DNA of 64,000 nt from Terriglobus roseus (GTDB lineage: Bacteria > Acidobacteriota > Terriglobia > Terriglobales > Acidobacteriaceae), in contig NZ_FNSD01000001.1 of the NCBI RefSeq assembly GCF_900105625.1, positions 868,001 to 932,000 on the forward strand. The letters run 5' to 3'. The translations under genes and the position numbers were made by a program. Shown piece by piece: positions 1 through 64,000 of this stretch (position 1 is the first letter of the stretch; every line of letters begins with the position of its first letter). The notes beneath the pieces are model-generated. The model ran no database searches. It was not told the origin of the DNA and saw only the letters and a program-made list of their open reading frames with translations.

Positions 1-160
1 TATGCAGGTGCCGCTCATCGGCAAGGCGGCGTCCGCACTGAGCGCTCTGCTGCTGTTGAATGCCGCGGCTGTCTGGGCACTGTGGACGTTCGCCTTCACG
101 CCCGGGCCGCTCTGGAAGATCTGGCGACCCACTCCTGTCCAGCAGGAACCCGCAGGTTAG
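1..160 (+). CDS. C-terminal tail of a membrane protein, probably a glycosyltransferase (partial)
   Basis: The frame beginning at base 2 is open from the window edge to a TAG at 158-160. It encodes about 53 residues with a hydrophobic stretch (ALLLLNAAAVWALWTFAF) followed by a short basic and proline-rich tail, as expected for the last membrane segment of an integral membrane protein. The neighbouring glycosyltransferases suggest a membrane-anchored GT2 enzyme, but no catalytic domain is inside the window, so this is inference. The stop overlaps the stop of the convergent glycosyltransferase gene by a few bases. Frame 1 is also open but gives a low-complexity basic peptide without membrane character. 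Confidence 0.55.
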   Translation, partial: MQVPLIGKAASALSALLLLNAAAVWALWTFAFTPGPLWKIWRPTPVQQEPAG

Positions 161-1239
161 GCTGAAAGAGAGCGCTTGCCGGTGCGGTACAGCCTGGCAT
201 ATGCGGCTTCCATGCATTCCAGGGTAAATTCACGCTCGTAGGTTTCTCGCGCGTTCCTGCTGAGCTCTTCCCGCAGCGCTGGATCCTGCATGATCCGAAG
301 AATCGACTCGGCCATGGCCTTCGCATCACCGACAGGCGATATCAGTCCACCGTGTGAAAGAGCAAGAATCTCCTGCATGCCACCCACCGCAGTCACCACC
401 AAGGGAAGTCCAAGCGACATGCCCTGCAGCAAGGACATGGGAAGCCCTTCCGAAGTGGAGGACATTGCAATGGCATCGGCCGCGCTGAAGAAGCGATCGG
501 TACCTACCTGCTGCCCCCAGAAGGTGACGACATCAGACAGGTTCAATTCACGAGAGAGAGTCTCCAGAGAGGCACGGACCGGTCCATCCCCGACGATGGA
601 GAGTCGCAGGCGCGGATCGACCTGATGTGCGAGCGCGACGGCCTTTAGCAGCGTGCCCAGATCCTTGATGGCGGCCACCCTCCCCACGAACAGCAAGCGG
701 AAGATCCCATCCTGTCGCAGATCGGAAGGAGCATGCTGGACGGCTGAAGCTCCGTTGTAGACACGGACGATTCGATCAACGCGTGCCAGGGGGGTTCCAC
801 GAAGATTCGTGCAGGTGATGTCGCAGATGCCGACGACCCAATCCAGGCATCTCGAGATGATGTTGAACTTAATCTCAGCCGCAGTGTCATACGGAGGGGA
901 AACCAGGCTATGCCGCGTGGCCAGAACACATGCCGCTCCGGAAAGCCGGGCGCCCAGGGCAGCCTGAAGCGTCGGCGCGGGATTATGACAGTGAACGACG
1001 TCAGGCCGCATGACACGAAAGAGGCGCAGATAACGCAACACCGTTTTTGCGGGATGCGCCTCGCCCATTACATGAATGTTGATACCTTCCTCAAGAAGTC
1101 TTTCTCCTAGTATTCCCAGCGTGCTGTAGGCGCATACTGTTACATCGTGACCTTTTTTGCGCTGCAAGCGGCTGAGCTGCGCAACCAACATCTCGGCTCC
1201 GCCCATCTCCATGCTGTAAACAACGTGCACGATCTTCAT
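157..1239 (-). CDS. Glycosyltransferase family 4 (GT-B fold)
   Basis: A 360-residue protein with the two-domain layout of GT4 retaining glycosyltransferases. The N-terminal acceptor domain opens with MKIVHVVYSMEMGGAE, carrying the GGAE loop. The C-terminal donor domain has LLFVGRVAAIKDLGTLL and the nucleotide-sugar-binding segment SEGLPMSLLQGMSLGLP. In typical GT4 enzymes this segment is an E-x7-E motif; here the second Glu is Gln. It probably adds a sugar to a lipid-linked or growing exopolysaccharide at the cytoplasmic face of the membrane. Donor and acceptor cannot be read from sequence. It is divergent from the deacetylase-like gene at 1286 and converges on the upstream membrane-protein tail with a 4-base stop overlap. 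Confidence 0.9.
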   Translation of the reverse strand: MKIVHVVYSMEMGGAEMLVAQLSRLQRKKGHDVTVCAYSTLGILGERLLEEGINIHVMGEAHPAKTVLRYLRLFRVMRPDVVHCHNPAPTLQAALGARLSGAACVLATRHSLVSPPYDTAAEIKFNIISRCLDWVVGICDITCTNLRGTPLARVDRIVRVYNGASAVQHAPSDLRQDGIFRLLFVGRVAAIKDLGTLLKAVALAHQVDPRLRLSIVGDGPVRASLETLSRELNLSDVVTFWGQQVGTDRFFSAADAIAMSSTSEGLPMSLLQGMSLGLPLVVTAVGGMQEILALSHGGLISPVGDAKAMAESILRIMQDPALREELSRNARETYEREFTLECMEAAYARLYRTGKRSLSA

Positions 1240-1285
1240 CCGTAATCAAACGATACGCGATGGAGACGATGCCACTGGATAAGCG

Positions 1286-2362
1286 ATGAATCTTCCTAGA
1301 CACGCCGAGCTGTGGCTTGCGCCATACCTCAAGAACCGGCTTGAACACGCTCTGAACCGCACTCCCCCCAAGCGGTTGTGGGTGTCCCTGACAGACCACT
1401 GGGAGCCGTGGGGAGGAAACGCGAGCGAAGAGACGGCTACTGCGCGCGTCAAAGCATGGACCGATCACTGGCCCAAGATCGCATGGGACGCACCGCCCGA
1501 CGCAACGGGCCGGCCCCCTTGCTACACCTTCTTCTATCCGCAGGAGGAGTACCACGCGAAGACGCTGAGTGCCCTGGAGCCGATGGTGGCGGACGGCGTC
1601 GGCGATGTGGAAGTCCACATTCACCACAAAGACGACACAGCGGAAACTTTCTCGGAAAAGATTCGGCACTTCTGTCAGCAGCTTCGGTACGACCACAACA
1701 TGCTGCGCGAGCGTGACGGCCAGATCATCTTTGGGTTCATTCACGGGAACTGGGCGCTGGACAACTCCTACCCCGACGGACGCCTGTGCGGTGTGAACGG
1801 TGAGATCTCCGTGCTGTCGAAGCTTGGCTGTTATGCGGACTTCACCATGCCTTCCCTGCCCTCGGTGACGCAGGGTCGCGTCGTGAACCAGGTCTATTGG
1901 GCGACTGGATCGCCTGACCGCAGCAAGAGCTACGATCGCGGCGTACAAGCGACAGTAGGCGGCGGGCGTCAGGGCGAGTTGTTGCTGATTACAGGCCCGC
2001 TGGGCGTTCGCTTTCGCGGCCGCCTGGTGCCGCGTATCGAAACAGGTGAGATCGCCGTCTATGACTGCCCGACGGCATACCGCGTGGAGCGATGGCTTGA
2101 CCTTGCCCCGCGCATTGGCGACGATCTGTTCCTGAAGCTGCACGCGCATGGTGCTCGCGAAGACAACGCCCGCGCGCTGCTTGGAACGGGAGGACTTGCT
2201 CCCATGTTCCGCTGGCTTGCACAGGCGGCGGCCCACCGCGGTATGGAACTACGGTGGGCCAGCGCCTTTGAGATGGCCTCGGCGGTCGAGAGGCTGACGC
2301 AATCGCGCCCGGACGCTAGTTCGCTGCCGGTGGCCGAGAGGGCTTCAACGAAAGCTTTGTGA
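1286..2362 (+). CDS. Polysaccharide-deacetylase-like protein of a glycan locus
   Basis: A 358-residue soluble protein without signal peptide. I do not recognise a named family with certainty. Blocks rich in His, Asp and Trp (WVSLTDHWEPWGG, VEVHIHHKDDTAE, FGFIHGNWALDNS, LGCYADFTMPS) resemble metal-ligand strands of the glycoside hydrolase/deacetylase barrel superfamily, in which His/Asp triads bind a divalent cation. That, with placement among glycosyltransferases and a nucleotide-sugar dehydrogenase, suggests it modifies a glycan or glycan precursor. The ATG at 1286 follows a weak GGATAAG. Its last 47 bases overlap the 3' end of the convergent dehydrogenase gene. It could instead be a hydrolase or a catalytically inactive relative. 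Confidence 0.7.
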   Translation: MNLPRHAELWLAPYLKNRLEHALNRTPPKRLWVSLTDHWEPWGGNASEETATARVKAWTDHWPKIAWDAPPDATGRPPCYTFFYPQEEYHAKTLSALEPMVADGVGDVEVHIHHKDDTAETFSEKIRHFCQQLRYDHNMLRERDGQIIFGFIHGNWALDNSYPDGRLCGVNGEISVLSKLGCYADFTMPSLPSVTQGRVVNQVYWATGSPDRSKSYDRGVQATVGGGRQGELLLITGPLGVRFRGRLVPRIETGEIAVYDCPTAYRVERWLDLAPRIGDDLFLKLHAHGAREDNARALLGTGGLAPMFRWLAQAAAHRGMELRWASAFEMASAVERLTQSRPDASSLPVAERASTKAL

Positions 2363-3614
2363 GATCCAGCACGGGCAGACCACTGTTGCGGATCGCGGCG
2401 GCTGTTTCGGCGGTGGGTTTCTGCGCAATCACGATTGCGTCGACCGCGCCGAGCAGCCCGTCAAGGGTCCGCTCCATCAGGCGACCGATGTGTGGAAGGG
2501 CCGAGACCACGAAGCTGAGATTGCTTCCATAGATCTCATCGAGACGAATATGCGGATCGAAGATGCGCGTCTCACGACCTTTGCCGAGCAGGTGCTCGAC
2601 GATGGTGATAACAGGGCTCTCACGAAGGTCGTCCGTGTCTTCCTTGAAGGCAAGGCCGAAGATGCCAATTCGCTTGCCGGGTAGAGCAAAGATGTCCCGG
2701 ATGCTGCGACGAAGATGTTCCTCGTTTGCCGGCAGGACCGCTTCCAACATCGGCAGCTTCACGTCCAGGCGTGAGGCACGGAAGGTCAACGCTCGCAGAT
2801 CCTTTGGCAGGCACGATCCACCGAACGCAAATCCGGGCTTCATGTAAGCAGGCGAAATATTTAGTTTCACGTCCTTACACATGGTTTCCATGACCTGCAT
2901 AGGATCGACCCCAAGTTCGGCGGCAAGCGAACCAATCTCATTCGCGAAACCGATCTTGACGGCATGGAAGGCATTGCAGGCGTACTTGATCATCTCGGCA
3001 GTGCGCAGGGATACGACAGCGCGTTCGACGGGCAAACCGTCATACAAGCCCGCCACGAGCTCAGCAGCAGCCTCTGTGGTCCCGCCAACGACCAGCAAGG
3101 ATGGCTCCAGGAAGTCCTTGACCGCAGTGCCCTCACGGAGAAACTCCGGATTGGAGGCAACGGCGACATTCGCGTGCGAGGAGAAGATGGTCTCCTGCAG
3201 GCTCTCGCAGGTACCGGGAAAGACTGTGCTGCGGACCGTAACGACCAAGGGACGCTCGCGTGGCTGCATCAGATCGGCGATCTCCGCACACACGCGCCGT
3301 AGTTGGCTCAGATCGATGTTGCCGTTTGCCTGGGAAGGCGTGCCGACACACAGGAGCACGACGTCGGCCTGTGCGATCGCCTCAGCATCAAGCCCACCCG
3401 CCCGTAAACGTCCCGCGGAGACGTTCTGCTCGATCAGTTCTTCGAGCCCCGGCTCGTAGAAGGGCGAACGCCGCTGGTTGATGGTGGATACTTTGTACTG
3501 GTCCCGGTCAACACCGAGAACTTTATGGCCCAGGGAAGCAAGACATGCGGAACTGACGCATCCAACATAGCCGAGCCCCATAACGATTACATTCTTACTT
3601 GAAGCGCTTTCCAT
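2316..3614 (-). CDS. UDP-glucose/GDP-mannose 6-dehydrogenase family, AlgD-like
   Basis: About 432 residues, the usual length for NAD-dependent nucleotide-sugar 6-dehydrogenases, which oxidise the sugar C6 alcohol to a carboxylate in two steps. The N-terminal Rossmann motif is GLGYVGCVSSACLASLG. The central helix domain carries the catalytic-Cys motif FAFGGSCLPKDLRAL, preceded by LNISPAYMKPG. This block is closest, from memory, to GDP-mannose dehydrogenase (AlgD) rather than to UDP-glucose dehydrogenases, so the product may be GDP-mannuronate. The ATG at 3614 is preferred over 3620 because AAGGA sits at a suitable distance. It is divergent from the GT4 gene at 3698 and would supply a uronic acid donor to the glycosyltransferases around it. 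Confidence 0.88.
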   Translation of the reverse strand: MESASSKNVIVMGLGYVGCVSSACLASLGHKVLGVDRDQYKVSTINQRRSPFYEPGLEELIEQNVSAGRLRAGGLDAEAIAQADVVLLCVGTPSQANGNIDLSQLRRVCAEIADLMQPRERPLVVTVRSTVFPGTCESLQETIFSSHANVAVASNPEFLREGTAVKDFLEPSLLVVGGTTEAAAELVAGLYDGLPVERAVVSLRTAEMIKYACNAFHAVKIGFANEIGSLAAELGVDPMQVMETMCKDVKLNISPAYMKPGFAFGGSCLPKDLRALTFRASRLDVKLPMLEAVLPANEEHLRRSIRDIFALPGKRIGIFGLAFKEDTDDLRESPVITIVEHLLGKGRETRIFDPHIRLDEIYGSNLSFVVSALPHIGRLMERTLDGLLGAVDAIVIAQKPTAETAAAIRNSGLPVLDLTKLSLKPSRPPAAN

Positions 3615-3697
3615 GAACATCCTTGCTGCGGCGCGTATGCACGCGGACGCACGTGAGTGTTATACGTAAAAAGGTTTGAAGGAGTTGTGCCGCAGAC

Positions 3698-4891
3698 ATG
3701 AAGATCCTCTGGGTCAGTCCTTTTTTCCTTCATCCAACAGATCGCGGCGGCCAGATACGGACACTCGGCACTCTTAAAGAGTTGCACAAACGTCATGAGG
3801 TCCACTTCTGCGCATTGAATGCTTCCAGTAACACGGAAGGACCACAGCGCGCCGGGGAGTACTCCACCCGATCCTTTGCAGTTCCTCATGATCCCATCCC
3901 GCGGGCTTCCCTTCGCATTCTGCCGCAACTCTTTCAGGCAATCTTCTCGCCGATACCACTCGCCGTCTCTCGATACCATTCCACCGCGCTGGAGCGGGTC
4001 ATCGCCGAAAGACTGGCGGAAGAACGCTACGACTCAGTGGTATGCGACTTCCTGGCATGTGCCCCGAACTTCCGCGAGATGGAACCCGCTGTGCTATTTC
4101 AGCACAACGTAGAGACAACAATCTGGCAACGTCATGCGGAACAAACTTCATCGTCGCTTCGCCGACGCTTCTTCGGGTTGCAGGCCCGCAAGATGGCGGC
4201 GTATGAAGCACAAATCTGCCGTAGATCGCGGTTTGTCATCGCCGTCTCAGACATTGATGCGAGTCGCATGCGCAATGACTTCTCGGTCACTCGGGTCGCC
4301 AGCGTGTCGACCGGCGTGGACGTCGATTCGCTCGCGCCACCACCCCATGCTGACCCGGTCAGCGATCTGATCTTCTCAGGCTCGATGGACTGGCTGCCCA
4401 ACATCGATGCGATGGAGTTTTTTCTGAAAGAGATCTTCCCGCTGGTGCAGCAGGAGCTACCCAGAACCACGCTGACCATCGCGGGGCGTGCGCCGGACGA
4501 GCGCGTCCTGCGCGCCGCAGAGGGAGTCGCAGGCGTCACCGTGACTGGCAGTGTCCCGGACATGCGCCCTTATCTTTGGGGATCGAAGGTTTCGATCATC
4601 CCCTTGCGTATCGGCGGCGGGACACGCCTTAAGGTCTACGAGAGCATGGCTGCGGGCGTGCCCATTGTCTCAACGACCATCGGAGCCGAGGGCCTTACGT
4701 ATACTCCGGGTCGTGACCTTTTGATTGGCGATACTCCCCAGCAGTTCGCACAGCAGTGTGTGCGGATGTTACGCGATGCGGACGATCGTGCCGCAGTAGC
4801 CGGTAATGCCATGCGACTGGTCCGGGACAACTTCTCATGGGCCGCTGTCACCCAGGAGTTCGAAGCGATTCTGCAGCAAAATCGCCTATAG
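3698..4891 (+). CDS. Glycosyltransferase family 4
   Basis: A 397-residue GT-B enzyme starting MKILWVSPFFLHPTDRGGQIR, where the GGQ loop is the acceptor-side glycine loop. The C-terminal half holds FSGSMDWLPNIDAMEFF and IIPLRIGGGTRLKVYESMAAG, the form found in the exosortase-associated and polysaccharide-type GT4 subgroup. It is cytoplasmic and expected to transfer a hexose from a nucleotide donor to a polysaccharide repeat unit. The next GT4 gene begins 14 bases downstream, so the two are probably co-transcribed and act in consecutive steps. GAAGGAG lies upstream of the ATG at a somewhat long spacing. Donor specificity is not readable. Confidence 0.9.
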   Translation: MKILWVSPFFLHPTDRGGQIRTLGTLKELHKRHEVHFCALNASSNTEGPQRAGEYSTRSFAVPHDPIPRASLRILPQLFQAIFSPIPLAVSRYHSTALERVIAERLAEERYDSVVCDFLACAPNFREMEPAVLFQHNVETTIWQRHAEQTSSSLRRRFFGLQARKMAAYEAQICRRSRFVIAVSDIDASRMRNDFSVTRVASVSTGVDVDSLAPPPHADPVSDLIFSGSMDWLPNIDAMEFFLKEIFPLVQQELPRTTLTIAGRAPDERVLRAAEGVAGVTVTGSVPDMRPYLWGSKVSIIPLRIGGGTRLKVYESMAAGVPIVSTTIGAEGLTYTPGRDLLIGDTPQQFAQQCVRMLRDADDRAAVAGNAMRLVRDNFSWAAVTQEFEAILQQNRL

Positions 4892-4905
4892 GTGCGAAGC
4901 AAGGT

Positions 4906-6096
4906 ATGTTGAGCGAACTGAAGCGGCGAAAGCTGAAAGTGGCAGTCATTACCGATTACTTCCCAACCTCCGTGCAGCCGTGGGCCGGCCACTCTGCGTA
5001 CCAGACGCTTCTAAGGCTTGCGAAGCAGTGTGATGTGGAAGTGTTTTACCCCGAATCGGTGTATCCCAAGGTCTTCACCCCACGGAGCCGGACTTACCAT
5101 TCGCTGGACCGGACCTATGAACCACCTGGCTTGGTCACACACTATCTTCCGTTCTGGGCGATGCCTGTGATCTCCCGTCCTTTGAACGGATGGCTCGCGG
5201 CTCGCGCCGTTCGCAAACAAGTGGAAGCGTTTGCACCGGATGTCATCCTGAGCTACATCGTCTATCCGGACGGGTATGCCGCAGTCCGAGTCGCCAGGCG
5301 CCTCCACATTCCTGCCGTACTCACGGCGATCGGCTCTGACCTGAACCGCATCAGCGGTTCGCTTGTGAAGCGCATGACACGCTACGCACTGCGCAGGGCG
5401 ACGGCGGTTGTAACCGTCAGTCGTGATTTACTCGTGACGGCTCGGCGCCTGGGCGCACGGGTCGAGCGCAGCGAAGCCATCCTGAACGGATGCGACACCC
5501 AGAAATTCAGGCCAAGGGATCGCCTCTCCGCACGCAAGACGCTGGATGTACCGCTCAACCAGCAGATCGTGCTGTACGTCGGCCGGCTTGACCTCCGCAA
5601 GGGCCTCATCGAACTCATCGAGGCAATGGCAGCCCTGCGCCAGCGCCGGCCCAAAGTGCACTGCTACATCGTGGGCGAAGGAGCGGATCGTACCCTGCTG
5701 AACGATTGCGTGGCGCGCTGTGAGATGGAATCGCACATCACCTTCGTCCCATCCTGCTCGACCGAACGCGTTGCGACCTGGATCGCCGCTGCAGACCTGC
5801 TCACCTTGCCTTCGTATAAAGAAGGCTGCCCGAATGTGATCCTGGAGAGTCTCTGCTCCGGCCGGCCAGTGGTTGCGACGAACGTGGGCGGCATCCCCGA
5901 GCTCATGGACGAGGCGAGTGGCAGGCTCGTCGCACCGAAGAAAGTGGATCAGCTTACCCGGGCGCTCGATGAAGTCCTATCGGAGCATTGGAACGCGGAC
6001 GCATTGGCGGACAAACACCATAGGAACTGGCAGGATGTCAGCGATGACCTGTATGCAGTGCTGGAAAAGGCGACCGGAATAACCGACCGCTCCTAA
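4906..6096 (+). CDS. Glycosyltransferase family 4
   Basis: About 396 residues from the ATG at 4906. A longer open frame back to 4837 lies inside the preceding gene and adds a non-conserved leader, so the downstream start is chosen. The core begins KLKVAVITDYFPTSVQPWAG. The donor domain has LYVGRLDLRKGLIELIEAM and an intact E-x7-E motif in EGCPNVILESLCSGRPVVAT, followed by NVGGIPEL. It is a retaining glycosyltransferase of the polysaccharide locus, in tandem with the preceding GT4. Its TAA stop overlaps the TAG of the convergent AAA+ gene (6093-6096). Confidence 0.9.
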   Translation: MLSELKRRKLKVAVITDYFPTSVQPWAGHSAYQTLLRLAKQCDVEVFYPESVYPKVFTPRSRTYHSLDRTYEPPGLVTHYLPFWAMPVISRPLNGWLAARAVRKQVEAFAPDVILSYIVYPDGYAAVRVARRLHIPAVLTAIGSDLNRISGSLVKRMTRYALRRATAVVTVSRDLLVTARRLGARVERSEAILNGCDTQKFRPRDRLSARKTLDVPLNQQIVLYVGRLDLRKGLIELIEAMAALRQRRPKVHCYIVGEGADRTLLNDCVARCEMESHITFVPSCSTERVATWIAAADLLTLPSYKEGCPNVILESLCSGRPVVATNVGGIPELMDEASGRLVAPKKVDQLTRALDEVLSEHWNADALADKHHRNWQDVSDDLYAVLEKATGITDRS

Positions 6097-7190
6097 TAGT
6101 TCGCGGCGTGAAGGGCGCTGGAAGGAATCGTATGCACGTTGGACTCGTTATGCTGCGAAGCACCGTAGTCGCTTAGCTTGTACAGCAACGAGCGGTAGCT
6201 GATGCTGAGCCACTTCGCCGTCTTCTGCCGGTTCCAGCCGTTCGCCTGCAGAACCTTCAGAATGATCTGACGCTCGAGATCCTGCGTGACTTGCCGCGTG
6301 ATTTCTTTCAACGCGACAGGGTGGCTCACGTCCACCTGATCCAGTGCCCAGTTGCGAGTCAGACCATTCTTTGAATCCATAAGCTCACGCGTGATGAGTT
6401 CTTCGGACCCCATGAGCACGAAGTTCCGGAGCAGGTTATCCATCTGGCGTATGTTTCCCGGCCAAAAGTATCCCTCCATCATCTGCATCACGTCCTGGGA
6501 AAGAATCGGTCGCGGCCGCATGGTTTCGCGTGAGTGCTTCTCAAGAAAGAATTCGACCAGGCCACGGATATCCTCTGACCGCTCTCGAAGAGGTGGCAGA
6601 ATGACCTTGACCGCATTGATGCGATAGAGCAAATCAATTCTGAATTTGCCTGCGTCAATCAAGCCCTGCAAATCCACAGTGGTCGTGGAGATCACCCGCA
6701 CAAACCGCCCGCCGGAAGGCCTCGTATCGTGCTGATTCAGTATGATGAGAAGCTTCGACTGTGATGTCAGATCCAATTCGTGGATACCATCCAACAGCAC
6801 GGTGCCACCGTCACGGAGCAATGTCGCCAGTTCCGATTCCGCTGAACTAGCTTCGAGCAAATCGTCTAGTACTGTTGTGATCTCTTCCCGGGAGACGCAA
6901 CTCAGCTTGGCGAGGCGATCCGAATTCTTGGACTGCAGATGAAGCAGTTCAGCTACAACATCCTTGCCGGTTCCGCTCTCACCTTCAAGCAGCACCGGAA
7001 GATCCGTCTGCGCGAGAAGTTCGAGGTTCCGCCTGATCTGTTGCATATGGAGCGTGCGGCCGAAAAACGAACTCGCAAACGTCGACGAAGGCGAGAGAAA
7101 GGGCCGCTTTGCAGGGTTCAGAAGTGTCATCAGATTGCTGCTCAAAGTTGTGTTGTGCACACCAACAGCCAATCGCGAAAGCGATTGCAC
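6093..7190 (-). CDS. Degenerate sigma-54-type AAA+ regulator lacking GAFTGA
   Basis: About 365 residues with the layout AAA+ domain then Fis-type helix-turn-helix and no receiver or other sensor domain. Walker A is GESGTGKD (residues 70-77), the arginine-finger region is FRIDLLYRIN (183-192), and the C-terminal HTH is NGWNRQKTAKWLSISYRSLL. Two hallmarks of sigma-54 activators are missing: the GAFTGA loop between Walker A and B is deleted, and Walker B reads LLDG where LLDE is expected. The protein therefore should not remodel sigma-54 holoenzyme by the usual mechanism. The HTH resembles that of the divergent complete activator at 7477, so it may bind the same sites or co-assemble. The start is unsure: GTG at 7190, or ATG at 7130. 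Confidence 0.88.
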   Translation of the reverse strand: MQSLSRLAVGVHNTTLSSNLMTLLNPAKRPFLSPSSTFASSFFGRTLHMQQIRRNLELLAQTDLPVLLEGESGTGKDVVAELLHLQSKNSDRLAKLSCVSREEITTVLDDLLEASSAESELATLLRDGGTVLLDGIHELDLTSQSKLLIILNQHDTRPSGGRFVRVISTTTVDLQGLIDAGKFRIDLLYRINAVKVILPPLRERSEDIRGLVEFFLEKHSRETMRPRPILSQDVMQMMEGYFWPGNIRQMDNLLRNFVLMGSEELITRELMDSKNGLTRNWALDQVDVSHPVALKEITRQVTQDLERQIILKVLQANGWNRQKTAKWLSISYRSLLYKLSDYGASQHNESNVHTIPSSALHAANY

Positions 7191-7235
7191 GACACGCCAA
7201 TTTGTGCCATCTTAAGCAAGTTTTAAGTGGTGATG

Positions 7236-7251
7236 TGCAAACTGGTTGCCT
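7236..7251 (-). promoter_or_regulatory. Predicted sigma-54 (-24/-12) promoter for the degenerate AAA+ gene
   Basis: On the minus strand the 16 bases read AGGCAACCAGTTTGCA. GG and GC are spaced exactly ten bases apart, and GGCA and TTTGCA match the consensus TGGCACG-N4-TTGCA at most positions. Transcription would start near 7225, about 35 bases before the GTG at 7190. The location next to a complete sigma-54 activator gene supports it. It was found by eye, without a matrix score. Confidence 0.6.
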
Positions 7252-7476
7252 GCCGAGGCGAAGGTGGGCACAGACAAATTAGGCCCGGTAAAACATTTAT
7301 CGCTTTTATGAAATAAATCACCACTATGACGTCACGACCTAAATAATTTTTGGCCCACTTTAGCCCATATGCAACGTTTTGCATGTATTGCCTATCAAAG
7401 GGAAAGGCGGTACTTTGGTTAGCAACAAGCACCTCAAGTAGCGATCCATTTACCACTTCTCTCCCCGGAGTTTCCC

Positions 7477-8934
7477 GTGTCCACATCAGCACTGCTGCCG
7501 CAGGCTCGTCAATTCACAGCACGCCCGCAGGTTGTTGTGTTCGATCCGAATGTTCGCCTCCTCGAGTACATCCGGGAGAACCTGGGCGATACCTACTCTC
7601 TGCATCTCTTCTCCGAGAAGGCTTCGCTGTGGCGTGAACTGACGTCGGACCGCAAGCCGGACATGCTGCTCTTCGCCTGGGAGAACGCTGGCGAATCGCT
7701 GATCCTGCTGCAACAGATCATGGGACAGGCAGGATCTATACCAGTCCTCGTACTGGCTTGCACGCCAGACACACACGAGATGCGCCTCATGATGACTATG
7801 GGTGTGCGGGCTGTCGTCCTCAAGCCTTTTGACGAGCAGGATCTTCAGCGGGTCCTCGAAAAGCATCTGCGCCCAGCCGGCCCCGAAGCTCCGTTCGTCA
7901 TGTCCCCGCAGAAGGACGTCGAGATCCCCCTGGGCGACGATCGTTACTTCGTACGTGCCAGCCCGGCCATGCGCGCGCTCGAGCAGCAGGCGAAGATCAT
8001 TGGTGCGTCGGACATCCCGGTGCTGGTGCTTGGTGAGAGCGGCACTGGCAAAGAAGTGCTGGCACTCTTCCTTCATAAGAGTTCGGCACGCAGCAAGCAG
8101 ACATTTCTAAAGGTGAACTGTGCGGCAATGCCCGCAGATCTTTTGGAAAGCGAACTGTTCGGATATGAGCAGGGTGCCTTCACCGGTGCGGCGAAGGCCA
8201 AGCCCGGCAAGTTTGAAATTTGCAACGGCGGAACAATCTTCCTGGACGAGATTGGCGAGATGCCGGCCTCACTGCAGGCGAAGTTGCTGCATGTATTGCA
8301 GGACGGTACCTTCACCAGGCTGGGCGGCAAGACCCCGCAAAAGGTCGATGTTCGCGTGATCGCGGCGACCAACATCAACATGAAGCAGTCGATCGCGCAG
8401 AAGAGCTTCCGCGAAGATCTCTACTACCGCCTCAACGGTTTCTCTCTGGTGTTGCCACCACTGCGGGAACGCCGCGAAGAGATTCAACTGCTTGCCGACT
8501 ACTTCATGCGTCGTGCGGCCGCAAAGTACAGCCGGAATACCCTGCCCTTCACACAGCGCATGATGCAGGCGATGACGGAATACTCCTGGCCTGGCAATCT
8601 GCGCGAGTTGGAAAACATCGTCTCGCGCTATCTCATCCTTGGCGACGAGATGTCCATCCTGTCGGAGCTGCATTCCGTTGCTTCAACGGCACACGCTGCG
8701 ACGCCCACACTGACCCAGATGATCGAAGCACCGCGCACACGCCCTGAGCCCGCTGCGGGCGAGGGTCTCAAGAGCCTGGTGAAGAGTCTGAAGGGAGACG
8801 CAGAGGCACTGGCGATCCTGGAGGCTCTGGAAGCCAATCGTTGGAACCGGAAGGCCGCAGCCAAGAATTTGCAGATCAGCTACAAAGCACTCTTGTATAA
8901 GATCAAGAACTACAACCTTGGTGCGACGAAGTAA
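7477..8934 (+). CDS. Sigma-54-dependent NtrC-family regulator with pseudo-receiver
   Basis: A 485-residue activator with an N-terminal receiver-like domain (about 17-132), an AAA+ motor (about 155-395) and a C-terminal Fis-type HTH (NRWNRKAAAKNLQISYKALL). The motor is complete: GESGTGKE, GAFTGA (233-238), FLDEIGEM and FREDLYYRLN. The receiver keeps one acidic residue in VFDPN and the Lys in VLKPFD (about 116), but where the phospho-acceptor Asp belongs the sequence is PDMLLFAWEN, giving Ala at about 67. Control is therefore probably not by conventional phosphorylation. The GTG start at 7477 is supported by CCCCGGAG seven bases upstream. It is a likely master regulator of the surrounding polysaccharide genes and is translationally coupled to the next gene. 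Confidence 0.93.
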   Translation: MSTSALLPQARQFTARPQVVVFDPNVRLLEYIRENLGDTYSLHLFSEKASLWRELTSDRKPDMLLFAWENAGESLILLQQIMGQAGSIPVLVLACTPDTHEMRLMMTMGVRAVVLKPFDEQDLQRVLEKHLRPAGPEAPFVMSPQKDVEIPLGDDRYFVRASPAMRALEQQAKIIGASDIPVLVLGESGTGKEVLALFLHKSSARSKQTFLKVNCAAMPADLLESELFGYEQGAFTGAAKAKPGKFEICNGGTIFLDEIGEMPASLQAKLLHVLQDGTFTRLGGKTPQKVDVRVIAATNINMKQSIAQKSFREDLYYRLNGFSLVLPPLRERREEIQLLADYFMRRAAAKYSRNTLPFTQRMMQAMTEYSWPGNLRELENIVSRYLILGDEMSILSELHSVASTAHAATPTLTQMIEAPRTRPEPAAGEGLKSLVKSLKGDAEALAILEALEANRWNRKAAAKNLQISYKALLYKIKNYNLGATK

Positions 8935-9392
8935 TGGAAGAGCAGAGCAAGATAGTTATCAAACTTCCGGAGGGTATGGTCAAAGGCTATTTGACTGAAG
9001 ATTCCCTGCGGAGTCTCCATACCCCCTCGGCTCATCCCGAGACCGTGATGGTCAAGCTGGCCGAAAACGGAACCGAGAAGGAGATCACGCTGCAGGATGC
9101 CAAAGGCATCTTCTTTGTGAAGGACTTCAACGGCAACGTCGATCATTCTGATCTTCGCTTTCACGATGGAGCGTCACCCGCAGGGTTTCTCTGGGTTCGG
9201 CTTACCTTCCTGGACGGCGAGATCCTGGAAGGCATGGTCAAGAACTCCTGCAAGTTTGTCGTCGCGCAGGGCATCTGGATCACGCCGACCGATCCCACAG
9301 GGAACAACCTGCTGATCTACGCGACCAAGTCGCACCTTCGCCACTTCGAGATACTGGGACTTCGGCAGAAGTCGCAACGCAGGGACGCTTAG
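8934..9392 (+). CDS. Small conserved protein coupled to the sigma-54 activator
   Basis: A 152-residue protein whose ATG overlaps the stop of the activator gene by one base (TAATG), implying translational coupling. No signal peptide or membrane segment is visible. The sequence is beta-rich, with IVIKLPEGMVKGYL, DAKGIFFVKDFNGN and WVRLTFLDGEILEGMV. This resembles, from memory, an Acidobacteriota family of unknown function (DUF6982-like) that looks like a small beta-barrel. Its coupling suggests a role in the same regulatory circuit, for example as a ligand-binding or anti-activator partner that replaces phosphorylation of the receiver. That role is inference. Its TAG stop overlaps the TAA of the convergent epimerase gene. 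Confidence 0.8.
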   Translation: MEEQSKIVIKLPEGMVKGYLTEDSLRSLHTPSAHPETVMVKLAENGTEKEITLQDAKGIFFVKDFNGNVDHSDLRFHDGASPAGFLWVRLTFLDGEILEGMVKNSCKFVVAQGIWITPTDPTGNNLLIYATKSHLRHFEILGLRQKSQRRDA

Positions 9393-10315
9393 TCCCTGCG
9401 CAGCATCTTTTCCAGCCCCTCTTCAAAGCTGACCGAGACACGATAACCTAGCACATCCTGTGCCCGTGAGATATCGGCCACGGAGTGACGAATGTCTCCC
9501 TCGCGCTCAGGCAGATAGTTCGGCCGCCCTTCAAAACCAAGCACGCGGCTGATTGCGTCAAAAGCCTGGTTCAGGGTCACCCGATGGCCCGTCGCGATGT
9601 TGTATACGCCTCCAGACGCCTTCGAAGGCGCCCGTACCGCCAGCAGATTTGCCTGCACGACGTTGTCGACATGGGTGAAGTCGCGACTGGTCTCGCCATC
9701 ACCGAAGATGGTTGGGCACTCGCCGCCGGACATGAGAGAGATGAAACGCGCCAGGACACCCGAATACTGTGAGGATGGATCCTGCCGATCGCCGAAGATA
9801 TTGAAATAGCGCAGTGCGACCGTCTCCAGACCGAAGACCTGGGCATAACTGCTCATGTAGAGCTCACTGGCCACCTTCTGGACTGCATAGGGCGAGACCG
9901 GTTCAGGGATCATGTCTTCGCGCTTGGGCAGCTCGGGGTTGTTGCCATAGGCTGCTGAAGATGCCGCGAACACGAAGCGTTTGACGCCCGCGGTGCGCGC
10001 CGCTTCCAACATCTGCAATGTGCCCTTCAGATTCGGGCCATCGGTGCCAATCGGGTCAGCTACCGACTTCGGAACAGAAGGTATTGCTGCTTCATGGAAG
10101 ACGTAGTCCACGCCACGGCAGGCGGCCATGGTGGCATCGGGATCCTGAACATCGCCCTCAATGAACTCAATGCGATCGCGAAGGCCCGAGAGGTTTTCCA
10201 GGTTACCCGAGCTCAGGTTATCGAACGCTCGAACCTGTGCTCCTTCGGCTGCAAGACTATGCACTAGGTGCGATCCAATGAAGCCCGCCGCACCGGTAAT
10301 TAAAACACGTGACAT
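9389..10315 (-). CDS. NAD-dependent nucleotide-sugar epimerase (WbpP-like extended SDR)
   Basis: About 308 residues from the ATG at 10315, which follows TAGGAGCAGG. An upstream extension to 10402 has no support. The N-terminus MSRVLITGAAGFIGSHLVH is the extended-SDR cofactor motif GxxGxxG. The catalytic Tyr and Lys lie in SPYAVQKVASELY. The segment RYFNIFGDRQDPSSQYSGV is typical of the UDP-GlcNAc/UDP-Glc 4-epimerase group that includes WbpP. The enzyme would interconvert gluco and galacto forms of a UDP sugar for the polysaccharide. Exact substrate is uncertain. It is divergent from the GT2 gene at 10423. Confidence 0.9.
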   Translation of the reverse strand: MSRVLITGAAGFIGSHLVHSLAAEGAQVRAFDNLSSGNLENLSGLRDRIEFIEGDVQDPDATMAACRGVDYVFHEAAIPSVPKSVADPIGTDGPNLKGTLQMLEAARTAGVKRFVFAASSAAYGNNPELPKREDMIPEPVSPYAVQKVASELYMSSYAQVFGLETVALRYFNIFGDRQDPSSQYSGVLARFISLMSGGECPTIFGDGETSRDFTHVDNVVQANLLAVRAPSKASGGVYNIATGHRVTLNQAFDAISRVLGFEGRPNYLPEREGDIRHSVADISRAQDVLGYRVSVSFEEGLEKMLRRD

Positions 10316-10422
10316 CCTGCTCCTATTGGCTCTGTGCGAACACTTGAAACCCAAATACCGGATCACGATACCATCTACCTGCAGTGCGGTGGTATGACGC
10401 ATCCGGGGAATGGAGGAGCATC

Positions 10423-11304
10423 TTGCGCGTCAGCGTTGTTATACCCGCTTACAACGCGGAACCCTATCTCCACGAGTGCCTAAGCAGCGTGCTCACGCAG
10501 ACACATCCCGTCGAAGAAGTGATCGTCATAGACGATGGTTCGACGGATCGCACGCGGAGTATCGCTGAGTCGTTTGGTTCACCGGTTCGCCTGCTGCAGC
10601 AAAAACAGGGTGGCCCCGCACGCGCGCGCAATCTCGGCGTCAAAGAGGCGCGTGGCGAATGGATCGCATTCCTGGATGCAGACGACCTCTGGCTTCCAGA
10701 CAAGGTGAGAAAGCAACTGAGCGCGTTGGCTGCCGCTCCGGAAGCAGTCCTTTGCTACACGGGCCTGCTGGCGCTGAAGCTGGATGGCAGCAGGGTCGCG
10801 GTTCAAGCTCCAAGCCTGTCGCACGTGGATGCCATGTTGTCCTTGACGAACGTGGGCATCCCTCCATCCGCCGTGATGCTCCGTCGCGAGACCCTGTTGC
10901 AGGTGGGCGGCTTCAGCGACGTGCAGAAGGGCTGTGAAGACTGGGATCTCTGGTTCCGCCTTCGCAAAGTCGGCACGTTCTGCATTGTCCCGGAAGCTGA
11001 GACGGTCTATCGCGAGTCGCTGGGTGGGCTAAGCTCCAACGCAGAGCATATGTATCAGGACTTCCTGCGGATGCTCGATCGAGTGCTTCTGGCAGATAAG
11101 CATGGGTGGCAACGCCACGTGTGGCGCCGCCGCATCATGAGCTACCAGCAATACAAGGCAGCCATGACCGCCAGGCATGCAGGTCAATCAGCGATCGAGA
11201 GAAAGTTCCTCGCAGCGTCGCTCGCCACATGGCCTTCGCCGCTGTGGCATCCAGAGCGCTTCGCAGCTTCACTCGTCCATCTGCGTCGATCGCTCACGCG
11301 CTAG
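10423..11304 (+). CDS. Glycosyltransferase family 2 (GT-A fold)
   Basis: About 293 residues. The start is taken as TTG at 10423 because GGAGGAG ends four bases upstream and the core RVSVVIPAYNAEPYLHECL follows at once. GT2 landmarks are VIVIDDGSTDRT, the DxD-type EWIAFLDADDLWLPDK and the acceptor-region GCEDWDLWFRL (the ED motif). It is a single-domain inverting enzyme using a nucleotide sugar and a divalent cation, without membrane helices. It probably acts on the same polysaccharide as the GT4 enzymes. Its TAG stop overlaps the TAG of the convergent secreted-protein gene (11301-11304). Confidence 0.9.
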   Translation: MRVSVVIPAYNAEPYLHECLSSVLTQTHPVEEVIVIDDGSTDRTRSIAESFGSPVRLLQQKQGGPARARNLGVKEARGEWIAFLDADDLWLPDKVRKQLSALAAAPEAVLCYTGLLALKLDGSRVAVQAPSLSHVDAMLSLTNVGIPPSAVMLRRETLLQVGGFSDVQKGCEDWDLWFRLRKVGTFCIVPEAETVYRESLGGLSSNAEHMYQDFLRMLDRVLLADKHGWQRHVWRRRIMSYQQYKAAMTARHAGQSAIERKFLAASLATWPSPLWHPERFAASLVHLRRSLTR

Positions 11305-12326
11305 TGACCGGGACTGATGGGATTCACGCGTCCTGAGTCTGGCAGCAGACGAAACGCTGACTCATCCACGGCTTCGAAATCCTCTGCTTTCAGGAGCGAA
11401 AGCTTATGGAGATCATCGTCACTCCATCGCGAGTCGGGTACGCCGCTGAGGTAGAGCGCCCCGCCATTGTCGGCAAGGATCATGCCGTACTGCTTGAGCG
11501 CCACGGCGATGACACGCGCCTGCGGTGGCAGCTTTTGCACATCGAAGCTTGACCGTAGTCGAAAGCGCTGTCCCAGCGGGGCGTAGTTCGGCGACACCAG
11601 CTTCGAAGCCACATGCCGCGCAGGCCAGACATAGGCTGCCTGCGTCTGGGGCAGGGTGAAGCGAATGGCATGTCTGATCTGGCCTGCTCCGACTTCTTCG
11701 TATCGCACCAGGCCGGGCAGGATCGGCAGTCCCGCAGCGTCAGCCGACGTCTTATGTTCCGGACGGAGAGCATTGCTGGTCAGGTCCACGACGATGCCGG
11801 AGCCGACCTTCCATCCGTCACCCTTACGCTCTGCTGCAAACAACTCGTAGAGCACGCAGCGGCCCTCATCGATCAGCAGGATATGGCGATCTCCCATCCC
11901 CTGCGAGCCACCTTCAACCTTCGGATTCGGCGGGATGGGGTAGGGCACCGCATCGCTCTCATCCGCATAGTCAAAGCTGACCGTCTGCCCCGTCGTACCC
12001 GCGGGGACTTCAGTGATCGGAATACCTGCGATCTCCGACGTTCCGAAGTCGGGATGCACGCCGTGCAGAGGACCGATGCTGTCGATGTAGGACTGTGACT
12101 GAGGGGCCCTGGGCAGCTTGTCGATGCGTGTGTTCCACACATTGTCAGCGGGCAACACTGGACACGGCCCGAAGGATGGCCCGCCAGCGGCGGCCGTGGA
12201 TTGAACCGCCCCAACCGGGCGACTGGCTTGGGGAACAGGCTTCGGCTGAAGAAGCACGTAGACCAGTAGAAGGACGGCTGCGATCACACCAAGGCCAATC
12301 CAGTTCATCTTTCGCTGCGGGGTCAT
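11301..12326 (-). CDS. Membrane-anchored periplasmic protein of unknown function
   Basis: A 341-residue protein with a single N-terminal hydrophobic segment (WIGLGVIAAVLLLVYVLL, about 9-26) and a long extracytoplasmic part. The body contains DNVWNTRIDKLPRAPQSQSY, AAYVWPARHVASK, QYGMILADNGGALYLSG and WSDDDLHKLSLLKAEDFEAV. I recall similar blocks in uncharacterised secreted proteins of Acidobacteriota and Actinobacteria, but know no function. Position among glycan genes suggests a cell-surface role. It is followed 12 bases downstream by the GGDEF gene in the opposite reading order, so the three minus-strand genes 11301-14117 may form one transcript. Confidence 0.8.
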   Translation of the reverse strand: MTPQRKMNWIGLGVIAAVLLLVYVLLQPKPVPQASRPVGAVQSTAAAGGPSFGPCPVLPADNVWNTRIDKLPRAPQSQSYIDSIGPLHGVHPDFGTSEIAGIPITEVPAGTTGQTVSFDYADESDAVPYPIPPNPKVEGGSQGMGDRHILLIDEGRCVLYELFAAERKGDGWKVGSGIVVDLTSNALRPEHKTSADAAGLPILPGLVRYEEVGAGQIRHAIRFTLPQTQAAYVWPARHVASKLVSPNYAPLGQRFRLRSSFDVQKLPPQARVIAVALKQYGMILADNGGALYLSGVPDSRWSDDDLHKLSLLKAEDFEAVDESAFRLLPDSGRVNPISPGH

Positions 12327-12338
12327 TCCATCTTTTTA

Positions 12339-13562
12339 CTACGCTGCTGTGAGGATGCAGTTCCGGCCGGCTGCCTTTGCCTCATAGAGTGCGCGATCCG
12401 CACGGTCGAACATGTCCTCAATGGTGTCTTCACCTCCACGATAGCTGGTGACACCCAGGCTAACGGTGATGCGAAGCACCTTATCCTCACCGCGAATCCT
12501 TAACTTGATGGGCTCTTCGATGTTTCTGCGGATGCGCTCTCCTACCAGTTCTGCAGCGTCTACCGACGCACGCGGAAGGAGTGCAACGAACTCTTCCCCG
12601 CCCCACCGTGCCAGAACATCGATCCCTCGAACGGAGTCCTGCATGCGCTCAACGCAGATGCGAATAACTTCATCGCCGGCATTGTGCCCCATGGTGTCAT
12701 TCACCCGTTTGAAGTGATCGAGATCAACTACCAGTAAGGAGAATGGAACACTGGTGCGAAGGCTACGGAGTAACTCGCGCTGCATCCATTCGCGAAAGAC
12801 GCGTCGATTCGCCAGGCGGGTCAGTGGATCGGTTCCGGCCATGTTTTCCAGCTTGGTCGTGAGTTGCAGCGTGGTGAGCCAGAAGAACCCTGCGAGCGCC
12901 CACAAGAAGCTGAGCAGATACAGGAAGATCGTGATGTTCTGGTACCAGTTCCCCATCAAAGGGCTTCTTGGAATCCAGTACCGGACAACAATGATGATCT
13001 TTGCGCCCTCTAAGAGCGCGAAGCTGCACATACCGGCAAACGTGAAGCGGATGGCATGGCGCAGGTGCTTCTTCCGCCTGGTCCACAGCAGTTGAGCATT
13101 GCGGCCCACCTGCAGCATCATCATGGCGCTGATAAGGATCACCCGCGCGCGATAGTCGTTATGTTCATAGGTTACAAACGGCAATGCGAGCATGCTGATC
13201 GCGACAACGGCGAGATTCAGCTTCGGGACACGCGCTTCGTTCTCCAGCAACTCAATCAGTGATAACTCGATCAGTACGTTTGCAAGTAGCCTGAGTTCAC
13301 TGGCAAGGACCACGGAGAACATTAAGGGGAGAGTTCCATAGTAAGCGGCGAGCAACAGGCTTCCGCCACTGAGAGCCGCAGCACCAGACAGCCAGCCGAG
13401 CCCACGGAGCGCAGAACTGCTGAGGCGCACGGCCAACAGCCAAAGGCTTCCGGAGAGGAGCAGCGCCGCCGCAAAAATCATGACAACGCGCATTTCGATT
13501 TGTGGGCCGGAGCCGAAAATTTGCTCGTAGATGTCAGACCTACCTGGGGAACAAGACTCCAT
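12339..13562 (-). CDS. Membrane diguanylate cyclase (GGDEF domain)
   Basis: A 407-residue protein with about six hydrophobic helices in the first 220 residues, then a GGDEF domain (about 235-405). The active-site motif is RWGGEEFVALLPR. An RxxD motif (RGID) lies exactly five residues before GGEEF, the position of the inhibitory I-site, so both cyclase activity and product inhibition by c-di-GMP are expected. It would make c-di-GMP from two GTP at the inner membrane. c-di-GMP commonly controls polysaccharide export, which fits the locus. The start may be ATG 13562 or ATG 13493; neither has a good ribosome-binding site. Confidence 0.9.
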   Translation of the reverse strand: MESCSPGRSDIYEQIFGSGPQIEMRVVMIFAAALLLSGSLWLLAVRLSSSALRGLGWLSGAAALSGGSLLLAAYYGTLPLMFSVVLASELRLLANVLIELSLIELLENEARVPKLNLAVVAISMLALPFVTYEHNDYRARVILISAMMMLQVGRNAQLLWTRRKKHLRHAIRFTFAGMCSFALLEGAKIIIVVRYWIPRSPLMGNWYQNITIFLYLLSFLWALAGFFWLTTLQLTTKLENMAGTDPLTRLANRRVFREWMQRELLRSLRTSVPFSLLVVDLDHFKRVNDTMGHNAGDEVIRICVERMQDSVRGIDVLARWGGEEFVALLPRASVDAAELVGERIRRNIEEPIKLRIRGEDKVLRITVSLGVTSYRGGEDTIEDMFDRADRALYEAKAAGRNCILTAA

Positions 13563-13631
13563 TTTTTTGAAACAGTTGCTGCAACTTCTGCGTTGGCGTT
13601 AGGGAGCGCAGAAGGGCAAGCCCGCTTGTAT

Positions 13632-14117
13632 TCACGGCTGGCTTGTTTCAACCATGCTGTCATTCAAATCAGTGAGAACCACTTCCTGCCAGTCGCCACG
13701 TTCTATGCCCGCACGGATCTGCGCGACAGTCTTACCTTCACGATGCTGGGTGTAGGCATACGCGGCTTCTGACATACAAGTCGTGCAGACAGCTGCATGT
13801 GATACTTCGAAGCAGGAATGAAGGCTCTTATGCTTCATGGCACGGTCACATCGGCAGTAACAGGGCAGCTGATAAAGAATTTCAGGTATTGCATCGGCCA
13901 TTTTGTAGCTGGTGATCTGGAACGGCCTTGAAAAATAGACACCAGTTCGTTCCGCCTGCGCCAGCAGTCGCGGCATGGGGCCGCGTGCTGCAGCAGCATG
14001 GAACGCTGGAACGTCGGTCCCAGACCATTGAGCAGTTGCAGCAACGGTTACCACCGCAAGAGCCACTGCCCCAAATGCTCGATTGATATTCAAGTATCTA
14101 AATCCCATTCTTGTCAT
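13632..14117 (-). CDS. CYCXC/PCYCGC-family secreted Cys-rich protein
   Basis: A 161-residue protein with an N-terminal hydrophobic segment (FGAVALAVVTVAATA) that looks like a signal peptide or anchor. The core carries PCYCRCDRAMKHKSLHSC, then HAAVCTTCMSEA. This CxCxC, distal Cys and CxxC pattern matches the CYCXC (PCYCGC) family, some members of which are selenoproteins. No in-frame TGA is needed here, so this copy uses Cys throughout. The clustered Cys and His suggest metal or redox chemistry in the periplasm, but no activity is established. It is divergent from the Uma2-like gene. Confidence 0.8.
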   Translation of the reverse strand: MTRMGFRYLNINRAFGAVALAVVTVAATAQWSGTDVPAFHAAAARGPMPRLLAQAERTGVYFSRPFQITSYKMADAIPEILYQLPCYCRCDRAMKHKSLHSCFEVSHAAVCTTCMSEAAYAYTQHREGKTVAQIRAGIERGDWQEVVLTDLNDSMVETSQP

Positions 14118-14144
14118 ATTTCATAGTGCATTTCGAGAACCAAT

Positions 14145-14160
14145 TGGCCAGCAAGCTGCA
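14145..14160 (+). promoter_or_regulatory. Possible sigma-54 promoter for the Uma2/fusion operon
   Basis: TGGCCAGCAAGCTGCA has GG and GC ten bases apart and matches 9 of the 12 fixed consensus positions. The predicted start would be near 14171, only a few bases before the ATG at 14175. It would fit better if translation begins at ATG 14220. This is a by-eye match of modest strength. Confidence 0.3.
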
Positions 14161-14174
14161 TACTGGTTGGGTGT

Positions 14175-14726
14175 ATGAGCAGGAATTCAATCATTACAAC
14201 AAACGATGACGAGAACGGCATGGAAGACCGTTTCCGTTGCGACCCTTTTGAGCGAGCACAAGCTGGATTGCGCGCGATACTCGCTGCCCACTTTCATACA
14301 AATCGGCGGCCGTGGGGTATCGTGACTCTTTGCCGTCAGCGCATCCTCATCTCGGAAGCTGAAAGCACCATATGCGACATCTGCATCGTAGGGTCGGATG
14401 CGCCCGTTTCTCGCGTGGTACGCTCTCCACCCATGATTTGTATCGACGTGATGTCCGAAGAGCCCTTGGCCATGGTGCAAAACAGGGCTGATCTTTATGA
14501 AAGAATGGGCGTTAAGCATATCTGGCTATTGGACCCCACCTATCGCGCAGCATGGAGAGCTACCTCATCCGGCCTTTTTCAGGTGCGTGACGATCAGTTA
14601 ATGATCTCTGGTACCTCCATAGGATTCCGGCTCAGCAGCATTTATCAGGAACTCGACGAAGTACTTCGACCCTCACAGCGGATGTCTGTTTCCGCAGCGA
14701 TCGACCGGTCGCGCAACCGCGAGTAG
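14175..14726 (+). CDS. Uma2-family (DUF820) PD-(D/E)xK-like protein
   Basis: A 183-residue protein whose core STICDICIVGSDAP, PMICIDVMSEEP and YERMGVKHIWLLDP matches the Uma2 family, a restriction-endonuclease-like fold widespread in Acidobacteriota and cyanobacteria and mostly uncharacterised. The first catalytic Asp (CDICIV) is present. The second acidic position is Asp rather than the usual Glu, and I do not see the usual Lys after it, so nuclease activity is doubtful. The start could be ATG 14175 or ATG 14220. It lies 55 bases before the large fusion gene in the same direction, and may be in its transcript. Confidence 0.8.
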   Translation: MSRNSIITTNDDENGMEDRFRCDPFERAQAGLRAILAAHFHTNRRPWGIVTLCRQRILISEAESTICDICIVGSDAPVSRVVRSPPMICIDVMSEEPLAMVQNRADLYERMGVKHIWLLDPTYRAAWRATSSGLFQVRDDQLMISGTSIGFRLSSIYQELDEVLRPSQRMSVSAAIDRSRNRE

Positions 14727-14781
14727 CATCAAATCCATGACCGACTCTACACTGCATATATAGGGAAAACCATTTCCATTT

Positions 14782-17241
14782 ATGAGTAATAGGATTTCCT
14801 TCCAACTTGTAGTAGCAGGTGCAGGCCCGGGAGGCCTGGCACCGCTCTTCGCTGCGGCCCGATATGGGAAACTTCCGGAGCTTCTTGCAGGCGGAGTCCT
14901 GGTCGTTGAGCGATCAGCCACCATCGGGGCGGGCTTGCTGGGAAACTACTCGATACCCTCGGATAGTCCGGCGGAAGCCTTTCTGGACTCCATTGAGAAT
15001 TCGTCAGAGCCTGAGCTACGCGAGCTTCTGTCACACCCTGAGGCAAAAGCGCTCGCTGACCTGCGCGGCCAGACCGCTCCGCTGCGTGTGGCAGCAGCGT
15101 TTCTAGCGCTCGCTGCTCAGCGTCTCTGCTCCATGGTGGAGCAGTCGTTGCACAGCGCGGTGCTCCGCGAACACGAAGTGCTTTCGGTTCGCCAAATCAG
15201 CAACCGGCTATGGGCGGTCCATGTGCGGGATCTGCGCACTGGCCGTGAGCACACGTTTCGGAGTCGCTCCGTCCATCTGGCGACGGGTGGGCACCAGCCT
15301 GCTGACCGCCTCCGCACGGAGCGGGTTGGCGATGCTCCTCTTACGCCCCGGTTCTCCGAAAAGCTGATTCAGTCTGGTGAACTATTTGTATGGCACGGCA
15401 CAGATGCAGTGATGGATCGTCTTCGCGACAAACCGCAGCCGCGGATCACGGTCGTCGGCGGATCCACGAGCGCCGGGGCTATCGCAGTACAACTTTTGCG
15501 CCAGACTTCCCTTGCATTCCCAGCGGGTGGTCTCACCCTGCTGCACCGGAGCCCACTTCGTCTGTTCTACGCGTCGGCAGAGGAGGCGAAAGCGGATGGA
15601 TACTACGACTTCAAGTCAGAGGATATCTGCCACATCAGCGGACGCGTCTTCCGCCTGTCCGGCTTCCGATTCGAGGCAAAAGACCTGGTCCGCAACGCTC
15701 TGGGACTTCAAGGGCGTGTGCCCGACCCACGGCTGAAGCTGATCGCACTGAATGGCGACTCAGCCGCCGCGGAGGCAGCTCTGCAGGAAGCAGATCTGAT
15801 CATTGCAGCCATGGGATATCGTCCCCGGATGTGTCCGGTTCTGGATGCGGAAGGAAACGCGATCCCTCTCCACGACCCTGTCTCCGGAGATTGGGCAACC
15901 GTCGATCAGCGTTGCCAGGTAATGACCCGCCAGAAGGAGCCCCTGCGCGGTCTGACCGCCATGGGCCTGGCTGTCGGTCCCGCTGCGAGCCATGCGCTGG
16001 GCGGCGAGAAAGACTACCGCGGCCAGGTAAATAGCCTGTGGCTGTGGCAGAACACGTTGGGACTGCGCGTTGTGGAAGAGGTTCTCAAGCGAACCGCTGA
16101 CACCACGCTGCCTCTTCTGCGCCCTTCAGTACCCGCTCTGAGTCAACACGTAGCTGCGATACAAGCAATCGAAGAGTCGAACACCTACTCAAACTTCGGT
16201 CCCGTGAACACTCGCTTTGAACACGAGGTCGTTGAGTCGATCTTCGACGGTGAAGGTTACTGCGTCACGGCCTGCAATGCAACGCTGGCGCTCATGCTCG
16301 CTATGCGCGATGCGATCGGCGAGACCTCGGCGTCGAAGCGCTACGTGCTGATGCCTTCGTTCACCTTTGCGGCATCCGCACAGGCCGCACTCTGGTGTGG
16401 TTTGACACCCCTGTATTGCGACATCGATCCAGACACCTGGCTTCCTTCACGCGAGAGCGAAGAGCAGTTGCTGCGCGACTACGCGGAGCAGATTGCCGTG
16501 ATTGTTCCCAACGCCACTTTCGGGAACAACCTCGACCTGCAACGGTACGAGGAACTCGTGGACGGTACGGGTATCCCAGTCGTCATCGACGCCGCTGCGT
16601 CACTCGGTTCGCGCAATGATCGAGATGAAGCGTTCGGCAAGGGATCTTCTTTGCCGCTGATCTTCTCCATGCATGCGACGAAGAACTTCGCGACCGGTGA
16701 AGGCGGGTTGTTGTACTGCTCGAAGCCGGACAAAATCGAACGGCTGCGTACCATGGCCTCGTTCGGTTTCGGAGAACGCAGGGTCGCTACGATGCCCGGA
16801 CTGAACGCAAAAATGTCTGAGGTTGCAGCGCTGACCGCAACGCTGCAACTGAAGCAGTTCCCCGCGCTGATGTCAGAGCGAGACAGCATCTCTCGGATGT
16901 ACGCGACGGAACTGGCCGGCAGACTGCAGCGCCAGACGACCCGTGGCCAGCGACAGGCTCGCACGTTTGAGAGCCTCCTGCTTCCCCGAACCCTGGCGCC
17001 TTACCGAGAAGAGATTATGCGGCGGATGCTGCAGCAGGGCGTGACGACTGGCTCCTACTTCAGTCCACACCTGGCCCGGCAACCCTTCCTGCGCGATCGC
17101 TCGATAGTCCCGCCGCTTCCTGTAAGCGACGATATATCGGCACGTATCCTCTCCCTTCCCCTGCATAATGGGATGACTCAGGCCGACGTGACAGCCGTGG
17201 TGGGGGCTCTGTTTGAGACCCTTGAATCGCTTGAATCCTGA
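14782..17241 (+). CDS. FMO-like flavoprotein fused to DegT/DnrJ-type PLP aminotransferase
   Basis: A single 819-residue frame joining two enzymes. Residues 1-440 form a two-dinucleotide flavoprotein: FAD motif GAGPGG (13-18), NADPH-like motif VVGGSTSAG (224-232), and the ATG-type motifs HLATGG (165-170) and AAMGYRP (342-348), as in lysine/ornithine N-hydroxylases and related FMOs. Residues 460-819 are a DegT/DnrJ/EryC1/StrS sugar aminotransferase: ACNATLALMLAM, MPSFTFAASAQAAL, VVIDAAASLG with the PLP-ring Asp (603), and HATKNFATGEGG with the Schiff-base Lys (634). No stop or frameshift separates them. It may aminate a keto-sugar nucleotide and oxidise the nitrogen or a nearby carbon. The substrate is unknown. 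A GT2 gene follows four bases later. Confidence 0.92.
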   Translation: MSNRISFQLVVAGAGPGGLAPLFAAARYGKLPELLAGGVLVVERSATIGAGLLGNYSIPSDSPAEAFLDSIENSSEPELRELLSHPEAKALADLRGQTAPLRVAAAFLALAAQRLCSMVEQSLHSAVLREHEVLSVRQISNRLWAVHVRDLRTGREHTFRSRSVHLATGGHQPADRLRTERVGDAPLTPRFSEKLIQSGELFVWHGTDAVMDRLRDKPQPRITVVGGSTSAGAIAVQLLRQTSLAFPAGGLTLLHRSPLRLFYASAEEAKADGYYDFKSEDICHISGRVFRLSGFRFEAKDLVRNALGLQGRVPDPRLKLIALNGDSAAAEAALQEADLIIAAMGYRPRMCPVLDAEGNAIPLHDPVSGDWATVDQRCQVMTRQKEPLRGLTAMGLAVGPAASHALGGEKDYRGQVNSLWLWQNTLGLRVVEEVLKRTADTTLPLLRPSVPALSQHVAAIQAIEESNTYSNFGPVNTRFEHEVVESIFDGEGYCVTACNATLALMLAMRDAIGETSASKRYVLMPSFTFAASAQAALWCGLTPLYCDIDPDTWLPSRESEEQLLRDYAEQIAVIVPNATFGNNLDLQRYEELVDGTGIPVVIDAAASLGSRNDRDEAFGKGSSLPLIFSMHATKNFATGEGGLLYCSKPDKIERLRTMASFGFGERRVATMPGLNAKMSEVAALTATLQLKQFPALMSERDSISRMYATELAGRLQRQTTRGQRQARTFESLLLPRTLAPYREEIMRRMLQQGVTTGSYFSPHLARQPFLRDRSIVPPLPVSDDISARILSLPLHNGMTQADVTAVVGALFETLESLES

Positions 17242-17244
17242 AAA

Positions 17245-18258
17245 TTGGGTTCAAGTGCAACGTATCGGACATTGAAATCACTCTCAGGTGCAGTGACGAA
17301 CGATCGCAAAGCAGCAGTCGAGCCAGCGGCCACACCAGCAGCTCCTTCGCTGGCGATCGTGATCCCTGTCTACAACGGCAGAAAGCATCTTGCGGAGACG
17401 TTGCAAAGTTGCGTGCAGCAGCTGTGCCCGGCCGATGAGATCATCGTCGTCGAAGACGGTTCGCCGAAATCATCGCGTGACATCGTAGAACTTCTACCCG
17501 GCGTCCGATATGTCGACCAGCCGAATGGCGGCGTCTCCAGCGCGAGGAACCACGGCGCTTCCGTGGCAACCGCTGATTGGATCTGCTTCCTGGATCAGGA
17601 CGATCTGCTTCTTCCCGACCATCTGGAACAGCTTTCCAAAGCGATTCAGAGCGGTGTTCGTGCCGATCTCTTTTACACTCCGCGCGTGGTACTCTCGTGC
17701 GTCGACGGCGTCTGGACCACCCGAGAGTCCCAGTCGCCACCTGCTGCGCGGCATCTCGCGAGGGTGCTTCCGATTCGCTGTCCGTTCCCGCCGAGTGGAA
17801 CCTGTGTGCGGCGATCCGTCTTCGAAGCTGCAGGCGGATTTCGATCAAGATACGACCTTGCCGAAGATTGGGAGTTCTGGCTGCGCCTCAACGCGATGGG
17901 CGCAGTCTTCCATCTGCTGCCTACTCCTACTGTCTGTTACCGCGTACATATGGAGAGCAATAGCCACAGGCCTCTGCCGATTCTGAACGCGAACCTACGG
18001 GTCATCCGGGAGCAGATACTCCCTTCCGTCTTCTTTCTGAAGCGGCTGTGGGTTGGAAAACGACTAATCAGTACGCAGGAGGCCGACGCGGCGATCCTGC
18101 TGCGGCAGATGGGACAGGACGGCGGCCAGCGCCTGCTGTTGCGTTCGATTGTGCGACTGCCACTCGGCAACTGGCGGCGCTACAAGATCGCGGCTCACAT
18201 GCTGACCCATGGCCTGAGAAATGTCTCTCATAAGGACACGTCGCGCTTCCGCGCCTGA
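17245..18258 (+). CDS. Glycosyltransferase family 2
   Basis: A GT2 enzyme of up to 337 residues. The core starts LAIVIPVYNGRKHLAETLQS, followed by EIIVVEDGSPKSSRD, the DxD-type DWICFLDQDDLLLPDH and AEDWEFWLRLNAMG. The frame opens with TTG at 17245, but GTG at 17293, preceded by CAGG, removes a poorly conserved leader and is a good alternative. It follows the flavoprotein-aminotransferase fusion with only three bases between stop and possible start, so they are almost certainly co-transcribed. The sugar made by the fusion may be the donor used here (inference). It ends one base before the convergent gene's stop. Confidence 0.9.
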   Translation: MGSSATYRTLKSLSGAVTNDRKAAVEPAATPAAPSLAIVIPVYNGRKHLAETLQSCVQQLCPADEIIVVEDGSPKSSRDIVELLPGVRYVDQPNGGVSSARNHGASVATADWICFLDQDDLLLPDHLEQLSKAIQSGVRADLFYTPRVVLSCVDGVWTTRESQSPPAARHLARVLPIRCPFPPSGTCVRRSVFEAAGGFRSRYDLAEDWEFWLRLNAMGAVFHLLPTPTVCYRVHMESNSHRPLPILNANLRVIREQILPSVFFLKRLWVGKRLISTQEADAAILLRQMGQDGGQRLLLRSIVRLPLGNWRRYKIAAHMLTHGLRNVSHKDTSRFRA

Positions 18259-18259
18259 A

Positions 18260-18811
18260 CTACTTGCCAGCAACCGTCGCCAGGTAAATTCGCAGACTCT
18301 GAAGCTTGTTTGTGAGCGCGTCGGTATCGATGAAGCTCTCGTCAGGTGTTCCAAGGTTCGTTACGTTGCCGGAACCAAAATGAACGCTGTAGTCCGACGC
18401 ACGGTACTCGCCCGCACGTTCCCCATCGAACGCGGGAGTGACCCCGTGCAGCGTCACGCTCTTGTCCCCCGGCTTCAGGGAAGCTTGCGCAACTCCCAGG
18501 ACGGCAACCAGGTGTAAATCCTCTTCGGCCTTCTTGCCTTTAATTTTCCGCGTGAGGCTCACGTCCAAACGAGCGGCTCCCAGGTTGACGGGAATCGACG
18601 GACGCAATGGTACCGAGATCCGAAAGCGCTCCTCTGGTCCCAGGTTGGAGATGCCCGACGCATCCAGATCTCGCTCCGGCTGCCCGCCTGCGACTGAGCT
18701 TCCCGCGCTTTGAACAGGGGCGGCAGACGAAGTCTGCGCCGCGGCAAGAGAGCCGAAACACGCAGTCATCAGAGTGAGAGCCGCGATAAGGCTGGATCTG
18801 GCGATTTGCAA
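18260..18811 (-). CDS. Secreted protein of unknown function
   Basis: A 183-residue protein with a clear signal peptide (SSLIAALTLMTACFGSLAAA, cleavage probably after AAAQ). The mature part has a Ser/Ala/Gly-rich linker and then a beta-rich region (FRISVPLRPSIPVNLGAARL, RKIKGKKAEEDLHLVAVLG). I do not recognise a family. The start at 18811 precedes the signal peptide directly. A Cys in the signal region (TAC-F) does not fit a good lipobox. It abuts the convergent GT2 gene with a one-base gap and may be the last gene of the polysaccharide locus or an unrelated neighbour. Confidence 0.7.
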   Translation of the reverse strand: MQIARSSLIAALTLMTACFGSLAAAQTSSAAPVQSAGSSVAGGQPERDLDASGISNLGPEERFRISVPLRPSIPVNLGAARLDVSLTRKIKGKKAEEDLHLVAVLGVAQASLKPGDKSVTLHGVTPAFDGERAGEYRASDYSVHFGSGNVTNLGTPDESFIDTDALTNKLQSLRIYLATVAGK

Positions 18812-19097
18812 GAGGAACCTCGGATGCTTCCAAGTTCAAAATCCTGACGCTCGGTACGCGAGATCGGAATGCCTAGCTGCGAGATCATTGCAGTCGTGAC
18901 CTCGAGTGAAGCAACTTCGGTCTCGATAATGTTGAAGATACGTCACGCCGCAATCTTTCCACCAGCGATTCTTCTTGCGAGTGGAACCGGAATGAATGGC
19001 GGGTCCCCTCGAATCTCCCAGAAGCGACTTCGTTCAGGGGATGTAAAGAACCTCGCGCTCCGTAGTCGTGTGGGTTAGCTGGCTTGCCCAGAAGCAA
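18812..19097. other. Intergenic stretch without recognisable gene
   Basis: Apart from the terminator that begins at 19098, this gap holds only short frames (about 70 codons) on both strands, with no ribosome-binding site and no protein-like composition. It separates the polysaccharide locus from the sugar-catabolism island. Confidence 0.5.
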
Positions 19098-19133
19098 GGG
19101 CAGGGTTGGGGAATGACTCCCCCGACCCTGCCC
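19098..19133 (-). terminator. Strong hairpin downstream of the Tat isomerase-like gene
   Basis: GGGCAGGGTTGGGG (19098-19111) pairs with CCCCGACCCTGCCC (19120-19133), with one or two mismatches and a loop of about eight bases. It lies 24 bases beyond the minus-strand stop at 19157. There is no long T-run, so termination strength is uncertain. Confidence 0.55.
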
Positions 19134-19156
19134 AGTTCGCTCCCCAGGAGATGCCC

Positions 19157-20308
19157 TTAAAGCGCTGCCATGACCTCGCGGTAAAGATACTGGGCGCCTT
19201 CAATACCGTCCCAGGGACCATCTTCATACTCCAGTGCAAAGACACCCTCGTAGCCGCTGTTCAGCATGATGCGCACGTTGCGCTGAACGTCCGGATTCTC
19301 CCAGCGGTCCCAGAACTTGGCATGGCAGGTGGTGTGGGCGTAGGGTGCCAGGTCCGCTAGTGCGTGGTACAGCAGGTACTTGTGCTCCCAATTGCAGAAG
19401 TCGGGCGAAGCCTCGCAGAATGGGCTGTTGACTTCATCCACGATGATCTTGATGTTGATCGGATTCGCGGTCAGGCCCCAGTGGTTTTCCAGTGTGACTT
19501 TGACGCCCAGCTTCGATCCGTATTCTGCCATCTCCTGGAATGACTCGATGCACTTGGCGAGGTACTGCTCAAGCTTTGGGTTCTTGGGATAACTGGTCTC
19601 ATTGGGTTCCGGCCATGGTGCGATGCGTGGGCCGCCGCTGTTCACACGCATGCTCTTCGCGCCAATGATTGCGGCGCCATCGAGCCACTTCTTTGCGACC
19701 TCAACGCCTGCGCGACGCTTGGTCTCATCCAGTTCGCAGATGTCACGCGGTGCGTTGTTCGAAATGTGATGACAGAAGACACCCTCCGCCTTCTGCTTCG
19801 CTGCCATGCGTTCCAGCCACTTGCGTGCGTTGGGCTTCGATGGATCGAACTCCGTAATATCGCGCGGCTTGCCGTCGTAACCGAAGATGGTCGACTTCAC
19901 ATACTGACTCTCGTCATTTGCATCACCGAACAGGCTCGACCACATGTCCATCTTGGTGACGCCTTCGAAGGTCTTCTTCGTAAAGGCAGGAAAGTCCAGC
20001 ATGGTGATGGTGCCGTACTTCGCCTGCATTTTGTCGACCGTCGCCTTGTCGCCAACGTTGCCACGGTTCTTGAAGATCCAGCGGATGGGATAGCTGTTCG
20101 ACGCGATGCGGGCGACCTTCTCGTGGTCGCTGAGAGCGCGCTTCACACCGGCATGCGTAATCGGCTCGGGCGTGCCGCCCTTGGGCAGCGACTGTCCCGC
20201 TGCTTCTGCCGCAGGGCCAGCCAAGAGGGTGGCCGCAACAGCACCACCGGCGCCACGAAGAAAGTTTCGTCGATCAAGACTGTTCGTCATCTCTGTGCGT
20301 GAAGTCAT
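19157..20308 (-). CDS. Tat-exported sugar phosphate isomerase/epimerase-like protein (TIM barrel)
   Basis: About 383 residues from ATG 20308, which follows GGGAG at good spacing. An upstream frame overlaps the next gene and is not used. The N-terminus has a twin-arginine signal (SLDRRNFLRGAGGAVAATLL), so the protein is exported folded. The rest fits the xylose-isomerase-like AP-endonuclease-2 fold: HHISNN, KSMRVNSGGPRIAPWPEPNE, VTLENHWGLTANP and TTCHAKFWDRW, with a C-terminal ALEYEDGPWDG. These contain the Glu/His/Asp metal ligands of the fold. It probably isomerises, epimerises or lyses an oxidised sugar in the periplasm. It is the last gene of a minus-strand run from 23736. Confidence 0.85.
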   Translation of the reverse strand: MTSRTEMTNSLDRRNFLRGAGGAVAATLLAGPAAEAAGQSLPKGGTPEPITHAGVKRALSDHEKVARIASNSYPIRWIFKNRGNVGDKATVDKMQAKYGTITMLDFPAFTKKTFEGVTKMDMWSSLFGDANDESQYVKSTIFGYDGKPRDITEFDPSKPNARKWLERMAAKQKAEGVFCHHISNNAPRDICELDETKRRAGVEVAKKWLDGAAIIGAKSMRVNSGGPRIAPWPEPNETSYPKNPKLEQYLAKCIESFQEMAEYGSKLGVKVTLENHWGLTANPINIKIIVDEVNSPFCEASPDFCNWEHKYLLYHALADLAPYAHTTCHAKFWDRWENPDVQRNVRIMLNSGYEGVFALEYEDGPWDGIEGAQYLYREVMAAL

Positions 20309-20364
20309 GTATTTCTCCCTTGCTGAGTCGTTCGTTGGAGTGACGCCGCGCTGTGGCAACGCGC

Positions 20365-21204
20365 TTATGTGAGAGGTTGCTTCCACTGATTGAGTCGCTT
20401 CACTCCAAGCTCGATGTCGGCCTTCCGCTGTGCAGCATCAGGCTCCTCACGCTCGATCGTCAGCAGCCCCTTATAGTTAATTTTCTTAAGCAATTTCAGA
20501 AAACCGGGGAAATCGACTTCGCCTTCTCCAAGCGCCACTTCATGCCCGAGCTCGCCTGCCGCCTTCGGGGAACGGCCATCCTTGCAATGAACAGACAGCA
20601 CCTTCTCACCAAGCAACTCAAGCGCCTGCAGAGGGTCGCCGGAGCCGTAAAGAATCATATTCGCGGGATCGAAGTTCACCCTGATGTTTGACCGCTCGAC
20701 ATCACCGAGGAAGCTCAGCAGCGTGGCAGCGCTTTCCTGACCTGTCTCCAGCACGAAATCCTGTCCATTGGCCGCGCACGCATCACAAAGCTCGCGCGCG
20801 ATGGCAAGCAGCTCCGTATAGAGCGGTGTGGACTTGTCCTCAGGGATGAATCCGATGTGACAGGAGAGGGCGGTCAGCCCCAGTTCCTTCGCGAAGGCAG
20901 AGACTTCTTTCGTGCGTGCGATGCGCTCTGCGGCATAACCCGGCGCGGTGAAGCCTACGGTCTTATGAACCTGCTCCAGGTTTGCATAATCCTCGCCCTC
21001 GTAAGAGGCAACCGCGCTGCTGCAGAAGACACCGGCACTCGCGATGGCGCTCTTCCAGGCCGCAGCCGATGCCTTGCAGTCCATGCCCGGTGGTACGCCC
21101 AACTGACATGCGCTCAGGCCGAAGCCCTTCAACTCTTGCAGGTGTGTCGCTGGATCTTTCTCTGCCCAGAACACCAGTCCAAGCTCCATTGCTTCTACCG
21201 CCAT
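20365..21204 (-). CDS. Cytoplasmic sugar phosphate isomerase/epimerase-like protein
   Basis: A 279-residue TIM-barrel protein without signal peptide. Metal-ligand strands are visible: ALSCHIGFIPEDKSTPLY, FVLETGQESAATLL, IRVNFDPANMILYG, LSVHCKDGRSPKAAG and LLTIEREEP. It is clearly paralogous to the Tat-exported protein at 28859, sharing GFIPED, ETGQE, ANxILYG and the KDG/GxGxVDF blocks. The gene overlaps the upstream oxidoreductase by ten bases (21195-21204), implying translational coupling and consecutive reactions. Substrate unknown, perhaps a 3-keto or 2-keto sugar produced by the oxidoreductase. Confidence 0.88.
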   Translation of the reverse strand: MAVEAMELGLVFWAEKDPATHLQELKGFGLSACQLGVPPGMDCKASAAAWKSAIASAGVFCSSAVASYEGEDYANLEQVHKTVGFTAPGYAAERIARTKEVSAFAKELGLTALSCHIGFIPEDKSTPLYTELLAIARELCDACAANGQDFVLETGQESAATLLSFLGDVERSNIRVNFDPANMILYGSGDPLQALELLGEKVLSVHCKDGRSPKAAGELGHEVALGEGEVDFPGFLKLLKKINYKGLLTIEREEPDAAQRKADIELGVKRLNQWKQPLT

Positions 21205-22172
21205 GACAATTCCCTTCCGTTCTCATCCCTGGACTGCTCAAGCAGCAGTGCCAGTTTTACTGCCTTTGCCGAATCTGCCGGCAGACACATTGTGGGTAGC
21301 TCCGCCTTGCGGCAGCAGTGTACAAAGTAGGCGATCTCGTCGAAATAAGCATCCTGCTCTGGCTGCTCGACTTCTTCAGTCTCTTCGTTGCGCGTCAGAT
21401 ACAGCTTGCCGTCCTGAAAAGCCAGCTTGCTGTCCGTCGTCTCAAGGGTGTAATTCGCCGAGAATGGAACGTCGGGCTGCATCCATCCACCTTCCACAAC
21501 GACCTGCATACCTCCTGAGTAGCTCATCGTTGCGCGCATCGTGTCGACCTCACCGATGGACACGGCGCTCACGCGATCAGGTTCGCCAAACCACTGCAGG
21601 GCCTGGTCGAGATCGTGACTCAAGAGATCTAATACAGCACCGCCACTGACTTCCTTCTTGCCGAGCCACTGGCTCCATTGCGGATATCCTGTGCTGCGCT
21701 GCAGGGTGCAGGCGGTGACGGCATCGCGGCCGACGGTGCGCACGAACTCCAGCGCAAACTGGTACGGGAACATCCAACGGAGCACCTGCGCGATCATGAA
21801 CGTCCTGCCGGACTTTTCTGCTAGCGCGAGCAGCTCCGTACAATCGTCCGGCGTCAATGCCATGGGCTTCTCGCAAAGGACATGCTTGCCCTTTGCGAAG
21901 GCCCGCTCGATCACCTGCTTGTGCAGATGCGTCGGCAGGCAGATGTCGATTGCGTCGATTTCGGGATCGTCGACAATCTCTTGCCAGTTGGGAGTCCAAT
22001 GCACCGAGTCGGACAACGGACCCGCTTTCAGATCAAGGTTGCCGCGCACCGGACCGTCTTCCGACGGACGGGTCCGCGACGCAACCGCAGCAAGCGTGAC
22101 ACCCGGCAGCTGTGCAATGGCAGCAGCGTGTGCGCCACCCATGAAGCCGTAACCAATCAGACCAATCTTCAT
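21195..22172 (-). CDS. Gfo/Idh/MocA-family NAD(P)-dependent oxidoreductase
   Basis: A 325-residue cytoplasmic enzyme. The N-terminal Rossmann fold begins MKIGLIGYGFMGGAHAAAI and the conserved HVLCEKPMAL motif holds the catalytic-region Lys. A C-terminal alpha/beta domain contains SGGAVLDLLSHDLDQALQWF. Family members oxidise a sugar, inositol or keto-sugar hydroxyl, often at C3 or C5. GAGGGG precedes the ATG. It overlaps the isomerase gene downstream by ten bases and lies 22 bases after the M81 peptidase gene, so all probably share one transcript. Confidence 0.9.
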   Translation of the reverse strand: MKIGLIGYGFMGGAHAAAIAQLPGVTLAAVASRTRPSEDGPVRGNLDLKAGPLSDSVHWTPNWQEIVDDPEIDAIDICLPTHLHKQVIERAFAKGKHVLCEKPMALTPDDCTELLALAEKSGRTFMIAQVLRWMFPYQFALEFVRTVGRDAVTACTLQRSTGYPQWSQWLGKKEVSGGAVLDLLSHDLDQALQWFGEPDRVSAVSIGEVDTMRATMSYSGGMQVVVEGGWMQPDVPFSANYTLETTDSKLAFQDGKLYLTRNEETEEVEQPEQDAYFDEIAYFVHCCRKAELPTMCLPADSAKAVKLALLLEQSRDENGRELSWR

Positions 22173-22194
22173 TCCAAACCCCTCGTCTTCTGTT

Positions 22195-23736
22195 TTACGC
22201 GTGATGCGGCGCGCGGACGGAAGTGTAGACGCTGGGCGTGAAGGTCAGGTCATCGACGAACGGAAAGGTAGGCGGCCGAAATTTGTTCTTCGGCAGGTGC
22301 ACGATGTCCTGAGGGATGGCGCCATCGGTCAGCGCCATGATGTTGTTGCCGTTTGCAAGCTGCTTGATCTGCGGCTCAAGGTAACCGGACTTCACGACAA
22401 CGATCTTCGCATTGTGCGGATCGATGCCCAGCTTCGTGAAGTCGACGATCTCATGATACGGGCGACGATAGGCGCTCAGAATGAGCGTCACACCATCGAT
22501 CTGCACGGCCGCTTCGCGCTTGGCGGGATCGACGTTTGCGAGCAGCGCCTTCACGGTCGCCTTCACCTGCACCGGCTTACTGGCGTACGGATCGAGCGTA
22601 GCGCCAATCGTAAGCGGGATCGTCGCCCCAACACCTGCCTTATAGCAGGCTTCGGTCGCGGGACGGTCGGCGATGCCGCCGAAGACAACATCCTTCGCAC
22701 CCGCCTTCAGCAAAGCTTCCAGCACGGTTGCCTGGTCGCCGTTGCCGCCACCAGTGGGGTTATCACCAGAGTCTGCAAGGACGATGGGGTGCTTCGGTGC
22801 CTTCATCGCCTTCGCAAGGCAGGTGTCCAGATCACAGACCTCGTCACCGAAGGCGAACTGGCGGCGCGCATCCCAATACTGCTGGGCAAGATTCTTCGCG
22901 ACCTTCGCTTCGTTTGCCGGGTTCGTGCCGGTCACAACGACCGAGGCACCACCACGCGGCTCATCAGCCCAGACATAACCTACGAGCATCGAGACATCCA
23001 GAACGCCCGGCGTCCTGTTCAACTCAGGCAGTTGAGCCCACAGATGCTTCGCCGGCTCCCACCCGGTGCTGCTGCGCTCGCCCGGCATCAGTACGGGGAT
23101 GGTGGCCCACATCAGTGTGGGACGAATCTTCCGCTGGATGCAGTTCACCAGCATGTCCGTGGCGCGCAGCATCGTCTCTTCGCGATCAATGTGCGGCGCG
23201 GTGCGATAGGCGGAGAGGCAGTCCAGCGCATCGATAATGCGTTTGCTGATGTTGCCATGCAGGTCGTAACTGGCGGACATCAGGCAGCTGGGCCCAACGA
23301 CCTTGCGAGCAGCCTCATACCAGTCAGCTTCCGCGTCCTGCATGCCATCGACGAACATGGCGCCGTGCATGGGAAGGTAGAGTCCATCAAGCGGCATAAG
23401 AGCCTTCAGGCGGTCAAGAAACTCTGCCTTGATCTTGTCGTACGCCTCACGCGCGATGGGGCCACCGGGCACGGCAGTCGCTACGAGCGTCGGCATGAAT
23501 GGGACATCGGGGTAGTGCTTCTTCAGAGGCAGGAAGCGGGCGTTGTCATCGGCTTCTTTGCCACGAAGAATCGTGAATTCGTCATAGCGTGCGCGGATGT
23601 GACCGTAGGTGCTGCTCTCAATGCTGATGCCGCCGTACGCAATGCGAGGAACCTTTGCTGCAGCGAGCGAAGACCGCGTGGCAACCGTGGCAAGAACAGC
23701 CATGGAACCGGCCTTGAGAAAGGAACGACGCTGCAT
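22195..23736 (-). CDS. M81-family (MlrC/microcystinase C-like) secreted protein
   Basis: A 513-residue protein with a Tat-like signal (MQRRSFLKAGSMAVLATVA) and AGGAG upstream of the ATG. The body matches the MlrC/M81 family: YGGISIESSTYG, DGLYLPMHGAMFVDG, ASYDLHGNISKRI, YRTAPHIDREETM and the C-terminal-domain motif LADSGDNPTGGGNGD. Family members are zinc-dependent and best known from cyclic-peptide degradation, but many occur beside amino-acid or sugar catabolic genes with unknown substrates. Here the neighbours are sugar enzymes and a TonB-dependent receptor, so an amide- or amidosugar-type substrate is possible. A perfect terminator separates it from the receptor gene upstream. Confidence 0.88.
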   Translation of the reverse strand: MQRRSFLKAGSMAVLATVATRSSLAAAKVPRIAYGGISIESSTYGHIRARYDEFTILRGKEADDNARFLPLKKHYPDVPFMPTLVATAVPGGPIAREAYDKIKAEFLDRLKALMPLDGLYLPMHGAMFVDGMQDAEADWYEAARKVVGPSCLMSASYDLHGNISKRIIDALDCLSAYRTAPHIDREETMLRATDMLVNCIQRKIRPTLMWATIPVLMPGERSSTGWEPAKHLWAQLPELNRTPGVLDVSMLVGYVWADEPRGGASVVVTGTNPANEAKVAKNLAQQYWDARRQFAFGDEVCDLDTCLAKAMKAPKHPIVLADSGDNPTGGGNGDQATVLEALLKAGAKDVVFGGIADRPATEACYKAGVGATIPLTIGATLDPYASKPVQVKATVKALLANVDPAKREAAVQIDGVTLILSAYRRPYHEIVDFTKLGIDPHNAKIVVVKSGYLEPQIKQLANGNNIMALTDGAIPQDIVHLPKNKFRPPTFPFVDDLTFTPSVYTSVRAPHHA

Positions 23737-23772
23737 AACGAATTCTCCTGCGGTGCGCGGGTTAGCAAATCC

Positions 23773-23809
23773 TAGAAAAAGATGGGCGGCTCACGAAGGA
23801 GCCGCCCAT
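23773..23809 (-). terminator. Rho-independent terminator after the TonB-dependent receptor gene
   Basis: ATGGGCGGCTC (23782-23792) and GAGCCGCCCAT (23799-23809) form a perfect 11-base-pair stem with a six-base loop. On the minus strand it is followed by CTTTTTC, a classical T-tract. It lies 15 bases past the receptor stop and ahead of the M81 gene. Confidence 0.85.
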
Positions 23810-23823
23810 GTGATGCGCCGAAG

Positions 23824-26800
23824 TTAGAACTTCAGCCTTGCCGCGAACTGGATGAGACGCGGGTTGTAGGCGTTAGCGGTGGCGGAGATGACACCGAAGG
23901 TCGAGACCGGCGTGAAACCAGCGACCGGGAACCCATTGCAAGCGGTGGTACACGGTGTGTACTGCAACGTCGCACCCGGGTTAACGAACTGCGCCGTGTT
24001 GAGTACGTTGAAGGCTTCGGTACGGAATTCGAGCTTTACGTTCTCAACGATGTCAAAGTTCTTGAACAGGGACAGATCGACGCGCTGCATGCCAGGACCG
24101 TAAAGCTGGTTGCGATGCTCGCTGCCGACCGTACCTGCAGGCTGGTAGACGAAGGCGTTGGTGTCGAACCACTTGCCGATCGTCGGGTGCGATACCTTGC
24201 CACTCGCGATCATGTTTGGACGATCGCTGCCAGTTGTTCCCGGACGCGTACCGCTGCGGTTGTTGCTGTTGGTTACCGAGAACGGCATGCCGGTCATCCA
24301 GACGACAAGTCCGTTTGCCTGCCAACCCTTGGTCAGGAAGCCGCGAACACCGTGCGTGCCTTCGCCGAAGGGCAGCGCGTAGTTGAACGTGGCAGTCCAC
24401 CGATGACGGTTATCAAGGTTGCCGTTGCCATACTCGACGGTCGGAATCAGATCCGCCGAGGAACCGAAGCCGTTGCCACCGTTGTTGCTGATGGATTCGG
24501 AGTTGTCGAGCAAACGCGAGAGTGTGTAACCGACCTGTAGATCGAGGCCCTTGCTGAAGCGACGCTTCAGGACAGCCTGCATGGCGTTGTAGCTGCTGGA
24601 ACCCGTGCTGCGGTAGAGCGGCACGCTGACTACGTTGGGAGACGTCGCGTTGAACCGGCGTCGTGTATTGAAGTCAGTTGCAGTTGCGGGTGCATTGGTC
24701 GTGGTGTCTCCCCGCGCCGCAGGCGCAAAGGAAAGCGCAGACTGAGCAAGAGGAATCGTGTTGTAGTCAGACAGGTAATACGCGTTGCGACGACCCAGTT
24801 CACCGACGTACGAGAGAGTGGCAATGAAGCCAGCAATTTCGCGCTCTGCTGTCAGATTGAATTGCTCGATGTAGGTGGACTTAAAGTTGGGATCGAGCGC
24901 TGCAGTGATGGAGCCCGAGGGACTGGTGGCACTGTTCGGTCCCGGAGTCGGAAGGCCGCCTGCAAACTTCGCATAGCTGCCGGGATTGCTCAGGCCGATC
25001 GTGGTAGCTTGCGCCACGGCCTGTGCTGGGGTGTATGGGCCCCATGTTGCTGTGAAGGGCTGGTTCACCAAGGCTGAACCAGACGTGGTGTTTTCCGGTG
25101 CGTATGTAAGACCGAAGCCACCGCGGATGACCGTCTTGGCAACTGGTGTGTAAGCAAAGCCAAAGCGCGGCGCGATGTTCGTGTAGTCCGTCTTCACATT
25201 GCCGGTGCTGCTGACGCCCGTCGTACCCGCAACAACAATCTTGCCGGTCGTGATATCGAAGTTCGACAGGATGTTATTGGTCTCGGTATAGGGCGTGAAG
25301 AGGTCATAGCGCACGCCCATGTTGAGGGTGAGCTTCGACGTGACGTGAACATCATCCTGAAGGAAGAAGTGGGGTTCCCACGTCCGGTTGCGCGGCGTGT
25401 AAAGGATGAAGTTACGTCCACCGCTGACATAGTCACCGCTCAGCAGCGTAGAAAAGTCGGCAAAGGTCCAATTGCCTTCGCCGTGTCCGTCTGCGTGGTC
25501 GCGTCCTGACGACGGATGAGGCCTGCACCGACCTTGATAGTCTGCTTGCCATGGATGTAGTTAAGGATGCCTTCATACTGCCAGGTGTTCTCGTGATAAA
25601 CGATCGGTGGACGATTGCCGAGGGTGGCGCCGCCGAGGGTCATCGTGACTGCCGACATTTCCGCGGTACGTCCATCCACATTGATGTTGGGCTGACCGAA
25701 GGCAGAGTTAATCGCCTTGCCAAAGTTCAAGGGGTACTGCGCGTTGTCAAGCAGCGTGTAGCCAGCCTTGAGTTCAAGCAGAACATTCGGAGTGAAGGTG
25801 TGCACGTAGTTCAGGTGCGCCTGGTGAGCGCGCGTCGTAGCCGGGCCGGGGTAGCTACCTAGGTTGCCTCCGGGGAGGATTGTTCCAGCGGCGCTATTCA
25901 CTGCGGGGAAAAGCGATCCGATCGTCGTATCAACGGCGTTGTAGGTGTAGCGGCCGTAGACCAGATCGCGAGGACTGAAGCGGTGATCGATTCGTGCATC
26001 ACCCGTCTTGTTGAACTGCGAATCGGAACGCGTTCCAACATAGTTGTTCAGAGCTGCGCTGTTTGTGGGCAGCGGGAACAGGTTGAAGTATTGACGGCCA
26101 ATGTTGTCGATCGCTGTGACGGTGGGATTGACTACCGAGCAGGTACGAACGCCGTTTGTCGTCGAGCAGGTGTCCGTGAAGTTGCCGATGTTGTTGCGCT
26201 CGAAGAGCGTTGGAACCGTGGTCGTGGTGGGGTTCTGGTTGCGGATAATGTTCAGGCCTTCGTAGTCCGCAAAGAAGAAGGTCTTGTCCTTGAAGATCGG
26301 TCCACCAAGGCTGCCACCAAACTGATTCTGGCGGTACTTCGGCTTGGGTATGTTCGCACCGAACTTGAAGGGTTGCGCATTCAGGACATCGTTACGGAAA
26401 AATTCGTACGCCGTGCCATGGAATTGGTTCGTACCGGTCTTGGTGATGACGTTGACGATGGCGCCGGCAGCGCGGCCCACTTCAGCGGTGAAGACGTTCG
26501 TCTGAACGCTGACTTCCTGAATGGCATCGACAGAGGGACGGACACCGATGGAACCAATGACGCGCTCGTTGTTATCGATGCCGTCGATCGTCTGGTTATT
26601 CATCATGTCGGCCTGACCGTTCATGGAGATCGACGAAGTCTGGCGGCGGTCGTCAGGGCGGTTACCTGATGCAAGGCCGTTGTTCAGACCTTCTGTTGCG
26701 CCCGGAGTGACCTGCACCAGGTTGATGAAGTTACGGCCGTTCAGCGGCAATTCCTGCGTCGCCTTTTCGGTAACGGTCGTGATCATCGCGGAGGAGTCAG

Positions 26801-27257
26801 TGCGCAACGCGGGCGTGGTCGCCTCGACGTTTACAGTCTCACCTTCGGAACCAGCAGCAAGGTGTGCATCTTCACGTGCGCGATCACCGGCGGACAGATT
26901 GAACGATGCGATTTGGAAGCCTTTGAAGCCCGGTGCCGCAGCCGTCAGCGAATAGGTGCTGGGCTTCAGCAATGTGAACGTGAACTCCCCGCCCGAGCCG
27001 GTCTTCAGAGTGCGGATGTCATGTGTATTTACGTCCGTCAACGTCACCGTTGCGTTCGGAATCACAGCGCCCGTGGTATCCGTGACTGTACCGATGACAT
27101 CGCCCGTGACACTCTGGGCCAGCATGGGCGTGCTTGCCATTGCGGTGAACGCGCTCGCAAATGCGAGGTTGCGAAGTGAACTCTTCAGCACCGGCGAAAG
27201 CCCGGTACCGGTGCTTGTCTTGCCTTGCGGCTTACAGCGCTTCGAATGGTCTTCCAT
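23824..27257 (-). pseudogene. TonB-dependent receptor with carboxypeptidase-regulatory-like N-terminus, frameshifted
   Basis: Two adjacent frames (25440-27257, 605 residues; 23824-25320 and upstream, about 550) make one receptor of about 1145 residues. The start ATG at 27257 follows GGAGG. After a signal peptide comes a carboxypeptidase-regulatory-like domain (DVIGTVTDTTGAVIPNATVT), then a plug (NGRNFINLVQVTPGATEGL, IDGIDNNERV, VTKTGTNQFHG) and a beta-barrel ending in AARLKF. The first frame goes off at about 25481 into FLRC-stop, while a shifted frame continues perfectly with EGNWTFADFSTLLSGDY and WEPHFFLQDDV into MGVRYDLF. Restoring one base in the GG before CGAAGG repairs it. It would import glycans or oligomers across the outer membrane if intact. 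Confidence 0.9.
25478..25486 (-). other. One-base deletion (frameshift) in the receptor gene
   Basis: On the minus strand the bases read GACACGGCGAAGGC. Reading GACACGGGCGAAGGC instead restores the residues DTGEGNW and joins the two halves into one barrel. A deletion of one G from a GGG run is the simplest explanation. Biological loss and a sequencing or assembly error cannot be told apart here. Confidence 0.85.
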
Positions 27258-27642
27258 TGTCCGCCTCCAAAATGTGTGTGCAGCGTGATGAGTGTTCCGT
27301 ACGCGTGTGCTGATGCAGCGTTTACCTCGCTTGCAGAATCTGCAGCGGGTGTTTCAAGGGAACGTTTTGGGGAGCACGTGCTGCTTCCCCGCAAGACAAA
27401 GTGCGTACCGCCGAGAACAAACTGCAAAGCTCGCGTTCGCCCCTCTTCGCTCTCACTTAATTCACAGTGTGAAAGAATTCGAGCTAGTATTGGTGCGGCT
27501 GTTGTAGTATTTCCAAGAAATCCGGTCAACAATGTTTTGGTAGGTGGATGATATCCACGGACCTAGTGCTGGTCAAGCAAGGATTTACAGGAACTTCACA
27601 ACACAGACGTAGAGACGCTTCGAGAACGATCCGGAGAACGCT
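27258..27642. other. Divergent regulatory region between receptor and ROK gene
   Basis: No gene-like frame is visible in these 385 bases. They must hold promoters for the receptor (minus) and the ROK regulator operon (plus). A perfect 13-base palindrome at 27461-27473 and a shorter inverted repeat GCAGAATCTGC near 27334 are the only structures I can point to. Confidence 0.45.
27461..27473. promoter_or_regulatory. Perfect palindrome, candidate ROK-regulator operator
   Basis: TTCACAGTGTGAA is a perfect inverted repeat around a central G, flanked by AT-rich bases (AATTCACAGTGTGAAAGAATT in two parts). It sits between the divergent receptor and ROK genes, where an autoregulatory operator is expected. 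There is no other evidence for binding. Confidence 0.35.
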
Positions 27643-28785
27643 TTGAAGGTGTCCTTCCGCTCCGCGAAAACGGCAGTCATCGCGGCACTGCTGCAGAATG
27701 ACCAACTCTCCCGCCTTGAGCTTAGTGAGCGGGCGGCGGTAAGTCCTGCGGCCATTACCGAGGTCACCCAAGGTCTTCTAAAACAAGGCCTTCTGCTCGA
27801 AACACCAGCACCGTCCGCGGATAAGCGGCGTGGGCGCCCGGCCGTTCAGCTCTCTCTGCAGGCCTCGCATTCCTGTTTCGTCGGCGTCAGCATTGGCGAA
27901 GAACAGACGCAACTGGCGATCACCGATCTCCGTGGCGAGGTCCTGGCCAGCGATGCCTTCGCCGCCTGCGTATTGCCCTCCGACATCCCGGATGCCGTCC
28001 GCAGCAGCTTTTCAAAGGTACTGAAGGAGTCAGGCATCCCCCGCGCACGCGTTCGTGGAGCGGGTATCGCCGTCGCAGGCATTGTGGACGCGGAGGAAGG
28101 TATCTGTCGTTACTCGGCCGGTCTCGACTGGCGAGACGTTCCCGTTGCGGAGATGGTCGGCAAGGCCCTGCGCCTGCCGGCCTGGGCAGACAACGACGCG
28201 AATGCCATCGCCATGGGCGACAAGATCTTCGGCCGCGCCCGGGAATACGATAACTTCTCCAGCATCGTGCTTGGCAGCACGATTGGCTCGGCGCATTACA
28301 TGAACGGCATGTTGTATCGCGGGCATGATGGCAGTGCAGGAGAGATTGGGCATATCACCGTCAATCCTGATGGTCTGCTGTGCCGCTGCGGACGCAATGG
28401 ATGTCTGGACACGGTGGCTGGGGGCTTCGCACTTCGCCAGGAGGCCAAGGCTAAAGGAATTGCCGTGAGCGGCATGCGGGATCTGGAGGCGCTCGCCATG
28501 CAGGGCAACGCAACCGCCATACAGATGCTGCGCAAGGCGGGCAAGGCGCTGGGCAGCGCGATTGCGACGCTGGTACACCTGAACAACCCGAAGGCCGTGG
28601 TTTTTACCGACATGGAGGGCTTTGAGAATGGTATCTTCCGCACCGCCACGCGGCAGGCCATTGAGAACGGTATTCTTCCACGCTTTCTGGGATCGACGGA
28701 GATCGTATTTGGCGATGTGGAACCGGAATCACTGCCGCGTAGTGCGGCCTCAATCGCAGCCTTCAACTACCTCATGACGCTCTAG
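27643..28785 (+). CDS. ROK-family transcriptional regulator (NagC/XylR type)
   Basis: A 380-residue protein starting at TTG 27643, with GGAG seven bases upstream. The N-terminal winged HTH (about 5-60: LSRLELSERAAVSPAAITEV) is followed by a ROK sugar-kinase-like domain. The zinc-type motif HITVNPDGLLCRCGRNGCLD and the Asp region WADNDANAIAMGDK are present. The N-terminal phosphate loop (SIGEEQ instead of DxGGT) and the second glycine loop (GSTIGSAHY) are degenerate, so it is probably a sugar-sensing repressor without kinase activity. It heads an operon with the Tat isomerase and oxidoreductase, and is divergent from the receptor gene it may control. Confidence 0.9.
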   Translation: MKVSFRSAKTAVIAALLQNDQLSRLELSERAAVSPAAITEVTQGLLKQGLLLETPAPSADKRRGRPAVQLSLQASHSCFVGVSIGEEQTQLAITDLRGEVLASDAFAACVLPSDIPDAVRSSFSKVLKESGIPRARVRGAGIAVAGIVDAEEGICRYSAGLDWRDVPVAEMVGKALRLPAWADNDANAIAMGDKIFGRAREYDNFSSIVLGSTIGSAHYMNGMLYRGHDGSAGEIGHITVNPDGLLCRCGRNGCLDTVAGGFALRQEAKAKGIAVSGMRDLEALAMQGNATAIQMLRKAGKALGSAIATLVHLNNPKAVVFTDMEGFENGIFRTATRQAIENGILPRFLGSTEIVFGDVEPESLPRSAASIAAFNYLMTL

Positions 28786-28858
28786 CGAACATCCGTTCTG
28801 CAGTTTTATGAAAACGCATCGGTGCCAACGATGCCATCCGACAACAAGGGGAAAGCCG

Positions 28859-29854
28859 ATGCGACACAAGCAGCAACAGGCAGTAGAGTCCATCAATCAG
28901 GGGCGGCGTGATCTGTTGAAGTACGCCGCGCAGACAGCAGCCGTAGCAGGCCTCGCCGGTTCTGGAGCGCTTACGGGCCTTAGCCATGCGCAGATCAGGA
29001 AGCAGCCCTCGCATGCTCCCATGGCGCTGGGGCTTCTGATCAAGCCCTTCCCTGATCCGGAAGCGCGGATCAAACTGGTCCATGATCTTGGGTTCTCAAC
29101 GTGCTTCCTCTCGCTGGATAACTACATCGGCAAATTCACGCCGCAGATGGCGAAGCAATTCAGCGAACTGCTGGACAAGTACCAGGTCACCGCGACGACG
29201 GCGGAGGTCGTCAATCCTCAGCCGCTGAAGTGGAACTTCATTGAGGGACCGGCAACAATTGGCCTTGTGCCGCGTGCCTATCGCCAGGCACGCATGGATG
29301 CCCTCAAGCAAACCTCAGACTTTGCGAAGATGCTTGGCATCGGGCGAGTTCAGACGCACTGTGGTTTCATCCCGGAAGACCCGAAGGATGCACTGTATGA
29401 GGAGACTGTCGTTGCCATCCGGCAACTGACCGAGCATTGCGCTGGCAACGGTCAGAGCTTCCTGATGGAGACCGGGCAGGAGACACCGACCACGATGCTG
29501 CGCATGATCAAGGACGTGAACAATCCTGCGCTTGGCGTGGGTCTCGATACTGCGAATCTCATTCTCTACGGCAAGGCCAACCCCGTCGACGCCTTGAAGG
29601 TGCTTGGACCGTATGTGCAGGGCATGCATGCGAAGGATGGCAAGTGGCCGACAGATCCGGCAAAGCTCGGCGAAGAGGTCTTGATTGGAAAGGGTGATGT
29701 GGACTTTACCGCTGTGTTCAAGCAGCTACACGCCCTCAATTACAAGGGCGCAGTGACGATCGAGCGCGAGACCTCAGGCCCGCAGCAAGTTGCCGATGTG
29801 AAGGCAGAGAAGATTTATCTGGAACGCATTCTGAACGAAGTCAACCACGCGTAG
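28859..29854 (+). CDS. Tat-exported sugar phosphate isomerase/epimerase-like protein
   Basis: About 331 residues from ATG 28859, preceded by AGGGGAAAGCCG. The upstream ATG at 28808 lacks such a site. The N-terminus carries a twin-arginine-like signal (NQGRRDLLKYAAQTAAVAGL), ending near GLSHAQ. The TIM-barrel motifs are VQTHCGFIPEDPKDALY, FLMETGQETPTTML, GVGLDTANLILYG, QGMHAKDGKWP, GKGDVDF and VTIERET. It is a close paralogue of the cytoplasmic protein at 20365, differing mainly in the export signal, which implies the same kind of reaction in the periplasm. The oxidoreductase gene follows after 17 bases. Confidence 0.9.
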   Translation: MRHKQQQAVESINQGRRDLLKYAAQTAAVAGLAGSGALTGLSHAQIRKQPSHAPMALGLLIKPFPDPEARIKLVHDLGFSTCFLSLDNYIGKFTPQMAKQFSELLDKYQVTATTAEVVNPQPLKWNFIEGPATIGLVPRAYRQARMDALKQTSDFAKMLGIGRVQTHCGFIPEDPKDALYEETVVAIRQLTEHCAGNGQSFLMETGQETPTTMLRMIKDVNNPALGVGLDTANLILYGKANPVDALKVLGPYVQGMHAKDGKWPTDPAKLGEEVLIGKGDVDFTAVFKQLHALNYKGAVTIERETSGPQQVADVKAEKIYLERILNEVNHA

Positions 29855-29871
29855 GGAAACGGAGAGCACCG

Positions 29872-31140
29872 ATGGATCGCAGAAAATTTCTACAGGGTAG
29901 TGCAGGCGCCTGCGGGCTTCTGTTTGTAAAACCCAGCACTGCCTTCGGCTATGCTGCAAACTCCGCTGTGCGCTACGGCCTGCTGGGTTGCGGCAAGCGC
30001 GGCACGTCTGTGGCGACGTCTTTCGCGAAGAACACGGACGCGCGCATCGTTGCGCTGGGAGATATCTTCCCTGACCAGCTAGCCAAGGGTAAGACTCACT
30101 TCGACGAAGTGAACAAGGGCCTTGGCGTCTCCGCCATCGATCCGAAGCTTACCTTCCACGGCCACGACGCCTACAAGGCGATGGCGGCAAACCCAAACAT
30201 TGATGCTGTGCAGATCTCGACGCCGCCGTTCTTTCACGTGGAGCACATGGACATCCTGACCGCCGGCGGCAAGCACGTGTACTGCGAAAAGCCTGTGGGT
30301 GTTGATGTGCCGCAGACGCGCCGGGCCCTGGAAATTGCAAAGCGCATCAACGGCAAGGTGAGCGTTGCGGTTGGTTTCCAGATCCGTAAGGCACCGCCTT
30401 TCGTTGAGCTCGCGCGCCGCATCCAGGCAGGCCAGATCGGCAAGATCGCATCGCTCAGCGGCTTCTACAACGCACCGCCTGCGACCTATCCAGACCGCGG
30501 CAATATGCCGAAGGACGAGCAGCGCCTGCGCAACTGGCTGTGGGACAAGACCATCTCCGGTGACATTCTGCTGGAGCAGAACATCCACGTCATTGACGTC
30601 TGCAACTGGATCATGGGAGCGCATCCCATCAAGGCTGATGCACGCGCCAGCCGCAAGGTCATTCAAAACTTCGGCAACATCAATGACAACTACGAAGTGA
30701 TCTTCACGTATCCAGGCGGGGTCGAGTTCGTATTCAACTCCACACAGTTCAACCAGAATGGCTTCTTCGACGTGGCGGAGCACTTCTTCGGCACGGAGGG
30801 ACTTGCCGAGGCACCGTACAAGGGACCGCTGCGCATCCTGGGCAAGCAGCCATGGGCGTGGACGAACAACGCAACACCCGCCGCTGCCGATACAAAGTTT
30901 GCGGCAGACGGAGCGTTCACGGATAACCTGGCCGACGCCGACAAAATGAAGGATCGCGACTTCATCGACAGCATCACCGGCCACCAGTATCAGAACCAGA
31001 TCGAGACCGGTGTGCAGAGTGCGCGTAGCTGCATGCTTGGCCGCAAGTCTGCAGAGCTTGGCCGGGTGGTCACCTGGGATGAGATCGAGAGTGATCGCGA
31101 GGAATATCGACTCGGAATCGACATCTCAAAGTTCGTCTAA
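29872..31140 (+). CDS. Tat-exported Gfo/Idh/MocA-family oxidoreductase
   Basis: A 422-residue protein beginning MDRRKFLQGSAGACGLLFV, a Tat signal. The Rossmann motif is YGLLGCGKRGTSVATSF and the conserved Lys lies in HVYCEKPVGVDV. Further landmarks are GDILLEQNIHVIDVCNWIMG and the C-terminal IETGVQSARSCMLGR. Exported members of this family are thought to carry a tightly bound NAD(P) and to act on sugars or glycosides by internal redox cycles, as in GH109-type enzymes and 3-keto-glycoside metabolism. It is in an operon with the ROK regulator and the exported isomerase. Substrate unknown. Confidence 0.9.
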   Translation: MDRRKFLQGSAGACGLLFVKPSTAFGYAANSAVRYGLLGCGKRGTSVATSFAKNTDARIVALGDIFPDQLAKGKTHFDEVNKGLGVSAIDPKLTFHGHDAYKAMAANPNIDAVQISTPPFFHVEHMDILTAGGKHVYCEKPVGVDVPQTRRALEIAKRINGKVSVAVGFQIRKAPPFVELARRIQAGQIGKIASLSGFYNAPPATYPDRGNMPKDEQRLRNWLWDKTISGDILLEQNIHVIDVCNWIMGAHPIKADARASRKVIQNFGNINDNYEVIFTYPGGVEFVFNSTQFNQNGFFDVAEHFFGTEGLAEAPYKGPLRILGKQPWAWTNNATPAAADTKFAADGAFTDNLADADKMKDRDFIDSITGHQYQNQIETGVQSARSCMLGRKSAELGRVVTWDEIESDREEYRLGIDISKFV

Positions 31141-31150
31141 AGAGGCACGA

Positions 31151-31176
31151 CGGCCCGGGGCGAATGCTCTGGGCCG
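31151..31176. terminator. Bidirectional hairpin between convergent genes
   Basis: CGGCCC (31151-31156) pairs with GGGCCG (31171-31176) around a 14-base loop that can pair further. It lies between the stop of the oxidoreductase (31140) and that of the DeoR regulator (31186). No T-run is present, so confidence is moderate. Confidence 0.45.
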
Positions 31177-31185
31177 CTGCTGCTC

Positions 31186-31971
31186 CTAACAACAGACGAC
31201 CCGCACGCCGCGCTTCTCAAGTTGCTTGCGCTTCGCTACTGAGAGCCCTGTGTCTGTAACCAGGACATGCACTTTCTCGAGTGAGCAGATGATGCTTGGT
31301 CCGGACTTTCCGATCTTTGAAGAGTCGGCAACAACAATCACCTGCTTCGACTGTTCCAGCATCTTGCGAGACACAATGGCCTCTTCAAGCTCCAACGTTG
31401 TCGCACCTCGCTCAAGGCTGAAGCCAGTGACACTCAGGAAAACCTTGTCCAGGCAGATGTCTTCGAGTGTCTTGATCGCCTGCGGGCCAGCCAGAGCGAA
31501 GGCCCATGCCCACGCGAGGGTGCCGCCGGTCAACGTTGTTTTGATGGAGGGCTGGTTGCACAACTCCATGCCGATGTTGATGGCGTTGGTGACAACGTGA
31601 ACACCCGCGCGATGCCGCAATGAACGGCCCACTTGCGTGGTTGTGGTACCAGCGCTGATGCCGATGGTTTCATGTTGCTGGATCAACTCCGCGGCGGCGA
31701 CGCCGATGCGACGTTTCTCGTCTGCATGCCGCGTCTCACGCGCCTGAAAGGAAGTGTCGTGACGGAATGGTTCATACAGCAGCGGCTCGACGAGCGCTGC
31801 GCCGCCATGCGTGCGGAGGATGAGACCACGCTGTTCCAGGCGGGTGAGGTCGCGGCGGATGCTGGGCGCGGAGCTGCCGGTCTGGTCTACCAGGTCCTCC
31901 ACGGAGACGGTGCCTTTCCGCAGCAGCACCTTCATGATCTGGTCGGCGCGTGCCTCAGTTTTTACGGACAT
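31186..31971 (-). CDS. DeoR/GlpR-family transcriptional regulator
   Basis: A 261-residue repressor-type protein. The N-terminal HTH has RADQIMKVLLRKGTVSVEDL and SAPSIRRDLTRLEQRGLILR, the DeoR signature with recognition helix, followed by THGGAAL. The C-terminal DeoRC sensor holds GISAGTTTTQVGRSL, TLTGGTLAW and VVADSSKIGK, the loops that bind a phosphorylated sugar. It is divergent from the oxidoreductase-permease-SIS gene run at 32094 and is its most likely regulator. Confidence 0.92.
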   Translation of the reverse strand: MSVKTEARADQIMKVLLRKGTVSVEDLVDQTGSSAPSIRRDLTRLEQRGLILRTHGGAALVEPLLYEPFRHDTSFQARETRHADEKRRIGVAAAELIQQHETIGISAGTTTTQVGRSLRHRAGVHVVTNAINIGMELCNQPSIKTTLTGGTLAWAWAFALAGPQAIKTLEDICLDKVFLSVTGFSLERGATTLELEEAIVSRKMLEQSKQVIVVADSSKIGKSGPSIICSLEKVHVLVTDTGLSVAKRKQLEKRGVRVVCC

Positions 31972-32093
31972 GATCTCCTGCGAAGCGGTGTGTCAAGGGA
32001 GCCTGATGAGCGTGCACGCGATCAGGATACAACCACGCAAACGCATTGCCCTGCGATGTAGCATGGCGACACTGACCCTGTTGGAGATAGAGC

Positions 32094-33134
32094 TTGAGTA
32101 ATACCTCAGAACCCGTTCGCGTCGCGCTGCTTGGCTATGGCTACGTGGGCAAGACCTTTCATGCACCACTGATCCAGGCAATCGATGGCTTGGAGCTTGC
32201 GCTCGTTGGATCCAGCAGACCCGATGCGGTGCACGAGCGTATCCCCGGCGTACGTGTCTCGCCCGTTGCAACGGCCGCGACGGATACCGATGTGGATCTT
32301 GTTGTCATTGCAACACCGAATGACTCGCACTTCCCTCTTGCCGCAGCAGCGCTGCGTGCGGGCAAGCATGTGGTTGTCGACAAGCCGTTCACTATCACGC
32401 TTGAAGAAGCTGAGTCGCTGGCGGGCATAGCGCAGGAGCATGGACGGATGCTCTCCGTATTCCACAACCGCCGCTGGGACAGCGAGATCCTCGCAACCAA
32501 GCAGGTACTGCAGGCTGGCGTTCTGGGTGATGTAACGCATTACGAGGTCCACATGGATCGCTATCGGCCCAATGTGAGGCAGCGCTGGCGTGAGGATCGT
32601 GGCCCCGGCTCCGGCCTTTGGTTTGACCTTGGACCGCATATGATCGACCAGACATTGCACCTGTTCGGCATGCCATTGGCAGTGCAGGGATCGCTGGCGA
32701 CGCTGCGGCGTGGCGGACAGACAGATGACTGGGGGCATGCTGTGCTTCACTACCCGCACATGCGAGCCGTACTGCATGCTTCGTTGCTCGTGTCAGGTGG
32801 CGGACCGCGGACGCAGGTGCATGGCACGCTTGGCAGCTGGGCAAAGTTTGGGGCTGATACACAAGAGCCACAGCTGCAACAGTGTATGAGCCCGAATGAT
32901 CCGGCGTTTGGTATCGATCCGGATGAAGGCATCTTCTATGACGGCGCCACCGGCGTTCAGACGCCAACGCCTTCTCCAACAGGCTGCCAGCAGCGCTTTT
33001 ACGAAGGCATGCGGGACGCGATCACATCGGGGGGTCCGCTGCCGATACCAACAGAGGACGCGATCCAAGTGATGAGAGTCCTCGAAGGTTTCTACGCTTC
33101 AGCGCGTGAAGGACGCGTGGTGGAGTTTGCATGA
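32094..33134 (+). CDS. Gfo/Idh/MocA-family oxidoreductase, cytoplasmic
   Basis: A 346-residue enzyme without signal peptide. The TTG start at 32094 has GGAG eight bases upstream. The Rossmann motif is ALLGYGYVGKTFHAPLI and the conserved Lys motif is VVVDKPFTITLEEAE. SVFHNRRWDSEI and GPGSGLWFDLGPHMIDQTL are typical of the YdgJ-like branch, which includes scyllo-inositol and sugar dehydrogenases. It begins a plus-strand run with a FucP-type permease and a SIS enzyme, suggesting oxidation of an imported sugar. Confidence 0.9.
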   Translation: MSNTSEPVRVALLGYGYVGKTFHAPLIQAIDGLELALVGSSRPDAVHERIPGVRVSPVATAATDTDVDLVVIATPNDSHFPLAAAALRAGKHVVVDKPFTITLEEAESLAGIAQEHGRMLSVFHNRRWDSEILATKQVLQAGVLGDVTHYEVHMDRYRPNVRQRWREDRGPGSGLWFDLGPHMIDQTLHLFGMPLAVQGSLATLRRGGQTDDWGHAVLHYPHMRAVLHASLLVSGGGPRTQVHGTLGSWAKFGADTQEPQLQQCMSPNDPAFGIDPDEGIFYDGATGVQTPTPSPTGCQQRFYEGMRDAITSGGPLPIPTEDAIQVMRVLEGFYASAREGRVVEFA

Positions 33135-33196
33135 ACGTGAGTGAATCCGAAGTAGATCGATCGGAACTACGATAAGCTGCACCGACAGGGGAATTC

Positions 33197-34468
33197 ATGG
33201 CACTTGCAAGCACTGGACAGGAACAGCCGGCGGTAGCGGCCAAGGGTGGCAGCTACGCGTTGCCGCTTGCGTTGATTGTGGCGTTGTACTTCGGCATCGG
33301 TTTCATCACGGCGATGAACGATGTCCTCGTGCCTCACTTCAAGGACCTGTTCCAACTCACTAATGTGCGTGCGCTACTGGTGCAGTTCGCATTCTTCGGC
33401 GCGTACTTCCTTCTGTCGATTCCGTCGGGCAAGATCGTCGGACGCATTGGCTACAAGAACGGAATCGTCGCGGCGCTTGCCACCATCGGCTGTGGCCTGC
33501 TGCTGTTTCTGCCGGCGTCCATCGTCATCGCCTATCCCTTGTTCCTCTTCGCACTGTTCCTTGTGGGTTGCGGTCTTGCATTGTTGCAGGTTGCTGTGAA
33601 TCCGTATATCAGTGCCCTGGGCGATCCGGCCAAGGCTGCATCACGTTTGAATCTGGCTGGCGGCTTCAACTCCGTGGCCGGCACGCTGGCTCCACGCGTG
33701 GGGGCAATCTTCATCTTCGTTGCCGCTGGCGCAACGACTGCCGAACTGGCACAGTCTGTACGTATGCCTTACGTTGTATTGTCGATGCTGGCGTTTGCAC
33801 TCGCTGTCCTGACGAAGGTGATGCATCTGCCCGACCTGATTCCGCAACGCGACCCGAGCGAGAGCGGCGGTGGCAGCGCCTGGGACTTCCGGCATGTGCG
33901 CTTCGGCGCCTTCGCGATCTTTGCCTATGTGGGCGCTGAGGTTTCGATCGGCAGCCTGTTGATCAATTATCTTGGACAACCTTCGATGGGCGGCCTGAGC
34001 CATGCTGCTGCTGCGAAGTATGTTTCGCTGTACTGGGGCGGCGCGATGGTGGCGCGCTTCATTGGGGCATGGGCGCAGCGTTATGTGGCGCAGGCGCGGG
34101 CACTTACGTTTGTCGCGTCGATGGGCTGCATCTTCGTTGCCGCCGCTGTCTTTGGCCACGGCCCCATTGCCCTGTGGGCGATTGTCTCGTGCGGTTTGTT
34201 CAACTCGGTGATGTGGCCCTGCATCTTCCCGATGTCGATTGAGGGTGTGGGTAAGTACACGAGCCAGGCCTCGGGCATCCTGGTCACGATGGTCGTTGGT
34301 GGTGCGGTGGTGCCAGAGATTCAGGGGTTCCTGGCGGATCATTATGGCTACCAGCCAAGCTTTCTGGTCGTCCTGCTTTGCTATGCCTATGTCCTCTTTT
34401 TCGCCCTGTACGGACATCGGCCCATGCGCGTCAATGGTGAACCGATTCTGCCTCCAGCGGTGATTTAG
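33197..34468 (+). CDS. FucP-family sugar:H+ symporter (MFS)
   Basis: A 423-residue membrane protein with about 12 hydrophobic helices. The first helix region is ALIVALYFGIGFITAMNDVL, with the conserved acidic residue of the FucP group. LLQVAVNPYISALG and AASRLNLAGGFNSVAGTLAP are the family's signature, and the second half repeats it as LFNSVMWPCIFPMSI. Family members carry fucose, glucose/galactose or N-acetylglucosamine (NagP). The SIS-domain gene downstream favours an amino sugar. It sits in the inner membrane. Confidence 0.92.
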   Translation: MALASTGQEQPAVAAKGGSYALPLALIVALYFGIGFITAMNDVLVPHFKDLFQLTNVRALLVQFAFFGAYFLLSIPSGKIVGRIGYKNGIVAALATIGCGLLLFLPASIVIAYPLFLFALFLVGCGLALLQVAVNPYISALGDPAKAASRLNLAGGFNSVAGTLAPRVGAIFIFVAAGATTAELAQSVRMPYVVLSMLAFALAVLTKVMHLPDLIPQRDPSESGGGSAWDFRHVRFGAFAIFAYVGAEVSIGSLLINYLGQPSMGGLSHAAAAKYVSLYWGGAMVARFIGAWAQRYVAQARALTFVASMGCIFVAAAVFGHGPIALWAIVSCGLFNSVMWPCIFPMSIEGVGKYTSQASGILVTMVVGGAVVPEIQGFLADHYGYQPSFLVVLLCYAYVLFFALYGHRPMRVNGEPILPPAVI

Positions 34469-34563
34469 AGCGACATTGAGACGATTCAGATTGTTCTGCG
34501 TGTCTCATCCGTCCGTTATGATTGATTCAAGCTCAAACGATCAAAAATGAGGTAAGCGTCGAC

Positions 34564-35700
34564 ATGTCCGACACCGCTACACCTGCTCCTTTCCCGCACT
34601 GGATGCTCCGGGAGATCCACGAACAGCCGGAGACTCTCGCCGCGACGCTCGCGACCTTTGCAACTGCCGATGGCTTTGTCGAAGAGGCCTGTGAACCGGT
34701 GCGGCAGTGGCTCCGCGGGGCCAAGGGCGAAATCGTCATTGCCGCCAGCGGCTCCAGCCGCCATGCAGGTCTTGTCGCCGAACTACTGATTGAAGACCGC
34801 AGCGGTATCGCGGTCGACGTGGAGTACGCGAGTGAGTACAGCTATCGCTCGGAACATGCGCTGAAGAACGCTTCGGTCCTCGTGATCTCGCAATCCGGCG
34901 AGACGGTTGATACGCTACTCGCGCTGCGCAAAGCGAACAAAGCTGGCCACCAGACGATGGCGATCACGAACGTGCCCGGATCGACCATGGCACGTGAGGC
35001 GACTGTGTCGATGCCGACCGCCGCCGGTCGCGAACGTGCGATCCCCGCGACCAAGAGCTTCACGGCGCAGCTGCTGAACCTGTATCTGCTGTCCCTGCTT
35101 GCCTCGGAAGAGCGCAAGACCCTTTCCGTTGCTGATCTCAATCGTCTGCTTGCTGAGGCCGCTGCCTTGCCCGAGTCGGTACGCCGTCAGCTGCCGATCT
35201 GGGAGAGCACCGTACGCAGCATCGCGGAGACGCTGCACAAGGCTCGTACATTTCTGTTTGTGGGACGCAGCGTGCACTACCCCATCGCTCGTGAGGGCGC
35301 GCTGAAGTTGAAGGAGTCGTCATACCTGCACGCCGAGGGCTACCCCAGCGGCGAGCTGAAACATGGCCCCAACGCGCTGGTCAGCAAGGAATCGCCGCTG
35401 GTGATGATCGCGACCGTCGATCGTTCGGACAGCGAGTCCGTCGAGCGTTACGAGAAGGTCGTTCAATTGATGAACGACATGCGGACGCAGGGCGCAACCA
35501 TCGTTGCGATCGCGAATACGGGCGACACCACCGTGGCTGACCTTGCCGACCACGTGATCCCCGTCGATGAGGCTACCGAGGCATTGCTGGCCATCTGCGA
35601 GGTCATCCCGTTGCAGATCTTCTCGTACTGCATGGCCATTCAGAACGGCATCGACGTGGACAATCCCCGCAATCTGAACAAGGCTGTTCTTGCGGAGTAA
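34564..35700 (+). CDS. SIS-domain aminosugar-6-phosphate enzyme (GlmS C-terminal/NagB-II-like)
   Basis: About 378 residues from ATG 34564, which follows GAGG. A TTG at 34522 is a weaker alternative. Two tandem SIS domains are visible: IVIAASGSSRHAGLVAELL and SVLVISQSGETVDTLLAL, then FLFVGRSVHYPIAREGALKL, KESSYLHAEGYPSGELKHGP and the C-terminal DNPRNLNKAV. This is the isomerase half of GlmS without the glutaminase domain, as in NagB-II/GlmD enzymes that deaminate glucosamine-6-phosphate to fructose-6-phosphate. It sits 95 bases after the permease gene and fits amino-sugar catabolism. The exact direction of the reaction is inferred. Confidence 0.9.
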   Translation: MSDTATPAPFPHWMLREIHEQPETLAATLATFATADGFVEEACEPVRQWLRGAKGEIVIAASGSSRHAGLVAELLIEDRSGIAVDVEYASEYSYRSEHALKNASVLVISQSGETVDTLLALRKANKAGHQTMAITNVPGSTMAREATVSMPTAAGRERAIPATKSFTAQLLNLYLLSLLASEERKTLSVADLNRLLAEAAALPESVRRQLPIWESTVRSIAETLHKARTFLFVGRSVHYPIAREGALKLKESSYLHAEGYPSGELKHGPNALVSKESPLVMIATVDRSDSESVERYEKVVQLMNDMRTQGATIVAIANTGDTTVADLADHVIPVDEATEALLAICEVIPLQIFSYCMAIQNGIDVDNPRNLNKAVLAE

Positions 35701-35706
35701 ATGCGG

Positions 35707-36681
35707 CTAGAGGTCGGCAGCGAATTGTACGCCGATCCCACTGCGAGCCCGGTCCAGAATCGCCATTGTCGCTCTCGAGTGCGCGTGGGTCATCAACGGG
35801 CTTTCCGTCGCGCCATACCGCAACAGATCGCAGAAGTGTTCTGTCTCATATTGGAAGCCACTGCCGACGGCAGGTTCGTGCAACGTGACGAGCCTGCCGT
35901 CGTTGTATTGGAGGGTGATGGTGTCGGGTCGCCACCATGTTCCGGGCATGGTGATGGTGCCGTGCTCACCGACGAGCGTCGCGCCGGCTGAGGCGTTCCG
36001 GTCCAGACCGCTGAACCATTCCGCGTCTCCGATTTCGTGTGAGGTCTTCACAGTTGCAAAGGCATCAACGTTGCTTGAGGCCAATACGCCGTGAGCCTGT
36101 ACATCGTTCGCTGCACCGAGCCAGTCGACGGACAGGAACGCGTGGTAGACCCCGATGCCCAGAAGGCTGCCGCCTGCAACTTCCCGTCGCCATGAAGGAT
36201 GGTGCGGTTGGGTCAGGGTTGCAAAGCCGGATTTTACGTGGGTGATGTGCCCGATGGGATCGCGCCGCAGGTGTTCTGTCAGCTTGCGATAGACGGGGAA
36301 GAATGGCGGCTTCATGGCCTCCATGAAGAGGCAGCTCTTTGCGAAGGCGAGGATTGCTTCCAGTTCCCTGCTGTTGACTGTTACTGGCTTCTCGCAGAGG
36401 ACTGCTTTACCTGCTTGTAAGGCTGCTGTTGCAATGGACGCGTGTGAGTCGGGTAGCGTGGCGATGTAGATTGCGTCGATCTTTGAATTTGCGAGGAGAG
36501 CATCGAACGATTGCGTGTGAATAGCACCGCAGCTCTTCGCGAGGGCTGCTGATGTTTGCGGGTTGCGGCTCCATACGTCGGTGATGAACGCGTTGGGTAC
36601 GTACTGCATCGCGTTCGCGAAGCGTTGGGCGGCGTCGCCGGAGCCTGCGATGCCCCATTGGATTGTCTGTGTGTCGGGCAT
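35707..36681 (-). CDS. Gfo/Idh/MocA-family oxidoreductase
   Basis: About 324 residues from ATG 36681, preceded by GGAG at six bases. A GTG at 36693 lacks a site. The Rossmann segment is WGIAGSGDAAQRFANAMQ and the conserved Lys lies in AVLCEKPVTVN. GGSLLGIGVYHAFLSVDWLG is the His-containing active-site helix seen in dimeric-dihydrodiol- and glucose-fructose-oxidoreductase-like members. No export signal is present. It converges with the SIS gene (six-base gap) and is probably a separate transcript. Confidence 0.9.
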   Translation of the reverse strand: MPDTQTIQWGIAGSGDAAQRFANAMQYVPNAFITDVWSRNPQTSAALAKSCGAIHTQSFDALLANSKIDAIYIATLPDSHASIATAALQAGKAVLCEKPVTVNSRELEAILAFAKSCLFMEAMKPPFFPVYRKLTEHLRRDPIGHITHVKSGFATLTQPHHPSWRREVAGGSLLGIGVYHAFLSVDWLGAANDVQAHGVLASSNVDAFATVKTSHEIGDAEWFSGLDRNASAGATLVGEHGTITMPGTWWRPDTITLQYNDGRLVTLHEPAVGSGFQYETEHFCDLLRYGATESPLMTHAHSRATMAILDRARSGIGVQFAADL

Positions 36682-36693
36682 CCGTGTCTCCAC

Positions 36694-37011
36694 GTTGAGA
36701 TGATGATAGGTGCAGGTGGTCGTCCCGTTACGAGGGACAGCAGAGCCACGCCACGTTGCCGTGGGTGGGTTCTGCCGCGGGCCTGCAGCCCGCCGGACCC
36801 TGTTCTTCTCCGGACTCAGAAAGTCGCCCTCGGTCAGAAGGCAGGCTTCTGTTCCTGATCACGACGTCATGATCGCGGAGAGCCCTCGGATCGCGCTTTG
36901 CGCGATAGCCCAACCTTTGCTTCGCAAAAAACGGGGTACCCGGATTCTCGCAGGGCCTGGAGGATTCGACGTGTCGATGCGGCTAGTCGGTTTCGTACAG
37001 CGCAAAGCCAC
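36694..37011. repeat. Intergenic stretch dense in short hairpins, possible dispersed repeat
   Basis: No protein-like frame is seen. There are several perfect small stems: GTCCC/GGGAC (36722-36738), GCGGGC/GCCCGC (36777-36793), an imperfect 18-base palindrome GATCACGACGTCATGATC (36857-36874), ATCGCGC-TTT-GCGCGAT (36890-36906) and TTTGC-TTC-GCAAA (36916-36928), then GGGTACCC. The run resembles intergenic repeats I recall from Acidobacteriaceae genomes, but only one copy is in this window. Confidence 0.35.
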
Positions 37012-37045
37012 AATCGGAGAGCCTGGTTTGCCAGACTCTCCGATT
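37012..37045 (-). terminator. Hairpin terminator after the PQQ dehydrogenase gene
   Basis: AATCGGAGAGCCTGG (37012-37026) and CCAGACTCTCCGATT (37031-37045) form a 15-base stem with one mismatch and a TTTG loop. It lies 23 bases beyond the stop at 37069. There is no long T-run. Confidence 0.7.
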
Positions 37046-37068
37046 GATCAAGCAAACGTGGTGCGGGT

Positions 37069-38754
37069 CTAGTACAGCAGGAACGAGTAGAGCGTGTCAC
37101 CGGATGCTGCGAGGACGTACTGGTGGCCGTCGAGCATGTAGGTCTGGGGCGGGTTGCTGACGTTGCCGATGCGTGCACCCCAGAGAGCCTTGCCAGTCGC
37201 GGCATCGAGAGCGACGAGGTTGCCCGATCCATCTCCGCTGAAGACGAGACCTCCGGCTGTGGCGAGGAGGCCACCTCCGCCGAAGCCCTGCGTGTACAGC
37301 TTATGGCGCCAGCGTGGTTTACCTGTCTTGTAGTCGATACCGATGATGTAGCTGTTCGTGGTGCCGATCGACAGTTCGTCCTTCCCGCCAAGCCCCATTG
37401 CACCGCGCGGATCTGGATCGGTGAGATAGACCATGGAAAAGCTGTTGGACTCGTACTGGTAGAGCAACCCTGTCTGGGGCGAGTATGCGGGTGGCTGCCA
37501 GTTCACGGTTCCGCCAGAGTTAGGGGAGATGAGTGTCCCGCCGATGGACGCATCCTTTGCCGGGTTTGTCTTCGGTCCGCCGTGCGGTGTCAAACCTTCG
37601 GCCCAGTTGGTCGTTTCACCATACTTACTTGTGAGCAGGTGTTCGCCGGTAATGCGATCGACTACGAAGAAATAGCCGTTGCGCGATGCGGTGAGGGCCA
37701 TTTTGCGCGGGCGCCCATTGAAGATGCCATCAACCAGCACGGGCACCTGCGACGAATCGTAGTCATGGGTGTCATGCGGTGAAGTGGAGAAGTACCACTT
37801 CAGCTTCCCGGTGTCGACATCAAGCGCGACCAGCGAGCAGGTATACAGGTTGTCGCCGTCACCGCGGAGGCCGGTCTGCCAGGAGGGCGTTGGATTTCCC
37901 GTTCCAGTGATGTAGAGATTGGTCTCCGGATCGTAGGCTCCCGGCATCCAGATGTTGCCACCACCGTGGCGCGCTGCGTCCAGGCTCTTCCATGTGTCGA
38001 GGCCGGGGTCTCCTTCTTTCTGCGGTGTGACGTAGAAGGTCCACTGCAGATCGCCGGTCTCCGGATCGTAGGACTTCAGGAAGGCCGGCGCATCGATGTC
38101 ATTGCCCGTACCAGCCAGCACGTGGTCTTTCACGATCATTGGCGCAGGTGTGGAGAAGTAGCCACCTTCGACCTTCGCGATCTCGCGGTGCCAGCGTTCC
38201 TTCCCGGTCTTTGCGTCGAGCGAGACCAGGTAGTTGTCGGGTGTTTCAAAGAACAAATAGCCATGCCAGAGGCCGACGCCGCGGCTGGCGATGTGTGTGC
38301 CGCCACGCGCCTTCCAATAGTAGTGCCACAGCGTCTCGCCGCTGCGGGCGTCCACGGCCCATACGTTATCGGGCATGGTCGCGTAGAGGATGCCATCAAC
38401 CTCGAGCATGGTGGCCTTGATGGATCCGCCGGAGGAGTTGAAACCAATAGTGCTTTCGCCACCGGTGATCTGCGAGGGGCGCATGCGGCTGTAGCCGGTA
38501 AGCGGCGGCAGGTTTTCGCCCTGCGTCATCTTCGCCGTCCACGCGGGCGTCAGGTTCTTCACCGTCAGCCGGTTGACAGCGGTAAGCGCGCTATATCGGC
38601 GTGCAGTGTAGTCGCCGCTGTGCGAGAACCACGAGTCCTTGAGCGGCTTGAGCAGGTCTTGCTGCGTCACGTTCTGCGCAGGCGCAACGGGTGTGAGGGC
38701 CAGCGGAGCAAGAACCATTGCAGCGGCCAGAGAGAGAATCCTTCGCGCCATCAC
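37069..38754 (-). CDS. PQQ-dependent dehydrogenase, alcohol dehydrogenase type
   Basis: A 561-residue protein with a signal peptide (ILSLAAAMVLAPLALTPVAPA). The body is an eight-bladed quinoprotein propeller with repeated tryptophan-docking blades such as AVDARSGETLWHYYWKARGG, LDAKTGKERWHREIAK and VALDAATGKALWGARIG. The Asp-containing SPHDTHDYDSSQVPVLVDG is the active-site segment of this family. It oxidises an alcohol or sugar in the periplasm and passes electrons to a cytochrome c. The start overlaps the stop of the di-haem cytochrome gene by four bases, so the two are coupled and probably form one redox pair. It lacks its own haem motif. Confidence 0.92.
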   Translation of the reverse strand: MMARRILSLAAAMVLAPLALTPVAPAQNVTQQDLLKPLKDSWFSHSGDYTARRYSALTAVNRLTVKNLTPAWTAKMTQGENLPPLTGYSRMRPSQITGGESTIGFNSSGGSIKATMLEVDGILYATMPDNVWAVDARSGETLWHYYWKARGGTHIASRGVGLWHGYLFFETPDNYLVSLDAKTGKERWHREIAKVEGGYFSTPAPMIVKDHVLAGTGNDIDAPAFLKSYDPETGDLQWTFYVTPQKEGDPGLDTWKSLDAARHGGGNIWMPGAYDPETNLYITGTGNPTPSWQTGLRGDGDNLYTCSLVALDVDTGKLKWYFSTSPHDTHDYDSSQVPVLVDGIFNGRPRKMALTASRNGYFFVVDRITGEHLLTSKYGETTNWAEGLTPHGGPKTNPAKDASIGGTLISPNSGGTVNWQPPAYSPQTGLLYQYESNSFSMVYLTDPDPRGAMGLGGKDELSIGTTNSYIIGIDYKTGKPRWRHKLYTQGFGGGGLLATAGGLVFSGDGSGNLVALDAATGKALWGARIGNVSNPPQTYMLDGHQYVLAASGDTLYSFLLY

Positions 38755-39596
38755 TTCAGGGTCACCAGGTAAGCGGTTATGTCGTGGATGTCATTGTCAG
38801 CGGTCACGGGCCACAGATTGCGATGGGCTTCGAGCGGATCCTTCACAACGACCTTTGGCAGGTCACCGTTGCGGCGGATGGTGCGTACGGAGCCGTCGGC
38901 TGGCTGCAGCGTTACCAGGAAGTCGTCGATGTGAATGAGCGTTCCTTCGGTCACTTTGCCACCCTCCGTAAGAGTGACCTTGATCGGGGGCTGGGGCACG
39001 CCCAGATGCGTGCCACGCAACCATGCGGCCTGCAATGTCTTGGGATCCGGCACCTTCTTCGCGTAGCCCTTCAGATCGCCTTCGGCCGAGTGGCAGCTGG
39101 CGCACTTCGCATCGAAGTACTGCTTGCCGCGACTGGCGTCTCCGACAACGATGTTGAGCTTCTGTGTTCCATCACCAGGCGGACGACCCTGGCTACCGAT
39201 GAGCGCAAGGATGCTGCGCATATACGTTGCAACGGCTGCCGATTCATCCGTGTTGATGGCGATCTTGTGATTCGGGAACATCGGATCCTGACCCTGGATG
39301 ATGGCCGTGATGTTTTCACCCTTCTTGTCGGTCAGCGCTCCCTGCGAACGCAAAATGCTCGGACCGGCGGCGCCGCGCAGATCGGCAGCGTGGCAGGACT
39401 GGCATTTCGCCTCGTAGATGCCCTTGCCGCGTGCAATCAACTTCGAATCTTCCTTGGGCCGCACCGGACTGGAATTGAAGGTCGAGGTTTCGATGTGCTG
39501 TGCCAGGCCGCGCAGGGCGAAGCCGGCAGGCACCAAAAAGACTGCAGCCGCAGCAACGCGAAGGCGAAGGCTGCGGCTTGTGTTCCATCCACGCAT
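38751..39596 (-). CDS. Secreted di-haem cytochrome c
   Basis: A 281-residue protein with an N-terminal signal (LRVAAAAVFLVPAGFALRGLA). Two haem-attachment motifs are seen, CQSCH in the first domain and CASCH in the second. Met-containing loops follow each (DPMFPNHKI is one candidate axial ligand region). Between and after the haems there is a beta-rich segment (KVTEGTLIHIDDFLVTLQ) common in Acidobacteriota cytochromes that accompany PQQ dehydrogenases. It is the likely electron acceptor of the overlapping dehydrogenase. Confidence 0.92.
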   Translation of the reverse strand: MRGWNTSRSLRLRVAAAAVFLVPAGFALRGLAQHIETSTFNSSPVRPKEDSKLIARGKGIYEAKCQSCHAADLRGAAGPSILRSQGALTDKKGENITAIIQGQDPMFPNHKIAINTDESAAVATYMRSILALIGSQGRPPGDGTQKLNIVVGDASRGKQYFDAKCASCHSAEGDLKGYAKKVPDPKTLQAAWLRGTHLGVPQPPIKVTLTEGGKVTEGTLIHIDDFLVTLQPADGSVRTIRRNGDLPKVVVKDPLEAHRNLWPVTADNDIHDITAYLVTLK

Positions 39597-39668
39597 GAAG
39601 AGGGTCCTGTGGTGCGAGGTAAGTGCGATTGGCGCGTTACAGTATCGTGCCGAGAATCCTAGGATGCA

Positions 39669-40385
39669 TCAGCGCTTCGAAAGGTCTCGGATCCAGATGT
39701 CCTTGAATTGCATGTTGCCAGCGCCACCGGCATGTAATTGAAGTGCGATGGTACCGTCCGGCGCGCCGGGCTTCGGATCGGTGAAATCCACCATTTGGAC
39801 GCCATTCAGGCGGGAGCGATAGCGGTTGCCGACGACCTCAACCAGATAGTCGTTCCACTCCCCTTTGCGTACTACACCCTCGTTCTCAGGCGACGGCCAC
39901 ACGACCCACCCGCGACCGTCTTCCGCGTAAACGCCGGCGGTGTGATGCATCATGGTGCAGTCGATTTCAAACTGGAAGCCCTGCGTGGCATCGACTCCCT
40001 TGAAGCCGGTGTGGAAGAAGACACCGCTGTTACCGTCGCCGACACACTTGAAGCGCAGCGACAGCTGGAAATCCTTGTAGTTCTTATCGGTCTGCAGATA
40101 GCCGTAGGCCTTGGTCAGACCTTTGCCATGCAGAATGCCGTCGCCTTCAACGCTCCAGCTTTCCGCGCCTACATTGCTCCAACCGGTCAGATCCTTTTCG
40201 TTGAAGAGCTGGATCCAGTCGTTGCCAGGGGTCTTGGGCTTGGGTTCCTGTGAGGACGAGACACCCACGGACAGAAAGGCGGCCAGGACGACGACACCGC
40301 AGGCAATGAAGCGGCGCCAGGACGAGCCTGCAGAGGACGCGGAGGGGGCAGCAGAGTCGGTCGCGTGAAGGGCCGGACGGTTCAT
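39669..40385 (-). CDS. DUF1080 (3-keto-disaccharide hydrolase family) protein
   Basis: About 238 residues from ATG 40385, preceded by AGGAG at ten bases. A hydrophobic segment (FIACGVVVLAAFLSVGVS) serves as signal or anchor. The DUF1080 jelly-roll is complete: WIQLFNEKDLTGWSNVG, FQLSLRFKCVGDGNSGVFFH, GFQFEIDC, GEWNDYLVEVVGNRYRSRLN and GTIALQLHAGGAGNMQFKDI. Members of this Pfam family hydrolyse or lyse 3-keto-glycosides made by oxidoreductases, which fits the Gfo/Idh/MocA and isomerase genes nearby. It is on the minus strand 72 bases before the cytochrome and may share its transcript. Confidence 0.92.
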   Translation of the reverse strand: MNRPALHATDSAAPSASSAGSSWRRFIACGVVVLAAFLSVGVSSSQEPKPKTPGNDWIQLFNEKDLTGWSNVGAESWSVEGDGILHGKGLTKAYGYLQTDKNYKDFQLSLRFKCVGDGNSGVFFHTGFKGVDATQGFQFEIDCTMMHHTAGVYAEDGRGWVVWPSPENEGVVRKGEWNDYLVEVVGNRYRSRLNGVQMVDFTDPKPGAPDGTIALQLHAGGAGNMQFKDIWIRDLSKR

Positions 40386-40562
40386 GGGGAGAAATCTCCT
40401 GGGCTCGGAAGTTCCCACAGGATACATGGCAAACTAGCGATGGCGGGGTGGAAAGTGATCGTTTCGCTGCCAGCCAATCAGAATCGAATTTCTCTTGCAT
40501 TCAGGCGTCTGAGCGTCTTTGATGGGCGAGCGCTCACCGCAGGTATCAAATGACGCCTCCAA

Positions 40563-40584
40563 CGATCGTGCCAGCACACGATCG
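40563..40584. promoter_or_regulatory. Inverted repeat upstream of the kinase-PQQ operon
   Basis: CGATCGTG (40563-40570) and CACGATCG (40577-40584) are perfect inverted repeats separated by CCAGCA, 39 bases before the kinase start at 40623. The size and place fit a dimeric repressor operator. It could also be a weak hairpin. Confidence 0.35.
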
Positions 40585-40622
40585 GTCGGGCGACGCAACC
40601 GTCCCGCACAGTAAAGTGAGAC

Positions 40623-41609
40623 ATGGCTTATTTTTTGGCGATCGATGCAGGCGGCACAAAGACAGACTTTGTGCTGGCTGATGAGATGCGCGTTTTAGCC
40701 CGGCATCGGACCGGGACGATCAAGCGTCTTCGGACAGATACGGACACGGCGCTCCGCAACCTGGATGCAGGCCTCGCCGAGTTGACCAGGGCGAGCGGTG
40801 TCCCCATGTCGGCGGTGTTGCGCACGTGCCTTGGCACGGCGGGTGAGACGGTGCCGCTGGTAGCGGACTGGCTTCGACAGACGGTCGCAGAGCGGGTCGG
40901 CGGCAGCCTGCTGCTGCTGGGCGATGTGGAAATTGCACTGGACGCGGCCTTTCGAGGCGGGCCGGGCGTGCTGATTCTTGCGGGCACCGGATCGAATGTG
41001 GCGGGACGCACGCCTTCAGGAGCGATGGCGACCTGTGGTGGCTGGGGCCCGATGCTGGCCGACCAGGGATCCGGCCACGCCATCGGCGCGCATGCGTTAC
41101 GAGCGATCTTCCTTGCCATCGACGAGGGACGCACGACCACCTTGCAGGATGCTGTGCTGGCCTTCTGGGACCTTCCGTCCATTGACCTGCTGGTGGAACA
41201 CGCAAATCGCACGCCGACTCCGGACGTGTCTCGACTGACGCACCTGGTGTTGCAGTGTGCCGAAGCTGGCGACACTGTCGCGCAGGAGGTTCTTCGGACC
41301 GAAGGCGAGCAACTTGCCTACCTGGTGCGGCTGCTGATCCGCCGCCTGCGTGCTCTGCAGGGAGACTCGACGTTCGTTCCTACGCTGGCCTTCGCCGGCA
41401 GCATCATGGAACGCGTAGCCCCCGTCCGCGATGCAATGGTGGAGTCGCTACGCGAAGAATTTCCGCTGCTGAAGGCCTCGCCGGGCGTGGTTGATCCCAT
41501 TGAAGGTGCCCTTTGGCGTGCACGCGATGAGCAGGCCTTTACGACTCGCGCGAATGCCGTTGCGAACGAAACAAACCGGAGCAGAGATGCCGAAGAACAG
41601 ACTGTCTAG
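40623..41609 (+). CDS. BadF/BcrA-type sugar kinase, N-acetylglucosamine-kinase-like
   Basis: A 328-residue ASKHA-fold protein. The phosphate-1 loop is FLAIDAGGTKTDFVLAD, the second loop is VLILAGTGSNVAGRTP, and CGGWGPMLADQGSGHAIG follows. These are the motifs of eukaryotic-type N-acetylglucosamine kinases and other BadF/BadG/BcrA ATPases. It probably phosphorylates an amino sugar with ATP in the cytoplasm, and would act upstream of the SIS enzyme at 34564 together with a deacetylase that I do not see in the window. Its 3' end overlaps the start of the quinoprotein gene by 23 bases. Confidence 0.88.
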   Translation: MAYFLAIDAGGTKTDFVLADEMRVLARHRTGTIKRLRTDTDTALRNLDAGLAELTRASGVPMSAVLRTCLGTAGETVPLVADWLRQTVAERVGGSLLLLGDVEIALDAAFRGGPGVLILAGTGSNVAGRTPSGAMATCGGWGPMLADQGSGHAIGAHALRAIFLAIDEGRTTTLQDAVLAFWDLPSIDLLVEHANRTPTPDVSRLTHLVLQCAEAGDTVAQEVLRTEGEQLAYLVRLLIRRLRALQGDSTFVPTLAFAGSIMERVAPVRDAMVESLREEFPLLKASPGVVDPIEGALWRARDEQAFTTRANAVANETNRSRDAEEQTV

Positions 41610-43770
41610 CGGTGTCCTAAGGACGCTGGCTGGCTGCTCCCTTGCGATCGCCGCCGTTGCGTCGTCGCAGGTGGCCGGCGATGGTGCGCACATGGGCTGG
41701 TCGGCCTATGGCGGTGCTGAAGATGGCTCGCAGTACTCCGCACTGAAGCAGATTGATCGCACGAACGTGAAGACTCTGCGACAGGTTTGGAGCGTACCGA
41801 CGGGCGACGTGCGTGGCTATGCATTTAATCCGCTGGTGATCGGCGAGACCATGTATGTGCTGGCGCAGAACAACAGCATCGTCGCGCTGCATGCGGCAAC
41901 CGGTGCGCAGGTCTGGGCGCATCCGCTGCATCCGAAGACACCGCTGGTGACCAACCGCGGTCTGAGTTACTGGCAGAGTGAGGACGGTAAAGATCGCCGA
42001 CTGATCCTGGCAGTGGACAACCACCTGGAAGAGATCGATGCCACGACCGGCAAGTCCATCACGAGCTTTGGCAAGGACGGGCATGTCGATCTTCGCGAGG
42101 GCCTTGGACGCGATGTGCAGCGCCTGACGTTGGTGCAGTCCTACAACCCGGGCCGCATCTTTCACGGCTTGATCATCTTCGGATCCGCGACGAACGAGGA
42201 GTACGACTCGGGGCCCGGCGACATCCGCGCTTTTGACATTCGCACTGGCCGTGCGGCGTGGACGTTCCACACGATTCCGCATCCCGGCGAGTTTGGCTAT
42301 GACTCCTGGCCGAAAGATGCCTGGAAGACTGTGGGCGGCGCAAATGCGTGGAGCGGCATGGCGCTGGACGAGAAGCGCGGCATCGTCTATGTGCCGACTG
42401 CAAGTCCTAAATACAACTTCTACGGCGGCAATCGCGCGGGCAACAACCTGTTTGGCGATTCCCTGCTGGCGCTGGATGCCGGCACGGGCAAGTTACTGTG
42501 GCACTACCAGATGGTGCATCACGATATCTGGGACTACGACAATCCCAACACGCCGATGCTGGCGACGGTGCGGCACAACGGGAAGCTCGTCGACATCGTC
42601 GCGCAGACGAGCAAGACTGGCTACCTTTGGGTCTTCGATCGTGTCACCGGCAAGCCATTGTGGCCGGTGAACGAGCGTGCTGTGCCGAAGTCGCCGCTGC
42701 CCGGCGAGGTCGCCTCGCCGACGCAGCCCGTGCCTTCCAAGCCCGAGCCGTTTGGCCGTCAGACGTTCACCTCGAAGGATCTGAGTCCGTACCTGGAACC
42801 GGAAGAGCACGAACGGCTGAAGAAGCAGATCGATGCGGCCCGAAACGATGGCCTGTTCACACCGCCTTCTACGGAAGACACGGTTGAAATGCCCGGTAAC
42901 AATGGCGGTGCCAACTTTGGCGGCACCGCCATCGACCCGGTGCATGGCTACCTTTACGTGGTTTCAAAGGATCTGCCTGCGATGTTGAAGCTGCAGCTGC
43001 CGCCCGCGGCTCCTGCGGGCAACACGGCGGAGGCGCGCGGAGCGGCTGTGTATGCGAACACCTGCAGCCTGTGCCACGGGATCAATCGCGAAGGCAAGTT
43101 GCCCGTGATTCCTACGCTGGTGGACATCCACAGCCGCCTGCCGGAAGCGCAGATCCGGGAGACGGTGCGCTATGGCAAAGGCATGATGCCGTCGTTTGGC
43201 AGCCTGCCACCCGCGCAGGTCGACGACCTGATGAAGTTCCTGAAGAACCCCGGTTTGCCGGCATTGCAGACAACCAGTGCCGCCGCGTCGACGGCCGATC
43301 CGAAGACACTGCGCTATCGCAGCGGCTTTGGCTTCATGTTTGCCGAAAGTGGCCTGCCGGTCATCGCGCCACCCTGGACAACGATGACCGCGTATGACCT
43401 GAACACCGGCAATGTGCAATGGAAGATTCCGCTGGGCGAGGTACCCGAGCTCGCCGAGAAGGGCATCACCGGCACCGGCTCGCACTTCCCCAAGGTGAAC
43501 CCCGTCGTCACTGCGGGCGGACTCATCTTCACCGGCACACGGGATCGGAAGGTCCGAGCGCTCGACGCCAGCAACGGCAAGGTGTTGTGGGAGGCGGAGG
43601 TGCCTGCTGCGCTTGAAGGCATGCCCGCGATCTACCAGGTGGCGGGCAAGCAGTACGTCGTCTTCTGCGCTGCCGCCCGATCCACCACACGCACCCATGC
43701 GGTCCCCGGACATCCGGCTTCGCAGGATCCGATTCACGGTTCCTACGTGGCTTTTGCTCTACCGAACTAG
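41587..43770 (+). CDS. PQQ-binding quinoprotein with inserted cytochrome c domain
   Basis: About 727 residues from ATG 41587, with GGAG six bases upstream inside the kinase gene. A signal segment (TLAGCSLAIAAVASSQVA) leads into a quinoprotein propeller: GWSAYGGAEDGSQYSALKQI, MVHHDIWDYDNPNTPML and TGTRDRKVRALDASNGKVLW. Unlike usual members, a cytochrome c domain with CSLCH (about residue 493) and a likely Met ligand region (KGMMPSFGSLP) is inserted before the last blades rather than appended at the end. Electrons from PQQ could thus pass intramolecularly to haem. Periplasmic; substrate perhaps a glucose-like sugar or alcohol. Confidence 0.9.
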   Translation: MPKNRLSSGVLRTLAGCSLAIAAVASSQVAGDGAHMGWSAYGGAEDGSQYSALKQIDRTNVKTLRQVWSVPTGDVRGYAFNPLVIGETMYVLAQNNSIVALHAATGAQVWAHPLHPKTPLVTNRGLSYWQSEDGKDRRLILAVDNHLEEIDATTGKSITSFGKDGHVDLREGLGRDVQRLTLVQSYNPGRIFHGLIIFGSATNEEYDSGPGDIRAFDIRTGRAAWTFHTIPHPGEFGYDSWPKDAWKTVGGANAWSGMALDEKRGIVYVPTASPKYNFYGGNRAGNNLFGDSLLALDAGTGKLLWHYQMVHHDIWDYDNPNTPMLATVRHNGKLVDIVAQTSKTGYLWVFDRVTGKPLWPVNERAVPKSPLPGEVASPTQPVPSKPEPFGRQTFTSKDLSPYLEPEEHERLKKQIDAARNDGLFTPPSTEDTVEMPGNNGGANFGGTAIDPVHGYLYVVSKDLPAMLKLQLPPAAPAGNTAEARGAAVYANTCSLCHGINREGKLPVIPTLVDIHSRLPEAQIRETVRYGKGMMPSFGSLPPAQVDDLMKFLKNPGLPALQTTSAAASTADPKTLRYRSGFGFMFAESGLPVIAPPWTTMTAYDLNTGNVQWKIPLGEVPELAEKGITGTGSHFPKVNPVVTAGGLIFTGTRDRKVRALDASNGKVLWEAEVPAALEGMPAIYQVAGKQYVVFCAAARSTTRTHAVPGHPASQDPIHGSYVAFALPN

Positions 43771-44493
43771 CGAATCGCTCGAGGCGTGGACGATGCTGCT
43801 TAACGTCCGCACCGCGTCGACGGAGATGTTCCCTGTGGCGGGTTGCCACAGCACATCACCCACGACCGGTGCGGACTTTGGACGCAGGGACGCGTGCAGG
43901 TCAAGCCCCGGAATCGCAGTCAAGCTCGACGCATTCTCAAGCGTCACACCACCGCCCGCTGCGACGCGCAGGCGTCCCGCTGCCTGCTGTGCCAGCCGCG
44001 CAAGGGACTCGCGGCCTTCGGTGACGGTGGGCCTGCCGCCAGAGGTAAGGATGCGGCTGCAACCCAGGTCGATCAACACATCGAGCGACACGGGAAGATC
44101 ATTCGACTGGTCAAAGGCGCGATGAAAGGTGACAGATCTCCTCTTCGCGAGCCTCATCACCTCGAGCATCCGTACACGATCAACCTGACGGTCCGCCGTC
44201 AACATACCAACGACTATGCCTGCGGCACCGGCAGTCATCGCTGTCTCAATGTCCGTGCAGATCATGCGGAACTCGGCCTCGGAATAATGAAAGTCGCCGC
44301 TGCGGGGTCGGATCAGCACATGGATAGGAAGGTCCACAGAGGCAAGCGCTTCGCGAAGAAATCCGGGGCCCGGAGTGACACCGCCTTCCGAGAGCGCCGC
44401 GCACAACTCAATGCGATCCGCTCCACCCGCCTCCGCTGCTTCGCAAGCCTGCAACGTCTCGACACAGATTTCCAATTCACGCATCTTCTGCAC
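43759..44493 (-). CDS. cutC: CutC-family copper homeostasis protein
   Basis: A 244-residue cytoplasmic TIM-barrel protein with the CutC blocks ELEICVETLQACEAAEAGGA, DRIELCAALSEGGVTPGPG, HVLIRPRSGDFHYSEAE, VTFHRAFDQSND, RILTSGGRPTVTEG and the final DLHASLRPKS. Length is normal for the family. The role in copper handling is known mainly from genetics in E. coli, and the biochemical function is still unclear. The 3' end overlaps the quinoprotein gene by 12 bases in convergent orientation. The start could be GTG 44493 or ATG 44484. Confidence 0.93.
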   Translation of the reverse strand: MQKMRELEICVETLQACEAAEAGGADRIELCAALSEGGVTPGPGFLREALASVDLPIHVLIRPRSGDFHYSEAEFRMICTDIETAMTAGAAGIVVGMLTADRQVDRVRMLEVMRLAKRRSVTFHRAFDQSNDLPVSLDVLIDLGCSRILTSGGRPTVTEGRESLARLAQQAAGRLRVAAGGGVTLENASSLTAIPGLDLHASLRPKSAPVVGDVLWQPATGNISVDAVRTLSSIVHASSDSLVR

Positions 44494-44759
44494 GCCTGAT
44501 TCTTCTTCCCTTCAAACTCACGATCCTTCCACACTACCGTAAGGACGAGCCGAGCAATTCGGCTGCTCCTGTGGGCTGGATGCCTGCGGCGCCGGCGTTG
44601 GACGATTGAGCAAGACCGACGTGGTTTGGCAGGACACAACCAATTCGCTCCACATGAACAGGCGAGCGAAAAGAGTTTACAGACAGCAACGAAAAGACAG
44701 AGACTTCTCGGACCATGTTGGTTCGATAGTAGTGCCAGTCTCACAGTCGAGGTTCTTCT

Positions 44760-46478
44760 GTGCGTTCACTCCGCCTCTTCCGCCCCTTTGCCGCCCTGTG
44801 CCTTAGCCTGCTACTGGCGGGCTGCGGTTCGGGCGCCTCGTCCTCAAGCGGTAGCAGCCCAACAACGGGCGGATCCGGGTCATCCGGCGGCACTGGTACG
44901 GGAACGGGAACGGGGACTGGGACTGGGACTGGGACTGGAACGGGGACTGGTACGGGTACGACACCTACGACCAGCGTGACGACAGCGGCGCGCCTGCTTG
45001 ATCAGGCGACCTTCGGACCGACCACCACAGAGATCGCGAATGTTCAGTCCGTGGGCGTAAGCGGCTGGCTGGCAGCGCAGTATGCCCTGCCTCAGACGTC
45101 GCTTGCGGTGATCCCAGCCACTCTGCCTGCGCAATGTCCTACGACGCCACAAACGTGTTTCGAGTCAGAGTTCTGGCAGACGGAACTCAGTGCACCGGAC
45201 CAGTTACGGCAGCGCATTGCTTTCACGCTCGGTGAGTTGTTTGTAACAAGTACGCAGAGCGAAACAGCGTTCGTCATGGTGCCCTACTACAACACACTGG
45301 CGGCGGACGCCTTTGGTAACTGGCGCACACTTATGGAAGATGTGACGTTGTCGCCGGCCATGGGCAATTACCTGAACATGATCCAGAGCGCGAAGCCCGC
45401 GGCCGGACAGCATGCGAATGAGAATTTTGCGCGAGAGATGATGCAGCTGTTTTCCGTGGGGCTTATAAAGCTCAACATCGATGGCACGCCGCAGGTCGAC
45501 AGCAACGGCTACTCCGTGCCGGAGTTCACCGAGGCACAGGTCCAGGCGTTCGCGGACGCCTATACCGGCTGGACTTATGCGACCAGCACCGGCACAGCAC
45601 CTGCCAAGTTCCCTAATACAACAGCCAACTACTACAGTCCCATGCAGCCAGTAGACAGCGCCCATGACACCACACAGAAAACCCTGCTGAATGGCGCGGT
45701 CATTGGCACTGGCGGCACGGCGCGCGGGGATTTGAAGGTCGCTCTGGATAACCTCTTTAACGATCCCAGCCTGCCACCGTTTGTCTGCAAGCAACTCATC
45801 CAGCACCTTGTGACGAGCATTCCTTCCCCCGCTTATGTATCGCGTGTCGCCAATGTTTTTGTGAACAACGGCAAAGGTGTCCGTGGCGACATGCAGGCGG
45901 TGTTGACCGCGATCTTTACCGACACCGAAGCGCGTGCGGGTGATACGAATGCGGCCTTCGACGGCGGGCATCTGCGCGAGCCCATGCTGTATCTGCTGAG
46001 CGCCATGCGTGCTCTGGGCTATACCAGCACGAACACCGACGTCACGAATCTGTATGCGTACGCCGGCCTTTCGAATTACACCTCTCCGCTGGGTGAGCAG
46101 CCTATGAGGTCTCCGAGCGTCTTCAATTTCTTTCCGCCGGAATATGTGATTCCGGGCACAACGCTGAATGCGCCGGAGTTCAGCCTTGAGAATACCGCGA
46201 GCGTGAATCTGCGACTGACGCTGGCGAACTCACTCAGCACCGGCAAGCTCACCGGCTTCAGCACCGATCTATCGAAGACAAGCGCGCTGGGAGTGATGGC
46301 GGCGGATCCAGGGGCGGTGACCGATGCGCTGGGTGTGCTGTTCCTGCATGGGCAAATGCCGGCTTACATGCGCACAGCGATTGTGAATGCCATTGCACCC
46401 CTCACGGATTACGGTCAGCGCGTGCGCGTCGCCGTCTTCCTGATCCTTTCCAGTTCGCAGTACAAGGTCATGCACTAA
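44760..46478 (+). CDS. DUF1800-family lipoprotein
   Basis: A 572-residue protein from GTG 44760 with GAGG upstream. A lipobox (LLLAGCGS) ends the signal peptide, so it is probably lipid-anchored. A Ser/Gly-rich stretch and 12 consecutive Gly-Thr dipeptides follow as a flexible tether. The DUF1800 domain has AARLLDQATFGPTTTEIANV, ENFAREMMQLFSVGLIKLN, PPFVCKQLIQHLVTSIPSP and NFFPPEYVIPG. DUF1800 proteins occur almost always beside DUF1501 proteins, as here, and are thought to act in the envelope. Function is not established. Confidence 0.9.
   Translation: MRSLRLFRPFAALCLSLLLAGCGSGASSSSGSSPTTGGSGSSGGTGTGTGTGTGTGTGTGTGTGTGTTPTTSVTTAARLLDQATFGPTTTEIANVQSVGVSGWLAAQYALPQTSLAVIPATLPAQCPTTPQTCFESEFWQTELSAPDQLRQRIAFTLGELFVTSTQSETAFVMVPYYNTLAADAFGNWRTLMEDVTLSPAMGNYLNMIQSAKPAAGQHANENFAREMMQLFSVGLIKLNIDGTPQVDSNGYSVPEFTEAQVQAFADAYTGWTYATSTGTAPAKFPNTTANYYSPMQPVDSAHDTTQKTLLNGAVIGTGGTARGDLKVALDNLFNDPSLPPFVCKQLIQHLVTSIPSPAYVSRVANVFVNNGKGVRGDMQAVLTAIFTDTEARAGDTNAAFDGGHLREPMLYLLSAMRALGYTSTNTDVTNLYAYAGLSNYTSPLGEQPMRSPSVFNFFPPEYVIPGTTLNAPEFSLENTASVNLRLTLANSLSTGKLTGFSTDLSKTSALGVMAADPGAVTDALGVLFLHGQMPAYMRTAIVNAIAPLTDYGQRVRVAVFLILSSSQYKVMH
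44889..44960 (+). repeat. Hexanucleotide microsatellite encoding (Gly-Thr)12
   Basis: Twelve tandem six-base units of the form GGNACN encode consecutive Gly-Thr pairs in the linker of the DUF1800 lipoprotein. Several adjacent units are identical (GGGACT), so copy number could vary by slippage without breaking the frame. Confidence 0.9.
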
Positions 46479-46491
46479 GCCGGAGTCCACG

Positions 46492-47871
46492 ATGCCACCA
46501 AAGCCCAACAACGCCACCAGCCGTCGTTCCTTTCTGCGTTATGCTTCCCTCGCCGCAGCGGGTAATGCCGCTGGCCTGCGTCCCTTCGGCATGCTGAACG
46601 CACTCGCGAGCAGCGGCGCAGCCGCAGCGGCAGCACCCGCCAGCTATAAAGCGCTGGTGTGCGTCTTCCTTTACGGCGGGAACGACGGGAACAACACCAT
46701 CATCCCGTTCGACGCGACTGGCTACGGCAACTACACCAAGCTGCGCGGACCACTCGCGCTGGCGCAGAACAGTCTGCTGACGTTGCCGGGCCTGCCAAAC
46801 TTTGCGCTGCATCCCAATCTGCCGGAGATACAGGCGTTAGTAAACAGCGGGCAGGCTGCAATCGTTGCGAATGTGGGCACTTTGCTGCAGCCGACTACGC
46901 GCGCCCAGTATCTTGCAGGCGCCGTGAAACCGACGAATTTGTTCTCGCACCCGGACCAGCAGGAAGAGTGGCAGAACGTAAGTGCCAGTGGCAGCACATC
47001 GACAGGCTGGGCTGGTCGCCTGGCCGATGCGATGGGCTCCTCCCACAACGGAGGTGCGTCGATTCCAATGGTGACCAGCGTCGCGGGGGACACCCTGTTC
47101 TGCAACGGCGCAAGCACGACACCGGTTGCGGTATCACCCGGCAACACCAGCGGTTCCACGTGCTCAGAAGGCACCGAGTGCACAGCCCGCCAGACCGCTG
47201 CGCAGTCGCTGCTTACCTTCAACAGCGGTTTGTCCCTTGTGACGGCTGACGATGGGATCACCGCGAACTCTTACAGGTATGCCAAGACACTTGCGGATGC
47301 TTCGGCGAGCGCCGCTCCGCTCAAGACAGTATTCCCCGCAAACAATGGGCTTGCCGCCCAGTTGAAGCAGATCGCACAGATCATCGCGATCCGTTCGGCG
47401 CTTGGTGTTGATCGGCAGATATTCTTCTGCGGTATCGGTAATTTCGACACTCACAGCACGCAGTTGACGACGCAGGCCACGTTACTGGCGGGCATCTCGG
47501 CAGCCATTGGTGCGTTTTATCAATCCACTCAGGAACTTGGTGTAGCCGATCAGGTGACAACCTTCACCATGAGCGACTTCGCACGGACTCTGCAGCCGAA
47601 CAGCAACGGCGGCAGCGACCACGGATGGGGTTCGCATCACTTCGTTGTGGGTGGATCCGTGCTCGGCAACAAGATCTACGGTACTTATCCCACACTGGCA
47701 CTCGGCGGCCCGGATGACAGCGGCACGAACGGACGGTGGATACCTTCAACGGCCAGCGTGCAATATGCTTCCACGCTGGCGCAGTGGTTCGGCGTAGACC
47801 AGTCTGCGATGGCGCAGGTATTCCCCACCCTGAGCGGCTTTAAGACGACAAGCCTGGGCTTCCTGGGATAG
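46492..47871 (+). CDS. DUF1501-family Tat-exported protein
   Basis: A 459-residue protein with a twin-arginine signal (SRRSFLRYASLAAAGNAAGL). The DUF1501 core includes ALVCVFLYGGNDGNNTIIPF, GIGNFDTHSTQLTTQATLL, FTMSDFARTLQPNSNGGSDH and GWGSHHFVVGGSVLG, with the sulfatase-like metal-ligand order (Asp-Gly-Asn, Asp-x-His, Asp-His). It follows the DUF1800 gene by 13 bases, the standard pairing. The two proteins probably work together in the periplasm or at the outer membrane, on an unknown substrate. Confidence 0.92.
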   Translation: MPPKPNNATSRRSFLRYASLAAAGNAAGLRPFGMLNALASSGAAAAAAPASYKALVCVFLYGGNDGNNTIIPFDATGYGNYTKLRGPLALAQNSLLTLPGLPNFALHPNLPEIQALVNSGQAAIVANVGTLLQPTTRAQYLAGAVKPTNLFSHPDQQEEWQNVSASGSTSTGWAGRLADAMGSSHNGGASIPMVTSVAGDTLFCNGASTTPVAVSPGNTSGSTCSEGTECTARQTAAQSLLTFNSGLSLVTADDGITANSYRYAKTLADASASAAPLKTVFPANNGLAAQLKQIAQIIAIRSALGVDRQIFFCGIGNFDTHSTQLTTQATLLAGISAAIGAFYQSTQELGVADQVTTFTMSDFARTLQPNSNGGSDHGWGSHHFVVGGSVLGNKIYGTYPTLALGGPDDSGTNGRWIPSTASVQYASTLAQWFGVDQSAMAQVFPTLSGFKTTSLGFLG

Positions 47872-47990
47872 CAGCAGAGTAAATCCCCGCGGTGAACAGA
47901 GCCCATACTTCACTGCTGCGCTGGAAGTCCCGGGCCCACTTTGCCTGTCGTCAGCGCTCAATCGAAGGAAGGTCTATCGGTCGCTGCGCG

Positions 47991-50777
47991 CTAGAAACTG
48001 TACCGCAGGCCACCCTCGACGCGGCGTCCGTTGTCTGCCTGGTAGGGCTGGTTAAACAGCGGGGATCCGACAACACTTCCCACCGAAGAGACGTTCCGGT
48101 GATTCAGCACATTGGAACTGCGGACGTTCGCGGTCAGCGATTGCGGATGCTCTGCCTTTGCGTCGTGCCTGAGTTTGAAGGTCCGCTGAAGGTTGGTATC
48201 GAGGTTGAAGGTCCAGGGCATGTGCCCCGCGTTACGTCCAAGCGTGGGGCCTGCGCCCGCTGTCGCCAGGAAACCATACGGTGTCCTGTAGCCGCAGTTG
48301 CTGGTCACAGATGCGGAGCAGATCGGTGTGCCAGTCGCAGCGAGACGCGGACGATCGTTGAAGTTTCCATCGCCATTGTTATCAAAGCCAGTCGTGATGT
48401 TGAACAGCCGGTCCCCCTGCGCATTGAGATTCCCGCTGAGCTGCAGAGCCCAGGGTAGCTTTGCCGTGGCGTTGCCGAAGACGTTCCACAATGCGTTCCC
48501 TGCACGTCGGGCGAACTCTCCCGCGTTCGATCCGGTTGTCTGCGGTGCCGTGAAAGGGTCGTCGTTGTTCTCGTCGATGATCGCCTGACGTGTGCTCCCG
48601 ATCGTAAGCTGTACACGCTTCAAGGACTGATTGCTCAGGCCCATGAAAACAACATTGCCGTAGCCGCGAGCCGTGGGCTGCCACTGCAGGATGTTGACGT
48701 TTGGCTGGAGCGGACGCGGGCCCAGTGGATCGCCGTTCGTCGGTGCGTTGATATTCTCTGTGCGCGTGTAATGCCAGAACTGCGCCAGATGATAGTCCGC
48801 GGAGATGGTCCATCCCTTGCCGATGGTATGGCTGAAGCCGATATTTTCAATGCCGTAGAACAGATTCGGCAGATGCGGCTGAATGGTTCGGATGGACTGT
48901 AGTGGCGTGGCTCCAAGGAACGCGTTGCACGTGTCGGGATCAAAGCTGCCCGGGCACATCGGCGAATAGATGAGGCTGGTCACACGGTCGGTGCCGTCCA
49001 TGCCGAGTAACTGGGCAAAGCTATGCGCGGTGAACCGGCCCGAGAAAAGTCCCGCGTGCGCGTGCAGCGTCCATGTGGATTTCTTATCGGGCGCCCAGGA
49101 GATTCCAAGACGCGGATTGATGTTGTTATGTACCATCGGTTTGTTTTGCGTGTAATACCGCAGCCCGAGCGCGACGTGAAGACGTGGCAATACCTTCCAA
49201 TCGTCCTGCACAAAGAATGCAAACCGATACTGCGTCATGTTGAGCGTGGGCGTGCCACTGACATTGGAGTACTGCGTCGGCGCGCCGCCGGCCCATCCGT
49301 TCAGGGCGCGCACATACTGCTCGACGCCCGTAATCGTCTCGCTGCCCGCGGTGGCGTTGTGGTTTGCATCCAGGACCGGCGCGGTACCGCCCCCGAAGAT
49401 CCACGACCCGTTGAATTTGTTGGTATAGCGGAAGCGCTCGCGCAGGAACTCCGATTGAAATCCAACCTTCAGCAGGTGCTTCGAGAAATTGAAGATGACG
49501 TCGTCGTCAAACTCTGCATCAACCTCGTGGTCACGCAGAGCTCCATCGCTGTTGCCGCCTGAGGTGAAGGCACCCGCCACCTGCAGCTGAGGTTTGAAAG
49601 AATTCGGAACCTGGTCTCTGCCGTCAATCTCGATACCGAGACGTGCCTCATGCATCGCCTTTGCGGAGAGCGTTGTGACGTCGGTGAGGTGGACGTTGTG
49701 ATCGTAAAGCTCACCGTCGTACGCTCCTTCCGCAAGCGTGGATCCGCCAGCGCCGACGTTCTCACGATGGTTGTGCCAGGCATCGAAGCTCGCGATCAAG
49801 GTGTTTTTCGAACCCAGCTGCCAGTCAACCTTCGCCATGCCGACCCAGAGACGTTGCGGTGCTGGTACATTTTGGAGGATTGCCGTCTGAACACCCGCGG
49901 CATTCACACCTACCGCATTGACGGTGGCGAAGTTGTCGATCGAGCGATGTTCAAGATTCAGGATGAAGTCAGACCCTTTGCTTCGGATGGGGCCGGTGAG
50001 TTCGAAGCCATAGCGCTGTTTACCGATGGCAGCCCGAGTGACGGAGAACGGGTCTCGAGCATTCATCCACGCGCTTGAATTGGTGGTGAACACAGCCCCG
50101 TGGTATGCCGACTGGCCCGGCTTCGTATACACCTCGATCTGTCCACCGCCGAAGGGTGGGTTGCGGTATTCCGAGGAGAAGAGATCCGGGTTGACCTTGA
50201 TGTAAGCAATCGAGGACTTGGGCGGCAGCGTCACATGGTTGTCGCCCCCCTGAAAGCCGTCGACGGAGACCGTGGCGCTGGACGGACTGCCGCCGCCTGC
50301 AGCGGCCATCTGCTGCAGTTCGCGGAGAAGATCATCGGGATCATCGGCAAGAGATTGCAGTTGCTGGCCCTTGATGGTCTGCGTGGGGCCAGTCGAGACG
50401 GGTGAGTTCTCAGCAGCAGGATCGTCGTCATTGTCGCTAACGTCGACGCTGGTTGTGACGACAGCCGGCACCATTCGAACGGCGAGATCCGCAGCTCTGG
50501 GCACGCTGACAGGAAGGTCAACCGACGAGAAGCCGTCGAACGTGATGTGAAGCATATGACGCCCAGCAGGAACGCAGGCGATGCGGAAACGCCCGTAGGC
50601 ATCGCCGAGCACCGCATCATTGGAGTCGAGTCTTACGGATGCGCCAGGAATGATGGCAGAGGTCGCGTCATGGACCACACCCGCAACTGGCGTGCAGCCG
50701 GTTTGTGCCGGTGCAGTCGTGCTGAAGGCGAGCGCGGGCGCAACGCCCGCAGCAAGGGCGAATAGAGACTGGTTCAC
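47991..50777 (-). CDS. TonB-dependent receptor, carboxypeptidase-regulatory-like (Oar type)
   Basis: A 928-residue outer-membrane protein. The GTG at 50777 is supported by AGGAG seven bases upstream. After the signal (ALAAGVAPALAFSTTAPAQ) comes a carboxypeptidase-regulatory-like domain (VAGVVHDATSAIIPGASVRL), then a plug (TIKGQQLQSLADDPDDLL, VSVDGFQGGDNHVTLPP) and a barrel ending in VEGGLRYSF with the terminal aromatic residue. The plug is atypical: the DPDDLLRELQQMA segment is seen in a subgroup I recall from Acidobacteriota. It probably imports or secretes a polymer. No dedicated substrate-binding lipoprotein gene is adjacent. Confidence 0.9.
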   Translation of the reverse strand: MNQSLFALAAGVAPALAFSTTAPAQTGCTPVAGVVHDATSAIIPGASVRLDSNDAVLGDAYGRFRIACVPAGRHMLHITFDGFSSVDLPVSVPRAADLAVRMVPAVVTTSVDVSDNDDDPAAENSPVSTGPTQTIKGQQLQSLADDPDDLLRELQQMAAAGGGSPSSATVSVDGFQGGDNHVTLPPKSSIAYIKVNPDLFSSEYRNPPFGGGQIEVYTKPGQSAYHGAVFTTNSSAWMNARDPFSVTRAAIGKQRYGFELTGPIRSKGSDFILNLEHRSIDNFATVNAVGVNAAGVQTAILQNVPAPQRLWVGMAKVDWQLGSKNTLIASFDAWHNHRENVGAGGSTLAEGAYDGELYDHNVHLTDVTTLSAKAMHEARLGIEIDGRDQVPNSFKPQLQVAGAFTSGGNSDGALRDHEVDAEFDDDVIFNFSKHLLKVGFQSEFLRERFRYTNKFNGSWIFGGGTAPVLDANHNATAGSETITGVEQYVRALNGWAGGAPTQYSNVSGTPTLNMTQYRFAFFVQDDWKVLPRLHVALGLRYYTQNKPMVHNNINPRLGISWAPDKKSTWTLHAHAGLFSGRFTAHSFAQLLGMDGTDRVTSLIYSPMCPGSFDPDTCNAFLGATPLQSIRTIQPHLPNLFYGIENIGFSHTIGKGWTISADYHLAQFWHYTRTENINAPTNGDPLGPRPLQPNVNILQWQPTARGYGNVVFMGLSNQSLKRVQLTIGSTRQAIIDENNDDPFTAPQTTGSNAGEFARRAGNALWNVFGNATAKLPWALQLSGNLNAQGDRLFNITTGFDNNGDGNFNDRPRLAATGTPICSASVTSNCGYRTPYGFLATAGAGPTLGRNAGHMPWTFNLDTNLQRTFKLRHDAKAEHPQSLTANVRSSNVLNHRNVSSVGSVVGSPLFNQPYQADNGRRVEGGLRYSF

Positions 50778-50944
50778 GGCTTACTCCTGAATCGTTGATC
50801 TACACGTCGTTGATCTTCAGGCGGAGACCAGCCCGGGCTTCTTGAAAGGTGACGGTAAGTACGCGGACTGAGTGGGATTTCTGCACACGAATACGAACGC
50901 CCGGGTTCGGGGGAACGCAAAATCTCGTAGAAATAAAGAAGGAC

Positions 50945-50966
50945 GCGGCGGGGGATGCCGCGCCGC
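50945..50966 (-). terminator. Hairpin after the BlaI/M56-linked repeat protein gene
   Basis: GCGGCG (50945-50950) and CGCCGC (50961-50966) pair around a ten-base loop that contains further complementary bases. On the minus strand the sequence after it is T-rich (GTCCTTCTTTATTTC). It lies five bases past the stop at 50971. Confidence 0.55.
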
Positions 50967-50970
50967 CCCA

Positions 50971-51753
50971 TTACTCTTCCAGCTTGAAGATCTTGATCTT
51001 GATGAGTTTCGCGAGTGTCAGGTCATTCAGGCCGCGCGCACGCATGCGGTCCACAAATGGCCGATCGATTTTGAAGATCGACATCTGGATCAGCTCTGAC
51101 TCAGTCGGTTGAAAGCCCAGTGCCTTCGCCTCTCGCACTTTGTCTGGGGTCACGCCAACTGCTTTCATTTCGGTGAGCTTGCCGGCACGCAGTTCGGGAT
51201 ACCCGGCAGCAGCCATCGCATGGATGTAATTGCCATCGACATGAAGGGCACGTAAGCCGGACAGCTTGCTGGTGGAGAGCTCCGTCACGCCAAGTTCTTT
51301 CATCTCTCTTGCCCACGCAGGCGTGATGTCCAGCATGAGAAAGCTGAGTTGCTTGCGCGGCGTGATGCCGTCAAAGCCCATGGCCGCCATTCCACCGGCG
51401 AAGACGGGGCTGGCATTGAAACGGAAGCGTCCTGAGAGCGCGCCGTCATGCACGATGCCCTCGCAGGCCAGGTCCCCCGCATCTCCGGTGGCGTGTGCCG
51501 ACAGCTGCGCGCCATCAGCCTGGAGCGCCTGTTGCGTGATGCCGGTCCAACGCCGCCACTCCATGCTCGAGTTCGACATCTCCATGCATCCGCCCGAGTC
51601 CTTGTCGCAGTTGCTCTCCGACAACATGACCTGCGCCGTCGATGGCTTGTCCGTCCGTTGCGATGCTGAGATGATGCATAGACCGCCCATCGTCTGCGAC
51701 ACACAGGTTGCTGACGGCATAGAGACAAGCAGTAAGAGAAGAAGTCGTTTCAT
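50971..51753 (-). CDS. Secreted protein with the same 29-residue repeats as the M56 protein
   Basis: About 260 residues from ATG 51753, preceded by AAGGG. The signal peptide is KRLLLLLLVSMPSATC. The middle part (Cys-containing, WRRWTGITQQALQ) is not recognised. The last 115 residues are four helical repeats of about 29 residues, among them YIHAMAAAGYPELRAGKLTE and MKAVGVTPDKVREAKALGF, matching the consensus of the repeats in the M56 protein encoded 93 bases upstream. The shared repeats suggest the two proteins interact or bind the same ligand outside the membrane. It is probably the third gene of the BlaI-M56 operon. Function unknown. Confidence 0.8.
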   Translation of the reverse strand: MKRLLLLLLVSMPSATCVSQTMGGLCIISASQRTDKPSTAQVMLSESNCDKDSGGCMEMSNSSMEWRRWTGITQQALQADGAQLSAHATGDAGDLACEGIVHDGALSGRFRFNASPVFAGGMAAMGFDGITPRKQLSFLMLDITPAWAREMKELGVTELSTSKLSGLRALHVDGNYIHAMAAAGYPELRAGKLTEMKAVGVTPDKVREAKALGFQPTESELIQMSIFKIDRPFVDRMRARGLNDLTLAKLIKIKIFKLEE

Positions 51754-51854
51754 GATCATCACCCTTGTGTTGGTGCTTCGTTGGAAATGGACGCAGATGT
51801 CCTTCTGCTCTCAGAAGAGGGCAGCGACGGAGGTAGAGCGGGCGTTTTAATTCG

Positions 51855-53855
51855 TTAGTTCAGCAGACCGGACATCTTAAGCTTGGTAAGTTTCTCCAGG
51901 CTGGCGCTATTGAATCCGTTGGCCTTCGCTTTCGCGATAAAGTCCGCATCGATATGGAATACCGTCGCCTGACGCATTGCGTGGCTATCCGCGCCCGGGA
52001 AGGTGGACTTCAGCCACTTTGCATACTCCGGTGTCATACCCTGGGCTCGCATCGAAATCAGCTCATGTGCATTCATGCCGGAGAATCCCGCAGCCGCCAT
52101 CGAGCTTGCATACTCCGGCGTCACACCAACAGCTTTCATGCTCACAGCCTCATGCAGATCGGCAGGCGCAATGCCGCTGGACTTCAACGCTGCGACATAC
52201 TCCGGGGTTACGCCGACAGACTTCATGCTGACCACGTCATGCATCGTGGGCCTGCCCAATCCCAGCGACTCAAGTGATCTCGCATACTCGGGGGTGAGGC
52301 CGAGGGACTTGATGGTAACCGCGTCATGGAACGAGGCCGGTGCAAGCACCGAATCCTTCAGGCTTGCCACGTACTCGGGTGTGATACCCACCGACTTCAA
52401 TGTCACCAGATCGTGCAGCGACGGCGTGCCAAGTCCCACCTGCGCCATGCTCTTCGCGTATTCCGGAGTGACCCCGACGGATCGGAGTGTGACGATCTGA
52501 TTGAGGTCCTTGTCCAGATCCAATGGATAGCCGGCTTCACGCATCCTTTGGATGTATTGGAGACCACTGCCCTGCGGCGCTGCATCTGCTGAAGGTTGTG
52601 GGTTGGGATCTGGTGCGGGCTCAGGAGCTGGAAGGGCAGACGGCTGCGAGGCGGGCTGTGGAGCTGGAACGGGGGACGGCTGCGGTGCGGCCATAGCCAT
52701 TGCAACGGGACCTGGATTGGCTACGGTTGCCACCGCAACGACGCTAGGTGCCGTGTCCGTGTTCCCCGTTGCTACGAGCTGGTCCGCATGATTGCGCTCG
52801 GACTTCAAACCATGGGCCACGTGAGGCGCTACATAAAGACCCAGCAGCACCACGGTGACCGCTGCCATTCGAATTCCGCTCATCGATTTCTGCTCCATCG
52901 CCTTCTCTCCCATAATTCTGCGTACTCGATTCAGAAGTGTTCCGCCATCGCCATGCAACGCAACGGCTAGCTGTAGGTGTTGCGCTCGTTGTTCTTCCAA
53001 CTTCAAGAGGGCCTCTGCATATACCACAGGATCCGCGCAGCCCCTCGCGGCCACTTCATCGCAGCAAACTTCGCGGAAGTCTCGTGTTCTGCGGCTCACC
53101 CACCACATGGCCGGCTGAAAGAAGAAGAGGCATTCCACCAGCGTCTGCAGCAGGTTGCAGAAGTAGTCCCATCGCCCCACGTGCGCGAGTTCGTGAGCCA
53201 GCACGGCCTCAAGCTGATCCACCGGTAAGGACATCGCTGCGCTTAGCGGGAACAGCACGATCGTTCGCCAGATGCCGAAGACCATGGGCGAGACGACCTC
53301 GTCAGAAACACGCAGAACCACTCTGCGACTGAGTCGGAACTGCACGGAGAGTCGGTCGAAGCTGTCACGCAGATGCTGCGGCACCTTCGCCTGCGCCCTC
53401 ATCCTTAAGCCTCGCAGCTCTAACCATCCACCCGCCGCGCGCAACGCAAAGACGAGCACACCCGCGAGCCAAAGAGCGTCCATCCAGGGCAAAAGAAGAC
53501 TTGCATGTTCCGCGATCCATAACTCGCTGGTTCCCACCGCTGGGGCTGCCACTGGCAGCTGCTGCATGAGCGCGGCATGCATCGTGCCCAGCTGCGACAC
53601 GGCGAAGTGCTGTTCGCTTTGCGTCGCATGCGAGACAAGCTGCTCCTGCTCGAAAAACGTCGCAATCGCTACCAGCGGCATCAAGGCAAGCGCGGTGAGC
53701 GCGATGCTGTAACGGACCGTCGCCGCGGCCCGTGCGGTGCATCGATCGATCACCGCGTATCCAATGGCGATGGCGGTGCTCTGCCAACAGAAGTGCAGCA
53801 ACGTCCAACCCAGCGCAACCACTTCGCCCGACGATATTCCGTTGAGAGTGCTCAT
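51855..53855 (-). CDS. BlaR1/MecR1-like M56 metallopeptidase with C-terminal repeats
   Basis: A 666-residue membrane protein. The N-terminal part has several hydrophobic helices and an M56 peptidase domain with the zinc motif HELAH (221-225) and CCDEVAARGCADPVVYAEAL. A helix near 310-345 and a Pro/Ala/Gln-rich linker (about 395-430) lead to eight tandem repeats of 28-32 residues (434-666), consensus Y(A/V)xSLxxxGL...HDxVxMKSVGVTPE. The beta-lactam-binding domain of classical BlaR1 is absent, replaced by these repeats, so the sensed signal is likely different. It would cleave or inactivate the BlaI-like repressor encoded immediately upstream. Confidence 0.92.
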   Translation of the reverse strand: MSTLNGISSGEVVALGWTLLHFCWQSTAIAIGYAVIDRCTARAAATVRYSIALTALALMPLVAIATFFEQEQLVSHATQSEQHFAVSQLGTMHAALMQQLPVAAPAVGTSELWIAEHASLLLPWMDALWLAGVLVFALRAAGGWLELRGLRMRAQAKVPQHLRDSFDRLSVQFRLSRRVVLRVSDEVVSPMVFGIWRTIVLFPLSAAMSLPVDQLEAVLAHELAHVGRWDYFCNLLQTLVECLFFFQPAMWWVSRRTRDFREVCCDEVAARGCADPVVYAEALLKLEEQRAQHLQLAVALHGDGGTLLNRVRRIMGEKAMEQKSMSGIRMAAVTVVLLGLYVAPHVAHGLKSERNHADQLVATGNTDTAPSVVAVATVANPGPVAMAMAAPQPSPVPAPQPASQPSALPAPEPAPDPNPQPSADAAPQGSGLQYIQRMREAGYPLDLDKDLNQIVTLRSVGVTPEYAKSMAQVGLGTPSLHDLVTLKSVGITPEYVASLKDSVLAPASFHDAVTIKSLGLTPEYARSLESLGLGRPTMHDVVSMKSVGVTPEYVAALKSSGIAPADLHEAVSMKAVGVTPEYASSMAAAGFSGMNAHELISMRAQGMTPEYAKWLKSTFPGADSHAMRQATVFHIDADFIAKAKANGFNSASLEKLTKLKMSGLLN
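51858..52556 (-). repeat. 87-base tandem repeats encoding helical sensor units
   Basis: Five central units are exactly 29 codons long and the flanking ones 28-32. The DNA repeats are divergent in sequence but keep the frame, and each ends with a codon series for GVTPE or GITPE. This is an intragenic protein repeat, not a CRISPR array. Confidence 0.85.
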
Positions 53856-53869
53856 CCCTGCCTCCCCTT

Positions 53870-54253
53870 TTACGAACGCTTCCTGGCTATGAGTTTGCGA
53901 ATCTCATCCAGCTCTTCATCACTGGCCGGTTCCATCTCCAGCGCACGCAGCGCAAGCTGCCCGGCGCTGCCCGCAAAGAAGCGATTGCTCAGCTCGCGCA
54001 TGAATCGCTGTTCGGTCTCTTCCTTCGCAACGGCCGGACGATACACATGTGCCCGCTCCGTCACATCGCGAAGCAGCAGCCCCTTGTCCAGCATGATCTG
54101 CATCAGCTTCTGGACGCCCGTGTAGACCACCGGCCGATTCTTGTTCACTTCGACAAAGACGTCTCGCACGGTAGCTGGACCGAGCTCCCACAGGATGGAG
54201 AGTAACTCCAGCTCGCCTTCGGTCGGCTTTGGAATTTCCTTCAGTTTCTTCAT
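53870..54253 (-). CDS. blaI: BlaI/MecI/CopY-family repressor
   Basis: About 127 residues from ATG 54253; a start at 54277 is also open. The winged HTH begins KEIPKPTEGELELLSILWEL and continues GPATVRDVFVEV and VVYTGVQKLMQIMLDKG, with the family's C-terminal dimerisation helix (FAGSAGQLALRALEMEP). It binds DNA as a dimer until cleaved by the partner M56 peptidase, whose gene starts 14 bases downstream. The downstream start is chosen because a promoter and inverted repeat cover the first codons of the longer form. Neither start has a clear ribosome-binding site. Confidence 0.92.
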   Translation of the reverse strand: MKKLKEIPKPTEGELELLSILWELGPATVRDVFVEVNKNRPVVYTGVQKLMQIMLDKGLLLRDVTERAHVYRPAVAKEETEQRFMRELSNRFFAGSAGQLALRALEMEPASDEELDEIRKLIARKRS

Positions 54254-54260
54254 GAGCCAA

Positions 54261-54290
54261 ACCATATCCGAAGACATTCGTACATGTCAA
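54261..54290 (-). promoter_or_regulatory. Promoter with embedded BlaI-type operator
   Basis: On the minus strand TTGACA (54290-54285) is followed after 18 bases by TATGGT (54266-54261). Between them lies the perfect inverted repeat GACAT-TCGTAC-ATGTC in plus-strand reading (54273-54288), with the ACA/TGT core of BlaI and CopY operators. Transcription would begin near 54254, at the ATG of the shorter BlaI form. This points to autorepression and possibly a leaderless message. Confidence 0.5.
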
Positions 54291-54432
54291 CGAAAACCTT
54301 CGTACGATGATTGTCGGCTATAAGACGCAGCGATGATGGGCGTGAAACTGGATCGTAGGCACTCGCCGCCTCCAGCAGCTTAGAGCTCACCACATGCTGA
54401 GCGAACGATCGAGCCGTAGTCGAAAACAGAAT

Positions 54433-54458
54433 GGCGGCATGCGTGGGTGCATGCCGCC
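54433..54458 (-). terminator. Rho-independent terminator after the gamma-glutamyltransferase gene
   Basis: GGCGGCATGC (54433-54442) and GCATGCCGCC (54449-54458) form a perfect ten-base stem with a six-base loop. On the minus strand it is followed by CATTCTGTTTTC. It lies 29 bases past the stop at 54487. Confidence 0.8.
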
Positions 54459-54486
54459 GTGACTGCCTTGAAAGCTGTCTTTTGCT

Positions 54487-56325
54487 CTACCAGCCGACGG
54501 CGTATCCCGTACGGCGAGGATCGGCTCCAGCGGTCATCGTACCGGTCTCCTGATCGACCACAACAGCCTGCATGCCGCCCACGGCCGCGGTGAAGGCGCC
54601 ACCCGGATTCAGCACGTAGCCCATCTTCTTCAAGGCATCCATGGTGGCAGCGGGGATACGGTTCTCGATGGTGATGGAGATGGCCGCACCTGGCTTGTAG
54701 AAATTCGGTTTGGCATCCACCGCGAAGCGAGGATTCTCGACGGCCTGCTGCACAGGCAGCTTGAAGTCGATGAGGTTGACGAGCATTTCGAACTCGGTCT
54801 GGCCGATGGTTTCACCGCCGGGCGTGCCGTAGACGATGGCGACCTTGCCGTTCTTCATCACGATGACAGGGGCGTTGTTTAACAATGGGCGCTGCCCCGG
54901 CTTCACGTAGTTCACGTTGTCTGGATAAGGCGACGTCGAACCGAGGCGCATGCCGTTGTTCAACAGCAGTCCGGTATTGCCTACGACAACACCGTTGCCG
55001 AAGCCGCCACCGATGGTGGGTGTGCCTGCCACTGCATTACCGAAGGGATCGATGATCGAGAAGCTCGTGGTGTCCCGCTCGATCTCGTAGTCGTCGTTGA
55101 AGGCGGGCCCCTTTGGCGTCTCGAGCTTCGCCGTGGTTGTTGCTGGCAGCTCACCCCAGCTGGGATAGGGAATGGCCCTGCCCGCTTCCATCAACTTACC
55201 GCGCTCCAGCGCGAACTCCTTCGACAGCAGTTGCTGCGTGGGGACCGTGGTGGTGCGAGTATCGGCAACGTAATGGTAGATGTCAGCCTTCGAGATCTTG
55301 ATGGCTTCCATCTCGAGGCGCAGAGCCTCGGCGCTCTGGTTGCCCATCTTCGCCAGGTCGTAGGGCTCAACCAGGTTGAGTGCCATTTCCAGTTCGAAGC
55401 CACCGCGCGACGATGAGGGATCGCTGTAGACGTCATAGCCGCGATAGGTGACGTGCAACGGCTCGGCCCACTCGGGCTTCACGGCTGCCATGTCTGCCTT
55501 GGTGATGAGGCCGCCATTCTTTTTGAAGAAGGCGTCGAACTCTTCCGCGATGTCTCCCTTATAGAAGCGATCGTAGGCTGCCTGGATGGCGGCTTCGCGT
55601 GACTGACCCTTCTTCAGCGCCATCTGCTCGGCTTCCACCAGCTTCTTCAGCGTTGCGGCGAGTGCGGGATTCTTGAAGGTGTCGCCTTCCTTCGGAGCTT
55701 TACCACCCGGCAGAAAGACTGCGGCCGTCGTCGGGAACTCAGAGAGGCGTTTCTGTGCACCGGTAATGGCGACTGCAAGCGTGCGGTCCATGGGATAGCC
55801 GTGCTCTGCGTAGTCGATCGCCGGCGCGAGGACTTCCTTGAGACTCATGGTGCCATACTTCTGGAACTGAACGAGGTAGCCACCGATGTTGCCGGGCGGC
55901 AGACCCGCCTTAACGCCCCAGTCGAGGGATTCGGGCGTCAGTTCCGATGCCTTCAGCGAAAGGGGCGCAGCGCCCGCCATGGCGAGGGTGACGACCTTCC
56001 CTTCTTTCTTCGGGTACATGGTCATGAAGCCGTTGCCGCCGATGGAATTCATCTGGGGTTCCATCATGTTGAGCGTGGTGCCGACGGCGATGGCTGCATC
56101 GAAGGCGTTGCCCCCCTTAAGCATCATCTGCAGGCCCGCCATCGCTGCCAGGGGATGCCCCGCCGCGACGATGCCGTGGACCGCAGGCACGTTGGGCCGA
56201 TAGGCAGGCAGAGCGCGACCACGTCCTGAACCACCATCAGGATCCTGTGCGTGAGCGGTGCGAGAAGAAGTCACAAGGCAAGCAGCAACTGCAATGGCGG
56301 CGACAACACAACGGGTACGCGTCAT
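54487..56325 (-). CDS. ggt: Gamma-glutamyltransferase
   Basis: About 612 residues from ATG 56325, with AGGAG eight bases upstream. A signal peptide (VVAAIAVAACLVTSSRTAHA) sends it to the periplasm. The N-terminal half has MLKGGNAFDAAIAVGTTLNM and EPQMNSIGGNGFMTMYP. The autocleavage site and catalytic Thr are in ERDTTSFSIIDPFGNAVAGT, followed by GLLLNNGMRLGS and VIVYGTPGGETIGQ-like residues of the oxyanion loop (GTPGGE). It hydrolyses glutathione or transfers gamma-glutamyl groups. Its neighbour is a TonB receptor 115 bases upstream, separated by a terminator. Confidence 0.93.
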   Translation of the reverse strand: MTRTRCVVAAIAVAACLVTSSRTAHAQDPDGGSGRGRALPAYRPNVPAVHGIVAAGHPLAAMAGLQMMLKGGNAFDAAIAVGTTLNMMEPQMNSIGGNGFMTMYPKKEGKVVTLAMAGAAPLSLKASELTPESLDWGVKAGLPPGNIGGYLVQFQKYGTMSLKEVLAPAIDYAEHGYPMDRTLAVAITGAQKRLSEFPTTAAVFLPGGKAPKEGDTFKNPALAATLKKLVEAEQMALKKGQSREAAIQAAYDRFYKGDIAEEFDAFFKKNGGLITKADMAAVKPEWAEPLHVTYRGYDVYSDPSSSRGGFELEMALNLVEPYDLAKMGNQSAEALRLEMEAIKISKADIYHYVADTRTTTVPTQQLLSKEFALERGKLMEAGRAIPYPSWGELPATTTAKLETPKGPAFNDDYEIERDTTSFSIIDPFGNAVAGTPTIGGGFGNGVVVGNTGLLLNNGMRLGSTSPYPDNVNYVKPGQRPLLNNAPVIVMKNGKVAIVYGTPGGETIGQTEFEMLVNLIDFKLPVQQAVENPRFAVDAKPNFYKPGAAISITIENRIPAATMDALKKMGYVLNPGGAFTAAVGGMQAVVVDQETGTMTAGADPRRTGYAVGW

Positions 56326-56382
56326 GAAACGATCTCCTGCGGTGAGGGTGAGTGCATAGTAACGAATGCGGAGGCAACTGGA

Positions 56383-56418
56383 GCAAAAGTGAGGAGTGCG
56401 CATGGAAGCGCACTCCTC
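56383..56418 (-). terminator. Rho-independent terminator after the large TonB-dependent receptor
   Basis: GAGGAGTGCGC (56391-56401) and GCGCACTCCTC (56408-56418) form a perfect 11-base stem with loop ATGGAA. On the minus strand ACTTTTGC follows. It lies 22 bases beyond the receptor stop at 56440. Confidence 0.85.
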
Positions 56419-56439
56419 ATGGGAGGAAAGGAGCAGATC

Positions 56440-59391
56440 CTAGAAGCGGAAGCGACCGCCCCACTGCAGCTGACGAGGATCGAGAGCGGCGGTCGGGATC
56501 ATGTACGACGCCGAGTTCATGGAAGAGTTCGGAGCGTAACGGGTAGGATGGTTCGCCAGGTTGAAGCCTTCAAAGAAGCCTTCCAGCAGCATGTGATCAC
56601 CGAAGTGGAAGGACTTGGTGATACGTGCGTCCCAGGTCAGCGTTGCATCGGGGACAATCTGCGAACGGTTGATGTTACCCGGCGTTGTCGCGAGTGAGCA
56701 GGTAGCCGTTACGTAGTAGAGCGAGGCGCAGGGGTTCACTCGATAGGCGTTGATGATGGCGAGCTGACCTGTGACATCTCCGCGCCCGATGTACTGCGGC
56801 AGGCCGCGAGGACGATCGTTGGTCGCCTGGCCATCACCATCAAGATCGAAGCCCGCGGTGGTGGCGTAAGGGCTACCCGACAGGCCGCGGAAGATGGTGC
56901 TGACACGGAAGCCGTGGAAGAACTCTTTTGAAGCGGCGGAGATGCTCAGGTTGTTGGGCGTATCCGTCGGATTGTAGGAATAGTTCTGCGGCGTCCGCTG
57001 CGTACCGACATAGGTGGAGTAGTACGTCACGGCGTTGATCATCGAACGCGAGTAAGCGTAGGAGACCACGAGCGTCTCAAGCCCCTTGGGACGCGTGCGG
57101 TACTGCACTTCGAGGGCATCGTAGCGGGAAGAGCCGTCGTTGAAGACGGAGCCGAAGGAGCTGAAGCGCGCGACGGGACGCGCCGCAAGTGCTGTGCCGG
57201 CAGGCAGGGTGGTCTGCGCATTGGGCAGGCGGATGACACCGGTTGCGGGCAGGTTCACGTCGTGTGTTCCGACTTCGCGGACGGTGTGGTCGTGAACAAA
57301 GGTCACGTTGACCGACGACTTGTTGTCGATCTGCCAGCCGAGACCGCCGGTGAAGCTCATCGTAATGGGCAACGAGAAATTATTTGCCAGGCTGTTCGCT
57401 GCACGTGCTCCACCGTTCGCGACGTACTGGTCCAGGGACTGACCGTTCAACACGCCAGGAATGCTCGGATAGTTCCTTAACTGTGCTGCAGACGTGATGT
57501 TGACGGCAGCACCCAGGGTCTGGGTCTGGTCCTGCAGTCCCCAGTAGGGACGGAAGCGGGTGGTGTACATACCAAAGCCGCCGCGAATGACCAGCTTGCC
57601 CTTGCCATCCACGTCATACGCGGCACCCACACGGGGCTGCATGCCGCCTGTGAAGTCTGCGCCACGATTGGGGCTGATGAAGTTGTTCACGCCGGCGAAA
57701 AAAGTGTTGTTCAGCAGGCCCGTATAGAACTTGTCATTCCGCATGTTCGTGTTGAAGTCGTAACGGAAACCGATGTTCAACGTCAGGTTCGGGCGAACCT
57801 TGTAGTCATCCTGGATGAAGGCTGAGTACTGCAGTTGACGATAGAAGTAGTTGCCGTTGGACTGCTGGATGAAGAGCGTCGGGTAGTTCGGCGAGGCAGC
57901 ATTTGGATTGAACGGCGTGTCGCTGGTGAAGGTGAACTGACCGTGCTCATAGTAATGCGACTGGTAAGTGCTGTAGACCTTGGTCAGTTCCCCACCGATC
58001 TTGATGTCGTTCTTCGCGCCTGAAAAGAAGACTGTATCGCCGATGGTGTGGTTGGTGCGCGGGAAGTACTGCGGCAGCGTGGGGTTCTGACCGAAGGAGT
58101 AGTCCGGGTAGATCAGCTCCGTGTTGAAGTTTGACGGTGTCGTGTAGAGGTTATGGCTCAGGTAGTAGTAGCGCGCCGTGTTCACGATGCGCGGCGAGAT
58201 GACATAGTCATCTTCGAAGACAAGGCTGTGTGCGATGCTGTTGTCCGTCGTGTTCGCGGCGGAGTTCACAGGACCACCGCTGGGCAGGAACTGGTGGTCG
58301 TAGGCATAACGCGCGTACGCCGAGTGCTTCGCGTTGAAGGTGTGATCCACCTTCACATCGGCAATGTTCTCCCACTGCGTGTAGGGATAGTTGCCATTCA
58401 CCTGCGACGCGAAGGGATTGCTCGCGGGCAGCGCAGTGATCTGGGCCGTGTTGATCCGAAGGTACTCATAGCTACCGAAGAAGTGCGTCTGGCTCAGCTT
58501 CGGAATCGGGCCGCCAATGGTGGCTCCAGTACGCAGCAGGCTGTAGGGCGGCTTCGTGGTGGCAAGCGCGTTCGTTGCGTTCAGGTTGGCGTTGCGCCCG
58601 AAGTAATAACCGGTGCCGTGAAATTTGTCGCCGCCCGAGAGAGTCACGACATTCACGACCGCGTTCAGGGCGTGACCGTATTGTGCGTCAAACTGGTGCT
58701 GGTAGACCTTGAACTCCTGGATGGCGTCCTGCGAGATGTTGATGACAGGCGTGCCCCAGGTGGAATCGTCCAGCGGTGTGCCGTCAATGATGGTGGTGTA
58801 GCCATTGCGCTGGTCGGCATTGCCACCGAACTTTGATACGGCAAACTTCGTTGTGACGCTCATGGCGCCGATGGGCGCAACGCCCGGCATGGTCTGCGCA
58901 ACGGCCAGGAAGCTGCGATTCAGCACGGGCAGAACGGCGAGCTGGCGGTTATCGATGACGGCAGAGGGCTGTGACTTGGTGGTCTCCAGCAGGACGTCTG
59001 CACCGCCCGCTTCTACCGTCACGACGTCTGCGGTGCCTGCATTCCCCAATGCGATGTCCGACGTCAGTTCCGAACCGACGATGAGTTCTACGGTTCTCTT
59101 CGTGGATCCGAAGCCCGGGGCCGCAGCACTGATGGTGTACTGTGCCGGCTGCAGGTTAACAACGCGGTACTCGCCCTGGGCGCCCGTCTGCATGGTGCGT
59201 GCTTCGCCCGTTGCCAGATTTGTGATGGTCACGCTCGCATTCGGAACCACTGCACCGGACAGGTCCTTCACCGTGCCGGAAAGGTTGGCACCAACCTGCG
59301 CAATTGCGGCCGGTGCGCACATCACCACGGCGGACGTGGCTGCAATCAATCCCCTGCTGGCAGCTGTTGGTAGACCGGGAAATAAGCGCAA
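56440..59391 (-). CDS. TonB-dependent receptor, carboxypeptidase-regulatory-like (Oar type)
   Basis: About 983 residues. The start is set at TTG 59391 because AGGAGG lies six bases upstream and a normal signal peptide follows (GLIAATSAVVMCAPAAIAQ). A longer frame to 59424 would place that site inside the gene. Domains: carboxypeptidase-regulatory-like (LSGTVKDLSGAVVPNASVTI), plug (VLNRSFLAVAQTMPGVAPIG, IIDGTPLDDSTWGTP, VNVVTLSGGDKFHGTGYYFG) and a 22-strand-type barrel ending in LQWGGRFRF. It is an outer-membrane transporter of unknown ligand. The following quinoprotein gene is divergent. Confidence 0.92.
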   Translation of the reverse strand: MRLFPGLPTAASRGLIAATSAVVMCAPAAIAQVGANLSGTVKDLSGAVVPNASVTITNLATGEARTMQTGAQGEYRVVNLQPAQYTISAAAPGFGSTKRTVELIVGSELTSDIALGNAGTADVVTVEAGGADVLLETTKSQPSAVIDNRQLAVLPVLNRSFLAVAQTMPGVAPIGAMSVTTKFAVSKFGGNADQRNGYTTIIDGTPLDDSTWGTPVINISQDAIQEFKVYQHQFDAQYGHALNAVVNVVTLSGGDKFHGTGYYFGRNANLNATNALATTKPPYSLLRTGATIGGPIPKLSQTHFFGSYEYLRINTAQITALPASNPFASQVNGNYPYTQWENIADVKVDHTFNAKHSAYARYAYDHQFLPSGGPVNSAANTTDNSIAHSLVFEDDYVISPRIVNTARYYYLSHNLYTTPSNFNTELIYPDYSFGQNPTLPQYFPRTNHTIGDTVFFSGAKNDIKIGGELTKVYSTYQSHYYEHGQFTFTSDTPFNPNAASPNYPTLFIQQSNGNYFYRQLQYSAFIQDDYKVRPNLTLNIGFRYDFNTNMRNDKFYTGLLNNTFFAGVNNFISPNRGADFTGGMQPRVGAAYDVDGKGKLVIRGGFGMYTTRFRPYWGLQDQTQTLGAAVNITSAAQLRNYPSIPGVLNGQSLDQYVANGGARAANSLANNFSLPITMSFTGGLGWQIDNKSSVNVTFVHDHTVREVGTHDVNLPATGVIRLPNAQTTLPAGTALAARPVARFSSFGSVFNDGSSRYDALEVQYRTRPKGLETLVVSYAYSRSMINAVTYYSTYVGTQRTPQNYSYNPTDTPNNLSISAASKEFFHGFRVSTIFRGLSGSPYATTAGFDLDGDGQATNDRPRGLPQYIGRGDVTGQLAIINAYRVNPCASLYYVTATCSLATTPGNINRSQIVPDATLTWDARITKSFHFGDHMLLEGFFEGFNLANHPTRYAPNSSMNSASYMIPTAALDPRQLQWGGRFRF

Positions 59392-60052
59392 GTGAAACCT
59401 CCTGAGTTCGGTTCTGTCAGACAACCCCGTAACTGCCGATGTGTACGACGGTCAGTACGGTCGCTGAGCGAATGCTTCAAGTACGTGCGGTTCCGTGTGG
59501 TGTGTCACGGCGCGTGGACGGAGTGCCGATACCAACCGTCGCAAAGCTTTGGTTAACGGAGTGAACAATCGTGCAACCGGGACAAGAGCGTGACTTTCCG
59601 ATCAATACGAAGAAACGGCGATACGGAAGCAGGCACAGGGCCGCGACTGCAGAGCAAAGCTGCCCTGATACGAGGCTGGACCGCGCTGAACCCTGCGGAA
59701 CGGCCTTTTTGACTGGCTTGATTGAAAGAAGCTTAGCCCGAGCGCCGCGGCGGGTCTAATCGAAAGATTGTGTGAATCGATAGCGAATTTCTCTCGAATC
59801 CCTGTCAGGCTTCCCGCCGTCACGTGCTTTGACCTCGGCGAGCGATACAGCATGGCTATGAGTGGCTCTAGTTTTTCGATTAGACGCGGCTCCTTACTGC
59901 CTCTAGAGTTTGGCTCACACAGTCATTTCTTCCCGTGCGTTCGATCTGCCCCGCGATGGGGTGAACGCACTGTCGCCACAGCGCACACGCAAGCGTTCTG
60001 GCAAGACGCATCTTTAGCAGCAGGCCTGGCCTGTGAAGAGGACCTTGAAAAC
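59392..60052. other. Long intergenic region between receptor and quinoprotein genes
   Basis: About 660 bases. An open frame from 59768 runs into the quinoprotein gene, but its first 95 codons do not look like protein and contain no signal sequence. I see no other gene. A small stem CCGTG/CACGG near 59490 is the only structure noted. Promoters for both divergent genes must lie here. Confidence 0.45.
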
Positions 60053-61957
60053 ATGCCTTCCGGCTTCAGAAAGACCGCAGTCCTTGCTGCGTATCTCGGT
60101 CTCGCGTGCACCGTCATCTCGGCGCGCGCCCAGAATGTTGACTGGCCTTATTACGGCGGCGACCAGGGCGGGATGAAGTACTCCACACTCACCCAGGTCG
60201 ACAAGTCCAACGTCAGCAAACTAAAGCTGGCCTGGCAGTGGAAGACCGGCGAGAAGGCGATGCCGGAGTACGGCGTGAAACCCGGCGTGTTTGAGAACAC
60301 GCCCCTCGTGGTCGATGGCGTGATGTACGTGAGCACCGGCTACAACAAGGTGGTGGCGCTTGACCCCGTCACCGGTGCGGTGAAGTGGACGTACGATCCT
60401 GAAGCCTACAAGCTGGGCCAGCCGTTCAATGGAACGGGCTTTGTTCACCGCGGCGTCGCGCTCTACAAGGATCCAAAGACCGGCAAGTCGACCATCTTCA
60501 TCAACTCTCGCGTGACGCTGATCGCACTCGATGCGGAGACGGGCAAGCCGGTCGAGACCTTCGGCAAGGATGGCAAGATCGACCTGCTGAAAGGACTGCG
60601 CTGGGAGATCGATCCCAAGCGTTACTCGAACACGTCCCCGCCGGTTATCTACAAGGACATCATCGTCGTCGGCAACGGTGTGGGCGATCGGCTGATGTAC
60701 AAGAAGGATCCGCCGGGCGACGTCCGCGCCTATGACGTGCACACGGGCAAACAGCTTTGGTCGTTCCACACGGTACCGCAGACGGGCGAGTTCGGTGCGG
60801 ACACGTGGAAGGATGGCTCCAACGAATACACCGGTCACACCAACGTGTGGCCGCCCATGTCTCTGGATGAAAAGCGCGGCCTGCTGTACATGCCGGTCAC
60901 CACTCCAAGCAACGACTTCTATGGGGCGCGCCGCAAGGGTTCCGGACTGTTTGCGGATTCGCTCGTGTGCGTCGATATCGCGACGGGCAAGCGTGTTTGG
61001 CACTACCAGCTGGTTCATCACGGCCTGTGGGACTACGACCCACCGTCACCGCCAAGCCTGATCACCATCACGGTGAAGGGCAAGAAGATTGACGCAGTGG
61101 TGCAGCCCACGAAGCAGGGCTTCCTGTTCACCTTCGATCGCGTGACGGGCAAGCCTGTCTGGCCCATCGAAGAGAAACCGGTTGAAAAGTCCACCATCGA
61201 CGGCGAAGAGTCGTGGCCGACACAGCCATTTCCTACGCTGCCCGAGCCCATTGCGCCGCAGGGTGTTTCCCTCGACGACGCCTTCGACCTCAGCCCGGCA
61301 CTGCATGACGAGGCTGTCGCACGGCTGAAGACGATGAAGCTTGGCCCGCTGTATACGCCGCCTTCCTACCAAGGCACGATGATGCGTCCCGGCATCCTTG
61401 GCGGCGCGAACTGGGGAGGCGCCGCATGGGATCCCCAGACGCACATCCTCTTTATTAAAGTGAACAACCAGGCCGCACTTGCGAAGCTCGGCATCTTCGA
61501 TAAGTCGGGCCCGCGTGCCAGTGAAGTCGATTCGGACTACGTAACGGAAGGCCGCACCAACGCGGTCTTCCACGACGGTCTCTCGATCCTGAAGGGACCG
61601 TACGGCTTTGTCACGGCAATCGACATGAACACCGGCAAGAAACTGTGGCAGATCCCCTTCGGCGACGACGCGGAGATGCGTGCCAATCCCGCCCTGAAGG
61701 GCCTGAAATTGCCGAAGCTGCTGGGTGCCGTCGGTACCCAGGGAGCGATCGCCACAAAGGCCGGCATAGTGTTCGTGGGAGGTGGCGATACCGCCTTCCA
61801 TGCGCTGGACGAGAAGGACGGCACCGACCTGTGGAGCTTCGACACGAAGGTCCGCACCGGCGGCACACCCATGACCTACATGATCAACGGCAAGCAGTAC
61901 GTGGCAATCACGGTGGGCTCTGGTGACGACACCAGCCTGATGGTCTTCACGCTGTAA
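60053..61957 (+). CDS. PQQ-dependent dehydrogenase (glucose/alcohol type), secreted
   Basis: About 634 residues from ATG 60053, with GAAGAGG upstream and a good signal peptide (KTAVLAAYLGLACTVISARA). It has no membrane domain, so it is a soluble periplasmic quinoprotein. Propeller blades include VDWPYYGGDQGGMKYSTLTQ, VALDPVTGAVKWTYDPEAY, VLVCVDIATGKRVWHYQ-type repeats and LVHHGLWDYDPPSPPSL with the active-site Asp. The C-terminal blades are GGGDTAFHALDEKDGTDLW and GTPMTYMINGKQYVAITVG, typical of the soluble membrane-glucose-dehydrogenase-like family. No haem motif is present. The amidohydrolase follows closely and is probably co-transcribed. Confidence 0.92.
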   Translation: MPSGFRKTAVLAAYLGLACTVISARAQNVDWPYYGGDQGGMKYSTLTQVDKSNVSKLKLAWQWKTGEKAMPEYGVKPGVFENTPLVVDGVMYVSTGYNKVVALDPVTGAVKWTYDPEAYKLGQPFNGTGFVHRGVALYKDPKTGKSTIFINSRVTLIALDAETGKPVETFGKDGKIDLLKGLRWEIDPKRYSNTSPPVIYKDIIVVGNGVGDRLMYKKDPPGDVRAYDVHTGKQLWSFHTVPQTGEFGADTWKDGSNEYTGHTNVWPPMSLDEKRGLLYMPVTTPSNDFYGARRKGSGLFADSLVCVDIATGKRVWHYQLVHHGLWDYDPPSPPSLITITVKGKKIDAVVQPTKQGFLFTFDRVTGKPVWPIEEKPVEKSTIDGEESWPTQPFPTLPEPIAPQGVSLDDAFDLSPALHDEAVARLKTMKLGPLYTPPSYQGTMMRPGILGGANWGGAAWDPQTHILFIKVNNQAALAKLGIFDKSGPRASEVDSDYVTEGRTNAVFHDGLSILKGPYGFVTAIDMNTGKKLWQIPFGDDAEMRANPALKGLKLPKLLGAVGTQGAIATKAGIVFVGGGDTAFHALDEKDGTDLWSFDTKVRTGGTPMTYMINGKQYVAITVGSGDDTSLMVFTL

Positions 61958-61983
61958 TGACCTTCTCAATGAGGAATCGAACG

Positions 61984-63360
61984 ATGCGTGTTTCACTTCG
62001 CAATCTTTGGCGGTCCGCCGCTGTGCTCTCCGTACTGACTGTTGCTACTACCGGCGTCTTTGCGCAGGCGGCCGCGCAGAAGACGATCGCGCTGGTGGGT
62101 GGCATGCTCATCACCGGACGTGAAGAACTTCCCATCAACCACGCAACCGTCCTCATCCAGGGCAACCGCATCCTTGCCGTCGGTCCCATGGATCAGGTGA
62201 AGATCCCTGCCGGCGCAACGGTGATCGACACGCATACGCAGACCATGCTGCCCGGCCTGATCGACACGCACGTCCACATGGTGCTGATCGGCCATGGTGA
62301 CTACCCCACCTACTTCAAGTGGCTGGATAACCACCAGAAGGACTACCCGCTCAGCCGTATCATGGACATCTCGGCCGAGCAGTTGATCGATGCCGGGGTC
62401 ACCAGTGCGGTGGACCTGGGGTCGCCGTTGCAGGACATTCTGGATCTGCGCACACGCATCAACAAGGGCATGCCCGGACCCCGTCTGCAGGTTAGCGGTC
62501 CCTGGCTAACGCGCCACGTTGCCATCTTCCCGGACAACTATCAGCACAATGTCACTTCGCCGCAGGATGCTGCGGACTACGTAACGATGCTGGCGAACGC
62601 CGGTGTGGATGTCATCAAGGCGCACTCCGGCCTGACGCGTGATGACTACTTTGCCATTGTGAAGGCTGCGCACGCGAAGAACATCAAGGTGCACGCCCAT
62701 ATCTACGAAGAAGAGTCGGTGCGGAATGCCTTCGACGCCGGCGTAGACGTCATGCAGCACGTCGGTTCCGCCGGGCTGCCGCCTTACTCACCCGCCCTGC
62801 TGAATGACCTGGCGCGTAGCGGCCGGCCTGTTGTGCCGACGGTGTATCACCGCGCCTGGCTGTATCCCGACACAATCCAGTTCCCCGAGCGCCTGGACGA
62901 TCCGCAGTTCAAGGGAGAGCTGGGCGAGCCGCTCTACACCGAGATGATGAACTCGTTCAAGAACTTCCCGAGCTTGTCGTACTTTCAGCGCGTGGACCGT
63001 GAGGAGTTCTTTGGCGACAAGTCGATCCGGCAATGGATTGATAGCGGCACCGTCGTCGGCATGGGTACCGACAATGGAACACCCGCCAACTTCCACAAGG
63101 ACGCCCTGTGGCGAGAGATCAAGGTGTTCGTCGATCACGGCATGCCTCCCATGCGCGCCATCATTGATGCGACCCGTGTCAATGCGCGCAACATCATGGG
63201 CAACCGCGACCTTGGGACCATCGAGCCGGGCAAGCTGGCCGATATCATCGCCGTAGACGGCAACCCCCTCTACGACATCGCAGCACTCGGCAATGTGAAG
63301 GTTGTCGTGAAGGACGGCGTGATCTACAAAGGTGGACCGAAGGCGGAAAAAAACAAATAG
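61984..63360 (+). CDS. Secreted metal-dependent amidohydrolase
   Basis: About 458 residues from ATG 61984, preceded by TGAGGAA. An ATG at 61957 overlaps the preceding stop and is the alternative. A signal peptide (AAVLSVLTVATTGVFAQAAA) directs export. Amidohydrolase motifs: the first metal pair in GLIDTHVHMVL, VKAHSGLTRDDY with the bridging Lys region, KVHAHIYEE, GVDVMQHVG and the final Asp in VVGMGTDNGTP. The C-terminal strand GTIEPGKLADIIAVDGNP is standard for imidazolonepropionase-like members. It probably hydrolyses an amide, peptide or cyclic compound in the periplasm. Substrate unknown. Confidence 0.92.
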   Translation: MRVSLRNLWRSAAVLSVLTVATTGVFAQAAAQKTIALVGGMLITGREELPINHATVLIQGNRILAVGPMDQVKIPAGATVIDTHTQTMLPGLIDTHVHMVLIGHGDYPTYFKWLDNHQKDYPLSRIMDISAEQLIDAGVTSAVDLGSPLQDILDLRTRINKGMPGPRLQVSGPWLTRHVAIFPDNYQHNVTSPQDAADYVTMLANAGVDVIKAHSGLTRDDYFAIVKAAHAKNIKVHAHIYEEESVRNAFDAGVDVMQHVGSAGLPPYSPALLNDLARSGRPVVPTVYHRAWLYPDTIQFPERLDDPQFKGELGEPLYTEMMNSFKNFPSLSYFQRVDREEFFGDKSIRQWIDSGTVVGMGTDNGTPANFHKDALWREIKVFVDHGMPPMRAIIDATRVNARNIMGNRDLGTIEPGKLADIIAVDGNPLYDIAALGNVKVVVKDGVIYKGGPKAEKNK

Positions 63361-63386
63361 TTCTCTTCACTAACAAAACGACGGAG

Positions 63387-63415
63387 CGGCGCCAGAGTGA
63401 TCTTCTGGCGCCGTT
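63387..63415 (+). terminator. Rho-independent terminator after the amidohydrolase gene
   Basis: CGGCGCCAGA (63387-63396) and TCTGGCGCCG (63404-63413) form a perfect ten-base stem with a seven-base loop, followed by TTCTACGTTT. It lies 26 bases after the stop at 63360 and before the LysR gene. Confidence 0.75.
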
Positions 63416-63509
63416 CTACGTTTGACGCGAGGGCGCACCTGTCCTAAGCTTGGGTTCACCGAAACAAAATTTCAAACGACACAGTCACCCCAGTGCAATG
63501 GAGGCGGAA

Positions 63510-64000
63510 ATGGATTTCCGGATTCGGCAGTTGGAGTACTTCCTGGTTCTGGCTGAGAAGCTGAACTTCAGGCGGGCCGCCTTCGCCCTCGACATTGCGC
63601 AGCCCACGCTTTCGTTTCAGATCAAGTCGCTGGAAAGCTCGTTTGGCGTCAACCTGTTTGATCGCAGTCAGCGAGAGGTCCGGCTTACCGCGGAAGGTGA
63701 GCGCCTGCGCGACCACGCCCGGGCGATCCTGAGCCATGCTCGCCTCGCCATGAATTCCGTTCAGAACCAGACGAGCGCATCACTCACCATTGCCTGCGGA
63801 CCTGTTGGCCAGTACACCCTTCTGCCCCATCTGCTGCGCGAGTTGAAGGAACGGGCGCTCGATATTGCGCTGACCGTGAAATCCATGCCGCCCGAAAAGA
63901 TGAAACAGGCCGCCGCCGACGGCGAGGTCGACCTGTTGCTGATGACGCCGAACTGGCAGTTGGCGGGCATGGAATACCAGGCGCTGCGATCGGACCGACT
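63510..64000 (+). CDS. LysR-family transcriptional regulator (N-terminal part)
   Basis: The ATG at 63510 follows GGAGG at five bases, and the frame is open to the window edge (163 codons). The N-terminal LysR HTH is intact: FRIRQLEYFLVLAEKLNFRR, AAFALDIAQPTLSFQIKSLE and LFDRSQREVRLTAEG. The linker helix leads to the start of the periplasmic-binding-protein-like effector domain (ASLTIACGPVGQYTLLPHLL). Only the DNA-binding domain and the first third of the sensor are in the window, so ligand and target genes cannot be judged. Confidence 0.93.
   Translation, partial: MDFRIRQLEYFLVLAEKLNFRRAAFALDIAQPTLSFQIKSLESSFGVNLFDRSQREVRLTAEGERLRDHARAILSHARLAMNSVQNQTSASLTIACGPVGQYTLLPHLLRELKERALDIALTVKSMPPEKMKQAAADGEVDLLLMTPNWQLAGMEYQALRSDR

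Follow-up and report, generated by a model that had tools for sequence, protein, structure and literature searches.

A flavoprotein fused to a DegT-family sugar aminotransferase in Terriglobus roseus, a candidate enzyme for N-oxidized amino sugars

Introduction

The DegT-family sugar 4-aminotransferases of the DesI/ArnB type are single-domain enzymes, and the keto sugars on which DegT enzymes act are normally supplied by dehydratases. A few antibiotics contain N-oxidized sugars; in their pathways a DegT aminotransferase makes a dTDP-amino sugar, and a nitrososynthase of the ORF36/KijD3/RubN8/DnmZ type or the P450 CalE10 oxidizes its amine. These oxidases, which have an acyl-CoA dehydrogenase fold or are P450s, are separate proteins encoded in antibiotic clusters. 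Amino acids, diamines and xenobiotics predominate among the known substrates of N-hydroxylases and other class B flavoproteins (PMC7347517). FrbG, a class B-like flavoprotein N-hydroxylase of FR-900098 biosynthesis, acts on a CMP-linked aminopropylphosphonate (PMC7347517). It would be a functional precedent for N-oxidation of a nucleotide-activated amine, although its substrate is a phosphonate and the substrate proposed below is a sugar.

Here, we analyze a 64,000-nucleotide stretch of the Terriglobus roseus genome (contig NZ_FNSD01000001.1, positions 868,001 to 932,000; hereafter the window), in which a flavoprotein and a DegT-type aminotransferase are encoded as one polypeptide. The fusion, its intact motifs and the recurrent coupling of the flavoprotein to DegT enzymes are established at the sequence level; the module recurs in many bacteria and has been fused more than once. 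Among the papers listed in our literature searches, none describes such a fusion and none presents an N-oxidized sugar as a component of a bacterial polysaccharide.

Results

The open frame at 14782..17241 (+ strand) starts with ATG, has no internal stops and encodes 819 residues, with a flavoprotein at the N-terminus and a DegT/DnrJ/EryC1/StrS aminotransferase at the C-terminus. The flavoprotein half (residues 1-439, 14782..16098, +) is a putative class B-like NADPH/FAD monooxygenase as judged from Pfam, alignment and profile comparison, and it runs into the aminotransferase half (residues 440-819, 16099..17238, +) with almost no linker. The FAD-binding motif GAGPGG spans residues 13-18 (14818..14835, +), with G13, G15 and P16 invariant in the 48 aligned flavoprotein rows. 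The NADPH-binding motif VVGGSTSAG spans residues 224-232 (15451..15477, +), with G226 and S230 invariant in the same rows, and an ATG motif lies at residues 167-169, its G169 invariant in 48/48. Residues 342-348 (15805..15825, +) read AAMGYRP, at a position that we take to correspond to the ATGY motif of N-hydroxylating monooxygenases, and all 48 rows share G345 and Y346; the fusion has GY(R)P where the SidA/IucD/PvdA N-hydroxylases have ATGY. When the 8 distant rows of the 48-row alignment are left out, 63 columns are at least 90% conserved among the 39 near relatives, and the fusion matches 59 of them. Both dinucleotide-binding motifs are present on one chain, as in class B flavoprotein monooxygenases, but the pair is also common to reductases and is not decisive for the monooxygenase class.

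Over residues 456-810, the C-terminal half matches nearly the whole DegT_DnrJ_EryC1 profile (PF01041, profile positions 7-359 of 360) at 232.1 bits against a cut-off of 19.8 (E 1.5e-68). Asp603 (16588..16590, +) and Lys634 (16681..16683, +), candidate PLP residues, are invariant in all 9 aligned aminotransferases; we take them to be the aspartate facing the PLP pyridine nitrogen and the Schiff-base lysine, respectively. A preliminary description of this DNA had proposed an FAD/NADPH-motif flavoprotein joined in one chain to an intact DegT aminotransferase, with both PLP residues in place. The frame, the full-length Pfam domain and the motifs bear this out, each motif and residue lies where that description put it, and the alignments reveal no loss of key FAD-, NADPH- or PLP-binding positions (48 flavoprotein rows and 9 aminotransferases).

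The nearest solved structure to the aminotransferase half is 3ju7, a putative aminotransferase (E 8.1e-66) that ranks top by sequence and by fold; other solved relatives include DesI (2po3) and ArnB (1mdo). Among NCBIfam models the best match is DesI (TIGR04427), for which the score of 160.4 bits falls short of the equivalog cut-off of 650, and PseC is a close second (152.8 bits against 423.5). The entire half aligns with DesI/ArnB-type 4-aminotransferases and shares their PLP lysine and aspartate; the matched chains are 377-424 residues long, whereas here a flavoprotein sits on the same chain. By these comparisons it is an aminotransferase of the sugar-nucleotide type, predicted to transaminate a keto nucleotide sugar. 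The host genome encodes RmlB, a dTDP-glucose 4,6-dehydratase (484.6 bits against a cut-off of 365.1), and in locus L100 rmlC- and rmlD-type genes lie immediately upstream of a flavoprotein/DegT pair. A dTDP-4-keto-6-deoxyhexose is the most likely substrate.

The flavoprotein half is harder to place. Its Pfam match to Lys_Orn_oxgnase (PF13434) is weak and partial, covering only residues 116-243 at 22.6-25.2 bits against a cut-off of 21.3. Only 6 of the 48 flavoprotein members match PF13434 at E 0.001 or better, whereas the match found most often (37/48) is to the generic Pyr_redox_2 (pyridine nucleotide-disulphide oxidoreductase). NCBIfam returns stray partial matches alone, for example to malate:quinone oxidoreductase, and most annotated records of the relatives carry no informative family annotation of their own. 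By sequence, no curated family is a good fit. The profile-profile comparison used 15 of 16 N-hydroxylases, 8 of 8 FMOs and 12 of 12 thioredoxin reductases (L177 was dropped as ambiguous). A phylum-wide search found N-hydroxylases in 22 of 200 genomes; a search of one class at E 1e-40 found none in 58 genomes. The flavoprotein scores Prob 97.0 (E 9.8e-11, 226 columns) against N-hydroxylases, 97.1 (E 6.4e-11, 183 columns) against FMOs and 95.8 (E 8.0e-9, 173 columns) against thioredoxin reductases. In the same comparison, FMOs against thioredoxin reductases also give 95.8 (E 6.6e-9), so these scores place the superfamily but hardly separate monooxygenase from reductase. The sequence comparisons thus assign the half to the two-dinucleotide flavoprotein superfamily, apparently near N-hydroxylases and FMOs and slightly nearer to them than to thioredoxin reductases. 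It resembles SidA/IucD/PvdA and FMO-like class B enzymes in its two dinucleotide-binding motifs and in these profile scores, but lies outside both groups by sequence, with its partial Pfam match at threshold level. A profile search of the PDB that used the large alignment lists a thioredoxin reductase ahead of the first N-hydroxylase.

The structure models are of low confidence. The model of the full fusion, from an 8-row alignment, has a mean pLDDT of 64.5, with most of the NADPH domain below 50; that of the flavoprotein half of L028, from a 3-row alignment, has a mean of 55.2 and a poor NADPH part. Foldseek with this poor flavoprotein model lists N-hydroxylases as 35 of 50 matches, with E values down to 1.2e-8 and TM scores of at most 0.45 among the 50 matches listed. 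The earlier assignment to the "N-hydroxylase/FMO type" corresponds to a weak profile similarity, nearly equalled by that to thioredoxin reductases, and to fold matches of a low-confidence model.

A family 2 glycosyltransferase (GT2) gene with a TTG start (17245..18258, +; Glycos_transf_2, Pfam E 9e-30) begins 3 nt past the stop of the fusion, directly downstream as previously described, and the two are likely cotranscribed. The first 11.3 kb of the window encode three group-1 glycosyltransferases, a UDP-glucose dehydrogenase, an NAD-dependent sugar epimerase/dehydratase (9389..10402, −; Pfam Epimerase, E 2.7e-61) and a second GT2 (10384..11304, +; Glycos_transf_2, E 5e-38). Pfam identifies an exosortase and a flippase in the 20 kb upstream of the window, amid genes that we read by eye as an EPS locus. 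The polysaccharide setting claimed earlier therefore holds, with ∼3.5 kb of other genes between these genes and the fusion. This interval encodes a GGDEF protein and a PCYCGC protein, together with a Uma2-like ORF that scores below its cut-off and, on the minus strand, an ORF that Pfam does not match. The GT2 beside the fusion shares 32% identity with the second GT2 of the window and 27-30% with five module GT2s (G105, G054, YK209, L135 and L136); no match to the GT2 of the Granulicella module was reported. The GT2s beside the modules differ, and a dedicated, conserved GT2 partner finds no support.

The pairing of this flavoprotein with DegT enzymes recurs widely. Among 395 sampled genomes of one order, we found 46 flavoprotein loci, 42 of which have a DegT aminotransferase within ∼6 kb, as scored with the A2 profile around the flavoprotein (L120 and L121 correspond to two query-alignment rows). 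In 39 of the 42 the two are separate genes, with the matched domains no more than 167 nt apart in 37, and in three they share a single frame. The pairing persists when sequences are collapsed at 75% identity (29 of 33 groups). A phylum-wide sample added ten loci, eight of which carry a DegT gene next to the flavoprotein gene or fused to it, and in the phylum of the fusion itself the flavoprotein occurs in 3 of 396 genomes, each time with a DegT partner. L138-L142 pair the flavoprotein with a different type of DegT enzyme (A2 scores of 118-177 bits, compared with 373-629 bits for the usual partner), which indicates that the pairing is with amination as such. L085, L092 and L093 have no DegT enzyme detectable with the A2 profile within ∼6 kb; there the flavoprotein gene overlaps one for a UDP-GlcNAc 2-epimerase, again an amino-sugar step. 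No DegT gene was found within ∼6 kb in L143 and L144 or on the 5.5-kb contig of L117, and a profile scan of viral contigs with the flavoprotein alignment found no relatives. With fusions in both orders (below), this adjacency makes a functional coupling of flavoprotein and aminotransferase well supported.

In-frame fusions occur at eight other loci. The flavoprotein comes first in Granulicella tundricola, L080 and L118, as in T. roseus, and the aminotransferase comes first in Sphingomonas parapaucimobilis, L095, L135, L136 and L137. The G. tundricola protein (WP_013573235.1, plasmid-borne, 900 aa) and the S. parapaucimobilis protein (830 aa) are uninterrupted, and none of the eight fused frames translated contains a stop. 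On a tree of the flavoprotein that does not include L118, the fused rows occupy four or more positions. Nine further apparent fusions (L076, L089, L090, L091, L098, L112, L114, L115 and L121) were rejected; their extra length is an out-of-frame, GC-rich read-in before the flavoprotein start, and such long stop-to-stop frames were excluded from the count. Whether the T. roseus frame is two genes joined by a sequencing or assembly error was a fair question, as its closest relatives (G054 and G105) are two separate adjacent genes. The independent in-frame fusions elsewhere, in both orders, rule out a sequencing accident, and we consider an artefact vanishingly improbable.

Discussion

We favor, with modest confidence, a pathway in which the aminotransferase builds a nucleotide-linked amino sugar that the flavoprotein then N-oxidizes before glycosyl transfer. 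The DegT half would transaminate a keto nucleotide sugar with PLP and an amino donor, and the flavoprotein half, as a distant class B-like FAD/NADPH monooxygenase, would oxidize the new amine. The product would be a hydroxylamino sugar nucleotide, or a nitroso, oxime or nitro sugar if the flavoprotein acts repeatedly, and the GT2 encoded next door may add it to a surface polysaccharide or other acceptor. Within this scheme we infer that the flavoprotein is a monooxygenase rather than a reductase or dehydrogenase, that it oxidizes nitrogen, which sugar is involved and which step comes first. The nitrososynthases KijD3 and ORF36 and the P450 CalE10 have domains that are unmatched in the fusion or its flavoprotein relatives; an acyl-CoA dehydrogenase domain was found neither in the fusion (Pfam, E up to 0.1) nor in the 48 relatives (E up to 0.001).

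The flavoprotein might instead be an NAD(P)H oxidoreductase that acts at carbon ahead of transamination, for instance to generate or modify the keto sugar, with no N-O bond formed. The poor fit of curated families, the prevalence of Pyr_redox_2 and the closeness of thioredoxin reductases, which top one PDB profile search, are all consistent with such a role, and the occurrence of both gene orders makes order uninformative on which step comes first. We nevertheless regard action on carbon as rather unlikely: the genome already encodes RmlB, a dehydratase of the kind that usually provides the keto sugar, the N-hydroxylase and FMO profiles match slightly better and over more columns than that of thioredoxin reductase, and N-hydroxylases lead the fold matches, albeit of a poor model. 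Moreover, what the other DegT type and the UDP-GlcNAc 2-epimerase have in common as partners is an amino sugar, not a ketone. It is less probable still, and in our view a distinctly minor prospect, that both halves serve one pathway directed at a small-molecule or lipid-linked amine in place of a polysaccharide nucleotide sugar. In L038 and L135 the module is a short island of fusion and GT2 amid mostly unrelated genes, and distant flavoprotein relatives reside in NRPS/PKS or other non-polysaccharide clusters, where the neighboring PLP enzymes carry class I/II annotations. Against this stand the sugar-nucleotide type of the aminotransferase, module neighbors that (where scanned or read) include glycosyltransferases, flippases, Wzy_C, acyltransferases and methyltransferases, and the polysaccharide genes that adjoin both the T. 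roseus and the Granulicella loci.

For some distant relatives (Priestia, Erwinia and Rahnella), a DXR paralogue, an N-acetyltransferase and a fusion of nucleotidyltransferase and PLP enzyme suggested an FR-900098-like phosphonate pathway. PEP mutase (PF13714) was not found on the four plasmids that carry distant relatives (Priestia, Erwinia, Rahnella and Shinella), with controls matching in 9 of 14, and we retain the phosphonate comparison as no more than a lead on substrate type. FrbG is absent by name among the PDB matches listed for the flavoprotein.

If N-oxidation of a nucleotide-linked amino sugar is correct, N-oxidized sugars would become constituents to test for in the surface glycans of bacteria that are common in soil and on plants, the fusion could serve to make hydroxylamino or nitro sugars with a single-chain biocatalyst, and a flavoprotein family mostly without informative annotation would gain a role. 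More speculatively, and as a tentative possibility, the flavoprotein may found a third lineage of sugar-nucleotide N-oxygenases, of a class B-like type. N-oxidized (hydroxylamino, oxime or nitro) amino sugars would then be a regular but overlooked feature of the surface polysaccharides that Acidobacteriota, Acetobacterales and sphingomonads make, perhaps linked by N-O glycosidic bonds or further methylated or acylated by the methyltransferases and acyltransferases encoded beside some of the flavoprotein/aminotransferase pairs.

Integrity of the Fused Protein

Positions 14782-17241 (+) of the window translate as one 819-aa protein with zero stops in frame, in which the Pfam profile DegT_DnrJ_EryC1 scores 232 bits over residues 456-810. 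The single frame joining a flavoprotein to a DegT aminotransferase, proposed in the preliminary description, is thus upheld. The flavoprotein half has a Lys_Orn_oxgnase match at residues 116-243 that is barely above the cut-off (22.6 versus 21.3 bits, Pfam). Lys634 and Asp603, previously read as intact, are invariant across nine aligned aminotransferases; 12 of the 90 columns invariant in seven partner aminotransferases differ in the window. The dinucleotide motifs of the preliminary description also hold: glycines of both are among 22 columns invariant across 48 aligned flavoprotein halves, and all 22 are present in the window sequence, itself one of the 48 rows. When eight distant rows are excluded, 63 columns reach 90% conservation or more among 39 near members, and the window agrees at 59 of these. 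Because its end branch in the flavoprotein tree is long (1.6 versus a median of 0.75), the window flavoprotein, judged from its sequence, is diverged, yet no decay is visible in the conserved columns examined. The linker between the halves is near zero in the window, and the Granulicella fusion has more than 50 extra residues there. No such fusion is described in the open-access literature that we searched.

Identity of the Two Halves

No curated family covers the whole flavoprotein; 6 of the 48 members match Lys_Orn_oxgnase and 37 match Pyr_redox_2 (E 0.001 or better). In single-run profile-profile comparisons with 15 N-hydroxylases, 8 FMO-like proteins, and 12 thioredoxin reductases, the flavoprotein gave Prob 97.0 (E 9.8e-11, 226 columns), 97.1 (6.4e-11, 183 columns), and 95.8 (8.0e-9, 173 columns), respectively, and 0.2 with the unrelated aminotransferase. 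For scale, N-hydroxylases gave 98.0 (1.8e-13) against FMOs and 83.0 (9.1e-6) against thioredoxin reductases, and the latter two gave 95.8 (6.6e-9) against each other. The top match of a PDB sequence-profile search was an N-hydroxylase with a 12-row alignment and a thioredoxin reductase with a 48-row alignment. With a low-confidence model of the flavoprotein half from the Acidisphaera locus L028, N-hydroxylases made up 35 of the best 50 PDB matches listed, many being repeated SidA entries, with reductases among the remainder and TM-scores ≤0.45; the first row was DiatB, a flavin-dependent monooxygenase for which our literature search found no paper. We take the flavoprotein to be a separate branch of two-dinucleotide flavoproteins and do not place it in the N-hydroxylase family. 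Given its constant partners, N-hydroxylation is predicted to be its likeliest activity.

Among solved structures, the aminotransferase half is nearest to 3ju7, an entry with a putative title, at 35% identity and a TM of 0.91 of the target. Next come ArnB in the fold comparison and DesI in the sequence comparison. The best NCBIfam match is DesI with PseC a close second, both far under cut-off. The half is a DegT enzyme of the sugar type, its specificity unassigned.

Recurrence of the Pair

The whole protein was used as a query against 200 genomes of the window's order, and loci were chosen since both halves matched. Among the matches listed, the halves lie side by side in the window's own genome and in four others (G040, G054, G105, and G120). 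The flavoprotein profile alone (E 1e-15 or better) matches 3 of 396 phylum genomes (own genome, G040, and G054), and the aminotransferase is fused or adjoining in all three. The G040 contig agrees with plasmid pACIX904 of Granulicella tundricola MP5ACTX9, which encodes a 900-aa fusion annotated as a DegT aminotransferase only. A glycosyltransferase gene follows the fusion after 2 nt, and genes for polysaccharide export lie close by. G054, G105, and G120 have two separate genes, adjacent or overlapping, adjoined by a GT2-type gene (read by eye) that lies upstream in G120.

In Sphingomonas parapaucimobilis YK209 the domain order is reversed: an 830-aa fusion begins with the aminotransferase, and its gene shares 4 nt with that of a glycosyltransferase. 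Within the order that includes Acidisphaera rubrifaciens (Acetobacterales, NCBI taxonomy), the flavoprotein was found in 46 of 395 genomes (E 1e-12 or better). All 46 loci were examined with flanks of up to 6 kb, some ending at contig edges; two of them, L120 and L121, each correspond to a row in the query alignment, and gene starts in fetched loci are gene calls made in this analysis. A DegT aminotransferase (A2 profile) is present in 42, as a separate gene in 39 (34 aminotransferase first, 5 flavoprotein first; gaps of 1.6 kb in L079 and 3.8 kb in L120) and in one frame in three (L080, L095, and L118, the last at a contig edge). The A2 profile detected no DegT in L085, L092, L093, and L117, the last on a contig of only 5.5 kb. 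Many of the 46 loci are closely related, and collapse at 75% identity gives 33 groups, 29 with the aminotransferase. A wider phylum sample has the flavoprotein in 12 of 398 genomes, two seen before and ten new. Three of the ten new loci are aminotransferase-first fusions of 822-834 aa (L135-L137), which overlap a GT2 gene by 4 nt in L135 and L136 and are followed by one in L137; five (L138-L142) have an adjoining DegT of another type; and two (L143 and L144) have no DegT within 6 kb. At about 2.2-7.3 kb in L139-L142, from four genomes, lies a compact row of flavoprotein, other-type DegT aminotransferase, flippase-like protein (with a Pfam match in L139), and GT2.

A maximum-likelihood tree of the 48 flavoprotein halves places its eight fused rows in at least four positions. 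The four sphingomonad-type rows stand together (100/100), L135-L137 being so named from their grouping with YK209. L095 falls in a five-row clade (100/99) and L080 in a ten-row clade (98/97), both otherwise of separate genes, and the window and Granulicella join two separate-gene loci in an internally unresolved four-row clade (100/99). The two domain orders imply at least two independent fusion events; later splitting could explain some of the remaining placements. Because fusion is repeated, and in both orders, it is by established reasoning strong sequence-based evidence that the two enzymes act successively on the same molecule.

Proposed Pathway and Gene Neighborhoods

A keto sugar nucleotide would be converted to an amino sugar nucleotide, which would be N-oxidized before glycosyl transfer. 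Antibiotic pathways follow the same logic with other N-oxidases. FrbG is a class B-like flavoprotein that N-oxidizes a nucleotide-activated amine (PMC7347517). The window's genome encodes RmlB (484.6 bits), which makes a dTDP-4-keto-6-deoxy sugar plausible as the substrate here.

The 20 kb that precede the window encode an exosortase and a Polysacc_synt flippase (Pfam) and, by eye, a TPR protein, EpsI, Wza, Wzc, an AAA ATPase, a tyrosine kinase, a sugar transferase, and a GT2. Three group-1 glycosyltransferases, a UDP-glucose dehydrogenase, an epimerase, and a GT2 occupy the window's first 11.3 kb. The protein of 11301-12326 (-), without a Pfam match, is 55% identical over 337 aa to that of L187:4247-5299 (-), and both genes lie in or beside the polysaccharide locus.

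Among 170 called genes of 31 representative Acetobacterales loci, 25, mostly likely operon mates, were scanned with Pfam. The matches include a flippase (L079), Wzy_C and a group-1 glycosyltransferase (L088), acyltransferase 3 (L080, L082, L084, and L118), a phosphomannomutase-type gene (L095), an F5/F8 type C protein (L114), a DUF7002 protein (L115), and FkbM (L076), the last detected by local profile only in L077, L089, L098, L120, and L121. RmlC- and RmlD-type genes lie directly upstream of the pair in L100. Five scanned neighbors gave no Pfam match (L081, L086, L087, and one each in L082 and L100); that at L100:3555-4436 (-) resembles by eye part of the Acidisphaera protein L028:2213-3955 of the same cluster and may be a glycosyltransferase that has not been assigned. 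SAM methyltransferase genes overlap the flavoprotein gene in L091, L096, L111, and L113, a hint that the oxidized amine may be methylated at O or N. In three loci where the aminotransferase is absent, L085:4785-7314 (-), L092:4770-7350 (-), and L093:4764-7335 (-), a UDP-GlcNAc 2-epimerase gene overlaps the flavoprotein gene (Pfam, 3/3), which suggests that a 2-acetamido sugar would be N-oxidized in this lineage.

Distant flavoprotein relatives at L042:8914-14598 and L040:8920-12046 lie beside nucleotidyltransferase-PLP aminotransferase fusions, and the Priestia locus also has an AAC(3)-like N-acetyltransferase and a DXR paralogue. The product is possibly a nucleotide-activated hydroxamate; PEP mutase was not found on the plasmids carrying these relatives. 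Within an NRPS/PKS cluster of Shinella (L039:8932-11509), a relative annotated SidA/IucD/PvdA adjoins a PLP enzyme of the class I/II fold.
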